A model generated the notes under the pieces. That model made no database searches, was not told where the DNA came from, and saw only the letters and a program-made list of their open reading frames with translations. From Actinomyces sp. AC-20-1 (GTDB taxonomy: Bacteria > Actinomycetota > Actinomycetes > Actinomycetales > Actinomycetaceae), in the NCBI RefSeq assembly GCF_023369555.1, contig NZ_JACJVC010000004.1, positions 124,001 to 188,000 of the forward strand: a stretch of 64,000 bases of DNA, in the 5' to 3' direction. The translations under genes were made by a program, and so were the position numbers. Positions 1 through 64,000 of the stretch are shown here, piece by piece; the stretch's first letter is position 1; the number at the start of each line of letters is the position of its first letter.

Positions 1-63
1 CTCATCGTGTCGGTCATCTCGGCCGTCGTCGTCGGCCTCATCGGCCCCCGGCAGAAGGACTAG
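1..63 (+). CDS. C-terminal end of a small membrane protein (5' truncated)
   Basis: Only the last 20 codons are inside the window, ending with TAG. They encode one hydrophobic stretch (LIVSVISAVVVGLIG) followed by a short basic/polar tail (PRQKD), which looks like the last membrane helix of a small integral membrane protein. Small GlsB/YeaQ-type proteins can end this way, but 20 residues are too few to assign a family. The next gene is on the opposite strand and ends 13 bp downstream, so the two genes converge. Confidence 0.5.
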   Translation, partial: LIVSVISAVVVGLIGPRQKD

Positions 64-75
64 TGGCCGGGCCCC

Positions 76-705
76 TCAGGACAGGCGGCGCCAGCAGACG
101 ACCCCGTCGGACCGGCGCCCCGCCTCGCCGTCGGGACCGGTGACGTCCCGCCAGCGCTCCGCACAGGTCTCGACCTCCCACGCGCCCTCGGGCAGGCGGG
201 CCAGGACGTCCGCCGCCAGGACCTCGGGCCGGAAGGAGCGCGAGTGGTGGCGGTGCCACGGCGGGTTGACGCAGTGCACGGCCGTGAGCAGGCGCCCACG
301 GGCGACCACGCGCGCGGCCGCCTGCACGAGCACGTCCTCGAGGAGGATCGAGCCCTCGCTCGGTCCCCCGTGCACGAAGAAGGAGGTCACCAGCTCGAAG
401 GGGCCCGCTGGGAGCGGCTCGGCGGCGAGGTCGACGACGGCGCCCTCGACGCCCGTCAGGCCCCGCTCGGCGGACCTCGAGCGCAGGCGCGCGACCGCCG
501 TCGGGGAGACGTCAACTCCCATGGCCCGCCAGCCGCGCGAGGCGAGCCAGAGGACGTCGTCGCCCTCGCCGCAGCCGAGGTCGAGGCTGTGGCCGGGCCG
601 CCAGCCGGCGGCGAGGTCGGTGAGGTGCTCGTTCGGCTCCCCGGACCACAGCCGCCCGACGGAGGCGTAACGCTCCTCCCACCTGTCCTGCCACTCGCTG
701 CTCAT
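76..705 (-). CDS. class I SAM-dependent methyltransferase
   Basis: A 209-residue protein with the Rossmann-fold SAM-binding motif I LDLGCGEGDD at about residues 45-54, followed by the acidic motif II GVDVSP. This is the usual size and layout of a stand-alone class I methyltransferase of the tellurite-resistance/thiopurine-like group; the methyl acceptor cannot be read from sequence. The ATG at 705 starts an N-terminus (MSSEWQDRWEERY) typical of this group. A TACCCT -10-like box lies 6 nt upstream of that ATG, suggesting a leaderless mRNA. The gene is divergent from purB, and the 111-bp gap between them holds a perfect 18-bp palindrome that could act on either promoter. Confidence 0.8.
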   Translation of the reverse strand: MSSEWQDRWEERYASVGRLWSGEPNEHLTDLAAGWRPGHSLDLGCGEGDDVLWLASRGWRAMGVDVSPTAVARLRSRSAERGLTGVEGAVVDLAAEPLPAGPFELVTSFFVHGGPSEGSILLEDVLVQAAARVVARGRLLTAVHCVNPPWHRHHSRSFRPEVLAADVLARLPEGAWEVETCAERWRDVTGPDGEAGRRSDGVVCWRRLS

Positions 706-745
706 GGGCCGAGGGTAGCGGCTCGCCGGCACCCCACCCCCACCA

Positions 746-763
746 AGTAAGGTTACCCTTACT
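746..763. promoter_or_regulatory. perfect 7-4-7 palindrome, DtxR/iron-box-like operator
   Basis: AGTAAGG-TTAC-CCTTACT is a perfect inverted repeat in the divergent gap between the methyltransferase gene and purB. Its core AGGTTACCCT matches 9 of 10 bases of the DtxR/IdeR core AGGTTAGCCT. It is 41 bp from the methyltransferase start, beside its predicted -35 region, and 54 bp from the purB start, so the methyltransferase is the likelier target. The regulator assignment is inference from the core similarity. Confidence 0.5.
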
Positions 764-816
764 ACACGAGGAGGGCGGCTGGGCGCCTGACGACCGCGCC
801 TGGCAGAATCCTCCTC

Positions 817-2229
817 ATGGTCGACCTCTCCACCGTGAACCCTCCCATCGCCCTCGGGCCCCTGGACGGCCGCTACCGCGCCGTCGCCGCGCCCCTGGCG
901 AACCACCTGTCCGAGGCGGCCCTCAACCGGGCCCGGCTGAGGGTGGAGGTCGAGTGGCTCATCCACCTCACCGACAACCGCGTCCTTCCCGGCGCCCCGG
1001 TCCTGACGCAGGAGGACAAGACCTACCTGCGCGACGTCGTCGACGGCTTCGGCGCCGAGGACATCGCCGAGCTCGCCGAGATCGAGGCGGTCACCCGCCA
1101 CGACGTCAAGGCGGTGGAGTACCTGCTCAAGCGGCGCCTGGACGCCGCGCCCGCCGGCAGCGTCCTGCCCACCGTGCACGAGATCGTCCACATCTTCTGC
1201 ACGAGCGAGGACGTCAACAACCTGTCCTACGCGCTCACGGTGCGCGACGCCGTCGAGCAGGTGTGGCTGCCCGCCGCCCGCGGGCTCGTCGAGGACCTCA
1301 CCGCACTGGCCCGGGACAACTCCGACGCCGCCATGCTCAGCCGCACCCACGGGCAGGCCGCCACGCCCTCGACCCTCGGCAAGGAGATGGCGGTCCTCGC
1401 CTGGCGCCTGTCGCGCCAGGTGGCTCGGGTCGAGCGCACCGAGTACCTGGGCAAGATCAACGGCGCGACCGGCACCTACGGGGCGCACGTCGTCTCCGTG
1501 CCCGGGGCCGACTGGGAGCGGGTGGCCCGCGGCTTCGTCGAGGGCCTGGGCCTGACCTGGAACCCGCTCACCACCCAGATCGAGTCGCACGACTGGCAGG
1601 CCGAGCTGTACTCCGACGTCGCCCGCTTCAACCGCGTCGCCCACAACCTCGCCACGGACGTGTGGACGTACATCTCGCTGGGCTACTTCCACCAGCGCCT
1701 CGCTGCGCAGGGCTCCACCGGCTCCTCGACGATGCCGCACAAGGTCAACCCCATCCGCTTCGAGAACGGCGAGGCGAATCTCGAGATCTCCTGCGCCCTG
1801 CTGGACACGCTGGCCGCCACGCTCGTGACCTCGCGGCTGCAGCGCGACCTCACGGACTCCACCACCCAGCGCAACATCGGTGTCGCCTTCGGCCACTCCC
1901 TGCTGGCGCTGGACAACATCCGTCACGGCCTGGCCGGTCTCGACGTCGACCGCGCCCGTCTGCTGGAGGACCTGGACGCGACGTGGGAGGTGCTGGGCGA
2001 GCCCGTGCAGCAGGCGATGCGCGCGGCCTCGGTAGCCGGGGCGACCGGTATGGCGGACCCGTACGAGCGGCTCAAGGAGCTCACGCGCGGCAAGAAGGTG
2101 ACGCCCGAGGCGATGCGCAGCTTCATCTCCGGCCTGGGGATGCCGGCCGACGTCGAGGAGCGCCTGCTGGCCCTGACCCCCGCCACGTACACGGGGCTGG
2201 CCGAGCAGCTGGTCGCGCACCTGGACTGA
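817..2229 (+). CDS. purB: adenylosuccinate lyase
   Basis: A 470-residue cytosolic enzyme that removes fumarate from SAICAR and from adenylosuccinate in purine and AMP synthesis. It opens with LSTVNPPIALGPLDGRYR, typical of the E. coli-type PurB (about 456 residues). It carries the fumarase/aspartase superfamily signature GSSTMPHKVNP around residue 305, with the serine of the flexible catalytic loop, and the SRTHGQAATPSTLGKE segment with the conserved histidine. A CAGAAT box ends 7 nt before the ATG and there is no clear Shine-Dalgarno, so the mRNA may be leaderless. It appears monocistronic: the next gene converges from the right. Confidence 0.97.
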   Translation: MVDLSTVNPPIALGPLDGRYRAVAAPLANHLSEAALNRARLRVEVEWLIHLTDNRVLPGAPVLTQEDKTYLRDVVDGFGAEDIAELAEIEAVTRHDVKAVEYLLKRRLDAAPAGSVLPTVHEIVHIFCTSEDVNNLSYALTVRDAVEQVWLPAARGLVEDLTALARDNSDAAMLSRTHGQAATPSTLGKEMAVLAWRLSRQVARVERTEYLGKINGATGTYGAHVVSVPGADWERVARGFVEGLGLTWNPLTTQIESHDWQAELYSDVARFNRVAHNLATDVWTYISLGYFHQRLAAQGSTGSSTMPHKVNPIRFENGEANLEISCALLDTLAATLVTSRLQRDLTDSTTQRNIGVAFGHSLLALDNIRHGLAGLDVDRARLLEDLDATWEVLGEPVQQAMRAASVAGATGMADPYERLKELTRGKKVTPEAMRSFISGLGMPADVEERLLALTPATYTGLAEQLVAHLD

Positions 2230-2264
2230 GGACGGCCGGCTCCGGCCGGCTGCTGCGCACCCGC

Positions 2265-2897
2265 TCAGTCGGCGCAGGCGCGCAGCATCATGAGGCCGAT
2301 GAAGACGACCCAGACCCAGGACACCGCGCCGGAACCGCGCTTCCTCTGCTGGCCGGCCTGGGGGCGCGCCTGCTGGGGGAGCGCCTGCAGGACGGCGGCC
2401 GGGCGGCCCGCGGCCTGCACGAGGTCGCGGCTGGGCCGACGGGGGACGGCGGGCTGCGGGACGGGCCGGCCGTACTGGCCCGGCGCAGGCTGGCCCGGGA
2501 CCGGCCGGACCGGCTGCTGGGCGGAGGGCGGCGCCGTCGGGACATAGCCGTACTGCGGAGCACCGGTCACAGGGGCCTGCTGGGGAGGCTGGAGCCTGCG
2601 GGCAGGGCCGCGGGCCTGGCGGTGGGCGGCGTCGCGCCTCGCGGCACCGGCCTTGAGGCGGTCGGCGCGGGCGACCTGGGCGCGCTCCTCGGCGGAGAGG
2701 CCTGCCCGCTCCTGGTAGAGGACGTCGTCCTCCGGCTGGGTGCCGGGAGTGGCGTCGAGGACGGAGACGTCGAAGATCGGCGACCCCGTGAGGGGGTCAC
2801 CGAGGACGGAGCCGAAGGGCGCGTCGTCGGCGAGGAAGCCGCCGGTGGCCGGGGCCCAGGAGGTGTCGTCGACGGACGTGACCCGCTGCTCGTTCAT
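2265..2897 (-). CDS. proline/glutamine-rich protein with C-terminal membrane anchor, function unknown
   Basis: A 210-residue protein with no recognisable enzymatic domain. Residues 1-95 are acidic and polar with a charged helix (LSAEERAQVARADRLKAG). Residues 95-180 are low-complexity, rich in Pro, Gln and Ala. The C-terminus has one hydrophobic segment (VSWVWVVFIGLMML), suggesting a tail-anchored cytosolic protein. It converges with purB and is divergent from csoR; the copper operators at 2986-3034 lie about 90 bp upstream of its start, so co-regulation is possible but unproven. Low-complexity tail-anchored proteins like this are common in actinobacteria. I do not recognise it. Confidence 0.7.
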   Translation of the reverse strand: MNEQRVTSVDDTSWAPATGGFLADDAPFGSVLGDPLTGSPIFDVSVLDATPGTQPEDDVLYQERAGLSAEERAQVARADRLKAGAARRDAAHRQARGPARRLQPPQQAPVTGAPQYGYVPTAPPSAQQPVRPVPGQPAPGQYGRPVPQPAVPRRPSRDLVQAAGRPAAVLQALPQQARPQAGQQRKRGSGAVSWVWVVFIGLMMLRACAD

Positions 2898-2985
2898 GGG
2901 GCCAGCATCCCACGCGGCCGTCCGCAGGGCGAGGAGGCGGGCGACGCCGTCGGGGAGCCCGACGGGCCTGTGCCGGCCTCAGCAC

Positions 2986-3034
2986 TATACCCCTAGGGGG
3001 TACGGGTTGTGGGCCGGTACCCCCAAGGGGTACC
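2986..3034 (+). promoter_or_regulatory. two CsoR-type copper operators
   Basis: Two GC-rich palindromes lie 36-85 bp upstream of csoR: TACCCCTAGGGGGTA (2988-3002) and GGTACCCC-CAA-GGGGTACC (3016-3034). Both match the known CsoR operator pattern (GTACCC...GGGTAC), and their centres are about 30 bp apart. The expected circuit is Cu(I) binding to CsoR, release from these sites, and transcription of csoR-copZ-copA. Confidence 0.85.
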
Positions 3035-3069
3035 TTGGCGGCGTCAGCACCCCCGGACCAGGAGCGGCC

Positions 3070-3351
3070 ATGCCCGGATACACCGGCACCAAGGAGCAGT
3101 ACCTCGCACGCCTGAGCCGCATCGAGGGACAGGTCCGCGGCATCTCCCGCATGGTCGAGGAGGACACGTACTGCATCGACGTCCTCACCCAGATCGCCGC
3201 CGCCACCAAGGCCCTCGAGGCCGTCAGCCTCGGCCTGCTCGAGGACCACATGAGCCACTGCGTCCTGCACGCCGCCCAGTCCTCCGAGGAGGAGGGCACG
3301 GCCAAGATCCGTGAGGCCTCCGACGCCATCGCCCGCCTCGTCCGGTCCTGA
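3070..3351 (+). CDS. csoR: copper-sensing transcriptional repressor CsoR
   Basis: A 93-residue all-helical DUF156-family repressor. The start is ATG 3070, five bases after AGGAG. The Cu(I) ligand triad of CsoR proteins is present: Cys35 (TYCIDV), His60 and Cys64 (EDHMSHCVLH). The N-terminal LSRIEGQVRGI segment is the family hallmark. It represses its own operon from the two palindromes upstream. copZ follows 25 bp downstream and copA after it, the classic actinobacterial copper-export arrangement. Other family members sense nickel or formaldehyde, but the Cys-His-Cys set and the neighbours favour copper. Confidence 0.95.
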   Translation: MPGYTGTKEQYLARLSRIEGQVRGISRMVEEDTYCIDVLTQIAAATKALEAVSLGLLEDHMSHCVLHAAQSSEEEGTAKIREASDAIARLVRS

Positions 3352-3376
3352 CACCCACACCCCCAAGGAGCACACC

Positions 3377-3640
3377 ATGACCGCCTTCACCCCCGACGGA
3401 ATCGACCGCACCACCACCCTGCGCCTGTCCGGCCTCACCTGCGGCCACTGCGTCGCCCATGTCACCGAGGAGCTGGAGGCGCTCGAGGGTGTCAAGAACG
3501 TCTCCGTCATCCTCAACAAGGGCGGCCAGTCCGTCGCCACGGTCGTCTCCGACGTCCTCCTCGACGACGCCCGGCTGCGCGAGGCCATCGACGAGGCCGG
3601 CGACTACAGCCTCGACGCGATCGAGAGGGATGAGAGGTAG
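3377..3640 (+). CDS. copZ: copper chaperone, heavy-metal-associated domain protein CopZ
   Basis: An 87-residue single-domain HMA protein. The metal-binding loop is LTCGHC, with Cys22 and Cys25 holding Cu(I). The rest follows the beta-alpha-beta-beta-alpha-beta fold (VTEELEALEGV helix, NVSVILNKGG strand). It is expected to carry Cu(I) in the cytosol and hand it to CopA. ATG 3377 follows AAGGAG with 6-nt spacing. Genes on both sides are copper genes. The gap to copA is unusually long (162 bp) because a 120-bp inverted-repeat element sits in it. Confidence 0.92.
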   Translation: MTAFTPDGIDRTTTLRLSGLTCGHCVAHVTEELEALEGVKNVSVILNKGGQSVATVVSDVLLDDARLREAIDEAGDYSLDAIERDER

Positions 3641-3657
3641 TCCTGTCCCCTGTCCTC

Positions 3658-3777
3658 TGTCACGATCCAGGCCATTGCCCCACCCCCACGCCTCAGCCCG
3701 CAGCCACGTCCGCGCAATGACGCGGGCCCACGTCAGGCGCACGGGGCGGACCACCGGCAATGGCCTGGATCGTGACA
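3658..3777. repeat. 120-bp element with perfect 22-bp terminal inverted repeats
   Basis: Positions 3658-3679 (beginning TGTCACGATCCAGG) are the exact reverse complement of 3756-3777 over all 22 bases; the spacer is 76 bp. Inside the spacer is a further small palindrome, CCGCG-CAATGA-CGCGG. The element fills nearly the whole copZ-copA gap. It could be a MITE-like insertion, or form a hairpin that changes the copZ:copA expression ratio. No target-site duplication is evident. Confidence 0.8.
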
Positions 3778-3802
3778 CCACCACGACCTCAGGAGCCCTC
3801 CC

Positions 3803-6400
3803 ATGAGCACGCCCTCCCCCATCGCCACCGTCGACCTCGCCGTGGGCGGCATGACCTGCGCCTCCTGCGTCGCCCGCGTGGAGAGGAAGCTGAGCAGGCT
3901 CGAGGGCGTCGAGGCCTCGGTCAACCTCGCCACCGAGACCGCCCACCTCACACTCACCGCCGACGTCGACGACGACACCCTCGTGGGCACCGTCCTCAAG
4001 GCCGGCTACACCGCCACCGTCACCCGCCGCGAGGCACTGCCCGGCGACCCCACCGGCACGGGCACGCCGGCCAGGCCGGCCGACGAGACCACCGGCGGGT
4101 CCAGCGACGCCGGAGTCCCTGAGCCCACCACCGGCGCAGGAGGCACCGGATCCGCCGTGCTCACTGGGGACCCCGGGGCCGCCGCGCCGGCCCTTGGCGT
4201 CTCGCATCTGGAGCGCGCCCACCACCTGCGCACCCGCGCGCTCGTCAGCCTGGCCCTGTCCGTCCCGGTGATGCTCGTGTCGATGGTGCCGGCCCTGCAG
4301 GTCTACGGCTGGCAGTGGGCGCTCGCGGCGATGGCGCTGCCCGTGGCGACCTGGGGTGCCTGGCCCTTCCACAAGGCCGCCCTCCAGGCGCTGCGCCACG
4401 GCGCCTTCACCATGGACACGCTCGTGTCCCTCGGCGTCGTCTCGGCCACCGGATGGAGCCTGTGGGCGCTCATCTGGGGCGGGGCCGGCGAGCTCGGCGC
4501 GACGATGGAGATGACCTTCCTGCCGCGCCACTCCGGTCACGGCGCGCACATGTACTTCGAGTCGGCCGCGTGGGTCACCACCTTCCTCCTGCTCGGGCGC
4601 TGGGCGGAGGCGCGCGCCAAGTACCGCTCGGGGGACGCGCTGCGCGCCCTGCTCGAGCTGGGCGCCAAGGAGGTCACCCGCGTGAGGCTGTCGTCGCCGT
4701 CGGGATCCCACGACGTCATCGACGTGCTCGACGACGACGGAGCCCCGCGCGCCGACGCCCTGCGCCACGAGGAGACGGTGCCGGTGGAGGTGCTGCGCGT
4801 CGACGACCTGTTCGAGGTGCGCCCGGGCGAGAAGGTCGCGACCGACGGCGTCGTCGTCGAGGGGGCCTCGGCGGTGGACGAGTCCATGCTCACGGGCGAG
4901 TCCGTGCCGGTGGAGGTCGCGGTGGGCGCTGCGGTGACCGGGGGCACCGTCAACACCTCGGGCTCCCTGCTCGTGCGGGCCGCCCGCGTGGGCGAGGGGA
5001 CCACCCTGGCGCAGATCGGCCGGATGGTGACGGCGGCCCAGGCCGGCAAGGCCCCTGTGCAGCGCCTCGCGGACCGGGTCTCGGGCGTGTTCGTCCCGGC
5101 GGTCATCGTCCTGGCGGTGGGCACCGTCCTCGTCTGGCTGGCGCTCGGGCACCCGATGCAGCAGGCCTTCATGGCGGGCGTGTCGGTGCTCGTCATCGCC
5201 TGCCCGTGCGCGCTGGGCCTGGCGACGCCGACGGCGCTGCTCGTCGGCTCCGGGCGGGCCGCGCAGCTCGGCGTCGTCATCAAGGGCCCCGAGGTGCTCG
5301 AGTCCACGCGCGCGCTCGACACGGTGGTGCTGGACAAGACCGGCACAGTGACCGAGGGGCGCATGAGCCTCGACGTCGAGCGCGACCTCGTCGTGCTGGG
5401 CGCGGGTTCCCGGGAAGAGGGGGTGGGGGGAGCCATCTCGGCTACCGTCCGCGCTCCTCGTTCCTCGGAGCGCTCCCGCCAGACCCTCCACGCCTTCGAC
5501 AGCTCCCCCCACCCCCTCGCAGAGCCCGTTCTCGCGCTCGCCGGCGCGGTCGAGGCCGCCTCGGAGCACCCGGTCGCCCAGGCGATCACGTCGGCGGCCC
5601 GTGAGCGCCTCGGGGACGTCCTCGCGGTGCGCGGCTTCTTCAACCACGAGGGGCGCGGCGTGTCCGGCACCGTCGTGCTCGACGGGACCGAGCACCGCGT
5701 CGCCGTCGGGCGGCCGGTCTGGCTCGAGGAGCAGGGGGTGAGCGTGCCGGAGGAGGCCGGCCGCGCCGTCGCCGCCTTCCAGGCCAGTGGCGCCACCGCC
5801 GTCGTCCTCGCCGTCGACGGCGCAGCCGCCGCGGTCCTGGGCGTGAGGGACACGGTGCGCGCCTCGTCGCGGGCCGCGATCGCTCAGCTGCGCGGGCTGG
5901 GGGTGCGTCCGGTGCTGCTCACGGGCGACAACGCGCGGACGGCAGCGCATGTCGCCGAGCAGGTCGGGATCGCGGCCGAGGACGTCATGGCCGAGGTGCT
6001 TCCCGCGGACAAGCGCGACGCGGTGGCGCGCCTGCAGGAGCAGGGGCACGTGGTCGGGATGGTGGGCGACGGCGTCAACGACGCGGCCGCGCTGGCGCAG
6101 GCGGGCAGGCAGGGGCTGGGCATGGCCATGGGCTCGGGGACGGACGTGGCCATTGAGGCCGCGGACATCACGCTCGTGCGCGCGGACCTGGGAGCCGTGG
6201 TCGACGCGATCACGGTCAGCCGTGACACGCTGCGGGTCATCAAGCAGAACCTGTTCTGGGCCTTCGCGTACAACGTGGCGGCGATCCCGCTGGCGGCTGC
6301 GGGGCTGCTCAACCCGATGATCGCGGGGGCGGCGATGGCGGCCTCGAGCGTCATCGTGGTGACGAACTCGCTGCGGCTGCGCGGGGCCGGAGGACGGTGA
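3803..6400 (+). CDS. copA: copper-exporting P1B-type ATPase CopA
   Basis: An 865-residue P-type ATPase that pumps Cu(I) out of the cytosol. An N-terminal HMA domain (GGMTCASC) spans about residues 8-75, followed by a Pro/Gly-rich linker and eight membrane helices. The membrane metal site is Cys467-Pro-Cys469, the phosphorylated aspartate is Asp511 in DKTGT, EHP marks the nucleotide-binding domain, and GDGVND contains Asp756. It is longer than usual (about 750-800) because of the linker and a 34-residue insertion (residues 539-572) between DKTGT and EHP, encoded by a palindromic DNA element. It is third in the csoR operon; a dispersed palindrome follows it. Confidence 0.95.
5417..5518. repeat. 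102-bp palindromic element inserted in frame within copA
   Basis: A 17-bp arm at 5417-5433 (GAGGGGGTGGGGGGAGC) is the exact reverse complement of 5502-5518, with a nested hairpin GCGCTCC...GGAGCGC at 5451-5473. The element is 102 bp, exactly 34 codons, begins on a codon boundary and contains no stop. It encodes a low-complexity Ser/Arg/Gly-rich insert ([18 protein letters not shown]...) with no counterpart expected in CopA at this position. Confidence 0.75.
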
Positions 6401-6438
6401 CCGGCCCGTAGGCCGTCCCTCACCCTCTCTCTGTCCAC

Positions 6439-6500
6439 CTCCTCGGTTTGCTCTCGAACGTACGGCAAAGTCCCAGGGAGCTCGAGCGCGAACCGAGGAG
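6439..6500 (+). repeat. dispersed palindromic repeat, family A copy 1
   Basis: An imperfect palindrome beginning CTCCTCGGTTTGCTCTCGAA and ending CGAACCGAGGAG, 38 bp downstream of copA. Its interior (ACGTACGGCAAAGTCCCAGGG) is shared with copies at 46532-46603 (opposite orientation) and 52953-53020, so the copies are homologous and not just chance terminators. A more diverged copy lies at 27732-27801 and a half copy at 8314-8351. All lie between genes. The element could act as a transcription terminator or REP-like structure. Confidence 0.8.
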
Positions 6501-6622
6501 TTCGGGGCGGGCGCTGGGCGCTGCCGGCCGCGCGCACAGGTCACACGCACAGGTCCCACGCACGCGGGCTGGGTTGTCCACAGGGGGTGGGTGGGGTGTG
6601 GTGGTCTCCGTGGTGGCGTGGT

Positions 6623-6723
6623 TAGGCTCGGGGTGTTCCTCATTCCTGACACCGGGGGGCGGGGGTGATGGCGCCCCCCTTCTGTCCCCGGGTGTTCCTG
6701 ACTGACCCTTGGTGGTGATCCCC
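6623..6723 (+). promoter_or_regulatory. predicted -10 box and structured leader of the 6724 gene
   Basis: The 323-bp gap after copA holds the family-A repeat, then GC-rich DNA with a TAGGCT -10-like box at 6623-6628. About 85 nt of leader follows before the ATG. The leader contains nested complementary stretches (GGTGT...ACACC; GGGGGGCG...CGCCCCCC) and a repeated GGGTGTTCCT, so it could fold. I see no conserved riboswitch signature. The -10 call rests on the motif alone. Confidence 0.35.
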
Positions 6724-7479
6724 ATGAGCCTTCACACACCTCAGCCTGAGCCTGCCGACGGCGCCCAGCAACGGCATGAGAGCGCCGACGGCGTCGGGTC
6801 TGGCGGGCGGTGGCGCCTGTCCCTAACGCTGGGGCCGGGTGCCCAGGTGTTGGCGGCACTGGTAGCGGTCGTGGTCCTGGGAGCCCTGATAGGCACAGGC
6901 CTGCACCACCTGGCCGACCAAGCCGACGATCCCCAGCCCCGGCACACCCCCATCACCTCCGGCTACAGCCCCCAACCCACCACACCCACACCCAGCCCGA
7001 GCGTGCAGCCATCCTTGTCGGCCGAGGAGCAGGCACTCAAAGACGCCGCCCTGACTACCCCCGCGCCCGAACGCCCCGAGGGGATGGACGAGTTCACACC
7101 CGAGGGCGCGATGGCATCGGTGGAGTACTTCCTGAACCTGGTGCCCTACATCCACGCCACCGGGGACCTGAGCGACTGGCAAGCCATGAGCTCCCAGGAC
7201 TGCGGGTTCTGTACCAACGGCGTTAACGAGGCCACCGCTCTGCACCAGGACGGGGGCTGGTGGGACCCCTGGCAGCAGGAGACCACCGTCACCGGGTACG
7301 GGCCCTCCACTGAGGACGACACCATCTGGGTCGTGGCCGTGACCGTCTCCTACCCGGAGAGCATGAAGCACGATGGAGCCGGAGGCACCTCACCAATTCA
7401 GGCGGCGCAGGAGAATCTACTCATCCAGGTGCACTGGACGGGACAGTCGTGGGTTGTCCAGGCAGGACAGACGGTATGA
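6724..7479 (+). CDS. exported protein with N-terminal membrane anchor and CxxC pair (DUF6318-like)
   Basis: A 251-residue protein. A short cytosolic tail precedes one membrane segment (about residues 38-60, VLAALVAVVVLGALIG). A Pro/Thr/Ser linker follows, then a C-terminal globular domain of about 140 residues beginning FTPEGAMASVEYFLN and containing SSQDCGFCTNG, a CxxC pair that may form a disulfide. The layout resembles the actinobacterial DUF6318 family, whose function is unknown; that match is from memory. It is translated together with the next gene: its TGA overlaps the ATG of 7476. It likely acts on the outer face of the membrane. Confidence 0.65.
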   Translation: MSLHTPQPEPADGAQQRHESADGVGSGGRWRLSLTLGPGAQVLAALVAVVVLGALIGTGLHHLADQADDPQPRHTPITSGYSPQPTTPTPSPSVQPSLSAEEQALKDAALTTPAPERPEGMDEFTPEGAMASVEYFLNLVPYIHATGDLSDWQAMSSQDCGFCTNGVNEATALHQDGGWWDPWQQETTVTGYGPSTEDDTIWVVAVTVSYPESMKHDGAGGTSPIQAAQENLLIQVHWTGQSWVVQAGQTV

Positions 7480-8267
7480 GACTCCCGAGGACCAGAACGT
7501 GGATCGTTGGCCTGACGACTCTCAGTCTCTTGCTAGGAGCCTCCACTGCAGCCGATGACGACAAGACAAAAACGCCGGTGTTCAGAGCCATCGGGACTGG
7601 CGACACCGTCACCGTTGATTGGGCTGATCAGTCCACCGTACCCGCTGCAGCCTCCGGACCTTTCTCCGCAGCCCAGGCCCAGGTCGCGGAGGCCAGGACT
7701 TGGAGCACGTGCACGCCCACCACTCGCAAGGTCGTGGTCGGTGACCGCACCAAGAACCAGGGCCGTGTGTGCGAGCCGGCCACCCCTGCCGCCGAGCAGG
7801 GCGTGCCGCTGGTGGTGACCGCGTCGGACGTGTCCACCCTCCTGGTGGGTGGCTCAGGCCTGGTGCGCCAGCCACCCGGGGACCAGGTCATCGTCACCAA
7901 GGACCTCATCGTCCACACCGACCCCTCACCCAGGACCCTTGCCACCACCCTGGCCGGCACACCCGTCACCGTCACCGCCACACCCACCTCCTACACCTGG
8001 AGCTGGGGCGACGCCACCAGCACCACCACCACCGACCCCGGCCAGCCCTACCCCCACCAGACAGTGACCCACCGCTACCAGAAGCGCGACAAGGACGTCA
8101 TCGTGTCCCTGACCACCACCTGGAGCGCCACCTACACCCTCGCCGACGACACCACCGCCCACCCCGTGACCGGCACCATCACCACCACCGAGACCTCCAC
8201 CCCCTTCAACCTCATCCGCCTGACCTCCGTCCTGACCGACGACGCCGAACACGCCCAAGGCCACTAG
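7476..8267 (+). CDS. secreted protein with PKD-like beta domain, function unknown
   Basis: A 263-residue protein starting at ATG 7476, which overlaps the previous stop by four bases (ATGA), so the pair is translationally coupled. Residues 1-28 form a signal peptide (RTRTWIVGLTTLSLLLGAST). Residues 165-225 look like a PKD fold (YTWSWGDATSTTT...HRYQ...VSLTTTWSATYTL), an extracellular beta-sandwich that usually mediates protein or carbohydrate contact. There is no sorting signal, so it is probably released or held by the partner encoded just upstream. The codon use is Thr/Ala-rich but otherwise like its neighbours. Confidence 0.65.
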   Translation: MRLPRTRTWIVGLTTLSLLLGASTAADDDKTKTPVFRAIGTGDTVTVDWADQSTVPAAASGPFSAAQAQVAEARTWSTCTPTTRKVVVGDRTKNQGRVCEPATPAAEQGVPLVVTASDVSTLLVGGSGLVRQPPGDQVIVTKDLIVHTDPSPRTLATTLAGTPVTVTATPTSYTWSWGDATSTTTTDPGQPYPHQTVTHRYQKRDKDVIVSLTTTWSATYTLADDTTAHPVTGTITTTETSTPFNLIRLTSVLTDDAEHAQGH

Positions 8268-8313
8268 AACCCACCACCCCCGAACCCCTCACCACGCGCG
8301 CCAAACCACCCCA

Positions 8314-8351
8314 CAACCCCAAGGACCTCGAACGCAAACCGAGGATGTCGG
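8314..8351 (+). repeat. half copy of dispersed palindrome family A
   Basis: CAACCCCAAGGACCTCGAAC followed by GCAAACCGAGGATGTCGG resembles the right half of the copy at 52953-53020. The matching left half is missing, so this looks like a decayed copy. It starts about 45 bp after the PKD-protein gene. Confidence 0.5.
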
Positions 8352-8398
8352 GGGCCAGACCACCCACGGCCTCTGCGGGAGGTGAGGCTCGCTCCGCC

Positions 8399-8442
8399 GA
8401 TGAGCAACGATGGTGCACAGGCGCAGCACCGATGCGCTCATC
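8399..8442 (+). terminator. imperfect hairpin between the PKD gene and the 965-residue gene
   Basis: GATGAGC (8399-8405) pairs with GCTCATC (8436-8442), and the stem continues imperfectly inward (GATGGTGC against GCAGCACC). It lies in the 253-bp gap before 8521. There is no U-tract. It could be a terminator or a protein-binding site. Confidence 0.3.
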
Positions 8443-8520
8443 CCCTGCTCCGACCCGCACGTGCCCCCTCTCCTCCCACGGATTGAGGACCGCCCGGCAC
8501 CCCGCCCGTAGACTCGAGCC

Positions 8521-11418
8521 ATGACCGATGCCGCGCCCCCGGACGCCTCGGCCGCCCACGCCTCCGGCACACCCACCGCCCGCCCCGACGCCCCGGGCGC
8601 GCACACCCCCCACCCGGCGCAGCCGGAACCAGCTCCGTCCCTCGACCCCACCCGCACCTCCCCCGTCGGCATCCCACGCATCGGCCTGGCACCGGTCTCC
8701 TCGCCTGCCCCCCGCCCGACCCCGACGGTCCGCTCGCACACACTCCTCGTCGACTCCCAGCCGCAACGCCTGCGCCGCACCGAGGACCTGCTCGACCTGG
8801 CCCTCACCGTCGTCGGGTCCCTGTCGATGATCGTGCTCGCGATCTACGCGCACGAGACGACGACCGGAGTCACCCAGGACGTGCAGAACGTCCTCACCGT
8901 GGTCCTGAGGCAGATCCTCGTCCTGCCCCTTCAGGCGGTTGAGGGCCTGGCCACCTTCCTCATCCCGGTGGCGGTCCTGCTCACCCGCCTGTTCCAGAGC
9001 GCGTGGCGCAGCGCCCTGCAGGGAGCCCTCGGCGCGCTCGGCGGCTGGCTCGCCGGCCTGCTCGCCTACCAGGTGCTGGTCGCCTGGGCTCCCGAGGCCC
9101 TGGTCGCGGGCCTGACGGTCACGGCCTCGGGCACGGCGCAGATCGGCGTCTCGGCGACCTTCGCCGCCCTCGCCGGCCTGCTCACCGGTGCGGGCGACCG
9201 CCGCACGGCGACGACGGTGCGCATCGCCTGGGGCGTCGTGTGGGTCATCGTCGGGCTGACGGTGCTGCGCTCGGCCCTCACGCTGCCGGGCGCCCTGCTG
9301 TCCGTGCTCATCGGCCGCGCCGTCGGCCTCCTGGTGCGCTGGGCCCTCGGGGTGGACGACCGCCGCGCGCACGGCGTCGCCCTCGTGCGCGCCCTGCGCC
9401 GTGCCGGGGTCGACGCAGTGCGCGTCGTGCGCATGGACCCGGCCCCGGCCCCGCGCGCCTGGACGGTGACGACGGACGCGCCCCTGGGCTACACCGAGCG
9501 CGTGCGCGAGACCCCCCTGGCCGCTCCCGTGGACCTCGACCCCCTGCCCGGCCCGGTCAGCGGACCCGACGCCGACCCCGCCGTCGGCCCCTCCTCCGAC
9601 CCGGCCTCCACCCGGCCCGACGGGGCGGGCCCCACCGCCACCTCCTCCACCCAGCCCCCGCACCAGGGGACCGTCACCGAGGACCCGGCGAACACAATCA
9701 CCCCGGCCGACGGCGTCGAGACCACCACCGCGCTCGCCGAGGCCCGCTCCTCCGCGCTCACCGAGGGACGCCCCTCCGTCCACCGGGTCTACGCCGTGTG
9801 GGACGCCGAGGGCGTGCGCCGCGACGTCACCGTCCTGGACGCCGACCGCCAGGTCGCCGGCTTCCTCGCAGGCCTGTGGGACCGTCTGCGCGTGCGCGGC
9901 CTGTCCCCCACCCGCGACCTGTCGGTGCGTCCCGCCGCCGAGCACGCCGTCCTCATGACCCTCGAGGCCAGGCGCGTGGGCGTGCGCACCCCCACCCTCC
10001 TCGGCCTGGCCGAGGCGCAGGAGTCCGTCATCCTCGTCACCGAGCACGTCGCCGGCGCCCGGTCCTTCGACGCCCTGGGCTCCGACGTGCCCGAGGCGGT
10101 CCTCGACCAGCTGTGGGAGCAGGTCGCGGCCGCGCACGCCTCCGGGCTGGCCCACCGCGAGCTCGACGGCACGCACGTCGTCGTCGACGCCCACGAGCGG
10201 GTGTGGCTGCTCGACTGGGACTCCGGCGAGACCGCCTCCAACGAGCTCTCCCGGCGCGTGGACCTCGCCCAGGCCCTCGCCCTCATCGCCTCCGCCGTCG
10301 GCGTCGAGCGGGCCATCGCCTCCGCCTCGCGGGCCCTGAGCACCCAGCAGCTCGCCTCCATAGCCCCGATGCTGCAGAAGGTCGTGCTGCCGGACTCCAC
10401 CCGCCAGGCGATGGGCCGGCGCGGCACGGTGCTACAGGAGCTGCGCGACGCCCTCGTGGCCCTCACCCCGACGGCGCACGCCGAGCCCGCCCGACTCACC
10501 CGCTTCTCCACCCGCACCGTCGTCATGGCGGTCGTCGCCCTGGCCGCGCTGTGGACCCTGCTGGCCCGCATGAACCTCGAGCAGATCAGCGAGGCGGTGC
10601 GCGAGGCGAACGTCTGGTGGATCCTGGCGGCCCTCGTCTTCTCCCTGGCGACCTACGTGGGCGCGGGCCTCGCGCTCGTGGCCTTCTCCCCGGTGCGCCT
10701 GGGCGTGCTGCGCTCCACGGAGGTGCACCTGGCCTCCTCGGTGGTCTCACTGGTCGCCCCGGCGGGTGTGGGCGGGGCGGCCGTCAACCTGCGCTTCCTG
10801 GGACGCAAGGGCGTTCCGACGGCGATCGGCGTCGCGACCGTCGCCCTCGTCCAGGTGGTCCAGTTCGCCGTCACGGTGGTGCTGCTCGTCCTGCTGGCGG
10901 CGCTCACGGGCCGCTCGACGGGGCTCACCCTGCCGTCGGGGTGGATCATGCTGGCCGCGGTCGTGCTCGTGGCGGCCGTCGCGGCGGCCCTGCTCATGCC
11001 GCGGGTGCGCTCCTTCCTGTGGGAGAAGATCGAGCCGACCTACCGGCAGGTGTGGCCGCGCGTGGTGTGGGTCCTGTCCAACCCGGGCCGCCTGGCGCTG
11101 GGGGTGGGCGGCACGCTGCTGCTGAGCCTGTCCTACGTCCTCGCCTTCGGGGCGAGCCTGTGGGCCTTCGGCTACACCCTGCCCTTCTCGGTCCTGGCGA
11201 TCACCTACCTCGCCTCGAACACGGTGGGAAGCGTGGTGCCCTCGCCCGGTGGTATCGGCCCGGTGGAGATCGCGCTGACGGCGGGCCTCGTCGCGGCGGG
11301 CATCCCCTCGGGCGTGGCCCTGTCCGCCGCCATCGTCTACCGACTCGTGACCTTCTGGATCCCCATCCCCGTGGGCTGGCTCAGCCTCCAGCGGCTGCAG
11401 CGCAAGGGCGACCTGTAG
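8521..11418 (+). CDS. kinase-like/YbhN-type flippase membrane protein (lysylphosphatidylglycerol synthase TM-domain family)
   Basis: A 965-residue integral membrane protein in three parts. Residues 1-90 are Pro/Ala-rich, followed by about six membrane helices (to about 290). A Pro/Thr linker leads to a cytosolic kinase-like region (about 420-640) with an HRD-like HREL (His545) and a DFG-like LLDWD (Asp565/567). The C-terminal 300 residues are a YbhN/UPF0104 membrane domain (AGVGGAAVNLRFLGRKG, SPGGIGPVEIALTAGL) as in MprF flippase halves. No aminoacyltransferase domain is present, so lipid or polyprenol flipping is likelier than lysyl-PG synthesis. TAGACT at 8509-8514 ends 6 nt before the ATG, suggesting a leaderless mRNA. 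Confidence 0.8.
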   Translation: MTDAAPPDASAAHASGTPTARPDAPGAHTPHPAQPEPAPSLDPTRTSPVGIPRIGLAPVSSPAPRPTPTVRSHTLLVDSQPQRLRRTEDLLDLALTVVGSLSMIVLAIYAHETTTGVTQDVQNVLTVVLRQILVLPLQAVEGLATFLIPVAVLLTRLFQSAWRSALQGALGALGGWLAGLLAYQVLVAWAPEALVAGLTVTASGTAQIGVSATFAALAGLLTGAGDRRTATTVRIAWGVVWVIVGLTVLRSALTLPGALLSVLIGRAVGLLVRWALGVDDRRAHGVALVRALRRAGVDAVRVVRMDPAPAPRAWTVTTDAPLGYTERVRETPLAAPVDLDPLPGPVSGPDADPAVGPSSDPASTRPDGAGPTATSSTQPPHQGTVTEDPANTITPADGVETTTALAEARSSALTEGRPSVHRVYAVWDAEGVRRDVTVLDADRQVAGFLAGLWDRLRVRGLSPTRDLSVRPAAEHAVLMTLEARRVGVRTPTLLGLAEAQESVILVTEHVAGARSFDALGSDVPEAVLDQLWEQVAAAHASGLAHRELDGTHVVVDAHERVWLLDWDSGETASNELSRRVDLAQALALIASAVGVERAIASASRALSTQQLASIAPMLQKVVLPDSTRQAMGRRGTVLQELRDALVALTPTAHAEPARLTRFSTRTVVMAVVALAALWTLLARMNLEQISEAVREANVWWILAALVFSLATYVGAGLALVAFSPVRLGVLRSTEVHLASSVVSLVAPAGVGGAAVNLRFLGRKGVPTAIGVATVALVQVVQFAVTVVLLVLLAALTGRSTGLTLPSGWIMLAAVVLVAAVAAALLMPRVRSFLWEKIEPTYRQVWPRVVWVLSNPGRLALGVGGTLLLSLSYVLAFGASLWAFGYTLPFSVLAITYLASNTVGSVVPSPGGIGPVEIALTAGLVAAGIPSGVALSAAIVYRLVTFWIPIPVGWLSLQRLQRKGDL

Positions 11419-11505
11419 CGGGCCGGGTACCGCTCCCCCTCGGCACGGACCGGTGGGCGTGCCAGACTTCCTGGCAACCGCCCCGCCCCCACCGAAGGTG
11501 CCCCC

Positions 11506-13143
11506 ATGCGCTCCACCCGCAGACCGATCGTCGTCGTCCTGGTCGCGGCCGCCCTCGCCGCCGCACTCGTCCTCGCGCTCGTCATCTCCGGCGTGCTGCC
11601 GACCGGCTCCGGCACCGGGGCGGGCGGGGCCACGCCCACGACCGGTGCGGAGGCCCCCGACGTCGTCGCCGCCCCCGGCACCGCTCAGACCGCCCCGCCG
11701 TCGGAGGAGGCGGACCCCGACCGCTTCGTCATCAGCTATGACGAGGGCTCGCCCGCCGCCGAGGTCCTGGCCAGTGTCGAGGCCTACGGCCAGGACATCC
11801 TCGCGGACCTGCCGAGCGAGCAGCGGGAGGCGATCCTGGCGGCCGCCGAGCAGGCCTCCGTCGTCATCGAGGCCATCACCGCCCACTCGGGCGCCGTGGC
11901 CGCCATCGACCTGGCCGAGGGGCTGACGGACGAGCAGGTCGCGCAGTTCACCAGCCTCCTGGAGCAGATCGAGTCCATCACCTCCGTCGAGCCGGACCTC
12001 CAGCTCACCCCGCTGGACACCCACGTGCCCGACGACGCCTACTTCTCCTACCAGTGGAACCTCACGGACCAGGACCACGGCATCGCGGCAACCGACGCCT
12101 GGGCCACCTCCACCGGCGAGGGAGTCACCGTGGCGGTCATCGACACCGGTGTCCTGGCCGACCACCCGGACCTGGAGGGCCAGCTCCTGCCGGGGTACGA
12201 CTTCGTCTCGGACCCGGTGATCGGGCGAGACGGCGACGGCCGTGACGCCGACCCCTCCGATGAGGGCGACGGCGTCGCCCAGGACGAGTGCGGTGACGGG
12301 TGGGAGGCCGAGACCTCCTCCTGGCACGGCTCGCACGTCGCCGGCATCATCGCCGCGGCCGCCGACGACGGCACCGGCGTCGCGGGCGTCGCCCCGGGGG
12401 CGAGGATCGTGCCGGTGCGGGCCCTGGGCAGGTGCGGCGGCTACTCCACGGACGCCGTCGACGCGCTCACCTGGGCCTCCGGCGGCCATGTCAACGGGGT
12501 GCCGGACAACCCCCACCCGGCCCAGGTCATCAACATGAGCCTCGGCGGGGCCGGCACCTGCCCGATGTTCTACCAGAAGGCCATCAACGCGGCCGTGGCC
12601 CGCGGCTCGGTCGTCGTCGTGGCCGCCGGCAACGAGGACCAGGACGCCGCACTGGTCTCCCCCGCCTCCTGCCGCAACGTCATCACCGTGGGCGCGACCT
12701 CCAGCAGCGGCGCACGGGCGTACTACTCGAACTACGGCTCCGCCGTCGACCTGTCCGCCCCGGGTGGTGACGTCGTGGCCGACGGCGGCGTCCTGTCCCT
12801 GTCCAACATGGGCGAGACCGCCCCGACGGAGAACGCCTACGCCTTCATGGAGGGCACGAGCCAGGCGGCGCCGCACGTGGCCGGCACCATCGCCCTGCTC
12901 ATGGCCCTCGACCCGGACCTCACCCAGGACGAGGCCCTGGCGCTCCTGCAGGAGACCGCGACCCCGGTGACGACCTGCGACCGCGACTCCTGCGGTGGCG
13001 GCGTCGTCAACGCGGCGGCCGCCGTCGAGCGGCTCTCCGCCTCCCAGCCCGGTGAGCCCCGCGACCGCTGGTGGAAGAAGGACCCGGCACCGGCCCCCAC
13101 GCCGTCGCCCTCACCCCGGTCCGGCTGGCACAAGAACCGGTAG
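11506..13143 (+). CDS. secreted S8-family subtilisin-like serine protease
   Basis: A 545-residue secreted peptidase. Residues 1-38 are a signal peptide (RRPIVVVLVAAALAAALVLALV). A prodomain of about 130 residues follows, then the catalytic domain from about residue 190. The triad is Asp213 (VAVIDTG), His274 (SSWHGSHVAG) and Ser452 (GTSQAAPHVAG); the oxyanion-hole Asn is in VVVVAAGNED. The C-terminal tail is Pro/Ser-rich and basic with no membrane anchor or LPxTG signal, so the enzyme is probably released. It is not a mycosin: no C-terminal helix and no type VII secretion genes nearby. Several Cys residues (CGDG, CGGY, TCPM, SCRN) may form disulfides. Confidence 0.92.
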   Translation: MRSTRRPIVVVLVAAALAAALVLALVISGVLPTGSGTGAGGATPTTGAEAPDVVAAPGTAQTAPPSEEADPDRFVISYDEGSPAAEVLASVEAYGQDILADLPSEQREAILAAAEQASVVIEAITAHSGAVAAIDLAEGLTDEQVAQFTSLLEQIESITSVEPDLQLTPLDTHVPDDAYFSYQWNLTDQDHGIAATDAWATSTGEGVTVAVIDTGVLADHPDLEGQLLPGYDFVSDPVIGRDGDGRDADPSDEGDGVAQDECGDGWEAETSSWHGSHVAGIIAAAADDGTGVAGVAPGARIVPVRALGRCGGYSTDAVDALTWASGGHVNGVPDNPHPAQVINMSLGGAGTCPMFYQKAINAAVARGSVVVVAAGNEDQDAALVSPASCRNVITVGATSSSGARAYYSNYGSAVDLSAPGGDVVADGGVLSLSNMGETAPTENAYAFMEGTSQAAPHVAGTIALLMALDPDLTQDEALALLQETATPVTTCDRDSCGGGVVNAAAAVERLSASQPGEPRDRWWKKDPAPAPTPSPSPRSGWHKNR

Positions 13144-13237
13144 GTCCCGCCGGCGCCGTCTAGGCTGGGCCGTGCAGACCGCCCACCCGGCGGGGAACCC
13201 GGCCGCGCCGCTGCGGCCCATGCACAAGGAGATCCCA

Positions 13238-14308
13238 TTGCGTGCACTGCGCAAGCCGGCCCCGGGACCCGGGCTCGAGCTGCAGGACGTCCCCGAGCCC
13301 ACCACCGGGTTCCGGGAGGTGAAGATCCGCGTCCTGCGCACCGGCCTGTGCGGCACCGACCTGCACCTGGCCGGCTGGGACGAGTTCGCGGCCGCCCAGC
13401 TGCACCCGCCGATGACGCTCGGGCACGAGTTCTACGGCGAGATCGTCGAGATCGGCACCGGCACCGCCACCGACGAGTCCACCGCCGACGACGACACCGA
13501 CTACCTGTCCGTCGGCCAGCGGGTGAGCGTCGAGGGGCACATCACCTGCGGGCGCTGCCGCAACTGCCGTGCGGGCCGGCGCCACATGTGCATCCGCACG
13601 AACTCGATCGGCGTCAACCGCGACGGCGCCTTCGCCGACTACGTGGTCGTGCCGGCGCGCAACGTGTGGCCGCAGTCGGAGCAGATCGACCCCGACCTCG
13701 GGGCGCTCTTCGACCCCTTCGGCAACGCGGTCCACACGGCGATGCAGTTCCCCCTGGCCTCCGAGGACGTCCTCATCACCGGGGCCGGCCCCATCGGTGT
13801 CATGTGCGCCGCCATCGCCCGCCACTGCGGGGCGAGGAACGTCGTCATCACGGACCTGTCCGACTACCGGCTCTCCCTGGCCGAGAAGGTCGGGGTCACC
13901 ACGGTCAACACCGGCCGCGAGGACCTGCGTGAGGTCATGCGCGACCTGGGGATGACGGAGGGCTTCGACGTCGGCCTCGAGATGAGCGGGGCCCCGGCCG
14001 CGACCCGCCAGATGATCGACGTGTGCAACCACGGTGCGAGGATCGCCATGCTGGGGCTGCCCAAGGCGGGCTACGAGATCGACTGGAACAAGGTCATCAC
14101 CCACATGCTCACCATCAAGGGCGTCTACGGCCGCGAGATGTACGACACCTGGTACAAGGGGTCGTTCATGCTGGGCTCGTCCGAGCGCCTGCGCAACGAG
14201 ATCCGCGGGCTCGTCACGCACCGCTTCGCCCCCGAGCAGTGGCAGGACGCCTTCGAGGCCGCCCGCTCCGGCGAGTGCGGCAAGGTCATCATCAACTGGG
14301 AGGAGTGA
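13238..14308 (+). CDS. tdh: L-threonine 3-dehydrogenase
   Basis: Zinc-dependent MDR dehydrogenase oxidising L-threonine to 2-amino-3-ketobutyrate with NAD+. I chose TTG 13238: AAGGAG ends 6 nt before it and it gives the family N-terminus MRALRKP, whereas the in-frame ATG 13220 lacks a good Shine-Dalgarno. The protein has 356 residues (E. coli 341). Catalytic zinc ligands are Cys38, His63 and Glu64; structural zinc cysteines are 104, 107, 110 and 118. A roughly 15-residue acidic insertion (TDESTADDDTDY) after EIGTG accounts for the extra length. A TAGGCT box at 13161-13166 is a plausible -10. kbl starts 3 bp after the stop. Confidence 0.93.
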   Translation: MRALRKPAPGPGLELQDVPEPTTGFREVKIRVLRTGLCGTDLHLAGWDEFAAAQLHPPMTLGHEFYGEIVEIGTGTATDESTADDDTDYLSVGQRVSVEGHITCGRCRNCRAGRRHMCIRTNSIGVNRDGAFADYVVVPARNVWPQSEQIDPDLGALFDPFGNAVHTAMQFPLASEDVLITGAGPIGVMCAAIARHCGARNVVITDLSDYRLSLAEKVGVTTVNTGREDLREVMRDLGMTEGFDVGLEMSGAPAATRQMIDVCNHGARIAMLGLPKAGYEIDWNKVITHMLTIKGVYGREMYDTWYKGSFMLGSSERLRNEIRGLVTHRFAPEQWQDAFEAARSGECGKVIINWEE

Positions 14309-14311
14309 GGG

Positions 14312-15501
<1,190 letters not shown>

Positions 15502-15502
<1 letters not shown>

Positions 15503-15585
15503 TCCCTAGTCAGAGGCGCCGGGCGTCACAGGCGCCCGCGTGATTTCGCCGTTCTTCTGCCCGGCCCGAGGCTCTGACTAGGGAT
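15502..15585. terminator. long inverted repeat between convergent kbl and cycA
   Basis: ATCCCTAGTCAGAG (15502-15515) is the exact reverse complement of 15572-15585; the arms continue imperfectly inward (GCCGGGC against GCCCGAGG). The element starts within the kbl stop codon and ends 19 bp before the end of cycA, so it is well placed as a bidirectional terminator. The 56-nt spacer is longer than in a normal terminator. Confidence 0.55.
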
Positions 15586-15603
15586 GCGTGACAGCAGTCC
15601 CCC

Positions 15604-16989
15604 TCAGCGGCGCGCGTGGCGCCGGTGGACGGCCCAGGCCACCGCCATGACCACGAACCACAGCGGGGAGGCCATGAGCGCCTGGCGCGTGTCCTGCGCC
15701 AGCGTCAGCGTCCAGGCGACGAAGCCGAAGAAGGCCAGGCTCGCCCAGGCGGCCGCCCGCCCACCGGGGACCGTGAAGGCGCTGGCCTCATGACGCTCGG
15801 GGCAGCGCGTGCGGTAACGCAGGTAGGACACGACGATGACGCCCCACACGACGATGAACAGCACCGAAGCCACCGTCGTCACCGCCGTGAAGGCCGACAT
15901 GATCGAGCCGGACAGGTACATAAGCGGGATCGAGGTGAGCAGCCCCGCGCAGGTCACCAGCAGGGACCAGCCGGGCACGGACCGGCCCGTCAGCCGCTTG
16001 AACACGCGGGGCGCCTGGCGGGCCCAGGACAGCCCGTAGAGCATCCGCGAGGTCGAGTACAGGCCCGAGTTCGCGCTCGAGGCCGCCGCCGTGAGCACGA
16101 CGAAGTTGACGACACCGGCGGCCACCCCGAGCCCGGCGAGGGCGAACATCGACACGAAGGGGCTGCTCTCCGGGGAGACCTCCCGCCAGGGGGTGACCAT
16201 CATGATGGCCGCGAGCGCCCCCAGGTAGAACAGGACGATGCGCACGGGGATCGCGTTGATCGCCTTGGGCAGGGTGACGTGCGGGTCCTTGGCCTCGGCC
16301 GCCGTGGTGCCGACGAGCTCGGTGCCGATGAAGGCGAAGACGGCGATCTGGAAGGCGCGGGCGAAGCCGCCGAAGCCGCGCGGGAAGAGGCCGCCGTCGG
16401 ACCAGAGGTTGCTGACCGAGGCGACGGCCCCGTTGGGGGAGGTGAACCCCACGGCCACCATGACGACGCCGATGACGACGAGCGCGAGGATGGCGATGAT
16501 CTTGACGATGGAGAACCAGAACTCGATCTCCCCGAAGGCCTGGACGGTCGTGAGGTTGATGGCCAGCAGCAGCGCGACCGTGACGACGGGCGGCAGCCAC
16601 AGCGGCACACCGGGCCACCAGAACTGGATGTAGCCGGTGATGACGACGACCTCGGCCACCGCGGTCACCAGCCAGGAGAAGTAGTAGGTCCAGCCGGTGA
16701 GGAAGCCGGCCCACGGCCCGATGAGGTCGGCGGCGACGTCGGCGAAGGACTTGTAGGACAGGTCCGAGAGCATGACCTCGCCCAGTGCCCTCATGACGAG
16801 GAAGAGGACAGCCCCGATGAGGGCGTAGACGAGGAGCACCGAGGGCCCAGCCAGGGAGATCGTCTTGCCGGAGCCCATGAACAGGCCCGTGCCAATGGCC
16901 CCGCCGATGGCGATGAGCTGGACGTGGCGGTTGGTGAGCCTGCGCTGGAGCTGGCCCTCGGCGACGAGGTCCTCGACGGTCTTCGGCAT
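15604..16989 (-). CDS. cycA: D-serine/D-alanine/glycine permease, APC family
   Basis: A 461-residue membrane protein with about 12 helices that imports small neutral amino acids with protons. It resembles E. coli CycA over nearly its whole length: LTNRHVQLIAIGGAIGTGLF, MGSGKTISLAGPS, ASSANSGLYSTSRML and DTRQALMASPLWF all have direct CycA counterparts. ATG 16989 gives the family N-terminus MPKTVEDLVAEGQLQRRL, preceded by GAGGAGAACGC. Its product would feed glycine, linking it to the convergent tdh-kbl pair. Specificity within the CycA/AroP group is inferred from similarity. Confidence 0.88.
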   Translation of the reverse strand: MPKTVEDLVAEGQLQRRLTNRHVQLIAIGGAIGTGLFMGSGKTISLAGPSVLLVYALIGAVLFLVMRALGEVMLSDLSYKSFADVAADLIGPWAGFLTGWTYYFSWLVTAVAEVVVITGYIQFWWPGVPLWLPPVVTVALLLAINLTTVQAFGEIEFWFSIVKIIAILALVVIGVVMVAVGFTSPNGAVASVSNLWSDGGLFPRGFGGFARAFQIAVFAFIGTELVGTTAAEAKDPHVTLPKAINAIPVRIVLFYLGALAAIMMVTPWREVSPESSPFVSMFALAGLGVAAGVVNFVVLTAAASSANSGLYSTSRMLYGLSWARQAPRVFKRLTGRSVPGWSLLVTCAGLLTSIPLMYLSGSIMSAFTAVTTVASVLFIVVWGVIVVSYLRYRTRCPERHEASAFTVPGGRAAAWASLAFFGFVAWTLTLAQDTRQALMASPLWFVVMAVAWAVHRRHARR

Positions 16990-17087
16990 GCGTTCTCCTC
17001 GGGATGGCACTGGGCGCAGCCTACGTCGGCCCACCTGACGCTCCGGCGGGCAGGGGCGCCGGGCCCCAGTCGCTAGGCTCGGCGGCG

Positions 17088-18557
17088 ATGAGTCTCCTGT
17101 CACGCGCCTGCCGCCCTGCTGCCGATGTCCTGCCCGCGGTGGTGGCGGTCGCCGTCGGCGCCCTGCTCATGTGCACCTACTCGGTGGGCCAGTGGGTCTC
17201 GATGCAGGTCCCCAGCTGGGACCTGGCGATCTTCTCCGAGCTGGCGAAGGCCTACGCGCACCTCGAGGCGCCGGTCGTGCCCATCAAGGGCGAGGGCTAC
17301 AACCTGCTGGGTGACCACTTCCACCCGGTCCTCGTGCTGCTGGGCCCCGTGTGGGCGCTGTGGCCCTCCCCGCTGGCGCTGCTCATCGTGCAGGACCTTC
17401 TCCTGGCGGTCTCCGCCTGGCCCGTCACCCGGCTGGCGGCGCGCACGGTGGGGCCGTGGGCGGGTGGGGCGCTGGGCCTCTTCTACGTCCTGTCGTGGGG
17501 CGTGCAGGGAGCGGTGGCGGCCCAGTTCCACGAGATCGCCTTCGCGGTGCCGATGCTCGCCTGGGCGTCGGTCGCCTTCGTCGAGGGCCGGTGGGCGGCC
17601 TGCGCCCTGTGGGCGGCACCGCTGGTGCTCGTCAAGGAGGACCTGGGCCTGACCGTCCTCATGGCGGGCCTGGCCATCGCGTGGCGGGCCCGCGGTGAGC
17701 AGGTCCGGGTGGGGCGCCGCCGTCTCACGGGCACGGGCCTGGGCCTGGGGCTGGCGCTCTTCGGCCTCCTCTCCTTCCTGCTGACGGTGGCGGTGGTGCT
17801 GCCGGCCCTGTCCCCGACAGGCACGTGGGAGTACGGGCTGGGCGGCAACGCGGGGGACGGGTCGACAGCGGCCACCGCCCCCGGGGGCCTGCTGGCGCGG
17901 CTGCTGTCCCCGTCGGTCAAGATCGCGACGCTAGGAGTGCTGGCGATGACGGCGGGGCTGGTAGGCCTGGCCTCGCCGTGGATGACGCTGGTGCTGCCGA
18001 CGCTGGCGTGGCGCCTCCTGTCCACCAAGGAGGCCTACTGGCAGTGGGAGCACTGGCACTACAACGCGGTGCTCATGCCCATCGCCCTGGGGGCGCTGCT
18101 GGACGTGCTCGTGCGTCTCAAGGGCGGCCGCCCGTGGACGCGGGCGGCGGTACCGGTGCGCTGGCTGTCGGTGGTGGCGGTGGGGCTGCCCCTCGTCCTG
18201 GGGGTGGTGACGGCGCCGCGCCTGGCGCTGGCCGGCATGCTCGAGGAGGGCTGGGGGCAGGAGCCGCCGCGCGCGGCGGCCGCCCGGCAGGTGCTCGGGA
18301 CGGTCGCGCCGGGCTCGACGGTGGAGACGGACCTGGGGCTGCTCGCCTACCTCGTGGAGCGCGCGGAGGTGTACTGGGTGGGGACCTCCTCGGTGGACAC
18401 GGACTACGTCGTCGTCGACTCCCTGTCGTCGGCCTGGGGGGGCAACCCGCCCACCGACGCGGCCGAGTGGGCGATGAGCACGTCGTCGTCGGGCGCCGTG
18501 TACGAGCTGGTCCTCGACGTCGAGGGCTACCAGGTGGCCCGGCGGGTGGAGGGATGA
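17088..18557 (+). CDS. DUF2079 polytopic membrane protein
   Basis: A 489-residue membrane protein with about ten hydrophobic segments. Near the N-terminus, WDLAIFSELAKAY and LGDHFHPVLVLLGPVWAL match the DUF2079 signature (DxxxF...HFxP...L), a family resembling GT-C glycosyltransferases that use polyprenyl-phosphate sugars outside the membrane. The substrate is unknown. TAGGCT at 17074-17079 ends 8 nt before ATG 17088 with no Shine-Dalgarno, so the mRNA is probably leaderless. The DsbA-like gene begins 35 bp downstream on the same strand. Confidence 0.85.
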   Translation: MSLLSRACRPAADVLPAVVAVAVGALLMCTYSVGQWVSMQVPSWDLAIFSELAKAYAHLEAPVVPIKGEGYNLLGDHFHPVLVLLGPVWALWPSPLALLIVQDLLLAVSAWPVTRLAARTVGPWAGGALGLFYVLSWGVQGAVAAQFHEIAFAVPMLAWASVAFVEGRWAACALWAAPLVLVKEDLGLTVLMAGLAIAWRARGEQVRVGRRRLTGTGLGLGLALFGLLSFLLTVAVVLPALSPTGTWEYGLGGNAGDGSTAATAPGGLLARLLSPSVKIATLGVLAMTAGLVGLASPWMTLVLPTLAWRLLSTKEAYWQWEHWHYNAVLMPIALGALLDVLVRLKGGRPWTRAAVPVRWLSVVAVGLPLVLGVVTAPRLALAGMLEEGWGQEPPRAAAARQVLGTVAPGSTVETDLGLLAYLVERAEVYWVGTSSVDTDYVVVDSLSSAWGGNPPTDAAEWAMSTSSSGAVYELVLDVEGYQVARRVEG

Positions 18558-18592
18558 GGTCGGCGCCCGCGCTCGTCTGAGAGACTGCCCGC

Positions 18593-19438
18593 ATGAGCAC
18601 GGTTCCCACCCCTGTCCCTGAGCCCACCTCCCCCGCGAGCAGCAGGCCGGGCCCGCACCCGGCGGTCCTCACGGTCCTCATCGTCATCGCCGTGCTGCTG
18701 GCCCTCATCGCGGCCCTGCTGGTCGTGCGCGACACGAGCACGAGCACGACGACGGCGGTCGCGACCTCGCCGGTGGTGGCAGGCTCGCCCGCGACGGAGA
18801 GCCCGCAGGCCCCGACGCCCGCCGCACCGCCGGCAGCGCAGCCGACCGCCGCAGCGTCGGTGACGGACGAGCAGGTCCTGGCGCTCATGCACGCCGAGGT
18901 GCGCAGGGACCCCGAGGACGCTCAGGCGAAGGGCGACGTGGACGCACCGGTGGTGCTCGTCCTCTACTCGGACTTCTCCTGCCCGTACTGCACGATGTTC
19001 GCCCAGGACGTCGAGCCGGGCCTGTCCGACCTGGTGGAGGACGGCACGCTGCGCATGGAGTGGCGCGACCTGGCCCAGATCTCGGCCTCCTCGCCGCTGG
19101 CGGCGCAGGCGGGGATCGCGGCGGCGAACCAGGGGCGCTTCTGGGAGCTCCACGACGCCGTCTACGCGGCCGCGGACCCGAAGGGGCACCCGGAGTACAC
19201 CGAGGAGTCCCTGCTGGCCTTCGCCGAGCAGGCGGGGGTGGAGGACCTGGAGCGCTTCCGGGCGGACATGACCTCCCAGGAGACGGTGGACCGGGTGGCC
19301 GAGGCGACGCAGCACGCCCACCAGCTGGGGATCACGGGCACGCCCTTCCTCATCGTCAACGACGCCGTCATCGGCGGCTACGCGCCGGTGGAGTACGTGC
19401 GCCAGACGGTGCTGGACCAGGCGGCGCTGGTCGGCTGA
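18593..19438 (+). CDS. membrane-anchored DsbA-family thiol-disulfide oxidoreductase
   Basis: A 281-residue protein: short cytosolic tail, one membrane helix (about residues 24-46), a Thr/Ala/Pro-rich linker to about residue 88, then a DsbA-like thioredoxin fold. The active site is Cys130-Pro-Tyr-Cys133 (YSDFSCPYCTMF), with the helical insert typical of DsbA, and the cis-proline loop GITGTPFLIVND near residue 250. It likely oxidises cysteines of exported proteins; the CxxC-containing exported protein at 6724 and the Cys-rich protease at 11506 are plausible clients. A strong hairpin at 19474-19502 ends the transcript. Confidence 0.88.
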   Translation: MSTVPTPVPEPTSPASSRPGPHPAVLTVLIVIAVLLALIAALLVVRDTSTSTTTAVATSPVVAGSPATESPQAPTPAAPPAAQPTAAASVTDEQVLALMHAEVRRDPEDAQAKGDVDAPVVLVLYSDFSCPYCTMFAQDVEPGLSDLVEDGTLRMEWRDLAQISASSPLAAQAGIAAANQGRFWELHDAVYAAADPKGHPEYTEESLLAFAEQAGVEDLERFRADMTSQETVDRVAEATQHAHQLGITGTPFLIVNDAVIGGYAPVEYVRQTVLDQAALVG

Positions 19439-19473
19439 GTCCCGACGGCGGCCGGGGCGCGGGCTGCCGGGCA

Positions 19474-19502
19474 CGGGCCGGGTGGGGCTCTGGCCCGGCC
19501 CG
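19474..19502 (+). terminator. GC-rich stem-loop after the DsbA-like gene
   Basis: CGGGCCGGG (19474-19482) pairs perfectly with CCCGGCCCG (19494-19502) around an 11-nt loop. It lies 36 bp after the stop codon. There is no T-run, as is usual at this GC content. Confidence 0.7.
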
Positions 19503-19654
19503 TCGTGCGGGCGGCAACTTCCTGGAACTGTGTCCGCCGTCTCAGGCGGTCGGTAGCCTCACCATCGTGCACGCGCACAAGCGGGTGCGTCGACGGCGAA
19601 GAAGGCGACGCACCCTGCGCGCCCCCTGACCACGCCCCGTCCGGAAGGACCACC

Positions 19655-20287
19655 ATGGACGCACTCACGATGCTCCGCGCCAACCCCGTCGTCCCCGTCG
19701 TCGTCGTCGACTCCGCCGAGGAGGGGCTGGCGGTCGGCAGGGCCCTCGTGGCCGGCGGCATCCACACCGCCGAGGTCACCTTCCGCACCGCCGCCGGGGC
19801 GGAGGCGATCCGCGCCATGAGTGAGATCGAGGGCCTGACCGTCGGGGCCGGCACCGTCATCACCCCCGCCCAGGTCGCCACCGCCCGGGCCGCCGGTGCC
19901 CAGTACATCGTCTCGCCCGGCTTCAGCGCCGACGTCGTCAAGGCTACCCTCGACGCCGGTCTCGTCTCGCTGCCCGCATGCTCCGACGCCTCCTGGATGA
20001 TGCGCGCCCTCGAGCTGGGCATCGAGGTCGTCAAGTTCTTCCCCGCCGGGGTCCTGGGCGGCATGAGCGCGATCAAGAGCTACGCGGCGCCCTTCCCCAC
20101 CCTCAAGTTCCTGCCGAGCGGCGGCGTGAGCGCCGCGAACCTCGGCGAGTACCTCTCGAGCCCCGTCATCGCCGCCGCCTCCGGCTCCTGGATGGTGAGC
20201 AAGGACCTCATCAAGGCCGGCGACTGGGACGAGGTCACCCGTCTGTCCGCCCAGGCCATCACGATCGCGAAGGAGTCCGGCCGATGA
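19655..20287 (+). CDS. eda: 2-dehydro-3-deoxy-6-phosphogluconate aldolase (KDPG aldolase)
   Basis: A 210-residue class I aldolase that splits KDPG into pyruvate and glyceraldehyde-3-phosphate. The Schiff-base lysine is Lys127 in EVVKFFPAG; GAGTVITPAQV and IVSPGF are the KDPG/KHG aldolase signatures and LKFLPSGGV is the phosphate-binding segment. ATG 19655 follows GGAAGGACCACC. Its stop overlaps the ATG of the sugar kinase gene by four bases. Together they convert 2-keto-3-deoxygluconate to central metabolites, a typical end-route for hexuronates. No 6-phosphogluconate dehydratase is in the window. Confidence 0.93.
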   Translation: MDALTMLRANPVVPVVVVDSAEEGLAVGRALVAGGIHTAEVTFRTAAGAEAIRAMSEIEGLTVGAGTVITPAQVATARAAGAQYIVSPGFSADVVKATLDAGLVSLPACSDASWMMRALELGIEVVKFFPAGVLGGMSAIKSYAAPFPTLKFLPSGGVSAANLGEYLSSPVIAAASGSWMVSKDLIKAGDWDEVTRLSAQAITIAKESGR

Positions 20288-21390
20288 GCACCGCCCCCGT
20301 CACCCTGCGTCCCGCCGAGGACTGCGCCTACGACGTCGTCTCCCTGGGTGAGGTGATGCTGCGCCTGGACCCGGGTGAGGGGCGTGTGCGCACCGCCCGC
20401 CGCTTCGAGGTCTGGGAGGGGGGCGGTGAGTACAACGTCGCCCGCGGCCTGTCGCGCTGCTTCGGCCTGCGCGCGGGCGTCGTCACGGCGCTGGCGGACA
20501 ACGAGGTCGGCCGCCTCATCGAGAGCCTCATCCTCGCGGGTGGCGTGCGCCCCCTCATCTCCTGGGCTCCCTATGACGGCATCGGCCGCAGTACGCGCAA
20601 CGGCCTGAACTTCACCGAGCGGGGCTTCGGGGTGCGTGGCGCCGTCGGCGTGTCCGACCGCGGGCACACCGCCGTCGCCCAGATGCGGCCCGAGGACGTC
20701 GACGTCGACGACCTGTTCGGCAGGCAGGGGGTGCGCTGGCTGCACACCGGCGGCATCTTCGCCGCCCTGTCCGAGACGGCCGCCGAGGTCGCCGAGACGG
20801 TGATGGACGCCGCCCGCCGCCACGGCACGGTCGTCTCCTACGACCTCAACTACCGGCCCTCACTGTGGAAGGGCATCGGCGGCCAGGAGCGGGCCCAGGA
20901 GGTCAACCGGCGTCTGGCCCGCTACGTGGACGTCATGATCGGCAACGAGGAGGACTACACGGCCTCGCTCGGCTACGAGGTCGAGGGCGTGGACGCCAAC
21001 CTCTCACAGCTCGACACCTCCTCCTTCGAGCGGATGATCGAGAAGGTCGTCGCCGAGTTCGACAGCTTCAAGGTCACGGCCACCACCCTGCGCCAGGTGC
21101 GCACCGCCACCGTCAACGACTGGGCGGCCATCGCCTGGTCCCGCGAGGGCGGCTTCGTGCGCTCCACGGAGCGTCCGGGCCTGGAGGTCCTCGACCGCGT
21201 CGGCGGTGGCGACTCCTTCGCCTCGGGTCTCATCTACGGGCTCATGGAGCTCGGTGACCTGCAGGCGGCCGTGGAGTACGGCGCCGCCCACGGGGCGCTG
21301 GCGATGACGACGCCCGGTGACACGACGATGGCGACCAAGGCGGAGGTCGAGCGCCTGGTCGGGGGCGGCGGCGCCCGCGTCCAGCGCTGA
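20284..21390 (+). CDS. kdgK: 2-keto-3-deoxygluconate kinase, PfkB family
   Basis: A 368-residue ribokinase-like sugar kinase. The N-terminus SLGEVMLRLDPGEGR, the EGGGEYNVARGLSR motif (PfkB signature 1 region) and DRVGGGDSFASGL (signature 2, with the catalytic Asp in GGGDS) are clear. The Glu in place of Asn in GGEYNVA and the overlap with eda favour KDG as substrate over ribose or fructose. The start codon is embedded in the eda stop (ATGA), so translation is coupled. A strong hairpin at 21432-21473 ends the transcript 42 bp downstream. Confidence 0.88.
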   Translation: MSTAPVTLRPAEDCAYDVVSLGEVMLRLDPGEGRVRTARRFEVWEGGGEYNVARGLSRCFGLRAGVVTALADNEVGRLIESLILAGGVRPLISWAPYDGIGRSTRNGLNFTERGFGVRGAVGVSDRGHTAVAQMRPEDVDVDDLFGRQGVRWLHTGGIFAALSETAAEVAETVMDAARRHGTVVSYDLNYRPSLWKGIGGQERAQEVNRRLARYVDVMIGNEEDYTASLGYEVEGVDANLSQLDTSSFERMIEKVVAEFDSFKVTATTLRQVRTATVNDWAAIAWSREGGFVRSTERPGLEVLDRVGGGDSFASGLIYGLMELGDLQAAVEYGAAHGALAMTTPGDTTMATKAEVERLVGGGGARVQR

Positions 21391-21431
21391 GCGGGCCCTG
21401 AGGGGGGCCCGAGTGACCCCACTGTCTCATC

Positions 21432-21473
21432 TCGAGGTCCCCGGTTCGTGTCCGAACGGACCGGGGACCTCGA
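21432..21473 (+). terminator. 14-bp stem terminator after kdgK
   Basis: TCGAGGTCCCCGGT (21432-21445) pairs perfectly with ACCGGGGACCTCGA (21460-21473) around a 14-nt loop that can itself pair TTCG with CGAA. It is the strongest terminator-like hairpin in the window. The DNA beyond it, to 21638, is less GC-rich (around TATGTCAATATCAACAAG at 21491) and probably carries the promoter of the next gene. Confidence 0.8.
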
Positions 21474-21638
21474 CGTATGGGCGCGACAGTCTATGTCAAT
21501 ATCAACAAGATTCTGAGACTGTCTTGTCGCTTATCGACACAGCGTCCTGCTGTGCGTCACAGTTCCCCCCTCGGAACGAGCCGGGCAAGAGCGCCCGACG
21601 CGTGCCGACCCCGCCACCACCACCCTAGAAGGAACACG

Positions 21639-23660
21639 TTGTCTCGCCTATCCCTCAACCATCACCATCGCATGGTGAAGCACCGCCGCCGCATAGTCGC
21701 CGCGGCCGTCCTCCCTGTTGCCGTGGGGGGGGGCGCCGTGCCGGTCACCCTCTTCATCACCGACGCCGCAGCGGGCTCGCAGGCGAAGCCGTCCGTGCTG
21801 TCGTCCCAGTCCGGCTCGAGCACGACCGGCACCACCCCCTCACCGTCCCTGCTGCACCCCGCAGGCGCCAGCACCAGCAGCGAGCAGGCGGGTCCTGCTG
21901 AGAACACGGCCCTCATCGGGGTCACCGATGACGGCACGATCCTCACCTCCGCCGCCTACCGCATCGGCACGCCGACGGCCGACGCCCCCGGCCCGGACGC
22001 CGCCTCGCTCGTCTCCACGACCCTGTCCCACCGCTACCAGGCGGCCGGCACGCCGGTCGTCTACGTCACCACCGTTGACAGCCCTCGCACCGCCTCCAAC
22101 GACGCTGACGTGCTCCTCGTCGACCCCGCTGACACCGCGCCCGTCTCGGAGGAGGTCGCGCGCCTGTCCCCCGAGAAGGTCACCGTCCTCGCCAGCGAGG
22201 ACGAGCTCAGCAACGACCAGGCGGCCGCTACCGCCTCGTCCGCCACCGTCCTGCTGGTCCCCGACGACGGCACCGTGCCCGAGGCCGTCCTGGAGGCCGT
22301 CGACTCGCTCGCCCCGTCCTCGGTGGTCGCCGCTGACGCCGGCACCCCGGTGCCGGACGCCGCGCTAGCCACCATCCAGGACCACGCCGCCGCTGCGACG
22401 GCCGGTCTTGAGAGCGAGTCCGTCGTCTACAGCACGCAGGAGGCTGACGAGCTCGCCGAGTTCGACGAGGCCGCCGGCCACATCGTGCTCTCCGACGCCG
22501 AGGTCGAGGGCGTCCCCCACGAGCCCATCGTCACCCCGGCTGAGGGCGTCGACCTCGTCGACCACGACGCGGTCCCGGTCTCCGAGGCGGGCACCGACGA
22601 GCAGGAGGAGCCGCAGCCCGACGAGGACTCGGCCACCACCGCTCCCGAGCCGGAGGTGCCCGGTGAGCCCGGTGCGCCCAGCCCCTCCCCGGAGCCCGAG
22701 CCCGAGCCGACCGCCGCCCCCACCCCCGCCGGGCCCCAGCCCGTCATCAGGGAGGCCTCGCGGACCTTCCAGGTCAACCCGACCTACTCCTCCACGCTCG
22801 ACAGCGAGCACTGGAAGGGCGATGCCTCCCTCACGCTCGACCTGCGCGCGACCGTCGGGGCCTGCTCCAGCTGGCTGTGGGACGCCAAGGGCCTGAGGGT
22901 CAACCGCGCGCGTCTGACCGTGGGCCCCTTCGTGAGCACCGACGTGTCGATCGAGGCGACCGGGGCGCTCGAGGGCGAGCAGACCTTCCCCTTCGCGACC
23001 TACAGCCTGCAGATCTCCTTCTACATCGGCCCGATCCCGATCGTCATCAACTCCGACACGACCGTGACCGCGACCGTCACCGCTGACGCCAGCGCGAAGA
23101 TCACCGCCTCGGCCGGTGCCGACGCCGCGATCGAGGCCGGCTTCGACTACAGCAACGGCCAGTTCGACCTCGTTGGCGAGCCGACCTCCACCGTGCGCAA
23201 CCCCGTCATCGCAGGCGGTGGCGAGTTCACCGGCAGCGTCGACATCTCCGCCTCCGAGAAGGTCTCCTTCTACAACATGATCGGGGTCAGCGCCCGCCTG
23301 GGCTCCGGGCTCGACACGCACATCAAGGCCGTGGCGGGAGCCGGCGGACCGGGCGCGACGCTGGAGAATCCCGGCACCTTCTCCGGCACGTGCACGATCA
23401 ACCTGTCAGTGAACGGAGGGGTCGGCGTGTTCGGCCAGCTCGTCATCCTCGGCATCAGGATCCTGCCGGCCTGGGAGAAGGAGTGGGCCTTCGACGAGGT
23501 CGTCTACACCTCCCCTGCCCTGTGCGCGCAGGTCTCCACCGACCCGCTGCCGAGCGCAGCTCCCGCACCGGTCGAGACGCCCACGGCGACCGTACCGGCG
23601 CCCGAGACCGGCAGCACGCCCGAGACCGATGAGGCGGAGGAGCTCGTGCCGGCGGCCTGA
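21639..23660 (+). CDS. large secreted protein with Pro/Glu-rich hinge, function unknown
   Basis: A 673-residue exported protein. I chose TTG 21639 because AAGGA lies 5 nt before it; ATG 21672 is an alternative. A basic signal peptide (KHRRRIVAAAVLPVAVGGG) is followed by a Ser/Thr linker. Residues about 85-290 contain alternating beta/alpha segments (DVLLVDPAD, KVTVLASEDEL, ATVLLVPDDG, SVVAADAG) reminiscent of cell-wall-binding repeat 2 (Cwb2) folds. An acidic Pro-rich hinge follows at about 310-370. A beta-rich domain of about 270 residues (VIREASRTFQVNPTYSSTLD ...) ends in a Pro/Thr/Glu tail without a sorting signal. I do not recognise the beta domain. It is probably wall-associated. Followed by a terminator at 23696. 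Confidence 0.75.
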   Translation: MSRLSLNHHHRMVKHRRRIVAAAVLPVAVGGGAVPVTLFITDAAAGSQAKPSVLSSQSGSSTTGTTPSPSLLHPAGASTSSEQAGPAENTALIGVTDDGTILTSAAYRIGTPTADAPGPDAASLVSTTLSHRYQAAGTPVVYVTTVDSPRTASNDADVLLVDPADTAPVSEEVARLSPEKVTVLASEDELSNDQAAATASSATVLLVPDDGTVPEAVLEAVDSLAPSSVVAADAGTPVPDAALATIQDHAAAATAGLESESVVYSTQEADELAEFDEAAGHIVLSDAEVEGVPHEPIVTPAEGVDLVDHDAVPVSEAGTDEQEEPQPDEDSATTAPEPEVPGEPGAPSPSPEPEPEPTAAPTPAGPQPVIREASRTFQVNPTYSSTLDSEHWKGDASLTLDLRATVGACSSWLWDAKGLRVNRARLTVGPFVSTDVSIEATGALEGEQTFPFATYSLQISFYIGPIPIVINSDTTVTATVTADASAKITASAGADAAIEAGFDYSNGQFDLVGEPTSTVRNPVIAGGGEFTGSVDISASEKVSFYNMIGVSARLGSGLDTHIKAVAGAGGPGATLENPGTFSGTCTINLSVNGGVGVFGQLVILGIRILPAWEKEWAFDEVVYTSPALCAQVSTDPLPSAAPAPVETPTATVPAPETGSTPETDEAEELVPAA

Positions 23661-23695
23661 GGCGGATGCCACTGAGGCGGTCAGTGACCGTCACT

Positions 23696-23738
23696 GAGCG
23701 GGGCTCGCCACCACTGCGCGTGGTGACGAGCCCCGCTC
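23696..23738 (+). terminator. strong stem-loop after the 673-residue secreted protein gene
   Basis: GAGCGGGGCTCG (23696-23707) pairs perfectly with CGAGCCCCGCTC (23727-23738), and the interior adds CACCAC/GTGGTG pairing. It lies 36 bp after the stop codon. Confidence 0.8.
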
Positions 23739-23756
23739 TCACACCTGCACATAAAA

Positions 23757-23789
23757 GGGGCGCAAGACTCTGAAAGAGTCTTGCACCCC
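23757..23789 (+). promoter_or_regulatory. 15-bp-arm hairpin in the 5' region of the pullulanase gene
   Basis: GGGGCGCAAGACTCT (23757-23771), loop GAA, then AGAGTCTTGCACCCC (23775-23789): one mismatch in 15. It directly follows an ATAAAA tract and precedes the pullulanase start by 132 bp. It could be a second terminator, an attenuator or an operator for a sugar-responsive regulator; the sequence does not decide. Confidence 0.45.
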
Positions 23790-23921
23790 CTGGCCCGGCC
23801 CCCTAGTCTGCCTCGAGGTGCACAGCTCGGGACACCACGGGCAGAAGCACCCTCCCGCCCCTTCAGCACACATCTTCGCGCCTCATTGTCGAGGCGCGCC
23901 GGCACAGACGAAGGAGTTACT

Positions 23922-26900
23922 GTGCTCTTGCAGCTCTTGCACACCCCGCGGCCCAGCCGGCCCACGGGACCCACCCGGCGGCACACCCGTGTGCGGGCCC
24001 TGCCCACCGCCGCCCTTGCGGTGCTGGCGCTCGTGGCCTGCGTCGTCGGCCCCGCAGCCTCGCCCATCGCCCAGGCCGAAGAGCCCACTCTCCAGGTCAC
24101 CCTTCCCGGCAGCCACAACGATGAGATGGGCTGCACCGCCGACTGGGCGCCCGACTGCACCGCCGCCGCCCTGAGCCGCGACGAGGTCTCCGGCCTGTAC
24201 ACCGCGGCCATCGACCTTCCCGCCGGCAGCTACGAGTACAAGGTCGCCATCGGCGCCACGTGGGACGAGAACTACGGGGCCAACGGCGTGGCGGGCGGAG
24301 CCAATATCCACTACACCACCTCCGGCGGCCCGGTCACCTTCTTCTACGACCCCGTGAGCCACGTGTCCTGGGCCGACGCCGCCACCCCCTACATCACATT
24401 GCCCGGCTCCTTCCAGGATGAGCTCGGCTGCACCGCCGACTGGGCGCCCGACTGCCTGGCCACCCTCATGCGACCGGCGGCCGACGGCACCTTCACCTTC
24501 ACCACCAGCGCCCTGGCGACCGGCTCCTACGAGGTCAAGGTCGCCCACGGCCGCTCGTGGGACGAGAACTACGGCGTCGACGGCGTGGCCGGCGGAGCCA
24601 ACTACTCCTTCTCCGCGAGCGCCGGCAAGGACGTCACCTTCACCTACGACCCGTCCACGCACCGGCTGACCATCGCCGTGGTGGACCCGCCCGCAGCCGG
24701 CACCGGAGAGAACCGCGCCTACTGGGTCGACGAGACCACCCTGGCCTGGCCGGTCTCCCTCCTGCCCGAGGGCGTCACCCGCGACCAGGCAGTGGCCTCG
24801 GGCACGCCCGCCCCAGTCGCCTTCAGTCTTGTCACCGCCCCCGACGGCGGAGCGTCCCTGGTGGACGGCGCCGTCACCGGCGGCACCGAGACGCCGCTGC
24901 GCGTGACCGGGGACCTGAGCACCGACGTCATCGACGACCACCCCAACCTCGTCGGCTACATCGCCCTGTCGCTCACGGAGGCCGACGGCACCGCGCTGAT
25001 GACCCGCAGCCAGGTCGAGCGGGCCCTGACCGGGCAGGTCGCCGTCGTCGAGCGCCGGGCCGACGGCGCCGTAACCGCCTTCACCGGCGTGCAGAGCGCC
25101 GCCGTCATCGACGCCCTGTACGCCCCGGCCGCGGCCGACGCCCCGCTGGGGGCCACCTTCGCCGACGGCGTCCCCTCCTTCGCGCTGTGGGCGCCCACCG
25201 CCCAGTCGGTCACCCTGCTCACCTGGGCCACCGGCCAGGCCACCGGCTCCGCCCCGCAGGTGGCCGGCGAGGCCGTGCGCACCGGGGCCGTGCGAGGTGC
25301 CGACGGGCGCTGGGTCGTGGACAACGCCGACGGCGCCATCACCGCGGGCTCGCAGTACCTGTGGGAGGTCGAGGTCTACGTCCCGGACACCGGCCGGGTC
25401 GAGACCAACACCGTCACCGACCCCAGCTCGCTGGCCCTGACCACGGACTCGCAGCGCTCGGTCGCCGTCGACCTCAGCCACCCGGACCTGGCGCCCCGGC
25501 AGTGGGCAGAGACTGCCAGCCCCGTCGTCGACTCCGACGCCGGCCGCACCATCTACGAGCTGCACGTGCGCGACTTCTCGGCGGCCGACACCACCGTGCC
25601 CGAGGCGGAGCGCGGCACCTACCTGGCCTTCACCCACCCGGAGTCGGCGGGGATGACCCACCTGACCCGGCTCGCCGAGGCCGGGGTGGACACGGTGCAC
25701 CTGCTGCCGACCTTCGACATCGCCTCCATCGGGGAGGACCGCAGCCGCCACCAGGTGCCGGACATCCCCGAGGACGCCGGCCCGGCTTCCGAGGCCCAGC
25801 AGGCCGCCGTCGCCGCCGTGCGCGACGCCGACGCCTACAACTGGGGCTACGACCCGTGGCACTACCGGGCCCCGGAGGGCTCCTACGCCACCGAGGGCCA
25901 CCAGGACGGAGGGGCCCGCACCTACCAGTTCCGCCAGATGGTGGGCGCCCTGCACGCCACGGGCCTGCAGGTGGTGCTCGACCAGGTCTTCAACCACACC
26001 GCGGCCGCCGGCCAGTCCCCCACCTCGGTGCTCGACCGGATCGTGCCGGGCTACTACCAGCGGCTGGACGCCAAGGGCGACATCTTCACCTCCACCTGTT
26101 GCTCGAACACCGCCACCGAGAACGCGATGGCCGAGCGCCTCATGATCGACTCCGTGGTCACCTGGGCGCGCGACTACCACGTGGACGGATTCCGCTTCGA
26201 CCTCATGGGCTACCACTCGGTGACGACCATGCAGGCGCTGCGCGCCGCCCTGGACGAGCTGACCCTTGAGGCCGACGGCGTGGACGGCTCGGCCATCTAC
26301 CTCTACGGCGAGGGCTGGAACATGGGGGAGATCGCGGACAACGCGCTGTTCACCACCGCCACCCAGGGCCAGCTCAACGGCACGGGCATCGGCACCTTCA
26401 ACGACCGCCTGCGCGACGCCGTCCACGGCGGCGGGCCCTTCGACCAGGACCCCCGCACCTACCAGGGCTTCGGCACGGGCCTGTGCACCGCCCCGAACGG
26501 GATGGACCCGCGCAGCCAGGAGGAGCAGCTGGCGGCCCTGGGTCACGCCACCGACCTCATCCAGCTGGGCCTGGCGGGGAACCTGTCGGGCTACACCTTC
26601 ACCACCCACGACGGCACGGTGCGGTCCGGCTCCCAGATCGACTACAACGGGCAGCCCGCCGGCTATGCCTCCAGCCCGGAGGAGACCGTCAACTACGTGG
26701 ACGCCCACGACAACGAGACCCTCTACGACCTGGGGGTGCTCAAGCTGCCGACGGGCATGAGCACGGCGGAGCGGGCGCGCATGAGCACGCTGTCGCTGGC
26801 GACCGTGGCCCTGGGGCAGTCGCCGACGCTGTGGGCGGCCGGCACCGAGATCCTGCGCAGCAAGTCCCTGGACCGCGACTCCTACAACTCCGGGGACCAC

Positions 26901-27716
26901 TTCAACGCCATCGACTGGACGGGCCAGGACAACGGCTACGGCAACGGCCTGCCGGTGGCCTCGTCCAACGGCTCCAAGTGGGACATCATGCGGCCCCTGC
27001 TTGAGGACCCCGCCCTCAAGCCCAGCGCGGAGGACATCGCGGCCTCCCAGGCGCAGGCCCTCGACCTGCTGCGCCTGCGCAGCTCGACGTCCCTGTTCCA
27101 CCTGGGCTCGGCCGAGCTCATCCAGGAGCGGGTGACCTTCCCGAGCTCGGGGCCGGGCGCCACGCCGGGCGTCATCACGATGCTCATCGAGGACCGTCCT
27201 GAGGCCGAGACCAGCAGCACCGCGGGAGCGAGCGCCGTGGTCACCGGCGCGGTGGACGTCGACCCCGAGGTGGGGGCGGTGCTGACCGTCTTCAACGCCA
27301 CCGGCGAGCCGGTGTCCGAGACGGTCACCGACCTGGCCGGCCGGACCTTCACCCTGCACTCGGTCCAGGCCGAGGGCGCCGACCCGGTGGTGAAGCACGC
27401 GACCTTCGACGCCGCCACCGGCACGGCGACGGTCCCCGCCCGCACGGTCGCCGTCTACGTGGAGGCGCAGAAGCCGGGTGCGGAGCCGGCACCCGACCCG
27501 ACCCCGGACGAGGACGCCACGCAGCAGCCCGGTGGTCAGCCTGGTGGCCCGCAGGACGGCACCTCCACCGACGGCGCCCCCGTTGCCGGACAGGCGCAGC
27601 GCGGCAGCACGTCGGGCTCGCTGGCCCGCACCGGTGCCGGTGAGCTCGTGCTGCTCGGTCTCATGAGTACGGTGCTGGTGGGCGCAGGAGCGGCTCTGCA
27701 CCGTCGTCGGGCCTGA
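23922..27716 (+). CDS. pulA: cell-wall-anchored pullulanase (GH13)
   Basis: A 1264-residue enzyme cleaving alpha-1,6 bonds of pullulan, starch or glycogen outside the cell. GTG 23922 follows AAGGAG by 5 nt and gives a signal peptide ([20 protein letters not shown]). Two tandem X25-type starch-binding modules follow ([17 protein letters not shown] and its near-copy [17 protein letters not shown]), then pullulanase N-domains. The GH13 domain has the type I hallmark YNWGYDP, DQVFNHT, nucleophile Asp760 (DGFRFDLMG), acid Glu797 (GEGWN) and Asp930 (VDAHDNE). It ends in LARTG (1234-1238), a hydrophobic helix and HRRRA: an LAxTG sortase signal, as used by class E sortases. The released dextrins could feed the importer at 60-63 kb. 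Confidence 0.95.
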
Positions 27717-27731
27717 CCCCCGCACCCACCT

Positions 27732-27801
27732 CCACCTCCTCGGTTTGCTCGCGAACCTACGGGGTTTACCCGGGGTGCTCGCGAGCAAACCGAGGAGGTG
27801 G
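27732..27801. repeat. dispersed palindromic repeat, family A copy 2
   Basis: A perfect inverted repeat of 23 bp: 27732-27754 (beginning CCACCTCCTCGGTTTGCTCG) against 27779-27801, with a 24-nt loop. It lies exactly in the convergent gap between the pullulanase and transketolase genes, where it can end transcription from both sides. The outer arms match the other copies; the interior differs. Confidence 0.85.
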
Positions 27802-27820
27802 GCGGCCAGGGCGCGCGCTG

Positions 27821-28753
27821 TCAGGCGAGCAGCTCCCGGGCGGCGGCGACGACGCCGTCGGCGCTGATGCCCCAGTGGTCCATGAGCCAGGCCTCGGAGC
27901 CGGTGGGGGCCCACTCGTCCGGCACGCCCAGGCGCCTGACGGGCACGGGGCACCTCTCGGCGGTCAGCTCGGCGACGGCGCCCCCGAGCCCGCCCTTGAT
28001 AGTGCCCTCCTCGATGGTGATGATTCGGCCGGTCTGCCGGGCGGCGGCCAGGACGGCCTCCTCGTCGAGCGGCTTGACGACCGGGATCGACAGCAGGCGC
28101 GCGCTCACGCCCTCGGCGGCCAGTCGGTCGACACCCTCCAGGGCCCGGTGGACCGTGGTGCCGTTGGCGATGACCGTGACGTCCGTGCCCTCGCGCAGGG
28201 TGACGGCCTTGGGGGTGAACTCGTAGTCCTGGCCGTGGACGGCCGGCACCTTCATCCTCGAGATGCGGATGTAGGCGGGGCCGTCGAGCTCGTGGTAGGC
28301 CCAGCGCAGCGCGCCGGCGGTCTCGGCGGGGTCCGCCGGGATGATGACGGTCATGCCGGGGAAGGAGCGCATGATACTCACGTCCTCGGCGCTGTGGTGG
28401 GTGGAGCCGAGCTGGCCGTAGGCCAGGCCCGGGGACTGGGCGCACAGGAGCATGTGCCGCTGGGAGTAGCCGGCGTCGATCTTGACCTGCTCGGTGGCCC
28501 GGGCGGACAGGAAGGAGCCCGCGCAGGACACGACGGGGATCTTGCCGCCGTTCTCGAGGCCGGCGGCGACGCCGACCTGGTTCTGCTCGGCGATGCCGAC
28601 GTTGATGAGGCGGCCCGGGAACTCCTTCTGGAAGCCCCCGAGGTTGGAGGATCCGACCGAGTCGTTGACGACGACGACGAGCCGGTCGTCGTCGCGCGCG
28701 ATGTCGGTGAGGGTGGCCACGTAGGCCTGACGGCAGTCGAAGAGCTCGGTCAC
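27821..28753 (-). CDS. transketolase, C-terminal subunit
   Basis: A 310-residue protein with the pyrimidine-binding and C-terminal domains of transketolase. FPGRLINVGIAEQNQVGVAAG holds the Glu that activates the thiamine diphosphate aminopyrimidine, and THHSAEDVSIMRS is the transketolase signature. The start is GTG 28753, overlapping the stop of the N-terminal subunit gene by four bases (GTGA), so the two halves are translated together as a split enzyme. Split transketolases are common in specialised sugar operons; a housekeeping one-piece transketolase is expected elsewhere. Last gene of the operon reading leftward; a family-A palindrome follows. Confidence 0.92.
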   Translation of the reverse strand: MTELFDCRQAYVATLTDIARDDDRLVVVVNDSVGSSNLGGFQKEFPGRLINVGIAEQNQVGVAAGLENGGKIPVVSCAGSFLSARATEQVKIDAGYSQRHMLLCAQSPGLAYGQLGSTHHSAEDVSIMRSFPGMTVIIPADPAETAGALRWAYHELDGPAYIRISRMKVPAVHGQDYEFTPKAVTLREGTDVTVIANGTTVHRALEGVDRLAAEGVSARLLSIPVVKPLDEEAVLAAARQTGRIITIEEGTIKGGLGGAVAELTAERCPVPVRRLGVPDEWAPTGSEAWLMDHWGISADGVVAAARELLA

Positions 28754-29625
28754 TTCAGGGCCTCCAGTTCGGCGAGGGCGGCCTCGGCCTCCTCGAGCGA
28801 GGGCAGCTTGTGGTGCCACGGCTGGTTGTCGCTCATGAAGGAGATCGGGTGGCCCTTGTGGGAGTGGGCGATGATGTAGGTGGGCCTGCCCGGCTGGGGC
28901 GGCGCCTGGAGGGCGTCGAGGAGCTGGCCGTGGTCGTGGGCGTCGACCTCGACCACGTGGGCGCCGAAGGCGCGGGCCTTGGCGTCCAGCGGGGACAGGT
29001 CGTTGGTGTCCTCGGTCCTCGCCCCCTGCTGCAGGTGGTTGCGGTCGGTGATGACGACGAGGTTGTCGAGCCCCTGGTGGGCGGCGCACATGAGCGCCTC
29101 CCAGTTGGAGCCCTCCTGGAGCTCGCCGTCGCCGGTGAGGACGAAGACGCGGCGGGGTGAGCCGTCGATCTTGGCGGCGATGGCGTCGCCGACGGCGATG
29201 GGCAGGCCGTGTCCGAGGGGGCCGGTGTTGGCCTCGACGCCGCGCACCTTGGTGCGCGCCGGGTGGCCGTTGAGGGCCGAGCCCGGCTGGATGAAGGTGT
29301 CCAGGGCGGCGGGGTCAAGCAGGCCGGCGGCGGCGAAGGTGCAGTACAGGGCGTTGGCGGCGTGGCCCTTGGACAGGATGACGCGGTCGCGGTCCGGGTC
29401 GTCGAGGTTGTCCGGGGTGATGTTGGCGACGTGCAGGTAGAGGGTGGCCAGGACGTCGGTGATGGAGAACTCGCCGCCGATGTGGCCCTGGCCGGCGTTG
29501 ACGACGTTGGCGAGGTCCTTCATGCGGATGAGTCGGGCGCCCTCCTTGAGGTGGGCGATGACCTCCTGGCGGGTGGCGCCGGGCGCGGTGCGTCCGACGA
29601 CGGGGAGGTCGACATCGAGAGTCAT
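28750..29625 (-). CDS. transketolase, N-terminal subunit
   Basis: A 291-residue thiamine-diphosphate-binding half of transketolase. The ThDP motif GDG...N appears as LTGDGELQEGSNWEALMCAAHQGLDNLVVITDRN (quoted in parts: TGDGELQEG, then DRN), and GHIGGEFSITDVLATLYLH and ILSKGHAANALY are standard N-terminal features. ATG 29625 follows GAGGAGACCACCC. It lies 26 bp after the isomerase-like gene and overlaps the C-terminal subunit gene. The pair probably moves two-carbon units from the ketose phosphate produced by this operon to an aldose phosphate. Confidence 0.92.
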   Translation of the reverse strand: MTLDVDLPVVGRTAPGATRQEVIAHLKEGARLIRMKDLANVVNAGQGHIGGEFSITDVLATLYLHVANITPDNLDDPDRDRVILSKGHAANALYCTFAAAGLLDPAALDTFIQPGSALNGHPARTKVRGVEANTGPLGHGLPIAVGDAIAAKIDGSPRRVFVLTGDGELQEGSNWEALMCAAHQGLDNLVVITDRNHLQQGARTEDTNDLSPLDAKARAFGAHVVEVDAHDHGQLLDALQAPPQPGRPTYIIAHSHKGHPISFMSDNQPWHHKLPSLEEAEAALAELEALK

Positions 29626-29651
29626 GGGTGGTCTCCTCGGTCGGTGGGGTC

Positions 29652-30644
29652 TCAGGCCATGCAGGACAGCAGGGCGTCCTGGACGACGCGCTGGGCGGCC
29701 AGCGGGTCCTGGCGCCTCTGGGCCTCGGCGAGGGCGTCCTCGTCGAGGCGCTCGAGGGCGCGGTACAGGGCCTTGAGGAAGCGGATGGAGGTTGTGGCGT
29801 TGTCGACGACGTCCTCGCGGAAGGGGAACTGGTCGAGCTGCCAGACGCCCTCCCAGCCGTTCTTGCGCAGGACGTGGAAGAACTCGAAGACCTCGGTGAT
29901 GTGGACGGTGCCGACGACCATGTCGTCGTCCCAGCCGCGGTAGTTGTCGTTGACGTCCATGCCCCACAGCAGGCCGTGGTCGATGAGGAGCTGGGCGGCC
30001 TCGGCGGGCGACTCGCCACCGAAGAGGGCGTGGCCGAAGTCCAGCAGGACGCCGACGTTGTCGACGCCCATGCGCTGGATGCCCAGGACCGTCTTGGCGG
30101 CCGAGGACCAGAACATGTGGGTGCGCGGCTCGCGGGGCTTGTACTCGATGACGAACTTGAGGTCCGGGTTGGCCTGGGCGAGGTCGCGCATGCCCTCGAC
30201 GGCGAGGCGGTCGAGCTCGGCGTAGTCCACCTGGAAGGGGTAGTCGAAGCCGTCCTGGCCGGGCCAGATCTTGACGTAGCGGGCCCCGAGCTCGCGCACG
30301 GCGTCGGCGGCGCCCTGCATGATGCGCATGGCGGAGGCTCGCTTGGCGGGGTCGGGGTTGGTGAAGGCGCCGAGCTGGTGCTCGCGCAGGTAGATGTCCG
30401 GGGTGACGCCGATGGCCTTGAGTCCGTTGCACTCCAGGGCGGCGGCGACGTCGGCGGTGGTGACGCCCTTGGTCCAGGGGTAGTTGATGTCGACGTAGGA
30501 GATGTCCTCGACCTGGCCCGCGAGGTCGATCTGCTCAAGGGTGGTGCGGGGCTCGCCGTAGCCGTCGGTGGCGTAGCGGTCGACGTAGGTGGCGAAGTTC
30601 CACAGGCCTGCGCCGAAGACGGGTCCGGTGGTGGTGTCGGTCAT
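29652..30644 (-). CDS. TIM-barrel sugar isomerase/epimerase (xylose isomerase-like family)
   Basis: A 330-residue protein of the AP-endonuclease-2/xylose-isomerase-like TIM barrel family. Strand-end motifs with likely metal ligands are visible: [24 protein letters not shown] (Glu), [15 protein letters not shown] (Asp/His), [18 protein letters not shown] (Asp) and [11 protein letters not shown]. Such enzymes interconvert aldose and ketose sugars or their phosphates with a divalent metal. Position between an FGGY kinase gene (43 bp upstream) and transketolase genes suggests that it supplies or uses a keto-sugar. ATG 30644 follows GGAGTGAGCACC. The substrate cannot be read from sequence. Confidence 0.82.
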
Positions 30645-30687
30645 GGTGCTCACTCCGTAGGTGTTGTGTGGTGGTCGGGGGCTCGGG

Positions 30688-32145
30688 TCAGACGTGGGTG
30701 CGGGAGCGGGCGAGGGCCTGGGCCCACTGGCGGCGCTCCCGGTCCCGCTCGGCGTCGGTGATCTGGGGGGTGTAGCGGTGGCCCTCGTCGCAGGCGGTGG
30801 GCAGGTCCCAGCCGAGGCGGGTGAAGCCCATGAGGGCGGCGCCGAGGGCGGAGACCTCGGCGTTGGAGGAGACGACGACGTCGCGGCCGAGCAGGTCGGC
30901 CTGGCGCTGCATGAGCAGCCGGGAGGCGGTGGCACCGCCGTCGGCGTGCAGGACGGTCAGGTCGGTGGTGTCGAGGGCCTCGATGACGTCGGCGATCTGG
31001 TGGGCGACGGCGTCGAGGGCGGCACGGGCGATGTGTCCGCGCTCGGTGCCGGCGGTGACGCCGCTGATGAGGCCGACGGCGTTGCGGTCCCACCAGGGCG
31101 CGCCCAGGCCGGTGAAGGCGGGCACGAGGGTGGTGCCGGCGGGTCCGGGGACGGTGGCGGCGAGGGCGTCGAGCTCGCGGCCGGGGGCGACGCCGAGCAT
31201 GCGGGCGGTCCAGTCCATGGCGGTTCCGGAGGCGACGATGTTGCCCTCGTGGCCGTACATGGGTGTGTCGGTGAGCCAGGCGAGGGTGGTGGACACGCCG
31301 GCGCGGGTCGTGCGGTCGTCGCCGGAGGGGATCATGACGGAGGAGCCGGTGCCGTAGGTGGCCTTGCCCTCGGCGGTGGTGCGGCAGCCGTGTCCGAAGA
31401 GGGCGGCGTGGGAGTCTCCCAGGACGCCGACGACGGGCACGCCGTCGGGCAGGAGGTCGAGGCCGCGGGTGGTGCCGAAGTCGCTGTTGGAGGCGACGAC
31501 GGCGGGCAGGAGCGTGCGTCCGATGCCGAAGAGGGTGCACATCTCCTCGGACCAGTCGAGGGTGGCGAGGTCGAGCAGGAGGGTGCGTGAGGCGTTGCCG
31601 GCCTCGATGACGTAGGAGGCCTGGCCGGTCAGGCGCCCGACGAGCCAGGAGTCGACGGTGCCGATGCGGGCGGTGCCGTCGGTGACGGCGTCGCCGACCT
31701 GGTCGAGGAGGTAGCGCATCTTGGGCGCGGAGAACATGGGGTCGAGGCTCAGGCCCGTGGTGGAGGCGACGGCGAACTCGCGCTCCGGGGAGCGCAGCCA
31801 GTCGCAGAACTCGGCGGTGCGCGAGTCCTGCCAGCCGAGCATGGGGGCGAGGGCCCGTCCGGTGGTGGCGTCCCAGACGACGACGGACTCGCGCTGGTTG
31901 GAGATGGTGATGCCGGCGGGGACGCCGGCCGAGGCGGGCAGGGAGCCCAGGCAGTCGCGGATGGCGGTGCACTGGGCGTCCCAGATGGCGTCGGCGTCCT
32001 GCTCGACCCAGCCGGGGCGGGGGTAGGAGACGGCCACGGGTGCGGAGCCGGAGGCGAGGACGGTGCCGTCGGGGGCGACGGCGAAAGCCTTGGCGTTGGT
32101 GGTGCCCTCGTCGAGGGCGAGGACGTAGGGCGTCGGTCCTGTCAT
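30688..32145 (-). CDS. FGGY-family carbohydrate kinase
   Basis: A 485-residue actin-fold sugar kinase. The N-terminal ATP motif is [23 protein letters not shown] and YGTGSSVM are FGGY features; [20 protein letters not shown] is the C-terminal FGGY signature. Segments such as [18 protein letters not shown] and MLGWQDSRT resemble glycerol kinase more than xylulokinase, so a short polyol or tetrulose/pentulose substrate is possible; I leave the symbol blank. ATG 32145 follows AAAGGAGC. It is first in the operon (kinase, isomerase, transketolase), 39 bp downstream of an operator shared with the ABC/hydrolase operon. Confidence 0.88.
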
Positions 32146-32183
32146 CGTCGACAGCTCCTTTCCTGGGTGAGCCGAACCCGACT

Positions 32184-32206
32184 CGAATGTTTATTCGTTA
32201 TTGAAT
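32184..32206 (-). promoter_or_regulatory. three-part operator shared by both sugar operons, copy 1
   Basis: CGAAT-GTTT-ATTCG (32184-32197) followed by TGAAT (32202-32206), 39-61 bp upstream of the FGGY kinase start. The same arrangement with the same spacing occurs at 36914-36936 before the nucleoside-hydrolase-like gene. SorC-family regulators often bind adjacent TGAAT/ATTCA-like half-sites, so the SorC protein at 38133 is the likelier ligand, with the LacI protein at 37083 the alternative. Confidence 0.65.
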
Positions 32207-32318
32207 CTCCGTATCGAGCCTAGCACGACCCCTCCTCGAGCGGAAGGGCCGAGCACGTCTCTCCGGCGCGGGCACTCACACAGGATCCCTGCCGAGCCGC
32301 ACACTCGCCCCGGCCACC

Positions 32319-32438
32319 ATGAGATAACGACCGAGTTATGAGATAACTCGGCCTGTTGTGAGATAACTGGCCCTCGAAGGCACATCACTAGGGGCCGAGC
32401 CCACATCACTCGAGGTGCGATGAGATAACGCCGAGGTG
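32319..32438. repeat. periodic GAGATAAC box array
   Basis: Within the 544-bp gap upstream of the FGGY kinase gene, six 10-bp boxes of the same polarity recur at 19-22-bp steps: ATGAGATAAC at 32319, 32338 and 32420, GTGAGATAAC at 32358, and the degenerate GCACATCACT at 32380 and CCACATCACT at 32401. A small palindrome CCGAGTTAT-GAG-ATAACTCGG (32331-32351) is embedded. There is no open frame of note. Function unknown. Confidence 0.6.
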
Positions 32439-32515
32439 CCGGCGTGAGCGTGGGGCTTGAGGTCGGCGTGCCGGGTGGCTCGGTGGCTCGTCCTGCCCGG
32501 TCCTTGCGTGCCCGG

Positions 32516-32643
32516 AGGACAACGTGCGCGCGGGAGGACAACCTGCGTGTCGTTGGACAACCTGTTGGCGTCACTCAGGTTGTCCAACACGCGACAGGTT
32601 GTCCTTGGGGCGACAGGTTGTCCTGGGAGCGGTAGGTGGTCCA
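32516..32643. repeat. seven-box bipolar array with 19-bp period, copy 1
   Basis: Three boxes read [A/T]GGACAAC[C/G]TG (32516, 32535, 32554) and four read as the reverse, CAGGTTGTCC[A/T] (32576, 32595, 32614) plus a decayed TAGGTGGTCCA (32633). Each is 11 bp; spacers are 8 bp, so starts are exactly 19 bp apart, with one 22-bp step at the centre. The same geometry with different spacers occurs at 54175-54302. It lies 46 bp downstream of the permease gene and contains no gene. Confidence 0.9.
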
Positions 32644-32689
32644 CTCACGGCGCCTCGGTGCCTCCCTCAGCGCCCCCCTCAGGACCCCC

Positions 32690-33556
32690 TCAGCCCTTGA
32701 CGGCCCCGGTGAAGGCGCCGGAGACGAAGTAGCGCTGGAAGATGAGGTAGACGAGCAGGACCGGGATGGCCGTCATGATGATGAAGGCGTTGAGCGGCCC
32801 GTAGTCCGTGCCGTGCTGGGAGGAGAAGTTCTGCACGGCCATGGGGATCGTGCTCATGAGGTCCGACTGGATGATCGTCGAGGCCATCGCGTACTCGTTC
32901 CACGTGGCCACGAAGTCGAGGACGAAGAGCGCCGCGAGGGTCGGCTTGACCAGCGGCAGGCAGATCTGCCAGTAGATGCGCAGGCTCGAGGCTCCGTCGA
33001 GGCGGGCGGACTCCTCGAGGGAGTCCGGGATCGCCCGGAAGGAGCCGTACATCATGAAGATCTGGTAGGGCACGCCGAAGGCGAGGTACGGCAGGATGAG
33101 GCCCGCGTAGGTGTCGAGCATCCCCGCCTTGAACAGCAGCTGGAACATGGGGCCCAGGGCCACCTGGATGGGCACCATGGAGCCGACGGCGAAGAAGGCG
33201 ACGAGCAGCTTGTGGTGTCGCATGCGGATGCGAGCCAGGGCGTAGGCGGCCAGGGTGGCGAGGAAGAGCCCGAGCGGGACCTTGATGACCGCGACGAGCA
33301 GCGAGTTCGACCCCGTGATCCACAGGTCCCCGACCTGGGCGGCGGTGAGGTAGTTGCCCCACAGCCACTCCTCCGGCAGCCCGATGGTCGAGCCGGAGGC
33401 CAGGTCCGCCCCGCTCTTGACGGAGGTGAGGAGCATGACGGCGAAGGGCATGAGCCAGGTGAGGGCGACGACGACGAGGGCGACCCACAGGCCGACGAGG
33501 ACCCAGTCGCGCTGCCTCCTGTTGCGGGGCAGAACGGGTGCGGTTGAGGTGCTCAT
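32690..33556 (-). CDS. ABC sugar importer permease, MalG/CarB type
   Basis: A 288-residue inner-membrane subunit with six helices. The EAA loop that docks the ATPase is SLEESARLDGASSLRIYWQI near residue 190. It pairs with the MalF-type permease encoded 2 bp upstream (33559) and the lipoprotein at 34536. ATG 33556 follows GGGGGAGGACTGACC. No ATPase gene is in the operon, so a shared MsiK-type ATPase encoded elsewhere is expected. The operon ends here, and the seven-box array follows 46 bp downstream. Confidence 0.93.
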   Translation of the reverse strand: MSTSTAPVLPRNRRQRDWVLVGLWVALVVVALTWLMPFAVMLLTSVKSGADLASGSTIGLPEEWLWGNYLTAAQVGDLWITGSNSLLVAVIKVPLGLFLATLAAYALARIRMRHHKLLVAFFAVGSMVPIQVALGPMFQLLFKAGMLDTYAGLILPYLAFGVPYQIFMMYGSFRAIPDSLEESARLDGASSLRIYWQICLPLVKPTLAALFVLDFVATWNEYAMASTIIQSDLMSTIPMAVQNFSSQHGTDYGPLNAFIIMTAIPVLLVYLIFQRYFVSGAFTGAVKG

Positions 33557-33558
33557 GG

Positions 33559-34473
33559 TCAGTCCTCCCCCTTCATGGACCAGGCCAGGTAGGGGATCAC
33601 CAGGCACAGCGACAGGATGAGCAGCACGGTGGCGACGGCACCGCCCGCACCGAAGTTGTGGTTGGAGAAGGACTGCTGGTAGGACCACAGCGCCAGCACC
33701 TGGCTGGACTGGGCCGGGCCACCACCGGTCATGCCGACGACGAGGTCGTAGACCTTGAGCGAGTTGATGATCGTGAGGATGACGACGACGGTCGTCGTCG
33801 GCCTCAGTGAGGGCCAGGTGACGTTCCAGAAGACGTTCCACCGTCCGGCGCCGTCGATCTTGGCCGCCTCGACGAGCTCGGAGGGCACCGACTGCAGCCC
33901 GGCGAGGAAGAGCACGAGGTTGAAGCCGACGCCCTGCCAGATGGAGGCCACGAAGATCGAGTAAAGGGCCGTGTCCGGGTCGCCCAGCCACTCGTGGGCC
34001 CAGGCGCCGAGCCCGACGCCCTCGAGGAGCTGGTTGATGACGCCCAGCGTCGGGTTGTAGATCCAGCGCCAGATCGCCGCGACCGTGATCGAGGCGAAGA
34101 CGCTGGGGATGTAGAAGATCGAGCGGAAGGCGTTGCGGCCCCAGATCCTCTGGTTGAGCCCGAGCGCCATGAGCAGGGAGATGACCATGGGGATGGCGAC
34201 GGACAGGACCACCCAGATGACGGAGTTGCGCAGGGCGGTCCAGAAGACCGTGTCCTGGGTGAAGAGGTAGACGTAGTTCCTCAGGCCGACGAGGACCTGC
34301 TCGTCGGAGGCGTAGCCGGACCAGGAGAAGAAGGACAGCCGCACCGAGTCGACCATCGGGTACAGCAGGAAGACAGCGTAGAGCAGGATGGCCGGGGCGA
34401 GGTAGGGCAGTGAGCGCAGGCCGCGGTGCTCCTTGCGCCCCCTCGTCGGCTGCTGCGCCGGGGAGACAGACAT
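33559..34473 (-). CDS. ABC sugar importer permease, MalF/UgpA type
   Basis: A 304-residue membrane subunit with six helices. The N-terminus LPYLAPAILLYAVFLLYPMV is typical of UgpA/LacF-type permeases, and the EAA loop SELVEAAKIDGAGRWNVFWN lies near residue 205. ATG 34473 follows GAAAGGTCCCCGC. It sits between the binding lipoprotein gene (62 bp upstream) and the second permease. The family imports mono- and oligosaccharides or polyols; the ligand here is unknown. Confidence 0.93.
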   Translation of the reverse strand: MSVSPAQQPTRGRKEHRGLRSLPYLAPAILLYAVFLLYPMVDSVRLSFFSWSGYASDEQVLVGLRNYVYLFTQDTVFWTALRNSVIWVVLSVAIPMVISLLMALGLNQRIWGRNAFRSIFYIPSVFASITVAAIWRWIYNPTLGVINQLLEGVGLGAWAHEWLGDPDTALYSIFVASIWQGVGFNLVLFLAGLQSVPSELVEAAKIDGAGRWNVFWNVTWPSLRPTTTVVVILTIINSLKVYDLVVGMTGGGPAQSSQVLALWSYQQSFSNHNFGAGGAVATVLLILSLCLVIPYLAWSMKGED

Positions 34474-34535
34474 GCGGGGACCTTTCAGACGGGGGTCGGC
34501 GGCGGGAGGGGCGGCGCCCCTCCCGCCGTCACCTG

Positions 34536-35816
34536 TCAGGCGTTCGCGTCGATGAACCTCTGCATGGCCGGACCGGCCTCCTCGGGCGTCATCTGGCCGA
34601 TGAGGACCGCGTTCTGGATGCGCCAGTACTCCGTGGTCTCGTTGAGGCTGAGGGCCTGGTCGAAGTTGTTGTACATCTCGTCGGAGGACTCGAGGATCGG
34701 GACCCACAGGGCGTCGAGGGGGTTCTCCTCACCGACGGGCACGTCCTTGTTGACGCTGATGGCGGCCCAGGTGCCGGCCCCCTCGCTCATCTGCTCGGTC
34801 GAGGTGATGAAGTCGAGGAACATCGCGGCGGTGTCGATCTTGGTCGAGCTCGGGTTGATGTAGAAGCCCTCGCCGAAGCCGTAGAGGCGGCCGGTGCCGG
34901 TGGGGAAGGGGAAGATGCCGATGCGGGTGGGGTCCATGCCGTTGTCGACGGCGTTGGCGTTGAACCAGGTGCCCTCCAGGGCCATGGCTGCGGTGCCGTT
35001 GTAGAAGAGCAGGTTGGAGTCGTCGTTGGAGATCGACATGTACCCCTTGTTGAAGTAGGTGTCGGCCCAGCGCTTGAGCTCGGTGAAGGCCTGGGTGACG
35101 CCGGCCTCGGTGTCCCACCCCTTCTTGTCGGTGACGAGGGTGGTGGCGACGTCGGCACCGCAGTACATCTCGATGAGGGTGTCGAGCAGGCGCATGACGT
35201 GCCAGTTGACGGTGCCGCCGAACTGGATGGGGGTGATGCCCGCGGCGACGAGCGCGTCGCAGGCGGCGGTGAGCTCGGCGTAGGTGGTGGGCTCGGAGGT
35301 GATGCCGGCCTGCTCGAAGAGGTCCTTGTTGTAGTACAGGGCCTCGGCCTGGAGCGTCCACGGGATGCCGTGGTAGCCGCCGTACTGGGTGATGCCGGCC
35401 AGCGAGGCGGAGGTGAAGCGGTCCTCCCACCCGTACTGCTCGTAGAAGCGGGTGAGGTCCTCGCTCATCTTGGCCTGGACCATCTCGCCCCCGAGGCCCG
35501 GGCCCTCCCAGTACCAGTAGATGTCCGGCCCAGCGGTGGTGCCGGAGACCTGGCGCATGGCCTCCTTGAGGTCGTCGGTGGAGTGGGTCTGGAAGGCGCA
35601 GGTGTAGCCCTCGTGGGCCGCCTCGAAGGCGGCGATGAAGCGCTCGACGTCGGCCTTCTGGAAGCTGTTGAGGTCGCCGAGCCAGATCGTGAGGCTGTTG
35701 GCGTCGGAGGAGGATCCTCCGCCCTGGCGCCCGCAGGCGCTGATCGTGAGGACGCCGACGAGGGCGGCGCCCAGGCCGAGGGCGTGGCGGCGGGACACGG
35801 TGGTCATGGGAGTCAT
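34536..35816 (-). CDS. ABC sugar importer substrate-binding lipoprotein
   Basis: A 426-residue extracellular lipoprotein. A signal peptide with twin arginines (SRRHALGLGAALVGVL) ends in the lipobox TISAC, with the lipidated cysteine at 28. The rest follows the type 1 binding-protein layout (SLTIWLGDLNSFQKADVERF; GIPWTLQAEALYYNKDLFEQ; AAMALEGTWF). ATG 35816 is preferred over ATG 35807 because AGGAG lies 6 nt before it. Aromatic residues (YWYWEG, WTLQ) are abundant, as in sugar-binding clefts. It lies 61 bp downstream of the nucleoside-hydrolase-like gene, so the importer and hydrolase form one operon. Confidence 0.93.
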   Translation of the reverse strand: MTPMTTVSRRHALGLGAALVGVLTISACGRQGGGSSSDANSLTIWLGDLNSFQKADVERFIAAFEAAHEGYTCAFQTHSTDDLKEAMRQVSGTTAGPDIYWYWEGPGLGGEMVQAKMSEDLTRFYEQYGWEDRFTSASLAGITQYGGYHGIPWTLQAEALYYNKDLFEQAGITSEPTTYAELTAACDALVAAGITPIQFGGTVNWHVMRLLDTLIEMYCGADVATTLVTDKKGWDTEAGVTQAFTELKRWADTYFNKGYMSISNDDSNLLFYNGTAAMALEGTWFNANAVDNGMDPTRIGIFPFPTGTGRLYGFGEGFYINPSSTKIDTAAMFLDFITSTEQMSEGAGTWAAISVNKDVPVGEENPLDALWVPILESSDEMYNNFDQALSLNETTEYWRIQNAVLIGQMTPEEAGPAMQRFIDANA

Positions 35817-35877
35817 GGGGGTCTCCTGTTCTGTTGGGCGGCGTCCTTGCCGCATGGGGGTTGGTGGCTGGGTGGGG

Positions 35878-36894
35878 TCAGGCGCGCTGCCAGGCGGCGA
35901 GCTCGGCGAGCTTGGCGTACATGTCCTCGAACATGAGGCGGGTGTCGACCTGGCGGTAGACCCGGATGGGGCGGCCGTCGGGGCGGTGGATGTAGGCGCC
36001 GTCGTCGCTGATGGAGGGGCAGGGGCGCACCTCGTGGAAGGAGGAGGAGGTGTCCGGCTGGAACTGGGAGGTCAGGGCGGTGGCCAGCACGAGGGGCTGG
36101 TCGCCGATGGCGTAGGTCTCTCCGACGGGAACGCCGTGCTCGGCCATGCGTGCGCGCACGTCGGTGACGGCGTCGTGGAGGAAGCGGCCGACGGGGCCGG
36201 CGGTGCGCACGCGCAGGCGCAGCTCGGAGTCGGAGATGAGGCACTGGCGGTAGATGTCGCGGGTGAACTGCCAGATCGGCAGGTCCTCGGCGTCGAAGAG
36301 GACCTGGGCTGCGGTGACGTCGATGCGCAGGTTGTACTCGGGGGCGTCCTCGATCCGGGGCGGGGCGTCGACGGTGCCGGGGTGCTCGCTCCCACCGATC
36401 CACAGCAGGGTGAGGCGCCGGGCGATGCGGGGCTCGATGAGGTAGGCGCTGGCGAGGTCGGTCAGGCCCCCTCCGGCCGCGTAGTACAGGGGCAGGTCGG
36501 TGTCCTCGCGCATGGCCTCGGCGATGATGCGCTCGACGGCGGGGGCGCTGCGCGGTGTGCTGCGGTCGGTCAGCGCGGTGTTGGAGCCGCGTGCGACGAG
36601 GCCGTCGTGCTCGAGCCCCATGAGGTCGCAGACCGTGTTGGCCAGGGCCTCGGCGTTCTCGGCGGTGCGGTCGCTGGGGTCCATGGGGTCATCGGGGCGC
36701 AGGTGGGAGGCGACGACGAGGGGGATCTCGACGGTGGGGCTGAGCAGGTGGTGGACAAGCTGGAAGAAGTCGTCCGGGTCGCCTGAGAAGTCGTTGTCGA
36801 TGATGACGCGGCTGCGCGGGGTGGTGGTCTCGATGCCCGCCCAGGGGGCGGTGCCGAGGCTCCAGCGCCTGGGGGTCGGAGCGTGGTCCGTCAT
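35878..36894 (-). CDS. nucleoside hydrolase-like protein (IUNH family)
   Basis: A 338-residue protein with the calcium-binding N-terminal motif of inosine-uridine nucleoside hydrolases in variant form: VIIDNDFSGDPDDFFQ (usual DTDxGxDDxxA). AAGGGLTDLASAYLIEP and LLWIGGSEHPG match further family blocks. The family hydrolyses the N-glycosidic bond of ribonucleosides to base and ribose. ATG 36894 (after GGAGACCCC) is preferred over ATG 36924, which lies inside the operator. First gene of the importer operon: the importer may bring in a nucleoside or glycoside cleaved here, with the sugar entering the kinase/transketolase operon. The variant motif leaves substrate open. Confidence 0.78.
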   Translation of the reverse strand: MTDHAPTPRRWSLGTAPWAGIETTTPRSRVIIDNDFSGDPDDFFQLVHHLLSPTVEIPLVVASHLRPDDPMDPSDRTAENAEALANTVCDLMGLEHDGLVARGSNTALTDRSTPRSAPAVERIIAEAMREDTDLPLYYAAGGGLTDLASAYLIEPRIARRLTLLWIGGSEHPGTVDAPPRIEDAPEYNLRIDVTAAQVLFDAEDLPIWQFTRDIYRQCLISDSELRLRVRTAGPVGRFLHDAVTDVRARMAEHGVPVGETYAIGDQPLVLATALTSQFQPDTSSSFHEVRPCPSISDDGAYIHRPDGRPIRVYRQVDTRLMFEDMYAKLAELAAWQRA

Positions 36895-36913
36895 GGGGTC
36901 TCCGTCAAGGTAG

Positions 36914-36936
36914 CGAATATGCATTCGTCTCTGAAT
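36914..36936 (-). promoter_or_regulatory. three-part operator shared by both sugar operons, copy 2
   Basis: CGAAT-ATGC-ATTCG (36914-36927) then TGAAT (36932-36936), 20-42 bp upstream of the hydrolase start and overlapping a likely -10 region (TATTCG on the minus strand). The half-sites and spacing equal those at 32184-32206. The remainder of this 188-bp gap, down to the LacI gene end at 37083, shows nothing further. Confidence 0.65.
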
Positions 36937-37082
36937 GCGTGCATGTTAAGCGTAACGCATCGAGGCTTGGATCATCAAGAGCGCATCGTCCCCACCCGAG
37001 CACGGGCCGGCGCAGCCACCCGCACCCGGCTCGCAGCCGGAGGTCCCCGCCTGGCCCGCAGAAGGCATCCCAGCGGACCCCG

Positions 37083-38129
37083 TCAGGCCCGCCCGCGCCC
37101 CACCCGCGTCGTGGACTCGCGCACGAGCACCTGCGTCGGCACCGACCAGCGGCTGCCCTCCACCGGCTCCCCCGCGGCCTGAGCCACGACCCGGCGCAGC
37201 GCCGTCTCACCGATCCGCTCGAAGTCCACGTACGCCGTCGTCAAGGGCGGGGCGAAGAAGCCCGACTGCGGCATCCCGTCGTAGCCCGCGATGAGGTAGT
37301 CCTCCGGTGCCACCAGGCCGCGCTCGCGCATGACGCTCATGAAGCCCAGGGCGAGGTCATCATTCGCTGCGAACACGGCGTCGAAGCTCCCCGGCTCCAC
37401 CCCCTCGGCCAGACGGGCCGCGTCCTGGACCGTCCACTCCGGGCACTCGAGGACCCCCACCGGGCTCAGCCCCGCCTCCCGCAGCACGTCCTCGCAGGCC
37501 AGCCGGCGGGTGCACGACTGGGCCCGGTCCCCCGGGCCCCCCACGTGCAGCACCCGCCTCGCACCCTCCTCAAGCAGGTGCTCCACCACCGCCCGGGCCG
37601 CCGTGTAGGAGTAGGAGCCGACGGCGTCACGCCCGTCATCCTCGAGCTCGGCGAGCGTCACCACCGGCACCGCGGGCGGCACCGCCTCGAGCACGCGCCG
37701 CACGCTCGCGTAGGGGGAGGCGACCACCAGGCCGTCCACCCTCGAGGCGACGAAGGACTCGACCTCCTTCAGGGTCGTGTTCCACAGGGCCGAGGAGGAG
37801 GCCGGGTCCGCCTCCATGTGCGTCGTCATCACCGTCCGCCCCAGCTCGCGGGCCGCCCGGTACAGGCCGGTCATGATCCGGGCGTTGCCGTAGTTGAGCG
37901 GACCGAACAGGACCACGCCGATGACGTCGGTGCTCGCCCGGCGCAGCTGCACCGGCAGGCGGTTGGGCACGTAGCCCAGCTGCCCCACCGCCGCCCGGAT
38001 ACGGGCACGGGCGTCCGCCGAGACGTAGCCGTCGTTGAAGAAGCGCGAGACGGTCTGCGCGGACACACCCGCGAGCCGGCCGACATCGGCCATGCTCGCC
38101 CGGCGCGAGGGCCTGCCAGAGGGGACCAC
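37083..38129 (-). CDS. LacI-family transcriptional regulator
   Basis: A 348-residue repressor. The helix-turn-helix is at about residues 12-33 (SMADVGRLAGVSAQTVSRFF) and the hinge helix contains the variant NRLPVQLRRAST. A periplasmic-binding-protein-like sensor domain follows (DVIGVVLFGPLNYGNARIM; AVFAANDDLALG; IAGYDGMPQSGFF). Start GTG 38129 lies 3 bp after the SorC gene stop, so the two regulators are co-transcribed. It probably senses a sugar of the adjacent catabolic locus. LacI operators are usually symmetric with central CG, which the shared three-part operator lacks, so SorC is the better candidate for that site. Confidence 0.92.
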   Translation of the reverse strand: MVPSGRPSRRASMADVGRLAGVSAQTVSRFFNDGYVSADARARIRAAVGQLGYVPNRLPVQLRRASTDVIGVVLFGPLNYGNARIMTGLYRAARELGRTVMTTHMEADPASSSALWNTTLKEVESFVASRVDGLVVASPYASVRRVLEAVPPAVPVVTLAELEDDGRDAVGSYSYTAARAVVEHLLEEGARRVLHVGGPGDRAQSCTRRLACEDVLREAGLSPVGVLECPEWTVQDAARLAEGVEPGSFDAVFAANDDLALGFMSVMRERGLVAPEDYLIAGYDGMPQSGFFAPPLTTAYVDFERIGETALRRVVAQAAGEPVEGSRWSVPTQVLVRESTTRVGRGRA

Positions 38130-38132
38130 GGC

Positions 38133-39092
38133 TCAGTCCGCGAGCAGGGCACGGGCCGTGCGCACGTCCGTGATGAGGACGTTGACCCAGTGGCCGAGCA
38201 GGGCGGCGCGCACCGCCGCGTGCTTGCGCTCGCCGCCGGCGGCGGCCACCCGGCGCGGGATGACCCGCAGCTGCTCCGGGTCCGCGCCCACGAGCCGGGC
38301 GTCGTAGTCCGTGGGCACGTGCCGGCCCTCCGCGTCGAAGAAGCGCAGGCACACGTCCCCCACGGCGCCCGCCGCCACCAGGTCCTGGGTGTCCGTGCCG
38401 GTCGTCATGTTGCCGGACTCGCGCAGCAGCGGCGAGGGCTCCACGCTGCCGATGCCCACCAGGGCGATCGTCACCGAGGGCAGCAGGCTCATGACCCGCT
38501 GGACCGCGGGGTCCTCCGCCAGCTGCGCGGCCGCCGCGCGCGAGCCGAGCACGGCCGGCGAGGGGAAGAAGACGGCCTCGGCGCCCGTGGCGCGGGCCAG
38601 CAGGTCGATGAGGCGCGTGGCCTTGACCTGGACCGCGGGGTGGCCCACGCCCCCGAAGAGCTGGATGACCCTCTCCGCCACGGCCACGCGGAAGGCCGGC
38701 AGCTGCTCGACGGCCCCCAGCCAGGTGGCGCTCCACGAGGACAGGCCGATGACGTCACCGCCCGTGAGGGTCGTCTCCAGGTAGGTGGCGGCGGCGGAGG
38801 CGAGGGCGACATCCACCTCCGCCTCCTCCTCGCCGGAGTCGACGACGATGCACTCCGCCAGGCCGTAGCGCTCCTCGACCATCTCCTCCAGGGAGGTGTA
38901 GGTCCCCTCCGGGGCCGTGACGACCGTGCGGACGATGCCCTCCTCGGCGGCGCGCTTGAGCAGGCGGGAGACGCGCGGCTGGGAGACGTGCAGCTCGCGG
39001 GCGATGTCGGTCTGCCGCATGCCGAGCTCGTGGTACATGCGTGCGATGCGCACGACGAGTCGCAGCTGCGCGGAGTCGGCGCGGGTGGGCAT
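38133..39092 (-). CDS. SorC-family sugar-responsive transcriptional regulator
   Basis: A 319-residue regulator. The N-terminal helix-turn-helix is IARMYHELGMRQTDIARELHVSQPRVSRLLKRAAEEGIV (quoted here as MRQTDIARELHVSQPRVSRL), followed by the SorC sugar-phosphate-binding domain (GGDVIGLSSWSATW, the phosphate-binding loop; GVGHPAVQVKATRL). The family responds to phosphorylated sugars, which fits a locus with its own kinase. ATG 39092 follows AAGGACCCGCCC. TAGGCT on the minus strand at 39145-39140 is a likely -10, giving a leader of about 40 nt. It is first in a two-gene regulator operon with the LacI gene. Confidence 0.93.
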   Translation of the reverse strand: MPTRADSAQLRLVVRIARMYHELGMRQTDIARELHVSQPRVSRLLKRAAEEGIVRTVVTAPEGTYTSLEEMVEERYGLAECIVVDSGEEEAEVDVALASAAATYLETTLTGGDVIGLSSWSATWLGAVEQLPAFRVAVAERVIQLFGGVGHPAVQVKATRLIDLLARATGAEAVFFPSPAVLGSRAAAAQLAEDPAVQRVMSLLPSVTIALVGIGSVEPSPLLRESGNMTTGTDTQDLVAAGAVGDVCLRFFDAEGRHVPTDYDARLVGADPEQLRVIPRRVAAAGGERKHAAVRAALLGHWVNVLITDVRTARALLAD

Positions 39093-39174
39093 GGGCGGGT
39101 CCTTCTTCTCAGGCACGGCGCGTGCGTAGTGCGCCACTCAGCCTAGATGACGCGCGGCGGGCCGACACGCCCGG

Positions 39175-40509
39175 CTACCGCGCGCCCCGGCCTCCGGGCC
39201 CGCCATCGGAGGCACCGTCCGATGCGTCGGCGGGGGCGCCGGCGCTCCCCGTGCGGTCCCCACCGCAGGACCCGGCCCCGCTGCCCGCTGCGGCCTCCCG
39301 GGAGACGGGCCCGAGGCCGTCGGACCCGTCACGGCGGTCCCCGATGGCCTCGCGCAGCTCGTCGGACACGGCACCGACGGCCTCGTCCGCACCGTCGCCG
39401 TCCGGGTCGAGGGCGGCGACGGTCCTCGGGCCGACGGCCTCGGGGCGGTCCACCGGCTCGTCCCCGGCGGACAGGAAGATCCCCACCCAGGCCGAGCGCG
39501 GGTCGGAGTCGATGAGCACGGCCTTGGCGAAGAGCGTGAGCGGCACGGCCAGGATCGTGCCCAGCGCGCCGATGACGCTGGACCAGAACATGAGGGACAG
39601 AAAGGTCGTCGTCGTGTTGAGCCCCACCGCGTCACCGGTGAACTTGGGCTGGATGAGGGACTGGATGACGAAGTTGAGCACGACGTAGGCAACGACCACC
39701 CACAGGGCGGTCCAGGGCCCGGAGTCCACCAGGGCCAGCAGGGCCGGCGGGATGACACCGATGACGAAGCCGATGTTGGGGATGTAGTTCGTGATGAAGG
39801 CGAGCACGCCCCAGGTCATCGCCATGGGCACCCCGAGGAAGCCCAGGGCCACGACGTCCAGGACCGCGACGATGAGGCCGAAGACCGTCGAGACCAGCCA
39901 GTAGGAGCGCACCGACTGGGCGAAGCCGGCCAGGCCCGAGGCGATCCCCGGCTTGAGCTCGGCCAGGGCCGTGGCCCGCACCTCGATGCGGGACATGTCG
40001 AACATGAGGAAGACGACCGTCATGGCCATGACCATGAGGATCGAGCCGAAGGAGGTCAGCTGCCCCATGAGCCCCTGGGCGAGGTCCACCACGCGGCTCG
40101 TGGAGATCATCGAGGAGAGCTGGTCCAGGAGCATGTCCTGCTCGATGCCGAGCGAGACCAGCAGCGCCTGGATCTGCTCCCAGATCTGCTGGAGCTTTGC
40201 CGAGTACTGCGGCAGCGTCTCGATGAGCTGGGCGATGGCCATCCCCAGGGCGACGAACAGCCCGATGACGAAGGTGTAGATGATGAGGACCGCCGCCAGG
40301 GCGGACACGGGGCGCGGGACGTGGTGGCGCGAGGCCCAGGACACGAGCGGGCGCACCGTGAGCACGAGGGTCAGTGCGAAGAAGGCCGGCCCGATGAGGC
40401 TGCGCGTGAAGTAGATGCCGACGCAGCCGACGACGAGGGCGGCGATGGTGAGGACGGTGGCCTCTCCCTGGGTCCGTCGGCCTGCGACAGCGTGCTGGTG
40501 GTCGCTCAT
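39175..40509 (-). CDS. AI-2E family transporter
   Basis: A 444-residue membrane protein with about eight helices and a hydrophilic, acidic C-terminal tail of about 95 residues. FITNYIPNIGFVIGVIPPALLAL and NFVIQSLIQPKFTGDAVGLNTTTTFLSLMFW (in parts: NYIPNIG, QPKFTGDAVGL) are AI-2E/UPF0118 signatures. E. coli TqsA is linked to AI-2 export, but most family members have unrelated or unknown substrates and some are Na+/H+ antiporters. luxS lies 5 kb away, so a link is possible but not shown. ATG 40509 follows GGATCTGAGCC; it looks monocistronic. Confidence 0.88.
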   Translation of the reverse strand: MSDHQHAVAGRRTQGEATVLTIAALVVGCVGIYFTRSLIGPAFFALTLVLTVRPLVSWASRHHVPRPVSALAAVLIIYTFVIGLFVALGMAIAQLIETLPQYSAKLQQIWEQIQALLVSLGIEQDMLLDQLSSMISTSRVVDLAQGLMGQLTSFGSILMVMAMTVVFLMFDMSRIEVRATALAELKPGIASGLAGFAQSVRSYWLVSTVFGLIVAVLDVVALGFLGVPMAMTWGVLAFITNYIPNIGFVIGVIPPALLALVDSGPWTALWVVVAYVVLNFVIQSLIQPKFTGDAVGLNTTTTFLSLMFWSSVIGALGTILAVPLTLFAKAVLIDSDPRSAWVGIFLSAGDEPVDRPEAVGPRTVAALDPDGDGADEAVGAVSDELREAIGDRRDGSDGLGPVSREAAAGSGAGSCGGDRTGSAGAPADASDGASDGGPGGRGAR

Positions 40510-40568
40510 GGCTCAGATCCTGTCATGCCGTCCGCTCGCACGCCCTCCGCCCGCAGGAGGAGCCGCGC

Positions 40569-41039
40569 TCAGCGCAGCATCTCCATGGCCCGGGCGCCGT
40601 CGATCGCCCGCAGGTGCGGCAGCGGGTCGAGGCCGGTGGCCACCACGAAGTCCGTCAGCTGCTCGCGCACCACCGCCTGCAGGTCCTCCGGCCGCCAGGG
40701 CTTGGCGACGTAGTGGTCGAGGCCCGCCTCGTTGACGGCGCGGATCGTGTCCGCCTGGTCCGCCTGGCCGGTGACGAGGACCTTGCGCGCGTCGGCGGTG
40801 CGCTCGTCCTCCTCCATGGCGATGAGCATGTCGACACCGGTGGTGCCGGGCATGCGGTGGTCGGCCAGGACGAGGGCGATGACGTCGCCGTCGTCCTCCA
40901 CCTCCTCCACGACCTCCCAGGCGTCCTCGACGTCCTCGGCCGGCTCGACGCGGACGACGTCCGCGAAGGGCAGCAGGTCGCCGACGACGGCGTCGCGGAC
41001 CTCGGGCTCGTCGTCGACGACGAGGATGGTGAGCTTCAT
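40569..41039 (-). CDS. single-domain response regulator
   Basis: A 156-residue receiver-domain protein. The acidic pocket is Asp9, Asp10 and Glu11 (VVDDEPEV), the phospho-acceptor is Asp60 (LVLADHRMPG), with Thr90 (VLVTGQ) and Lys113 (AKPW). About 30 residues follow the receiver without a DNA-binding domain, so it acts through protein contacts or as a phosphate relay. Its ATG overlaps the stop of the histidine kinase gene (ATGA), so kinase and regulator are made together. The kinase is the likely phosphodonor; the output target is unknown. Confidence 0.92.
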   Translation of the reverse strand: MKLTILVVDDEPEVRDAVVGDLLPFADVVRVEPAEDVEDAWEVVEEVEDDGDVIALVLADHRMPGTTGVDMLIAMEEDERTADARKVLVTGQADQADTIRAVNEAGLDHYVAKPWRPEDLQAVVREQLTDFVVATGLDPLPHLRAIDGARAMEMLR

Positions 41040-43030
41040 GGCTGCTCCTTGGGGTCGGGGCGCTGGGCGCCGGTGCTGGTCGGCAGGACGACCCGGACGC
41101 AGGTGCGCCCGGGGCGGGACTCGACGTCGATCGTGCCGTCGTGCGCGTCGACGACCGACTTGGCCAGGCCCATGCCCAGGCCGAGGCCGAAGCGGACCTG
41201 GCCGTGGTTGGTGGTGAAGCGCGGCTCGAAGATGCGCGGCAGGGCCTCGGGTGCGATGCCGGGGCCGTTGTCGACGACGTCGACCCGCACCCCCGCCGCC
41301 CCGGCCGCCACCCGCACGGTGACGGTCGGGCGGAAGGCGCGCCCCTGCGCCTCGGCGTCCTTGACGGCGCCGGACAGGGCGTCGGCGGCGTTGGACAGGA
41401 TGTTGGTCCACACCTGGGCGAGCTCGCCCGCCCGTCCCGGGACCGTGGGCACGTCGTCGTAGACGCGCTCGACCTCGACGCCGCGCAGCCGGTGTGCGGT
41501 GAGCCTCAGGGAGTCCTCCAGCACCTCGCGCACGTCCACGTCCTGGTCCATCTCCCCCTCGGGGCGCACGTAGGTGGACAGGGAGGACACGAGTCTGCGC
41601 ACCCGCTCGGTGGCGGTGCGCACGTTGCGCTCCTCGCGGCCGATGGAGGCGGCCGCGAGCGCCACCTCGAGGCGGGCCGGGTCCGAGACGAGGGCCTGCA
41701 CCTCCTGGCGGGGGGTGGTCCCGTCCATGCCGAGGGTGACCAGGCGCCGGGCGAGCTCGCGGTCCCCGACGACGCGTTCCAGGGCCCGGCGGGCGGCGCG
41801 CTCGTCCCGGGTGGAGACCGCCGGTCGGCTGAGGGCCGCCATGACGGACTCGCGGATGAGGGGGCCCTGCGGGTGCGTGGACATGATGGTGATGAGGTCG
41901 GCGCGCAGGTGGTCGTTGGCGCGCTCGAGGGCGGAGACGGGGTTGTTGAGCTCGTGGGCGACGCCGGCGGCGAGCTCGCCGAGGGTGGCGAAGCGCTCCT
42001 GCGCCAGCAGCTCGAGGCGGGCCTGCTCGAGGGCGTCGAGGGCCTCCTGGGTGGCGGCGCGTTGGGCCTCGACGGCGGCGGCCAGCTCGATCTTCTCCAC
42101 CTGGAGGATCTCGGAGCGCGACAGGCGCTTGGTGAGGGAGGAGATGAGCAGGGCGGCGAGGATCTGCTCGGTGACCGGGTTCTCCTTCAGGGCCCGGTCG
42201 AGCTGTTCGATGGACAGGAGGATGAGCTCGACGTCGGTGGTGGTGGTCGCGGTGACGAAGGCCTGCCCGCGCTCGGCCAGGGACACGAGGCCGACGATGC
42301 GCCCGGTGGTGGCGTGGTGGAGGACGACCTCGCCGACGGGGGTGTCGCGGGTGAGGGCGACGGAGCCGGACAGGACGACGCCGACGGCGTCGACGGGCTG
42401 GCCCTGGTGGGTCAGGCGCACCCCGGCGGGCAGCTGGAGGCGGGGGCGGGGGCCCAGGACCTTCTCGCAGGCGTCGATGAACTCCTCGGTGAGCCGGTCG
42501 GTGGAGTGCGACAGGGACTCGATGAGGGGGGCGTGGGTGAGGCCGGCGGCGGAGCCGGCGCTGAGCCGGCGGGTGCGCTCGTCGCCGGGGCGGTTGTCGC
42601 GCATCCACCGGCGCAGCTGGGCGGCGGCCCGGAACTCGATGGCGCCGGGGCGCCAGGGCACGGCGATGACCTCGCGCACGAGGTCCGTGTCGAAGGCGCG
42701 GCCGATGCCGGTCAGGGCGGTGCGCTCGGTGAGCAGGGCGAGGCGGGCGGTGGCGAGGGCGGGGTGGGCGGCCAGGACGGTGGCGACGTCGTCGAGGGGG
42801 CCGACCTCGTCGGTGGCGAAGATGACGGCGACGTCCCCGACCCGGGCGGCCTCGGGCCCGTCGACGAGGGCGATGAGCTCCCTGAGGGAGTGCAGGCGCT
42901 CGACGTTGGCGACCTCCCCGACCGAGCGCCTGGCCTCGTGTGCCACCTGCCCGCCGACCATGCCCGGTGACAGGACGGCGACGGTGACCGGCGCGCGGGC
43001 GTGCGCGGTGCGCGCGACGGGGCCGCTCAC
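41036..43030 (-). CDS. sensor histidine kinase with pseudo-receiver and cyclic-nucleotide-binding-like domains
   Basis: A 664-residue soluble kinase with no membrane segment. Residues 15-145 resemble a receiver fold lacking the acidic pocket (VAVLSPGMVGGQ; GDVAVIFATDE; VREVIAVPWRPGAI). Residues about 195-290 form a cNMP-binding (Crp-like) domain (LPAGVRLTHQGQPVDAVGVV; GSVALTRD; IVGLVSLAERG). A coiled coil leads to the H-box GELAAGVAHELNNPVS with His359. The ATPase domain has N-box WTNILSNAADAL (about 541-552), G1 VDNGPGIAP and G2 GLGLGMGL. GTG 43030 overlaps the DASS transporter stop (GTGA), so the kinase may monitor transport or a cytosolic ligand. Confidence 0.9.
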   Translation of the reverse strand: MSGPVARTAHARAPVTVAVLSPGMVGGQVAHEARRSVGEVANVERLHSLRELIALVDGPEAARVGDVAVIFATDEVGPLDDVATVLAAHPALATARLALLTERTALTGIGRAFDTDLVREVIAVPWRPGAIEFRAAAQLRRWMRDNRPGDERTRRLSAGSAAGLTHAPLIESLSHSTDRLTEEFIDACEKVLGPRPRLQLPAGVRLTHQGQPVDAVGVVLSGSVALTRDTPVGEVVLHHATTGRIVGLVSLAERGQAFVTATTTTDVELILLSIEQLDRALKENPVTEQILAALLISSLTKRLSRSEILQVEKIELAAAVEAQRAATQEALDALEQARLELLAQERFATLGELAAGVAHELNNPVSALERANDHLRADLITIMSTHPQGPLIRESVMAALSRPAVSTRDERAARRALERVVGDRELARRLVTLGMDGTTPRQEVQALVSDPARLEVALAAASIGREERNVRTATERVRRLVSSLSTYVRPEGEMDQDVDVREVLEDSLRLTAHRLRGVEVERVYDDVPTVPGRAGELAQVWTNILSNAADALSGAVKDAEAQGRAFRPTVTVRVAAGAAGVRVDVVDNGPGIAPEALPRIFEPRFTTNHGQVRFGLGLGMGLAKSVVDAHDGTIDVESRPGRTCVRVVLPTSTGAQRPDPKEQP

Positions 43031-44487
43031 AGCAGCCCCAGGGCGCCCCAGAGCGGGGGCATGAGCAGGACGAGCAGGACGGTGCCGACGACGCCGACGA
43101 CGACGCCGACCTTGGCCATGTCCGCGGTGCTGACCTCGCCGGTGGCGTAGGCGATGGCGTTGGGGGGCGTGGAGATCGGCAGGCTCATGCCCAGCGAGCA
43201 GGCCAGGGCGAGGACGACGGCGATGGTGACGGGCTCGAGGCCGTCGATGCCGGTGGCCAGGCCCATCGCCAGCGGGATGAGGAGGTTGGAGGCGGCGGAG
43301 TGGCTGATGACGTTGGACATGCCCAGACCCAGGGCCCCCATGACGATGACGACGACGAGGGCCGGCATGGCGCCCCAGTCGAAGAGGCTGAGGATCCAGG
43401 CGTCCAGGCCGGTGGCGCCCACGCCGTCGCCGAGCGCGATGCCGCCGGCGACGAGCCACAGGACGGGCCAGGAGAGCCGGCCGATGTCGTCGCCGCCCAT
43501 GACCTGGGTGACGAGCAGGGCGACGACGGCGAGGAAGCCGACGACGTTGGCGTTGACCCCGTGCAGGGACTCGGTCATCCACGCCAGGATGACGCAGCCG
43601 GCGATGACGTAGAAGGTGACGGCCTTGCGGTCGGTGGCCCAGGAGGCCTTCATGTCGAGCTCGATGCCCAGTCCCTTGGGGATGAACAGGGTGATGAGCA
43701 GCAGCCAGGCGCCGATGAGGATGACGACCATGAGGGGCACGGCCATGACCATCCAGGAGGCGAAGGAGATGTGGTAGCCGCGCTCGGCCAGGGCCCCCAG
43801 GGCGATGGCGTTGGGGGGCGTGCCCACGGGGGTGCCGATGCCCCCGACGTTGGCGGCCACGGGGATCGACAGGGCCAGGCCCGCGCGGGGCCTGCCGGAG
43901 GGCAGCGCCCCGAGGATGGGGATGATGACGGCGAACATGGTGGCCGTGGTCGCCGTGTTGGACATGAACATGCTCAGCAGGGCGGTGATGACCATGAGGC
44001 CGAGGACGGTGGTGCGCGCCGAGCCGGTGAAGGGCTTGATGAGGACGGCCGCGAGGTTCTTGTCCAGGTGGTACTTGGCGGCGCCGTCGGCGATGAGGAA
44101 GCCGCCGAGGAAGAGGATGATGACAGGGTTGGCCAGCGCCCCGAGGAACTTGGAGTAGGCGGTGGCGTCCTCGGGCACGGGCAGGAGCGCCTGGTTGGAC
44201 ACGAGCAGGACCTCGAGCCCGATGACGAGGACGGCGGTGGCGACGAGGGGGATGGCCTCGGTGACCCACAGGACGATCGCGAGGAGGAAGATCGCGAGCA
44301 TGCGCTCGCCCATGCCGTCGAGGTCGGGCACGTCGAGGACGAGCGGCAGGAGGAAGGCGAGCACCCCGAGGACGAGGCCGGTCACCTGCTTCCTGCTCAT
44401 GGGCTCCCTGCGGGCGGGACGGGAGGCGGTGGTGCGGCGGTCGCGCACGGCGGCGGGCCTGGAACGGCGCACGGACGGCGTCGGCAT
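43027..44487 (-). CDS. DASS/SLC13-family anion symporter
   Basis: A 486-residue membrane protein with about 11-12 helices. The duplicated family motifs are clear: FMSNTATTATMFA and GGIGTPVGTPPNAIALG in the first half, SHSAASNLL and PISTPPNAIAYATGE in the second, which form the sodium/carboxylate sites. The family takes up C4-dicarboxylates, citrate, sulfate or phosphate; the doubled TPPN and SNT motifs favour a carboxylate. ATG 44487 follows GAGGAAGGAAGACC. First gene of a coupled operon with the histidine kinase and response regulator. A TAGGAT -10-like box lies at 44559-44554 on the minus strand. Confidence 0.92.
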   Translation of the reverse strand: MPTPSVRRSRPAAVRDRRTTASRPARREPMSRKQVTGLVLGVLAFLLPLVLDVPDLDGMGERMLAIFLLAIVLWVTEAIPLVATAVLVIGLEVLLVSNQALLPVPEDATAYSKFLGALANPVIILFLGGFLIADGAAKYHLDKNLAAVLIKPFTGSARTTVLGLMVITALLSMFMSNTATTATMFAVIIPILGALPSGRPRAGLALSIPVAANVGGIGTPVGTPPNAIALGALAERGYHISFASWMVMAVPLMVVILIGAWLLLITLFIPKGLGIELDMKASWATDRKAVTFYVIAGCVILAWMTESLHGVNANVVGFLAVVALLVTQVMGGDDIGRLSWPVLWLVAGGIALGDGVGATGLDAWILSLFDWGAMPALVVVIVMGALGLGMSNVISHSAASNLLIPLAMGLATGIDGLEPVTIAVVLALACSLGMSLPISTPPNAIAYATGEVSTADMAKVGVVVGVVGTVLLVLLMPPLWGALGLL

Positions 44488-44636
44488 GGTCTTCCTTCCT
44501 CGGGCCCCGCGGTCGGGGTGCGGGGTTCCCGGCCTCAGCGCCGGGACAGGCCGATCCTATGCGGTCGATCACAGGTGCGTCAGTGTTCGGGGTGTTCTCG
44601 AGACGCGGCCCGGTGGGACTGTGGGGCCAGTGGGGC

Positions 44637-45539
44637 TCAGGCTCCCAGGAGGCGGCGCAGCCAGGGGTCGACCGCCCGGTGGAAGGCCTGAGGGTCGCTG
44701 CGGCGCACGTCGTGACCGGCGCCGGGCACGAGGACGGGCTCGACCCACGGGTTGCCCAGGCGGCGCAGGAGCGCCAGGCCCTCGGTGCCCACGCGGGCCG
44801 AGCCCGGGCGGTCGCCGGTGACGAGCAGGGTCGGGACCGCGAGCGCCGCCATGGCCTGCTCCCAGGGGACCTCGGGGGCGACGACGCCGGTGGTGAGCAG
44901 GGCGGGGTCGGTGCGCTGCTGGGCCCAGAGGCCGGCCAGGGCCTCGGAGCCGGGCACCTCGTCGTCGTCCAGGGCCCGGGCCAGGGCGGCGGGCAGGTCG
45001 GTGAGGTCCCGGGCGCGCAGCCGGGCCCGGGCGGCGCCGCGGGCGCGCAGCTCGTCGGGACCGCGGGTGCCGTAGCGGGCGGGGTCGATGAGGACGGCTC
45101 CGCTGAGCAGGTCGGGGCGCCGGGCGGCGGCGACCATGGCGGTGGCGGCCCCCATGGAGTGCCCGACGACGACGGGGCGGGTCTCGGCGTCCGGCAGGCC
45201 GGCGCTGCGGCGGGCGCGGCGCTCCTGGGCGAGGTCGGCCAGGGCGTGCAGGAGGTCGTCGAGGAGGATGCCACCGGCGTCGGACAGCTCCTCCTCGCTC
45301 CACCGGGGGGACAGGCCGTGCCCGCGGGCGTCGAGGGCGATGACCCGGTAGCCGGCTGCGGCCCAGTGCTCGAGGGCGTCGGAGGCGGAGGCGGCGCAGG
45401 CGGTGATGCCGTGGAGGTAGACGAGGGTGGGGGCGCCGGGGGCGCCGAGGACGTAGCGGGCCAGCGGGCGGCGGGGCGGGGGCGGCGCAGGGCGGCGGAG
45501 CGGGGCGGGCGGTTCGGCCTGGGCGGAGGTCTCGGGCAC
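44637..45539 (-). CDS. alpha/beta-fold hydrolase
   Basis: A 300-residue serine hydrolase. The oxyanion-hole segment is [14 protein letters not shown], the nucleophile elbow GHSMGAATA (Ser near residue 127), the acid is probably in [11 protein letters not shown] and the histidine in [13 protein letters not shown] lid of about 70 residues between strands 6 and 7 contains Arg/Ala-rich helices. The N-terminus (about 25 residues) is Pro-rich. The start is GTG 45539, divergent from luxS with only 38 bp between the starts, so their promoters overlap. The substrate is not predictable: esters, lactones and haloalkanes are all possible in this fold. Confidence 0.85.
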
Positions 45540-45577
45540 GCCCCCATCCTGCCGCGCCGCCCGCCTACCCTGGGACC

Positions 45578-46090
45578 ATGAGCGAGCAGAACGAGTCGTG
45601 CACCCTGACCGACGGCCCCCGGATGAACGTCGAGTCCTTCAACCTCGACCACACGAAGGTCGTCGCGCCCTTCGTGCGGGTGGCGGACCGCAAGCACCTG
45701 CCCGGCGGGGACGAGCTCGTGAAGTACGACGTGCGCTTCTGCCAGCCCAATGTCGAGCACCTGGGGATGCGGGCCGTGCACTCCATCGAGCACCTGGTGG
45801 CCGAGCTCATGCGCAACCACACGGACCGGCTCGTGGACTTCTCGCCGATGGGCTGCCAGACGGGCTTCTACGCCCTGACCCTCGGCGTCGAGCCTCAGGA
45901 GCTCACGGCGCTGCTCGAGGTGACCCTGCGGGACGTGCTGGAGGCCGAGGAGGTCCCGGCGGCGAACGAGGTCCAGTGCGGCTGGGGGGCGAACCACAGC
46001 CTGGCTGAGGCGCAGGAGGCGGTGCGGGCCTTCCTGGCCGAGCGCGACCAGTGGGACGTCGTCGTGCCCGACGGCGGGGGCGCGGCCTGA
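45578..46090 (+). CDS. luxS: S-ribosylhomocysteine lyase (AI-2 synthesis)
   Basis: A 170-residue metalloenzyme that cleaves S-ribosylhomocysteine to homocysteine and DPD, the AI-2 precursor. Metal ligands are His68 and His72 in VHSIEHL plus Cys134 in VQCGWG; Glu71 and Cys93 (MGCQTGFY) are the catalytic residues. [15 protein letters not shown] is the standard N-terminus. A TACCCT box at 45566-45571 ends 6 nt before the ATG without Shine-Dalgarno, so the mRNA may be leaderless. The preceding enzyme of this activated-methyl cycle, MTA/SAH nucleosidase, is encoded at 53053. Confidence 0.98.
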
Positions 46091-46116
46091 GGCGCCGGGA
46101 CCGGGAGGAGCCGGCC

Positions 46117-46490
46117 ATGGTCTCTGGGACGGTGCCCGGCTCCGCCCTGCCCGGTGCGGGCGAGCTGCTGGCGCCCGGGAGCGTCGTCATGATGACGACC
46201 TCGGGTGCCGGGGGCCGCGCAGCCGCCCGGTGACGGTGTTCGCGGACCCGCTGGGCCGCAGCGGGAGGGTGTGCGTGCTGGCGACGTCGGGGACCGCGAA
46301 GGTGAGGCAGGTGGGGCTGCTGCCCCGGGCCACGCTCAGCGGGCCGACGCCGGCCCCGCACAGGGGCTGGTTCAGTGCGGAGGCCGACGTCGAGGTGGAG
46401 GCTGCGCCGCAGGTGGCGCCCGGTGCGGTGCGGATGGGGCTGAGGCTGACGGCCGTGCGCGTGTGGACGGTGCTGGACGAGGGCCCCTAA
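46117..46490 (+). pseudogene. frameshifted PNPOx-like (flavin/pyridoxamine-phosphate oxidase fold) gene
   Basis: ATG 46117 follows GGGAGGAG and opens a 38-codon frame (MVSGTVPGSALPG...) that stops at 46231. Its end resembles the first strand of the split-barrel fold (SVVMMTTSGAGG). The following frame continues it as PRSRPVTVFADPLGRSGRVC and KVRQVGLLPRATLSG, the SRPV and K-R pattern of PNPOx/general-stress-protein-26-like proteins. Adding one G to the G5 run at 46210-46214 joins both into one protein of about 124 residues. It therefore looks like a single-base deletion in a homopolymer: a pseudogene, a phase-variable tract or a sequencing error. A GTG at 46230 could start the second part alone. 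Confidence 0.55.
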
Positions 46491-46531
46491 CGACAACCGC
46501 GTCGACGAGCTGCCCCTGCCCTGAGACCCCG

Positions 46532-46603
46532 CCCAGCTCCTCGGTTCGCGCTCGAGCTCCCTGGAAGTTTGCCGTACGTTCGAGCGCAAACCGAGGAGCT
46601 GGG
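46532..46603 (-). repeat. dispersed palindromic repeat, family A copy 3 (reverse orientation)
   Basis: A 24-bp arm at 46532-46555 (beginning CCCAGCTCCTCGGTTCGCGC) against 46580-46603 with one mismatch. Read on the minus strand, the interior (ACGTACGGCAAACTTCCAGGG) matches copy 1. It lies between the frameshifted PNPOx-like gene and the YhgE/Pip gene, which converge, so it can terminate both. Confidence 0.8.
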
Positions 46604-46608
46604 GCGCG

Positions 46609-49221
46609 TCAGGCGGGGACGACGTCGGGGCTGCCCTGACGGCGCAGCGCCTCGAGGCTCGTCGCCCGGCGGCGCCTGACCGCCAGTGTGAGCACGAGGA
46701 CGCTCGCCACCGCCCACGCACCGAGCACGGCGAGCGCACCGCCCACCCCGGTGCTCCCGGCCGCTCCGAGCACCACGCCGCGCAGCGTCTGCGCGAGGAC
46801 CGTGGCCGGAAGGACCTCGGCCAGGCCCGCCAGCACCCCGGTCGGCACGGACATCACGATGACGGCCTGCAGGACGAGCAGGAGCAGGGAGACGGCCGTG
46901 CCGGCACGGTTGCCGAGCGCCGCGACCAGCGCCGCGTGCAGCGCCGTCATCGCCAGGGCGCCGACGACGGCGAGGGCACCGACCCGGGCCACCGCCCCGG
47001 CCCCACCGACCTCAACCCCGGCCAGGAGCATGGCGGCCACGAGGAGCACCGCCTGGACCACGGCGAGCGCCAGGGCGGGCCGCAGCTCTGTGACCGCCAG
47101 GCGGGCCGGCGTCATGGCCGACTCGACCCGGCGGCGGGTGAGCACCCCCAGGCCGGCGACGCACACGAGCGCACCGACCCACAGGGCCAGGGCGACCGCG
47201 CCCGGCGCCACCGAGGTGCGCTCGTCGGCCCCCGTCGCACCGGTGGCGTCGACGGCGACGGGCTGGGCGAGCGCCCCGGCCAGGGCGGAGGCCTCCTCCT
47301 CGGTGTAGGAGGGCAGGGCCTGCGCGGCAGTACCGATGCCGTCGGAGAGCTGGGTGGCTCCGTCCGCGAGGTCCGCGGAGCCGGTGACGAGCCCGCCGGT
47401 GCCCTCAGTGAGGCGGGAGGCGCCGTCGGACAGCTGCGTGGCCCCGTCCGAGGCGGAGGCGGCCCCGCTCGACAGGGTGGTGACCCCGCTGGTGAGGCTC
47501 GTGAGCCCGTCCGCGAGCGAGACAGCGCCCTGGCTCACCTGCGAGGCGCCGCCGCTCAGGCTCGTCGCACCGGTGGACAGGCCGGCCGCCCCCTCGGAGA
47601 GCGTCGAGGCGCCGGAGGCGAGGGAGGAGGTGCCGGCAGCCAGGCTCGTCGCGCCGGTGGACAGGCCGGTGGCCCCGTCCGTGAGCGCGGTGCCCTGGGC
47701 GGCGAGTGTGTTGAGCACGCCCGTGACGCTGGCCCCGGTGCCGGTGGCCGGGTCGTAGACGTCGGTGGCGGAGCCCAGCCCGGCGGCGAGGGAGGTGGCG
47801 CCGCTGGAGGCGGAGGCGGCGCCGTCGGCGATGGCCGGCATCGTCTCCTGCAGGGAGGTGGCGCCGACGGCGAGGGCGCTCACGCCGTCGGAGACACCGG
47901 TGCCGCCGGCCACCAGGGTGTTGAGGCCGCCGAGGACGGTGCCCGAGGCGGCCGTGTCCTCGGTGGTGCCCAGTGCGCCGACCACCTGGGCGAGCATGGC
48001 GCAGGTGGCATCGGTGTCACCGTGCTCGGCGACGCACTGGCTGTGGGCCGAGGCCGCCAGGGTGGTGGCCTGCCCCAGGCCGTCCGCGGCGGCGGACACC
48101 CCGGTGACGTAGTCGCTCACGCCGGTGGAGGCGGTGGCGGCCCCGGCCGCGAGCGCGTTGACGCCGCCGTACAGGGTGGAGGAGGTGGCGTCGTCGGTGG
48201 CGGTGCCGACGCCGACGCTGAGCTGGACGAGACCGGTGGAGAGGTCGCCGGCCCCAGGGGCGACCCGGGTGGCCAGGGTGGTGCGGAGCTGCCCGACGGC
48301 GGTGACGTAGCTGGTGACGCCGTCGGCGAGGGTGCTGGCGCCGGTGACGAGGTCGCCGGCCCCGCCGTCGAGGTCGGTGGCGCCCTCGGACAGGGTGCCC
48401 GCCCCGGTGGCGAGGTCGCCGGCGCCGGCCGCGAGGGTGGAGGCGCCGTCGGCCAGCGTCGTCGTGGCACCGGAGAGGGTGGTGGCGCCGGTGGAGGCGG
48501 AGGCGGCCCCGGTGGCGAGCCGGTCGACGCCGGCGCTGAGCCGGGTCAGGCCGTCGGCGAGGTCGGTGGCGCCGTCGGAGAGCGTGCCGGCGCCCTCGTC
48601 CAGAGCGGTGGCGCCGTCGGAGAGCGTGCCCGCCCCGTCGGCCAGGGCGGTGGCGCCCTCGGAGATGAGGCCGACCTGCTCGCTCATCGTGGTCATGCCT
48701 GTGAGGGAGCCGTTGAGGTAGGCCACTGAGACGGTCGTGCCCAGCGAGTCGGCGGCGGCGGAGACGATGTCCGCGCTGGCGGCGGCCACGGCCTGGGAGG
48801 CGGAGCCGGTGGTGGTGACCTGGACGGTGGCGGGGGTCGCGGTCCCGGCCAGGGTGTCGACGATGGACTGGCTGAAGCCGTGGGGGATGGTGATGACGAC
48901 GTCGTAGGTGCCGTCGGCCAGGCCCTGGGAGGCGGCCTCAGCGCTGACGACCTCGTAGTCGAGGACGCCGGTGGAGGCGCCGGTGGTGGACCGGGCGGTG
49001 AGGGCGGCCGCGGGGTCGGTGAGGCGGCCGACGAGCATGCGCCCGGCGGGCAGGGGCTGCCCGCCGGCGGTGGTGGCCCCGGTGCCGTCGTCGTTGACGA
49101 TGGCGGCGGGGATGGCGGCGGCCTCGGCGGTGGGGGTCTGGGCGGCGGAGACGACCAGGAGCCCGGCGAGGGCGGGCAGGAGGACGACGAGGACGGCGAG
49201 GATAAGGGGGCGGCGCTTCAT
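46609..49221 (-). CDS. YhgE/Pip-type membrane protein with long repetitive coiled domain
   Basis: An 870-residue protein. Residues 1-30 form a membrane segment, and about 45-170 the YhgE/Pip N-domain (AAIVNDDGTG, YDVVITIPHGFSQSIVDTL). Residues about 185-650 are a long heptad-like repeat rich in L-x-x-G-A-x-x-L (GATALADGAGTLSDGATALD and many variants). The C-terminus has about six membrane helices (ALALWVGALVCVAGLGVLTR onward), as in Pip/YhgE and the ABC-2 fold. Pip is a phage-infection protein in lactococci; other members accompany type VII secretion or export. Its ATG overlaps the stop of the MMPL gene (ATGA), so both are made together under TetR control. Confidence 0.88.
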   Translation of the reverse strand: MKRRPLILAVLVVLLPALAGLLVVSAAQTPTAEAAAIPAAIVNDDGTGATTAGGQPLPAGRMLVGRLTDPAAALTARSTTGASTGVLDYEVVSAEAASQGLADGTYDVVITIPHGFSQSIVDTLAGTATPATVQVTTTGSASQAVAAASADIVSAAADSLGTTVSVAYLNGSLTGMTTMSEQVGLISEGATALADGAGTLSDGATALDEGAGTLSDGATDLADGLTRLSAGVDRLATGAASASTGATTLSGATTTLADGASTLAAGAGDLATGAGTLSEGATDLDGGAGDLVTGASTLADGVTSYVTAVGQLRTTLATRVAPGAGDLSTGLVQLSVGVGTATDDATSSTLYGGVNALAAGAATASTGVSDYVTGVSAAADGLGQATTLAASAHSQCVAEHGDTDATCAMLAQVVGALGTTEDTAASGTVLGGLNTLVAGGTGVSDGVSALAVGATSLQETMPAIADGAASASSGATSLAAGLGSATDVYDPATGTGASVTGVLNTLAAQGTALTDGATGLSTGATSLAAGTSSLASGASTLSEGAAGLSTGATSLSGGASQVSQGAVSLADGLTSLTSGVTTLSSGAASASDGATQLSDGASRLTEGTGGLVTGSADLADGATQLSDGIGTAAQALPSYTEEEASALAGALAQPVAVDATGATGADERTSVAPGAVALALWVGALVCVAGLGVLTRRRVESAMTPARLAVTELRPALALAVVQAVLLVAAMLLAGVEVGGAGAVARVGALAVVGALAMTALHAALVAALGNRAGTAVSLLLLVLQAVIVMSVPTGVLAGLAEVLPATVLAQTLRGVVLGAAGSTGVGGALAVLGAWAVASVLVLTLAVRRRRATSLEALRRQGSPDVVPA

Positions 49222-52031
49222 GCGTGGACCTCGGTCTCTTCAGTGGCGGTGCGGGTGGTGGTCTGCGGGCCGTCCGAGGCCCGTGAGGGCGCCCGGAACA
49301 GGTGGGCGGTGCCGTCGGCGTCGACGTCGACGAGGCTGGTGACCTCGACGTCGCAGCCGGCGGGCGGGGCGAGGGGCGCCTCGGCGCCGACGGTGACGAT
49401 GACGGCGGTGCCGTCGGCGGCGAGCCGCGCCACGCGCCCCCAGCGCCGCTGTCCCGGGTCGTCGACGACGACAAGCCGCACGCGCGGGTCCACGGGGTCG
49501 TCGTAGGCGTGGACGGCGGTGGTGACGGACTGGATGGCGGCGGTGCCGTCGGGCAGGACGTGCCCGCCGACGACGAGGACGCCGCCGCTGGGCTGCAGGC
49601 GCCCGCCCACGAGCGCGGCCAGGGCGCGGCGCGAGAGGGAGCGGGAGGTGCGCACGAGGGCGACCTCGCCGGGAGCGAGGGTGAGGTCGAGCCCGGCCAG
49701 GGCGGCGCCGTCGGCGTCGGTGGCGCTCACGCCGTCGGCGCGCAGGACGACCTCGCCGTGCTCGGCGGTCCAGGCCTCGTGCTCGAGGGTGCGGGCCAGG
49801 CCCTCGCCCTCGACGTCGATGACGGGCAGCTGGCGCTCGAGCCAGCGAGGCAGCCACCAGGCCCGGGGGCCCAGCGCGCTCATGAGGGCAGGGATGAGGG
49901 TCATGCGCACGACGAAGGCGTCCACGGCGATGCCGACGGTCAGGGCGATGGCGATCGGCTTGATCTGGACGAGCTCGGCGGGGATGAAGCCGGCGAAGAC
50001 GGCGGTCATGATGACGGCGGCGGCTCCGACGACCGTCGCGGAGCCGGTGAAGCCGGTCTCGACGGCCCGCTGGGAGATCGCGCGGGCCTCGTCGTGGCGG
50101 CCGGCGGCGACGGCGGCCGGGCCGCCGCCGTGGATCCACTCCTCGCGCATGCGTGAGACGAGGAAGACCTCGTAGTCCATGGCGAGGCCGAAGAGGACGC
50201 CCATGACGATGACCGGCATGAAGGAGATGACGGCGCCGACCTTGGTGACGCCGAGGGGGTCCGCGAGCCACCCCCAGCCGAAGACGGCCCCGGCGACGCC
50301 CATGCCGGCGGCCAGTGAGCCGAGGTAGCCCAGGGTCGCGGTCACGGGCACGGCCAGGGAGCGGAAGACGACCATGAGGAGCAGGAGGGACAGTCCGACG
50401 ACGACGAGCCCGAAGGGCAGCAGGGCGCTGTTGAGGGACTCGGCGACGTCGATGGCGACGGCGGTCTGGCCGGTGACCATGAGGTGGGTGGTGCCCAGCT
50501 CCTCCTGCCACTGGGCGGCGCGGTCGCGGATCGTGTGGACGACGGCCTCGGTGCGCTCGTCCGCCTGGCCGTGGGTGGGGCGGATCTGGACGAGGGCGAG
50601 GGTGGCGTCCTGGTTGGGGGTGGCCATGGCGACGTCGTCGACGCCGTCGATGGCCTCGAGGCGCTGGGACAGGTCCTCGACGACACCGAGGGGGTCGGTG
50701 GAGGTGGTGATGTCGGCGATGACGATGATGGGTGAGTTGTAGCCGTCGCCGTAGGCCTCGGCGATGGCGTCGTAGGTGTCGCGGGCCTGGGTGCCCTTGG
50801 GCTCGAAGCCGTTGTCGGTGAGGGCGAGCCTGAGACCGGTGACCGGGACGGCGGCGACGGCGAGGAGGGCGACGACGGCCGCGATGGACAGCCAGGGGTG
50901 GCGGGTGACGCCCCGCACCCAGCGGGTGGCGGCGCCGGGGCGGCTGGAGGTGCTGCGGGCGGCGCGCCTGCGAGGGCGCAGGCGCTCGCCGAGCAGGCCG
51001 ATGAGGGCGGGCACGACGGTGAGGGAGACGAGCACGGCGCAGGCGACGACGGCCGCGGAGGCGATGCCCATGGTGGTGAGGAAGGGGATGCGGGCGACGG
51101 CGAGGCCGCACAGGGCGACGATGACGGTGGTGCCGGCGAAGACGACGGCGGAGCCGGCGGTGGCGGTGGCCCGTCCGGCGGCGTCGGCGCCGCTGACGCC
51201 GCCGGCCAGGTACTCGCGGGCCCGGGAGATGATGAACAGGGCGTAGTCGATGCCGACGGCGAGGCCGATCATGACGGCGAGGACCGGGGTGACGGAGTTG
51301 ACGTCGATGGTGTTGGCGACGGCGAGGATGCCGAGCATGCCGGTGGCGACGCCGAAGAAGGCGGCGACGAGCGGGGCGCCGGCGACGAGCACGGAGCCGA
51401 AGGTGAGGAGAAGGACGACGAAGGCGATGACGACGCCGACGAGCTCCTGGGGGCCGATGCCGAGGCTGACGGTGGCGCCGATGGTGCCGGAGGACTGGAT
51501 GGCCAGGCCGGGGTCGGCGGCCCGGGTGGTCTCGATGAGGTCGGCGAGGTCGGCGGACAGGCGCTGAGCGGCGCCGGTGCCGGCGCCGGAGGTGAGGGAG
51601 CCGATGCTGGCGTCGGCCTGGACCTGGGCCAGGACGTGGGCGCCGTCGTCGGAGACGGTGGAGCTGGAGGCGGGGGTCGCGGTGGTGGTGTCGGCCTCGG
51701 AGCCGAAGGGGTGGGTGACGGCGGCGACGCCCTCGAGGGCGCCGGCGGCGTCGATGAAGCCGTCGATGGTGGCGCGGTGGGCCTCGATGTCGCCGTCCTG
51801 GGCGGTGAAGAGGACCTGCTCGGAGGTGCCGGCGGCCTGGGGGAGGCGGTTGGCGAGGACGTCGAGGCCCTCCATGGACTCGACGTCGTTGATGGTGAAG
51901 GCGCTGGAGAGGTTGACGCCGGTGGCGCCGACGAGGCCCCCGAGGGCGGCGACGACGACGAGCCAGAGGGCGAGGACGCGGGCGGCGTGCTGGGCGCACC
52001 AGCGTCCGAGGCTGTGGAGAAGGGCGGACAA
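49218..52031 (-). CDS. MMPL/RND-family transporter with C-terminal degenerate ABC ATPase-like domain
   Basis: A 937-residue transporter. TTG 52031 is chosen because AAAGGAAG lies 4 nt upstream. It has 11-12 helices in two RND halves, each with a soluble extracellular domain; proton-relay motifs are in GLAVGIDYALFIISRAREYL and FGLAMDYEVFLVSRMREEW (Asp-Tyr pairs). The unusual part is residues about 761-890: LAGLDLTLAPGEVALVRTSR and LVGGRLQPSGGVLVVGGHVL follow the start of an ABC ATPase, and RLVVVDDPGQ resembles Walker B, but the Walker A GxxGxGK is gone and no LSGGQ is present. It is likely a non-catalytic module. It probably exports a lipid or drug, with the YhgE/Pip partner. Confidence 0.88.
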   Translation of the reverse strand: MSALLHSLGRWCAQHAARVLALWLVVVAALGGLVGATGVNLSSAFTINDVESMEGLDVLANRLPQAAGTSEQVLFTAQDGDIEAHRATIDGFIDAAGALEGVAAVTHPFGSEADTTTATPASSSTVSDDGAHVLAQVQADASIGSLTSGAGTGAAQRLSADLADLIETTRAADPGLAIQSSGTIGATVSLGIGPQELVGVVIAFVVLLLTFGSVLVAGAPLVAAFFGVATGMLGILAVANTIDVNSVTPVLAVMIGLAVGIDYALFIISRAREYLAGGVSGADAAGRATATAGSAVVFAGTTVIVALCGLAVARIPFLTTMGIASAAVVACAVLVSLTVVPALIGLLGERLRPRRRAARSTSSRPGAATRWVRGVTRHPWLSIAAVVALLAVAAVPVTGLRLALTDNGFEPKGTQARDTYDAIAEAYGDGYNSPIIVIADITTSTDPLGVVEDLSQRLEAIDGVDDVAMATPNQDATLALVQIRPTHGQADERTEAVVHTIRDRAAQWQEELGTTHLMVTGQTAVAIDVAESLNSALLPFGLVVVGLSLLLLMVVFRSLAVPVTATLGYLGSLAAGMGVAGAVFGWGWLADPLGVTKVGAVISFMPVIVMGVLFGLAMDYEVFLVSRMREEWIHGGGPAAVAAGRHDEARAISQRAVETGFTGSATVVGAAAVIMTAVFAGFIPAELVQIKPIAIALTVGIAVDAFVVRMTLIPALMSALGPRAWWLPRWLERQLPVIDVEGEGLARTLEHEAWTAEHGEVVLRADGVSATDADGAALAGLDLTLAPGEVALVRTSRSLSRRALAALVGGRLQPSGGVLVVGGHVLPDGTAAIQSVTTAVHAYDDPVDPRVRLVVVDDPGQRRWGRVARLAADGTAVIVTVGAEAPLAPPAGCDVEVTSLVDVDADGTAHLFRAPSRASDGPQTTTRTATEETEVHA

Positions 52032-52074
52032 CGCGCTTCCTTTCTGGGTGCCCGGGTGACGGGGCAAAACTTCC

Positions 52075-52105
52075 GTACATGAATGTACTCGATACACTTC
52101 TGTAT
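52075..52105. promoter_or_regulatory. two tandem TetR-type operators
   Basis: GTACAT-GA-ATGTAC (52075-52088) and ATACA-CTTC-TGTAT (52092-52105) are palindromes whose centres are 17 bp apart, and together they form a larger imperfect palindrome (CTTCCGTACA...TGTATGGAAG). They lie in the divergent gap, 44 bp from the MMPL start and 88 bp from the TetR start, so TetR is expected to repress both directions. Confidence 0.75.
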
Positions 52106-52192
52106 GGAAGTCCGTGGGGCTGTGACTCCCCGGACACCGGCCCACCGTCGACCGAGCCCGCTACCCTGACCCCACCCGTCCCCGGAGAAGAC

Positions 52193-52921
52193 ATGCCCCA
52201 CCCGACCCGCAGGAGCCCCGACCTCAACGAGACGCAGCTGCGCAAGCGCGAGAACACGAGGGCCCGCCTCATCGACGCCGCCGCGGACGTCATCATCAGC
52301 AAGGGCCTGGGAGCCGCCCGCATCGACGACGTCGTCCGGGCCGCCGGCTTCACCCGCGGCGCCTTCTACTCCAACTTCTCCTCCCTCGACGAGGTCCTCG
52401 TCGAGGCGCTCAGCACCCGGGCGTCCCGGCTGCTCACCACCATCCGCTCCGCCGTCGACGACCTGCCCGAGGCCATCACGGTGGACACGGTCATGGGCCT
52501 GCTCGACGCCGTGCGGCCCGAGGTCCGGGAGATCTACATCCTCTCCGGCGAGCAGACGCTCCACCTCATCCGCCACCCCGAGGACCTGCGGGGCGACGAC
52601 GCCCACCACCGCGCCCCGGCCGGCCTGGCGGGAACGCGCCAGGAGTTCACCGACGTCGTCGGCGGCCTCATCGAGGAGATCCTCAGCCGGCTGGGGCGCA
52701 CCCCGCTCGTGCCGGCCGAGGTCATCACGGACATCGTCGCCATGTTCTTCCTCGACTCGATCCGGGCCGAGGCCGTCGGCGAGACCCGGAGCTTCGGCGG
52801 CGGGCTGGACGGCTACCTGCGCCTGTCCGTCGAGGGCGTCCTCACGGGCTTGACGGTCCCCCGCGACGAGGAGGCCGAGCCCCTGTCCCTGCACCTGAGC
52901 GACCTGCGCCCCACCTGGTGA
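52193..52921 (+). CDS. TetR/AcrR-family transcriptional regulator
   Basis: A 242-residue repressor. The TetR helix-turn-helix spans about residues 22-65 (RLIDAAADVIISKGLGAARI; DDVVRAAGFTRGAFYSNFSS). The ligand-binding C-domain is divergent, as is usual. ATG 52193 follows CCGGAGAAGAC. It is divergent from the MMPL-YhgE/Pip operon with two palindromic operators between them, the standard layout for a TetR controlling an efflux or envelope-lipid exporter. The inducer is unknown. A family-A palindrome follows at 52953. Confidence 0.93.
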   Translation: MPHPTRRSPDLNETQLRKRENTRARLIDAAADVIISKGLGAARIDDVVRAAGFTRGAFYSNFSSLDEVLVEALSTRASRLLTTIRSAVDDLPEAITVDTVMGLLDAVRPEVREIYILSGEQTLHLIRHPEDLRGDDAHHRAPAGLAGTRQEFTDVVGGLIEEILSRLGRTPLVPAEVITDIVAMFFLDSIRAEAVGETRSFGGGLDGYLRLSVEGVLTGLTVPRDEEAEPLSLHLSDLRPTW

Positions 52922-52952
52922 GCCGGGCCCCGAGCCCCATCCCCCCTCCTCG

Positions 52953-53020
52953 ACCTCCTCGGTTTGCGCTCGAACGTACGCCAAAACCCCAGGGAGCTCG
53001 CGCGCAGACCGAGGAGGTGG
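52953..53020 (+). repeat. dispersed palindromic repeat, family A copy 4
   Basis: ACCTCCTCGGTTTGCGCTCG (52953 on) pairs with the arm ending ACCGAGGAGGTGG at 53020. The interior ACGTACGCCAAAACCCCAGGG matches copy 1 closely in the same orientation. It lies between tetR and the MTA/SAH nucleosidase gene, which are co-directional, so it is not restricted to convergent gaps. Confidence 0.8.
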
Positions 53021-53052
53021 GCGCAGGGTACGGGGCGCTTTAGGCTCGGGGC

Positions 53053-53787
53053 ATGAGCCTGAGCCCCCGACCGGTCGCCGCCCTCGTCGTCGTCGCCATG
53101 CAGGAGGAGGCCGAGCCCTTCCTCCACGCCCTGCCCGAGCGCGCACCCGCCGTCGAGCTGCCCGGCTCGGCGCGGGCCTGGTCCCTCGACCTCGACGGGC
53201 GCGAGCTCGTCCTCCTGCGCTGCGGCATCGGCCTGGTCGCCGCCGCGAGCGCCCTGGCCGGCGCCCTGGCCCGGGTTGCCCCCGAGGTCATCGTCTCCGC
53301 CGGCACCACCGGCGGGCTCGGGCGCGCCGTCGAGGTCGGCGACGTGTGCGCCTGCACCCAGGCGGCCTACAACGACGTCGACGCCACCGCCTTCGGCTAC
53401 GCACTGGGCCAGACGCCGGGCCAGCCGGCCGTCTTCACCGCCGACGCGACCCTGGTCGAGCGCGTGCGCGAGGTGGGCCGGGCCGCGCTGCACGGGGCGA
53501 CCGCGACGTCGGGCGCCTCGCAGGTGCACGTCGGCCAGATGCTCGCGGGGGGCTCCTTCGTCACCGCCGCCAACGTGGGCGCCACGCGCGAGCTCTTCCC
53601 CGAGGCCGTGAGCACGGACATGGAGACCACCGCCGTCGCGCAGGTCGCCCACGCCCACGCCATCGCGTTCCTCTCGGTGCGCGGTGTCTCGGACCTGTGC
53701 GGGCCCGAGGCCGGGCAGGACTTCCACATCGGTGCCGACGAGGCGGCGGCGCGCTCGGCCGCCGTCGTCCTGGCCGTGCTGCGCTGA
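53053..53787 (+). CDS. mtnN: 5'-methylthioadenosine/S-adenosylhomocysteine nucleosidase
   Basis: A 244-residue nucleosidase that splits adenine from SAH and MTA, giving S-ribosylhomocysteine for LuxS. It has the PNP/UDP-phosphorylase fold: VVVAMQEEAEPFL at the N-terminus, IVSAGTTGGLG for the ribose/nucleophile pocket, STDMETTAVAQVA with the substrate-binding Met-Glu pair, and VRGVSDLCG with the catalytic Asp near residue 215. TAGGCT at 53041-53046 ends 6 nt before the ATG, suggesting a leaderless mRNA. With luxS it completes SAH detoxification and AI-2 formation, although the genes are 7 kb apart. Confidence 0.94.
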   Translation: MSLSPRPVAALVVVAMQEEAEPFLHALPERAPAVELPGSARAWSLDLDGRELVLLRCGIGLVAAASALAGALARVAPEVIVSAGTTGGLGRAVEVGDVCACTQAAYNDVDATAFGYALGQTPGQPAVFTADATLVERVREVGRAALHGATATSGASQVHVGQMLAGGSFVTAANVGATRELFPEAVSTDMETTAVAQVAHAHAIAFLSVRGVSDLCGPEAGQDFHIGADEAAARSAAVVLAVLR

Positions 53788-53804
53788 GGGTCCTGCGAGG
53801 CGGC

Positions 53805-54107
53805 TCAGCCGCGCAGGTGCTCCTCGACGCGCTCGACCTTGGCGCTGAGCTGGCCCTCCCAGCCGGGGCGGATGTCGGCCTTGAGCACGAGCGCGACGCG
53901 CGGGCTCACGGCGGCCACGGCCTCGCAGGCGTGCTTGACGACGTCCATGCACTCGTCCCACTCGCCCTCGAGGGTGGTGAACATGGCGGTGGTCTCGTTG
54001 GGCAGGCCGGACTCGCGCACGACGCGCACGGCGGCGGCGACGGCCTCGGAGACGGAGCCGTCCGGGGCGTCGGTGGTGGTGGGGGACACGGAGAAGGCGA
54101 CGAGCAT
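53805..54107 (-). CDS. thiamine-binding-like protein (MTH1187/YqgV, UPF0045 family)
   Basis: A 100-residue cytosolic protein of the MTH1187/YkoF-like ferredoxin-fold family. LVAFSVSPTT at the start, the helix EAVAAAVRVVRESGLP, the strand TTAMFTTLEGEWDECMDVVKHA (in parts: MFTTLEGEWDE) and RVALVLKADIRPG are the family blocks. Members bind thiamine or its precursors and form tetramers. It converges with mtnN across an 17-bp gap. Its upstream region (54108-54328) holds the second seven-box array. Its actual ligand here is unproven. Confidence 0.85.
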   Translation of the reverse strand: MLVAFSVSPTTTDAPDGSVSEAVAAAVRVVRESGLPNETTAMFTTLEGEWDECMDVVKHACEAVAAVSPRVALVLKADIRPGWEGQLSAKVERVEEHLRG

Positions 54108-54174
54108 GGCCTCAGGCTAGACGCCGTGCGTCATGGCGCGGTCCGGGCGTGCCGACGGCCACGGGCCCCACGCT

Positions 54175-54302
54175 TGGACAACCTGGCGCGCGCAGGACAA
54201 CCTCACGCCACGTGGACAACCTGTGTGCGCAATTCAGGTTGTCCGTGTGGCGCCAAGTTGTCCATCCACAGACAGGTTGTCCATCCACAAGCAAGTTGTC
54301 CG
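54175..54302. repeat. seven-box bipolar array with 19-bp period, copy 2
   Basis: Forward boxes TGGACAACCTG, AGGACAACCTC and TGGACAACCTG start at 54175, 54194 and 54213. Reverse boxes CAGGTTGTCCG, CAAGTTGTCCA, CAGGTTGTCCA and CAAGTTGTCCG start at 54235, 54254, 54273 and 54292. All steps are 19 bp except the central 22 bp, identical to 32516-32643, and all spacers are 8 bp with unrelated sequence. It lies 26 bp downstream of the YeiH-type gene, also on the minus strand, matching the position of copy 1 after its permease gene. Confidence 0.92.
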
Positions 54303-54328
54303 ACCGCGGCGGCGGCAACCGGCAGGGC

Positions 54329-55441
54329 TCAGGCCACGAGCACCAGGACGCCCACCAGCGACGCCACCGCACCCGCCACGCCCGCGAGCGCGCCGAGCAG
54401 CAGGGCCCGGCCGCCCGAGCGCACGAGGCGGCGCAGGTTGACCCCGGCGCCCATGGCGCACATCGCCATCGTCAGCAGGAAGGCCGCCACCGCGTTGACC
54501 CAGGTGAAGACGCCTGCGGGGACGCTGCCCTCCAGGAGGGAGCGCGCCGCGACGGCGGCGAGGAAGCCCAGGACGAAGAGCGGCACGACAGGCGCGCTTG
54601 CACGGTGGGTGACGCTCTGCCCGCGCAGGACCTGGCCGACCTCCTCGGCCGCCGTGCGCTGGGCGACCAGCCGTGCGGCCCGGCGGTTCTCGAGGACGCC
54701 CACGAGAGCGACGAGCGGGGCGAGCAGGACCACCCGCCCCAGCTTGGCGACGACGGCGACGTCGAGCACCGCGGTGGACACCAGGCCGGCCGCCGCGACC
54801 ACCTGGCCGACCTCGTGGACGCTGGCGCCCACCCACACCCCGGCGGGGACGGCCCCGAGACCGAGCGCGCTCACGAGCAGGGGCAGCACGAGGATGGCGA
54901 TGGTGCCGAAGAGGGTGACGGAGGCGATGGCGGTGGCCGCGGCCTCCTCCACGCTCTCGGTCTGCTCGTCGTCGGCCCGCAGGACGGCGCTCATGCCGGC
55001 GACGGCGGCGGCGCCGCAGATGGCCGTGCCGGTGGCGGTGAGGATGGTTGTGGCGCGCGGGACGCCGAGCAGCCGTCCGGCCCACAGGGTCGCGAGGTAG
55101 ACGCAGGTGACGGTGGCGACGATGACGCCGATGGCGCCCCAGCCGAGCGAGAGCACGGCGGGCACGGACAGGCGCAGGCCGAGCAGGACGACGCCGGCGC
55201 GCAGCACCGTGCGGGCGGTGACCTTGAGGCCGGGCTCGGCGAGCGCGGGCACGAGGCCCAGGTTGCGCAGGAGCAGCCCGACGAGGATGGCGACGAGCAT
55301 GGCCGAGACGAGGGGGACGGCGCTGTTGACGGCGGTGGCCACGGCGGCGACCGCCGCGCACAGCATGATGCCGGGCCAGCTGAGGACGGGACCCGAGGCC
55401 TCGGGACGGCTGGTCTTGCTGCTGGGTCCGGGGGTGCTCAT
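54329..55441 (-). CDS. YeiH-type putative sulfate exporter (UPF0324)
   Basis: A 370-residue membrane protein with about ten helices. Family features are VSAMLVAILVGLLLRN, VLRAGVVLLGLRLS, GTAICGAAAVAGMSAVL and VGASVHEVGQVVAAAG. Members include YeiH and sulfate/sulfoacid-related exporters; transport direction and substrate are poorly established. ATG 55441 is chosen; GTG 55456 is an alternative five codons earlier. No Shine-Dalgarno is evident at either. The end of the gene is followed closely by the seven-box array. Confidence 0.87.
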   Translation of the reverse strand: MSTPGPSSKTSRPEASGPVLSWPGIMLCAAVAAVATAVNSAVPLVSAMLVAILVGLLLRNLGLVPALAEPGLKVTARTVLRAGVVLLGLRLSVPAVLSLGWGAIGVIVATVTCVYLATLWAGRLLGVPRATTILTATGTAICGAAAVAGMSAVLRADDEQTESVEEAAATAIASVTLFGTIAILVLPLLVSALGLGAVPAGVWVGASVHEVGQVVAAAGLVSTAVLDVAVVAKLGRVVLLAPLVALVGVLENRRAARLVAQRTAAEEVGQVLRGQSVTHRASAPVVPLFVLGFLAAVAARSLLEGSVPAGVFTWVNAVAAFLLTMAMCAMGAGVNLRRLVRSGGRALLLGALAGVAGAVASLVGVLVLVA

Positions 55442-55509
55442 TGTCCGATCATGCACCCGCCGTCCCCGTCACGGGCAACGACCGTCATGACCGGCGCCGG
55501 CGGCCCTCC

Positions 55510-57096
55510 TCACAGCGCGACGAGCACCTGGACCATGACGATCTTGACGACGATGGCCAGGGCGAAGAGCGTGGCGTAGCCGGCCTCGACGCGCTCGTCG
55601 TCGCGTTTGGACAGGGCGAAGGCGAGGATGGCGGGCTGGCCGACGAGCCCGGCGAACCCGCCCGCGGCACGTACCGCGCTCACGCCGGCCAGCCGCGCCC
55701 CGGCGAGCAGCACCGCGGCGTTGACCAGGACGATGAGGGCGGCCAGGGCGCCCACGACCAGGCCGGTGAGCGAGAAGGCGGCGGCCGCGAAGTCCGGGCC
55801 GGAGGCGAGCCCGATGGCGGCGAGGAAGAACAGCAGGCCAAGCTGGCGGATGGTGGCGTTGGCGGCGTGCGGCAGGCCCCACAGGAAGGGGCCGGTGCGC
55901 CCCAGCCGCCCGAGCACCATGCCGACGACGAGCGGGCCGGCGGCGACGCCCAGCCTGAGGGTGAGGCCGCCGGGCAAGGGGACGGCGACGAGACCGACCA
56001 GGACGCCCAGGGCCATGCCGGCGCCGACGCTGAAGGCGTCGATCTGGGCGATGGAGCGCTCGGAGTCGCCGAAGTAGTCGGCGGCCCTCTCGAGCTCCTC
56101 GGAGGGCACGACGGCCAGGACGCGGTCCCCGAGCTCGAGCACGAGGTCGTCCCGGGCGAGCAGGTCGAGGTCGCCGCGCTTGACGCGGGTGATGACGCCC
56201 TGGAAGCGGCCGGGCATGTCGAGCTCGCCGATAGTGCGTCCGGCGACGCGGGTGGAGGAGACGGTCAGGCGCCGGTGGTCGACGACGCTGTGGTCCTTGG
56301 CGAGGCAGCGGTCGAGGCCGGAGCCGAGCTCGTGGACGGCCTCCTCGACCGCCGTCGGGGAGCCGACGACGACGACCTTGTCCCCGGGCAGCAGCTCCTC
56401 TCCGGGGGTGACGACGCGGGTGTCGCCGTCGCGCTCGAGATAGGAGATGCGGATGCGGGCGCGCTGGAAGGCCTCCATCTCGTCGAGCCGGACCCGGCGC
56501 AGGAGGTGGACGCTGGTGGCGGTGATGCCGTCGGCGCTGGCGGGTCGCGGGTCGCGCGCGGCGGGCCAGTCGCGCTGGATGACGAGGGCGACGACGAGGA
56601 TGGCGACGGCGACGCCCACGGGGTAGGCGAGGGCGTAGCCGACGGCGGGCTCCTGGGTGCCGGCGGCCTCGATGGCGGCGTCGAGCACGGGTGAGGTGAG
56701 CGCGCCGGCGTAGGCCCCGGCGTCCAGGGCGGGGCTGGTGCCGGTCAGGTGGGAGTAGAGGGCGCCGGCGCCGCCGGCGGTCACGAGGGCGACGACGGCC
56801 AGGCTCATGAGGGGCAGCTGGCGCCTGAGGTCGCGGAAGAAGGTGTTGCCGGCGGCGAGCCCGACGGTGTAGCAGAACAGGCCCAGGCCCAGGCTGCGCA
56901 GGAGGCCCAGGTCCTGTCCCAGGCGGGGGTCGAGGGCGCCGACGGCGAGGCCGACGAACAGGGCCCCGGCGGCGCCGAAGCGGATGGGGCCGAAGGGGAT
57001 GTGCCCGACGGCGGTGCCCAGCCCGATGACGAGGAAGACGGTGAGCAGGGGCGCGGCGGCGAGGAGGTCGGTGAGGGGGCTCAGGAGGTCGGGCAC
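55510..57096 (-). CDS. AAE-family aspartate/alanine-exchanger-like transporter with RCK_C domains
   Basis: A 528-residue membrane protein of the YidE/AspT family. Two membrane halves (residues about 1-180 and 370-528) flank two cytosolic TrkA-C/RCK_C domains (EELLPGDKVVVVGSP; DDLVLELGDRVLAVVPSEEL), which bind ligands that gate transport. GYALAYPVGVAVAIL and SPVLDAAIEA are family blocks. The start is GTG 57096; a TAGCCT box at 57108-57103 on the minus strand ends 6 nt before it, so the mRNA is probably leaderless. The substrate is unknown; amino-acid or dicarboxylate exchange is typical of AspT. Confidence 0.9.
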   Translation of the reverse strand: MPDLLSPLTDLLAAAPLLTVFLVIGLGTAVGHIPFGPIRFGAAGALFVGLAVGALDPRLGQDLGLLRSLGLGLFCYTVGLAAGNTFFRDLRRQLPLMSLAVVALVTAGGAGALYSHLTGTSPALDAGAYAGALTSPVLDAAIEAAGTQEPAVGYALAYPVGVAVAILVVALVIQRDWPAARDPRPASADGITATSVHLLRRVRLDEMEAFQRARIRISYLERDGDTRVVTPGEELLPGDKVVVVGSPTAVEEAVHELGSGLDRCLAKDHSVVDHRRLTVSSTRVAGRTIGELDMPGRFQGVITRVKRGDLDLLARDDLVLELGDRVLAVVPSEELERAADYFGDSERSIAQIDAFSVGAGMALGVLVGLVAVPLPGGLTLRLGVAAGPLVVGMVLGRLGRTGPFLWGLPHAANATIRQLGLLFFLAAIGLASGPDFAAAAFSLTGLVVGALAALIVLVNAAVLLAGARLAGVSAVRAAGGFAGLVGQPAILAFALSKRDDERVEAGYATLFALAIVVKIVMVQVLVAL

Positions 57097-57195
57097 GCGC
57101 CCAGGCTAGTGAGCCTCGGGGGCCCGGTCAGTGCCGGTGCCCACTGCCCGGCCGTGGTGCGCGCCGCACCGCCGTGCCGGGGGCCGGGTCGTCCG

Positions 57196-58230
57196 TCAGG
57201 CTCCTGCCCGCTCGGGGTCCTGGACGACGGCGCGGCGCGGGCGCAGCTCGGGGGTGATGATGCGGCTCTCTCGCTCGCGACTGACGACGTGCCCGTCGTC
57301 GTCGAGGAGCAGGTCGAGGACCGTGCGGGCGACGAGGTCGATGCGCTGGTCCACGCTGGACAGGCCGACGGCGCGCGCGACGGGCGTGTTGTCGAAGCCG
57401 ATGACGGGCACGCCGGAGCCGACGGCGAGGAAGGCGCCGAAGGCGAGGGAGTCGGAGGCGCAGACGATCCCGTCGAGGTCGGGGTGACGGGACTGGAGGT
57501 CTGAGGCGGCGCGCAGGGCGTCCTCGACCGTGTCGGGGCTGGTGACCGTGAGGCGGTCGACGTCGCGGCTCGTGGCGAGGGCGTGGTCGAGCAGAGTGGT
57601 GCGCCATCCTTCACGTCGGGCGGCTCCCTGGTTTCCGTCTCCGGGCCAGCCGACGAAGCCTATGCGCCTCGAGCCGCCCTCGATGAGGTGCTGTGTGGCG
57701 GCACGGGTGCCGGCGGTGCCGTCGACGTCGACCCAGGCATGGGGTGCGGTGTCCTCCTCACCCCAGGGGCGGCCGAAGGAGACGCAGGGGACGTCCTGCT
57801 CGGCGAGCCAGGCGGGGCGTGGGTCGCCGACGTGGGTGCCGGTGAGGATGACGCCGTCGACGTCACCTGAGGCGATGAGCTCTCTCAGGCGGTCGATCTC
57901 GGCCTGGCCGCCCTCGCAGGCGTAGAGGAGCACCTGGAGCCCGAGGGCGGCGGCGCGGACGGTGACCTCATGCAGGAAGACGTCCATGATGGTGCCGGAG
58001 ATGCCGCCGGGGAGCGGGTCGAGGCGCAGGGCGATGGTGTCGGAGCGGCGGGTGCGCAGGCGGCGGGCGGCGGCGTGGGCGCGGTATCCGAGGGCGTCGA
58101 CGGCGGTGCGCACCTTGCGGGCGGTGGCCGGGGTGACGCGCTCGGGCCGGTTGAGGACGTTGGAGACGGTCTGGGCGGAGACGCCGGCGCGGCGGGCGAC
58201 GTCCTGGATGGTGACCGTCCTGGGCGTCAT
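57196..58230 (-). CDS. LacI-family transcriptional regulator of the alpha-glucan operon
   Basis: A 344-residue repressor. The helix-turn-helix is at about residues 7-28 (VTIQDVARRAGVSAQTVSNV) and the hinge helix has RRLRTRRSDT. The sensor domain carries GVILTGTHVGDPR, VWVDVDGTAGTRAATQHLIE (in parts) and GIVCASDSLAFG. ATG 58230 follows a perfect AGGAGG. It is divergent from the debranching enzyme gene and two LacI-like palindromes lie between them, so it probably represses the import operon and itself, released by a maltodextrin or related sugar. The codon use matches its neighbours. Confidence 0.92.
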   Translation of the reverse strand: MTPRTVTIQDVARRAGVSAQTVSNVLNRPERVTPATARKVRTAVDALGYRAHAAARRLRTRRSDTIALRLDPLPGGISGTIMDVFLHEVTVRAAALGLQVLLYACEGGQAEIDRLRELIASGDVDGVILTGTHVGDPRPAWLAEQDVPCVSFGRPWGEEDTAPHAWVDVDGTAGTRAATQHLIEGGSRRIGFVGWPGDGNQGAARREGWRTTLLDHALATSRDVDRLTVTSPDTVEDALRAASDLQSRHPDLDGIVCASDSLAFGAFLAVGSGVPVIGFDNTPVARAVGLSSVDQRIDLVARTVLDLLLDDDGHVVSRERESRIITPELRPRRAVVQDPERAGA

Positions 58231-58300
58231 CGTTCCTCCTGCCGTTGTCGTGGGTTGTCTGGCAGCAGGGTAAGGCACTGCTGAGCGCCACCCCCATCTG

Positions 58301-58345
58301 TTAGATCGATCAATGTCAGTCACGCCAACCTCTTGATCGTTAAAA
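58301..58345. promoter_or_regulatory. two LacI-type operators
   Basis: TTAGATCGATCAA (58301-58313) and TTGATCGTTAAAA (58333-58345) share the half-site TTGATCG with central CG, the hallmark of LacI operators; read on opposite strands they are near copies (TTGATCGATCTAA against TTGATCGTTAAAA). They lie in the divergent gap between the LacI gene and the debranching enzyme gene, about 30 bp apart, which would allow looping or dual repression. Confidence 0.7.
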
Positions 58346-58399
58346 CCAGATCGCCTACCGTGTTCCTCGACAGCCACCGTCAACGATGCCGAGGCCCCC

Positions 58400-60295
58400 G
58401 TGCGCTCCCTCCAGCCCCTCCTCCACGAGCAGACAGTCCTCGTCGGCGCCCCCGCCCAGGTGATCGCGGGCGCCGACGGCGCGATGGGCGCCCAACCCGT
58501 CCAAGGCGTCTACCACTCGGACGTCCGCCTCCTGCGCTCCCACCGGGTCACGGTCACCGGATCCGCCCTCGAGCACCTCGCCGTCCAGCAGACCGCCTCC
58601 CGCCGTGCCCGTCACCTCACCCTCGCCCGCCACCTCGACCGCGACGGCGCGGACCCCCGCACGCTCCTGACCACCGAGCGCTCACTGCGCACCACCGCCG
58701 ACGGCGCCGTCCTGTCGGAGACGCTCACCCTCGAGGCGGCCTGGGCCGAGCCCGTCTCCACCACGCTCACCATCGAGCTCGCCACCGACCTCGCCACCAT
58801 GGACACCGTCAAGTCCGGCCACCCCACCGACAACCGGCCCTGGGCCCTTGAGAGCGCCACCAGCGCCCGCGTCTCACACGCAGCCGCACGGGTCCGCGTC
58901 ACCGCCCCCGGGGCGACCCTCAGGTGCGACGCCGACCGCCTCCTGCTGACCTGGGACGTCGCCGCTGACGCGCAGCACCCCTTCACCGCCTCCTGGACGC
59001 TGACCGGCACTGACGCCGAGGCTGTCGTCCAGGCCGCCCCACCGATGCCCCCGCGCCGGCGCGCCGCGATCACCCACAGGACGGCCGCCGCCTGGTCCGC
59101 CACCGCCCTCGACGACCTCGATGGCCTGCTCCTGGCCCGGCGGGACACCCCCGGCCAGCCCTTCGCCGCAGCGGGCGCCCCCTGGTTCCTCACCCTCTTC
59201 GGACGCGACAGCCTGTGGACCTCCCGTCTTCTGCTCGAGGCAGGCGACCCGTGGTCCCTCGCCCTGGCCGAGGGGACGCTGCGCACCCTCGCTGACCTCC
59301 AGGGGACCCGGGAGGACGCCGACACCGCCGAGCAGCCGGGCAAGATCCCGCACGAGCTGCGCCGTGCCACCAACAGCCTTGATGACGGCACCTTCCTGCC
59401 CCCTCTCTACTACGGCACGATCGACGCCACCGAGCTGTGGGTCCTCACCCTCGACGAGGCCCACCGCGCCGGCCTGGCCGACGACGTCGTGCGCGAGCTC
59501 CTGCCCGCTCTGCGCGCGGCCCTCACCTGGCTCACCGACCACGCCGACGCCGACGGTGACGGCTTCATCGAGTACATCGACACCAGCGGTCACGGCCTGG
59601 CGAACCAGGGGTGGAAGGACTCGGGGGACTCGGTCCAGCACGCCGACGGCTCCCTCGCACGCGGCCCGATCGCACTCGTCGAGGTGCAGGCCTACGCCTA
59701 CGCCGCGGCCCGTGCCGGGGCTCGGCTCCTGCGCGACCTGGGCGAGCCGGCGGACCTGGATCGGGCCGAGGAGCTGGGGTCCTGGGCCTCAGCGATGCGC
59801 GCGCGCTTCACCGCCGCCTTCTGGCACGGTGACCTCGCCACGGGCTGGCCCGTCATCGCCCTCGACGCCGACAAGCGGCAGGTCGCCTCCCTCACCTCCA
59901 ACATCGGCCACCTGCTCGGCACCGGCATCCTCGACGAGCCCCACAGCCGCCGCGTCGCCGAGCTGCTGACCTCGCCAGAGCTGTCCTCGGGGTACGGGCT
60001 GCGCACGCTGGCGACGACGATGGGCGGCTACTGGCCGCTGAGCTACCACGGCGGCACCGTGTGGGCCCACGACACCGCCATCACCGTGGACGGCCTGCTG
60101 CGCGACGGCTTCACCCAGGAGGCCCGCGCCCTCGCCCAGGGTCTCCTGGCGGCCGCGCCCCACTTCGCCATGCGCGTGCCCGAGCTCTACTCCGGCGCGC
60201 CCGCCAGTGACGGCCCCCCAGTCCCCTACCCGGCCTCGTGCCGCCCTCAGGCCTGGGCCGCTGCCGCGAGCGCGGTGGTCGCCCGCGCCCTGTGA
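58400..60295 (+). CDS. glycogen debranching enzyme/amylo-alpha-1,6-glucosidase-like
   Basis: A 631-residue cytosolic protein. The N-terminal domain (about residues 1-215; QGVYHSDVRLLRSHRVTVTG) is the beta-rich glycogen-debranching N-terminal type. The C-terminal (alpha/alpha)6 barrel has APWFLTLFGRDSLWTSR, GFIEYIDTSGHGLANQGWKD and ELYSG, typical of amylo-alpha-1,6-glucosidase and related GH15-like enzymes, with likely acids in FGRD and NQGWKDSGD. The start is GTG 58400. It is first in an operon with a sugar ABC importer and divergent from a LacI gene, so it probably trims imported branched dextrins, perhaps those released by the wall-bound pullulanase at 23922. Confidence 0.86.
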   Translation: MRSLQPLLHEQTVLVGAPAQVIAGADGAMGAQPVQGVYHSDVRLLRSHRVTVTGSALEHLAVQQTASRRARHLTLARHLDRDGADPRTLLTTERSLRTTADGAVLSETLTLEAAWAEPVSTTLTIELATDLATMDTVKSGHPTDNRPWALESATSARVSHAAARVRVTAPGATLRCDADRLLLTWDVAADAQHPFTASWTLTGTDAEAVVQAAPPMPPRRRAAITHRTAAAWSATALDDLDGLLLARRDTPGQPFAAAGAPWFLTLFGRDSLWTSRLLLEAGDPWSLALAEGTLRTLADLQGTREDADTAEQPGKIPHELRRATNSLDDGTFLPPLYYGTIDATELWVLTLDEAHRAGLADDVVRELLPALRAALTWLTDHADADGDGFIEYIDTSGHGLANQGWKDSGDSVQHADGSLARGPIALVEVQAYAYAAARAGARLLRDLGEPADLDRAEELGSWASAMRARFTAAFWHGDLATGWPVIALDADKRQVASLTSNIGHLLGTGILDEPHSRRVAELLTSPELSSGYGLRTLATTMGGYWPLSYHGGTVWAHDTAITVDGLLRDGFTQEARALAQGLLAAAPHFAMRVPELYSGAPASDGPPVPYPASCRPQAWAAAASAVVARAL

Positions 60296-60346
60296 CCCGT
60301 CAAGCCCCCCAACCCGCCCTGCCCGGGCACCACACAAGGAGAGAAC

Positions 60347-61573
60347 ATGCCCCTCACACGTCGCGCCTTCGGCGCCACCGCCCTCGCCGCTGCCGTCACG
60401 GCCACCCTCGCCGCCTGCGGCACGAGCTCGACGAGCACCACCGGCTCCAGTGACAAGGCCCTCACCTTCCTCATCGCCGCCTCCGGCGACGCGGAGTCCG
60501 CCGCCTACAGGGAGGCCGTCGCAGCCTTCACCGAGCAGACGGGTATCGAGGTCGAGCTCCAGCTGGCCACCGACCTCCAGCAGGAGCTCGCCCAGGGCTT
60601 CGCCGCCGGCGCCCCCGCCGACGTCTTCTACCTGGCACCCGACTACCTCGCCTCCTACGCGGACAACGGGTCCCTGTACGCCTACGGCGACCAGCTGTCC
60701 AACGTCGACGACTTCTACCCCTCCCTCGTCGCCAACCTCACCTACGACGGCGTCCTCTACGGCGCCCCGAAGGACTTCTCCACCCTCGGCCTGTTCATCA
60801 ACACGGACCTGTGGGCCGCGGCCGGCCTGACCGAGGCCGACTACCCAAAGGACTGGGCCTCGCTGGAGGCCGTTGCCGCCACGCTCACCTCCGGTGGCGT
60901 CGTCGGCCTGACCGCCACCGGCGAGTACGCCCGCGTCGGCGCCTTCATGGCCCAGGCCGGCGGCGGCCTGGTGTCCGCTGACGGCACGAGGGCGACCGCG
61001 AGCTCCGACGGGTCCGTCGCGGGCCTGGCCGAGGTCAAGAAGCTCCTGGAGGCCGGGTCGATGAAGTTCTCGGCGGACCTGTCCACCGGCTGGGGCGGGG
61101 AGGCCTTCGGCACCGGCCTGGCCGCGATGGCGATCGAGGGCAACTGGCTCATCGGTGCCATGAGCGCCGACTACCCGGACGTGGCGTACACCGCCGTCGA
61201 GCTGCCTGCCGGGCCCGCCGGCAAGGGCACGATGACCTTCACCAACGCCTACGGCATCGCCGAGGCCTCCTCCCGGAAGGAGGACGCGGTCGCGCTCGTC
61301 GAGTTCCTCACGACGACGCAGCAGCAGCTCGCCTTCTCCGCGGCCTTCGGCGTCATGCCCTCGATCCAGTCCGCGGCCGACCAGTTCAAGGCGGACAACC
61401 CGGACAAGGTCGTCTTCCTCAACGGTGCCGACTACGCCATCAGCATGCCGACGGCCAACGGGGCCTCCGACGTCGTCGCCGACTTCAACTCCCAGATCGC
61501 CTCCCTCGCGACCTCGGACCCGAAGACGATCCTGGACTCCGTCCAGGCCAACCTCGAGGCCGTGATCGCGTGA
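60347..61573 (+). CDS. ABC sugar importer substrate-binding lipoprotein (MalE-like)
   Basis: A 408-residue lipoprotein. The signal peptide PLTRRAFGATALAAAVTATL ends in the lipobox TLAAC with lipidated Cys24. Binding-protein features include DKALTFLIAASGDAESAAYR, APADVFYLAPDYLA, GAPKDFSTLGLFINTDLW and AMAIEGNWLIG. ATG 60347 follows AAGGAGAGAAC. It lies 51 bp after the debranching enzyme gene, and its stop overlaps the start of the first permease gene. Maltodextrin is the likeliest ligand given the neighbours; the family binds many sugars. Confidence 0.93.
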   Translation: MPLTRRAFGATALAAAVTATLAACGTSSTSTTGSSDKALTFLIAASGDAESAAYREAVAAFTEQTGIEVELQLATDLQQELAQGFAAGAPADVFYLAPDYLASYADNGSLYAYGDQLSNVDDFYPSLVANLTYDGVLYGAPKDFSTLGLFINTDLWAAAGLTEADYPKDWASLEAVAATLTSGGVVGLTATGEYARVGAFMAQAGGGLVSADGTRATASSDGSVAGLAEVKKLLEAGSMKFSADLSTGWGGEAFGTGLAAMAIEGNWLIGAMSADYPDVAYTAVELPAGPAGKGTMTFTNAYGIAEASSRKEDAVALVEFLTTTQQQLAFSAAFGVMPSIQSAADQFKADNPDKVVFLNGADYAISMPTANGASDVVADFNSQIASLATSDPKTILDSVQANLEAVIA

Positions 61574-62676
61574 CCTCGCTCCGACCCCGCTCCGGCAGGG
61601 GGACGAGGAGGGGCAGCGGCTCGCTGCGCCGCAGGGGCGGTGGGCTGACAGGCTGGCTCTTCGTGTCACCGGCCGTCCTCGTCCTGACCGTCTTCCTGCT
61701 CTTCCCGGTCCTCATGGCCGCCTGGGTGAGCGTCTCCGACTGGAGCGGGGTCGGCTCCCCCTTCGCCTCCTCCTTCGTTGGCGGCGAGAACTACGCCTCC
61801 TTGGTCGAGGGGGGCCTCGCCACCCGTGACTTCGGGCTCTCGCTGCGCAACAACCTCTGGTACGTCCTGCTGGTCGTCCCGACGCAGACGATGCTGTCGC
61901 TGCTCCTCGCGGTGCTCGTCAACCAGAAGGTGATGGGTCGCGGCGTCTTCCGCACCGCCTTCTACTTCCCGTCAGTGACGAGCTCGGTGGCCATCACGGT
62001 CCTGTGGCTGTTCCTCTTCAGCGCCAGCGGCGCTGTCAACAAGATCCTGTCCTTCGTCGGGGTCAACGGCCCCAACTGGTTCAACGACCCGCGCGGCGTC
62101 GTCGCCGCCCTCCTGGGCCTGCTGGGGGTCGACGGCTCGGGCACCCTGACCGCCCGGTTCCTGGGCGTCACGCTGTGGGAGTGGGTCAGCGGACCGTCCT
62201 TCGCCATGACGGCCTTCATCGTCATGGCGGTGTTCACGACCTCGGGCACCTTCATGCTCATCTTCCTGTCGGCCTTGCAGTCACTGTCACCGTCGGTGGA
62301 CGAGGCCGCGATGATCGACGGCGCCGGCACGTGGACGCGCTTCTGGCGCATCACCGTCCCCCAGCTCAAGCCGACCTTCTTCACCGTCATCACACTGGGC
62401 CTCATCGGCTGCTGGCAGGTGTTCGACCAGATCTACACGGGCACCCAGGGCGACCCGGGCAAGACGACGCTCACGCCCGCGTACCTGTCCTACGACGCGG
62501 CCTTCCTCGACCAGGACTGGGGGCGGGGATCGGCCATCGCCTTCGTCCTGTTCGCTATCATCATCGTCTTCACGCTCGTGCAGCGCTGGGTCCTGCGCGA
62601 CCGGGACGAGGCCCGGGCCCGCAGGCGCCGTCGTCGCGCCCTGGGCGCAGCCAGCAGCGAGGGGAGCGCACGATGA
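61570..62676 (+). CDS. ABC sugar importer permease, MalF/UgpA type
   Basis: A 368-residue permease, longer than most UgpA-type proteins (about 300), with a basic N-terminal tail and an Arg-rich C-terminal tail ([14 protein letters not shown]). The membrane domain begins GWLFVSPAVLVLTVFLLFPV; the EAA loop is SPSVDEAAMIDGAGTWTRFW. GTG 61570 overlaps the lipoprotein stop by four bases (GTGA) and its own stop overlaps the next gene (ATGA), so all three import genes are translationally coupled. A segment with a roughly 50-residue insertion (WFNDPRGVVAALLGLLGVDG) lies before the fourth helix. Confidence 0.93.
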   Translation: MTSLRPRSGRGTRRGSGSLRRRGGGLTGWLFVSPAVLVLTVFLLFPVLMAAWVSVSDWSGVGSPFASSFVGGENYASLVEGGLATRDFGLSLRNNLWYVLLVVPTQTMLSLLLAVLVNQKVMGRGVFRTAFYFPSVTSSVAITVLWLFLFSASGAVNKILSFVGVNGPNWFNDPRGVVAALLGLLGVDGSGTLTARFLGVTLWEWVSGPSFAMTAFIVMAVFTTSGTFMLIFLSALQSLSPSVDEAAMIDGAGTWTRFWRITVPQLKPTFFTVITLGLIGCWQVFDQIYTGTQGDPGKTTLTPAYLSYDAAFLDQDWGRGSAIAFVLFAIIIVFTLVQRWVLRDRDEARARRRRRRALGAASSEGSAR

Positions 62677-63539
62677 CCACGACCGCACCGTCCACCCAGA
62701 CAGCCCGACGGCGCCCCCTGCGCCCGAGGACCCTGCTGCTGTACGTCACCCTCGTGGTCTTCGCCCTGGCGTACGTCTTCCCCTTCCTCGTCAATGTCGC
62801 GACCTCCTTCAAGACGGGGGCCGAGGCGACGAGCGACCCGCTCGGGCTGGTCCCGGAGACCTTCACGACCTCCGCCTACGCCAAGCTCTTCGGTGCGTCG
62901 AACTTCCCGCTGTGGATGCGCAACTCGGTCATCGTCACGTGCGTCGTCACGCTGGGCCGCGTCCTGTTCGACTCGATGGCGGGCTACGCGCTCGCACGCA
63001 TCCCCTTCCGGGGCCGTGTGGTCGTCTACGTGCTGCTCGTCGCGGTGATGTCGGTGCCGGGGGTGGTGCTGCTCATCCCCAAGTTCCTCGTCATCAACCA
63101 GCTCTCGATGTACGACTCGTGGTCGGGGCTCATCATCCCCTTGCTGTGCGACGCCACCGGCATCTTCATCATGAAGGGCTTCTTCGAGTCGGTCCCCGCC
63201 TCCATCGAGGAGCAGGCCCGCGTGGACGGCGCCGGCACGTGGCAGACCTTCTTCTCCATCGTCCTGCCGATGAGCGTGCCCAGCATCGTCACCATCACGA
63301 TCCTGTCCTTCCAGGGCTCGTGGAACGAGCTGAGCCACTTCATTGTCGCCTCGCGGTCGCCGGAGCTGGTCACCTTGACCAAGGGCGTCGCACAGCTGAG
63401 CGCCGGCAGCCTCGGCCAGGGCAACCAGTACCCGCTCAAGCTGGGCGCTGCGCTCATCATGACGATCCCGGTCGCGGTCCTGTTCTTCGTCTTCCAGCGG
63501 CGGATCATGGACACCTCCTCCGGGGCCGTGAAGGAGTGA
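62673..63539 (+). CDS. ABC sugar importer permease, MalG/CarB type
   Basis: A 288-residue permease with six helices and the EAA loop SVPASIEEQARVDGAGTWQT near residue 190. The N-terminus YVTLVVFALAYVFPFLVNVA is typical of MalG-type subunits. ATG 62673 overlaps the preceding stop (ATGA). It is the last gene of the operon; a perfect 10-bp stem terminator follows 7 bp after the stop. As in the other importer operon of this window, no ATPase gene is present, so an MsiK-like ATPase from another locus must energise it. Confidence 0.93.
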   Translation: MTTTAPSTQTARRRPLRPRTLLLYVTLVVFALAYVFPFLVNVATSFKTGAEATSDPLGLVPETFTTSAYAKLFGASNFPLWMRNSVIVTCVVTLGRVLFDSMAGYALARIPFRGRVVVYVLLVAVMSVPGVVLLIPKFLVINQLSMYDSWSGLIIPLLCDATGIFIMKGFFESVPASIEEQARVDGAGTWQTFFSIVLPMSVPSIVTITILSFQGSWNELSHFIVASRSPELVTLTKGVAQLSAGSLGQGNQYPLKLGAALIMTIPVAVLFFVFQRRIMDTSSGAVKE

Positions 63540-63545
63540 GCCGTG

Positions 63546-63573
63546 GCCCCACCGCGCCGAGGTGCGGTGGGGC
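63546..63573 (+). terminator. terminator of the alpha-glucan import operon
   Basis: GCCCCACCGC (63546-63555) pairs perfectly with GCGGTGGGGC (63564-63573) around an 8-nt loop, directly after the permease stop codon. Confidence 0.8.
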
Positions 63574-63598
63574 GGCGTCGGCCGTTAACCTTCGCAGG

Positions 63599-64000
63599 GT
63601 GAGCGACGCGAGCAGCACCCCCACCACCCGCACGCCCTTCGACGACGGCGCCACCTCGGACGCCGCCCCCGAGCGCGAGGAGCTCACCTGGGAGCTCTTC
63701 GGCCAGGCCGAGCGGGAGCTGAGCGCGCAGATCGTCGCCTCCGGCTGGATGCCGGACCTCATCATCGCCATCGCCCGCGGGGGCCTCATCCCGGCCGGCG
63801 CGATCGGCTACGCCATCGGGATCAAGGCGATGGGGGCGATGAACGTCGAGTTCTACACGGGTGTCGGCCAGACCCTGCCGGAGCCGGTCGTCCTGCCTCC
63901 GCTCATGGACGCCTCCGAGCTGCCGGGCAAGAAGGTCCTCGTGGTCGACGACGTCGCCGACTCGGGCAAGACCCTCAAGATGGTGATGGAGATGCTGCGC
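63599..64000 (+). CDS. phosphoribosyltransferase-domain protein (3' truncated)
   Basis: The first 134 codons of a type I phosphoribosyltransferase cut by the window end. The PRPP-binding loop is KKVLVVDDVADSGKTL (hydrophobic strand, two acidic residues, then DSGKT), preceded by LIIAIARGGLIPAGAIGYAI, a pattern seen in hypoxanthine/xanthine-guanine PRTases and related proteins. Start GTG 63599 has a TAACCT box ending 7 nt before it and no Shine-Dalgarno, so the mRNA is probably leaderless. It is independent of the upstream import operon. The exact substrate base depends on the missing C-terminal part. Confidence 0.85.
   Translation, partial: MSDASSTPTTRTPFDDGATSDAAPEREELTWELFGQAERELSAQIVASGWMPDLIIAIARGGLIPAGAIGYAIGIKAMGAMNVEFYTGVGQTLPEPVVLPPLMDASELPGKKVLVVDDVADSGKTLKMVMEMLR

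Follow-up and report, generated by a model that had tools for sequence, protein, structure and literature searches.

Most dispersed intergenic repeats of bacteria are orphan sequences, and the best-known pairing of a repeat with a protein is that of REPINs with RAYT. Published work states that REPs lie beside every RAYT examined (PMC3116915), and describes RAYTs as single-copy genes, inherited vertically, by which REPINs are duplicated (PMC8049555). The AbiE type IV toxin-antitoxin systems provide a second point of comparison. According to a published account, the AbiEi protein of S. agalactiae binds cooperatively to two 23-bp inverted repeats in its own promoter, and the M. tuberculosis relative Rv2827c shows negative, not positive, binding cooperativity (PMC7319586).

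The arrays described here share features with both systems. As in REPIN-RAYT, a gene stands beside some copies of the repeat, gene-less copies are dispersed between genes, and repeat and protein appear to evolve together; a partner gene with the repeat on its flanks, and further repeat copies spread over the genome, are seen here with a gene family other than RAYT. The repeats themselves differ, however: they are bipolar arrays whose 7-bp boxes follow one another at a constant 19-bp step, and the protein associated with them is AbiEi-like. REPs are short palindromic inverted pairs, whereas the array boxes are non-palindromic. No RAYT (Y1/HUH tyrosine transposase, PF01797) was found in 30 Actinomyces genomes, including 7 then known to carry arrays, with 5 of 14 controls positive, and a REP/BIME reading was rejected on the absence of the Y1 transposase. 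The array-linked protein resembles AbiE proteins in its AbiEi-type N-terminal part but has an extra C-terminal domain, and many dispersed arrays take the place of one operator. Our best reading is of a system that would be organised like REPIN-RAYT around an unrelated protein. A literature search, covering parts of papers, met no description of such arrays or of this pairing.

Array geometry and distribution

The window, the whole 64-kb stretch of Actinomyces sp. AC-20-1 DNA that was analysed, contains two copies of the array. Its features, in window positions, are as follows.

30688..32145, minus strand: sugar (xylulose-type) kinase gene, neighbour, named from a reading of the translation
32516..32643, no strand: bipolar array copy 1, 7 boxes, FFF-centre-RRRR
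32516..32526, plus strand: forward box 1, AGGACAACGTG
32535..32545, plus strand: forward box 2, AGGACAACCTG
32554..32564, plus strand: forward box 3, TGGACAACCTG
32562..32578, no strand: 17-bp centre CTGTTGGCGTCACTCAG between the inner cores
32576..32586, minus strand: reverse box 1, TGGACAACCTG
32595..32605, minus strand: reverse box 2, AGGACAACCTG
32614..32624, minus strand: reverse box 3, AGGACAACCTG
32633..32643, minus strand: reverse box 4, TGGACCACCTA, variant core GGACCAC
32690..33556, minus strand: ABC sugar permease gene, neighbour, named from a reading of the translation
54175..54302, no strand: bipolar array copy 2, 7 boxes, FFF-centre-RRRR

The sequence-only reading had described three forward and four reverse boxes with a 19-bp period and a larger centre step, and all seven are found in place. 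Forward boxes start at 32516, 32535 and 32554 and reverse boxes at 32576, 32595, 32614 and 32633, giving box-start steps of 19, 19, 22, 19, 19 and 19 bp; between the GGACAAC cores the steps are 19, 19, 24, 19, 19 and 19 bp. Copy 2, also with three forward and four reverse boxes, has identical geometry, the outer span of the cores being 32517-32642 in copy 1 and 54176-54301 in copy 2. The first and last boxes of copy 1, AGGACAACGTG and TGGACCACCTA, are weaker, with 2 mismatches each. Box matches with up to 2 mismatches number 45 in the window, compared with a mean of 12.98 and a maximum of 21 in 100 shuffles. The ABC permease and sugar-kinase genes flank copy 1, as had been said of them, with the last box core 47 bp from the stop end of the permease gene and the first core 371 bp from the start of the kinase gene.

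A separate row of TGAGATAAC boxes, all in one direction, occupies positions 32319-32430 of the window, with boxes at 32320, 32339, 32359 and 32421, two interspersed CACATCACT variants and a spacing of about 19-22 bp. This row, upstream of the kinase gene, may be an operator. Checked as a second family, it proved unique, with no other instance of its exact pair pattern in the whole genome.

The geometry agrees with the initial view that the array is neither a simple hairpin, nor CRISPR, nor a tandem repeat. Its boxes are short and opposed, whereas CRISPR repeats run in one direction, measure 20-50 bp and alternate with unique spacers, and the simple tandem repeat and simple hairpin are excluded on the same geometric grounds. 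DnaA boxes (TTGTCCACA) were considered, as the R boxes read TTGTCC, and rejected because the following bases misfit.

Across the whole genome of the window (G000), the pattern GGACAAC-N12-GGACAAC has 100 exact matches (48+52), and a reversed-pattern control has 2. The arrays measured number 28, with 188 boxes in total; a single box pair at C11:307594 was excluded. With boxes accepted at no more than one core mismatch, a rule that favours tidy step counts, the step between same-direction boxes is 19 bp in 127 of 132 cases (four are 20 and one is 38), and 27 of the 28 centre steps are 24 bp, the other being 43. Forward boxes number 2 to 5 per array, as do reverse boxes, the two numbers frequently being unequal, for a total of 4 to 9 at 19-bp steps. 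The commonest letters of the centre, over 27 arrays, give the consensus CTG..GG...C...CAG. The treatment of copy 1 as one of two copies is thereby superseded, and the test set beforehand, that further copies be sought in the same genome and in relatives, returned both dispersed copies and sister-species arrays.

The arrays are intergenic: by a simple codon-usage gene caller, no predicted gene overlaps any of the 28 arrays in G000 or the 8 in Actinomyces bovis. The adjacent genes are convergent around 9 of the G000 arrays, co-directional around 14 and divergent around 4, with one unassigned, and neighbours read by eye include the housekeeping genes hpt/ftsH, rpsT/lepA and coaD/rsmD. In the relatives G176 and G205, about 14 and 18 kb separate the matches to hpt and ftsH, which are neighbours in G000. 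The arrays are like BIMEs and MITEs in being intergenic, multi-copy and less frequent between divergent (4) than convergent (9) genes. They differ in having a fixed phase with drifting letters, and in G000 their flanks show neither common sequence nor constant ends. Phased direct boxes that fit a row of protein also recall iterons and ParR-parC centromeres, but here two opposed rows are set about a centre, and an iteron or centromere is unlikely because the 28 copies are scattered between genes.

The RNA option of the sequence-only reading, a long 3'-UTR hairpin built from box-box helices, is extremely improbable. The opposed boxes necessarily make the two arms complementary at those positions, and the spacers also pair in some arrays of two relatives (G197, G206), yet spacer complementarity is 5.44 of 12 within arrays against 5.27 of 12 between arrays (p = 0.297; 27 arrays, 5000 shuffles, the 28th array, L051, being dropped for its odd centre). 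No Rfam 15 family reaches its gathering score in the 64-kb window, where the hairpin matches only microRNA models, far below threshold. With no excess of spacer pairing, no Rfam match, arrays in every gene orientation and arms that often differ in box count, the 3'-UTR proposal was given up.

Arrays with the same spacing and other letters occur elsewhere in the genus. Exact GGACAAC pairs are found in only 4 of 200 genomes of the family, two of them by single hits, and a scan of named genomes, from which the window's own genome was perhaps excluded, gave 12 stretches, all from A. bovis. The 8 arrays measured in that species have 22 of 22 same-direction steps of 19 bp and 8 of 8 centres of 24 bp. 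GGACNAC with one mismatch allowed matches 9 of 59 relatives, two of these belonging to other families with one hit each. Looser letters match 18 of 49 genomes of the genus, with at most one reversed-control hit per genome; hits number 113 in G174, 71 in G199, 58 in G201, 46 in G000, 28 in G149 and 24 in A. bovis (G193). Neither this looser pattern nor the CGACCRY pattern given below matches in 29 of the 49 Actinomyces genomes, a count that different spellings would escape. A blind search of 352 kb from G154, G195 and G172, too short a sequence for exclusion, gave no 19-bp array and one 20-bp hit. The 19-bp geometry is constant across species, and the letters of the boxes, the spacers and the centre vary. 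A viral origin was considered and rejected: viral contigs contain no GGACAAC array pattern, and no relative of the AbiEi-like protein described below was found in them.

An AbiEi-like gene flanked by arrays

Outside the window, at C45:104978-105913 of the same genome, an AbiEi-like gene lies between two bipolar arrays. Arrays are found on both sides of this gene in G000 and G145. AbiE systems have an AbiEii nucleotidyltransferase toxin adjacent to AbiEi; at L062, the locus annotated, the AbiEi-like gene is the only one called between the two arrays. Relatives in genomes free of GGACNAC are flanked by other spellings, namely CGACACC in G176, GGACCGC in G199 and CGACCAC in G183, and variant arrays, made of TACCGCC boxes with a long palindrome at the centre, flank members of the gene family in G181 (L246) and G164 (L249).

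The G000 protein has 311 residues. It is matched by PADLOC AbiEi models (5e-6) and by no Pfam model at 0.01; among 25 proteins of the family, the PADLOC AbiEi model matches 21, Pfam AbiEi_1 matches 7 and AbiEi_4 matches 2, these models covering the N-terminal two thirds. This N-terminal part is a winged helix in published AbiEi. Alignment of the 25 proteins gives 33 invariant columns, including E198, E202, D235, E246, D248, K252 and E273. The C-terminal domain looks, by motif, like a PD-(D/E)XK nuclease of Vsr-like type, a label that we assume from the motif and the spacing of the invariant residues; the candidate catalytic acidic residues and lysine are unchanged in all 25 proteins. Pfam, NCBIfam and PDB offered no match to this domain, the sole returns being endoglucanases at E 0.7-1. 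DUF559 is described, in one paper, as common in Vsr-like PD-(D/E)XK endonucleases (PMC12907096); no DUF559 match was found in the C-terminal domain.

The association with arrays extends through the gene family. The relatives found in a search of 213 family genomes form a close set, about 43-60% identical and all from Actinomyces, and a distant set at 45% or less. Of 20 places in the close set, 17 had loci and entered array detection. A blind 4-box detector found bipolar arrays at 13 of these 17 loci, 19 being the only period detected in the range 14 to 30; the matches comprise 7 of 8 loci seen previously, which had prompted the idea, and 6 of 9 new ones. Among 29 hpt/ftsH control loci the same detector found no array of period 19 and a single one of period 24, and in the distant set 2 of 13 at period 19, one being an interrupted relative in G124, with single matches at periods 15 and 18. 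A second detector, based on 6-mers and applied to the close set plus L253, found period-19 arrays at 11 of 18 loci, on both sides at 8 and on one side at 3 more, and a period-20 array at 1. Of the 12 remaining relatives it gave 2 with period 19 and 1 with period 20, and of 29 controls none with period 19 and one with period 15. The 4-box detector missed L237, L244, L247 and L248; the second detector found L237 on both sides, the array of L244 is readable by eye, and no reading recognised an array at L247 or L248. The second detector missed L243, L246 and L249. Possible 19-bp arrays also lie on both sides of a distant relative from another genus (L255, in G101), where chance or terminators could account for them.

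The letters beside the gene predicted dispersed copies. A CGACCRY pattern with an 18-bp centre, derived from the gene-side arrays of G183, G233, G204 and G038, matches 5 of 49 genomes, these four and G145, each of the four source genomes also having hits that do not lie beside the gene; the control gave one hit in total. At least 5 pattern hits are present in 13 of 17 gene-bearing genomes and 3 of 32 others, a comparison biased towards gene-bearing genomes in that the patterns were written from gene-side arrays. When the box labels are mapped onto a maximum-likelihood tree of 20 proteins, they require 6 changes, the smallest number possible, against a shuffled mean of 13.4 with 0 of 200 shuffles as low; near-copies inflate this clustering, and the labels, assigned by eye, include one for array-less loci and one for three outgroup proteins. 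Six inner forks of the tree are open. The label GGAC[CA]A alone needs 3 changes and forms no clade, and CGACC needs 2. The partner proteins of the close hosts G000 and G205 are only 55-56% identical and their gene-side array letters differ, from which it appears that the letters track the protein more than the host. Some arrays depart from their gene-side spelling: GGACAAC arrays are present in G205 and CGACCRY arrays in G145. Together these observations indicate that the array is probably a dispersed copy, lacking the gene, of an element with two components that occurs in many Actinomyces species.

A different view makes the arrays part of a recombination or mobility system with its enzyme encoded elsewhere, the AbiEi-like gene being only a frequent passenger like VapC-type or HEPN/MNT-like genes. 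Three array pairs in G000, each about 1 kb apart, do enclose different genes, and two of these pairs are near-identical direct copies with short common flanks. One pair (L048 3287-4434, on C2), of similar arrays, surrounds a PIN-domain (VapC-type) gene and its partner, another (L060 2984-4033, on C43), of near-identical arrays, surrounds a HEPN/MNT toxin-antitoxin pair read by eye, and the third contains the AbiEi-like gene. Arrays are also present where the gene was undetected: at E 1e-3 nothing matched in A. bovis, and the G149 search, run solely at E 1e-20, was likewise negative. Four further genomes (G197, G206, G189, G003) have a few arrays and lack the close form of the gene. We nevertheless consider a mere passenger role unlikely, since the AbiEi-like gene recurs beside arrays of several spellings in many species and box spelling clusters on the tree of its protein, whereas the VapC-type and HEPN/MNT-like genes were each seen once, in a search confined to G000.

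Site turnover and transposon-like carriers

G205 is a close relative of G000, with 11 of 12 gene pieces matching at 90-96% identity; the permease piece of copy 1 has no G205 counterpart beyond a 38-base match. Of 11 G000 sites compared, 7 are array-free in G205, 2 carry an array and 2 (L052, L061) are ambiguous. The two shared sites are the gap of window copy 2, which holds a GGACCAC array in G205, and the L064 site. At L064, 1 of 35 box positions differs from the G205 counterpart, against 20 of 53 positions in spacers plus centre (Fisher p 9e-5); this retention of boxes while spacers and centre drift, in a single pair, points to selection on the boxes. One site (L057) shows a 146-bp difference between G000 and G205, near array size and ambiguous in polarity; five further sites were aligned, and their gaps are larger or split.

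Retention of boxes at this orthologous array could also fit sites for a host regulator or chromosome-organising protein, maintained by selection. Inner boxes are mismatched less often (9 of 132) than the outermost (16 of 56, often GGACCAC), a count biased by the way ends are called. Such a role is very unlikely, however, given the 7 of 11 sites that are array-free in so close a relative, the 148 array-near G000 proteins, none of them more than 45% identical to anything in the 19 array loci compared from A. bovis, and the 29 of 49 genomes matched by neither pattern, other spellings escaping that count.

At several loci the gene has the same surroundings as the L064 array. An ABC-transporter gene end is common to 6 of 17 AbiEi-like gene loci by motif search, and to L238 by eye, and the gene-less L064 array of G000 lies at this same ABC-transporter gene end. 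A simple reading of L064 would be that the AbiEi-like gene was lost through recombination between its two arrays.

Some arrays are carried by larger units. Eight of 12 near-identical copies in G205 lie within an element of about 1.05 kb with inverted ends, two more do so partly, and an exact 8-bp boundary duplication is present in 5 of the 8. At one such locus (L104 2391-3437) the element, about 1.05 kb with long inverted ends, has its array mid-element. A second transposon-like element with arrays, represented by L263-L288 in G199 and L290-L302 in G174, has the ends TAGGTC.TGTTGTGTAAGT in several of 7 G199 copies inspected. The carriers may be ISL3-like and IS256-like. The array alone as a transposon with fixed ends was considered and rejected, the copying unit in G205 being the bigger element. 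As many copies are inside such elements, recent array spread in G205 and G199 may owe nothing to the AbiEi-like protein.

These elements, with their boundary duplications and inverted ends, could suggest that arrays are inert passengers of small transposon-like elements, their regularity a product of recent common copying. We regard this as highly improbable. In G000 the flanks and spacers have diverged with boxes and spacing unchanged, two different types of element carry arrays, and the gene-side arrays of G199 lack the second-element ends.

Proposed mechanism and significance

The reading we prefer remains that of a two-component element, made up of the arrays and the AbiEi-like gene. A protein binding platform had been among the options first put forward for the array; it is now the favoured one and a candidate protein has been found for it, although binding itself we infer, as we do cutting and mobilisation by the AbiEi-like protein. 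One monomer would read one box, and the 19-bp step would let neighbouring monomers touch. Two opposed rows of protein would then meet over the centre, where the putative nuclease domains may act. Copies may spread through the repair of cuts, through recombination between arrays, or by transport inside small transposon-like elements.

We advance tentatively the fuller possibility of a new repeat system, in which an AbiEi-derived nuclease would assemble on the opposed rows, act at the centre and copy or maintain the arrays. Its specificity would have shifted several times with the geometry fixed, and unrelated transposon-like elements would have taken up arrays.

If this is true, the arrays represent a second, unrelated pairing of repeat and protein, implying that such arrangements arise repeatedly, with different chemistry. 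One geometry with several spellings, each with its own protein, would also constitute a natural experiment through which the recognition code of AbiEi-type domains becomes testable.
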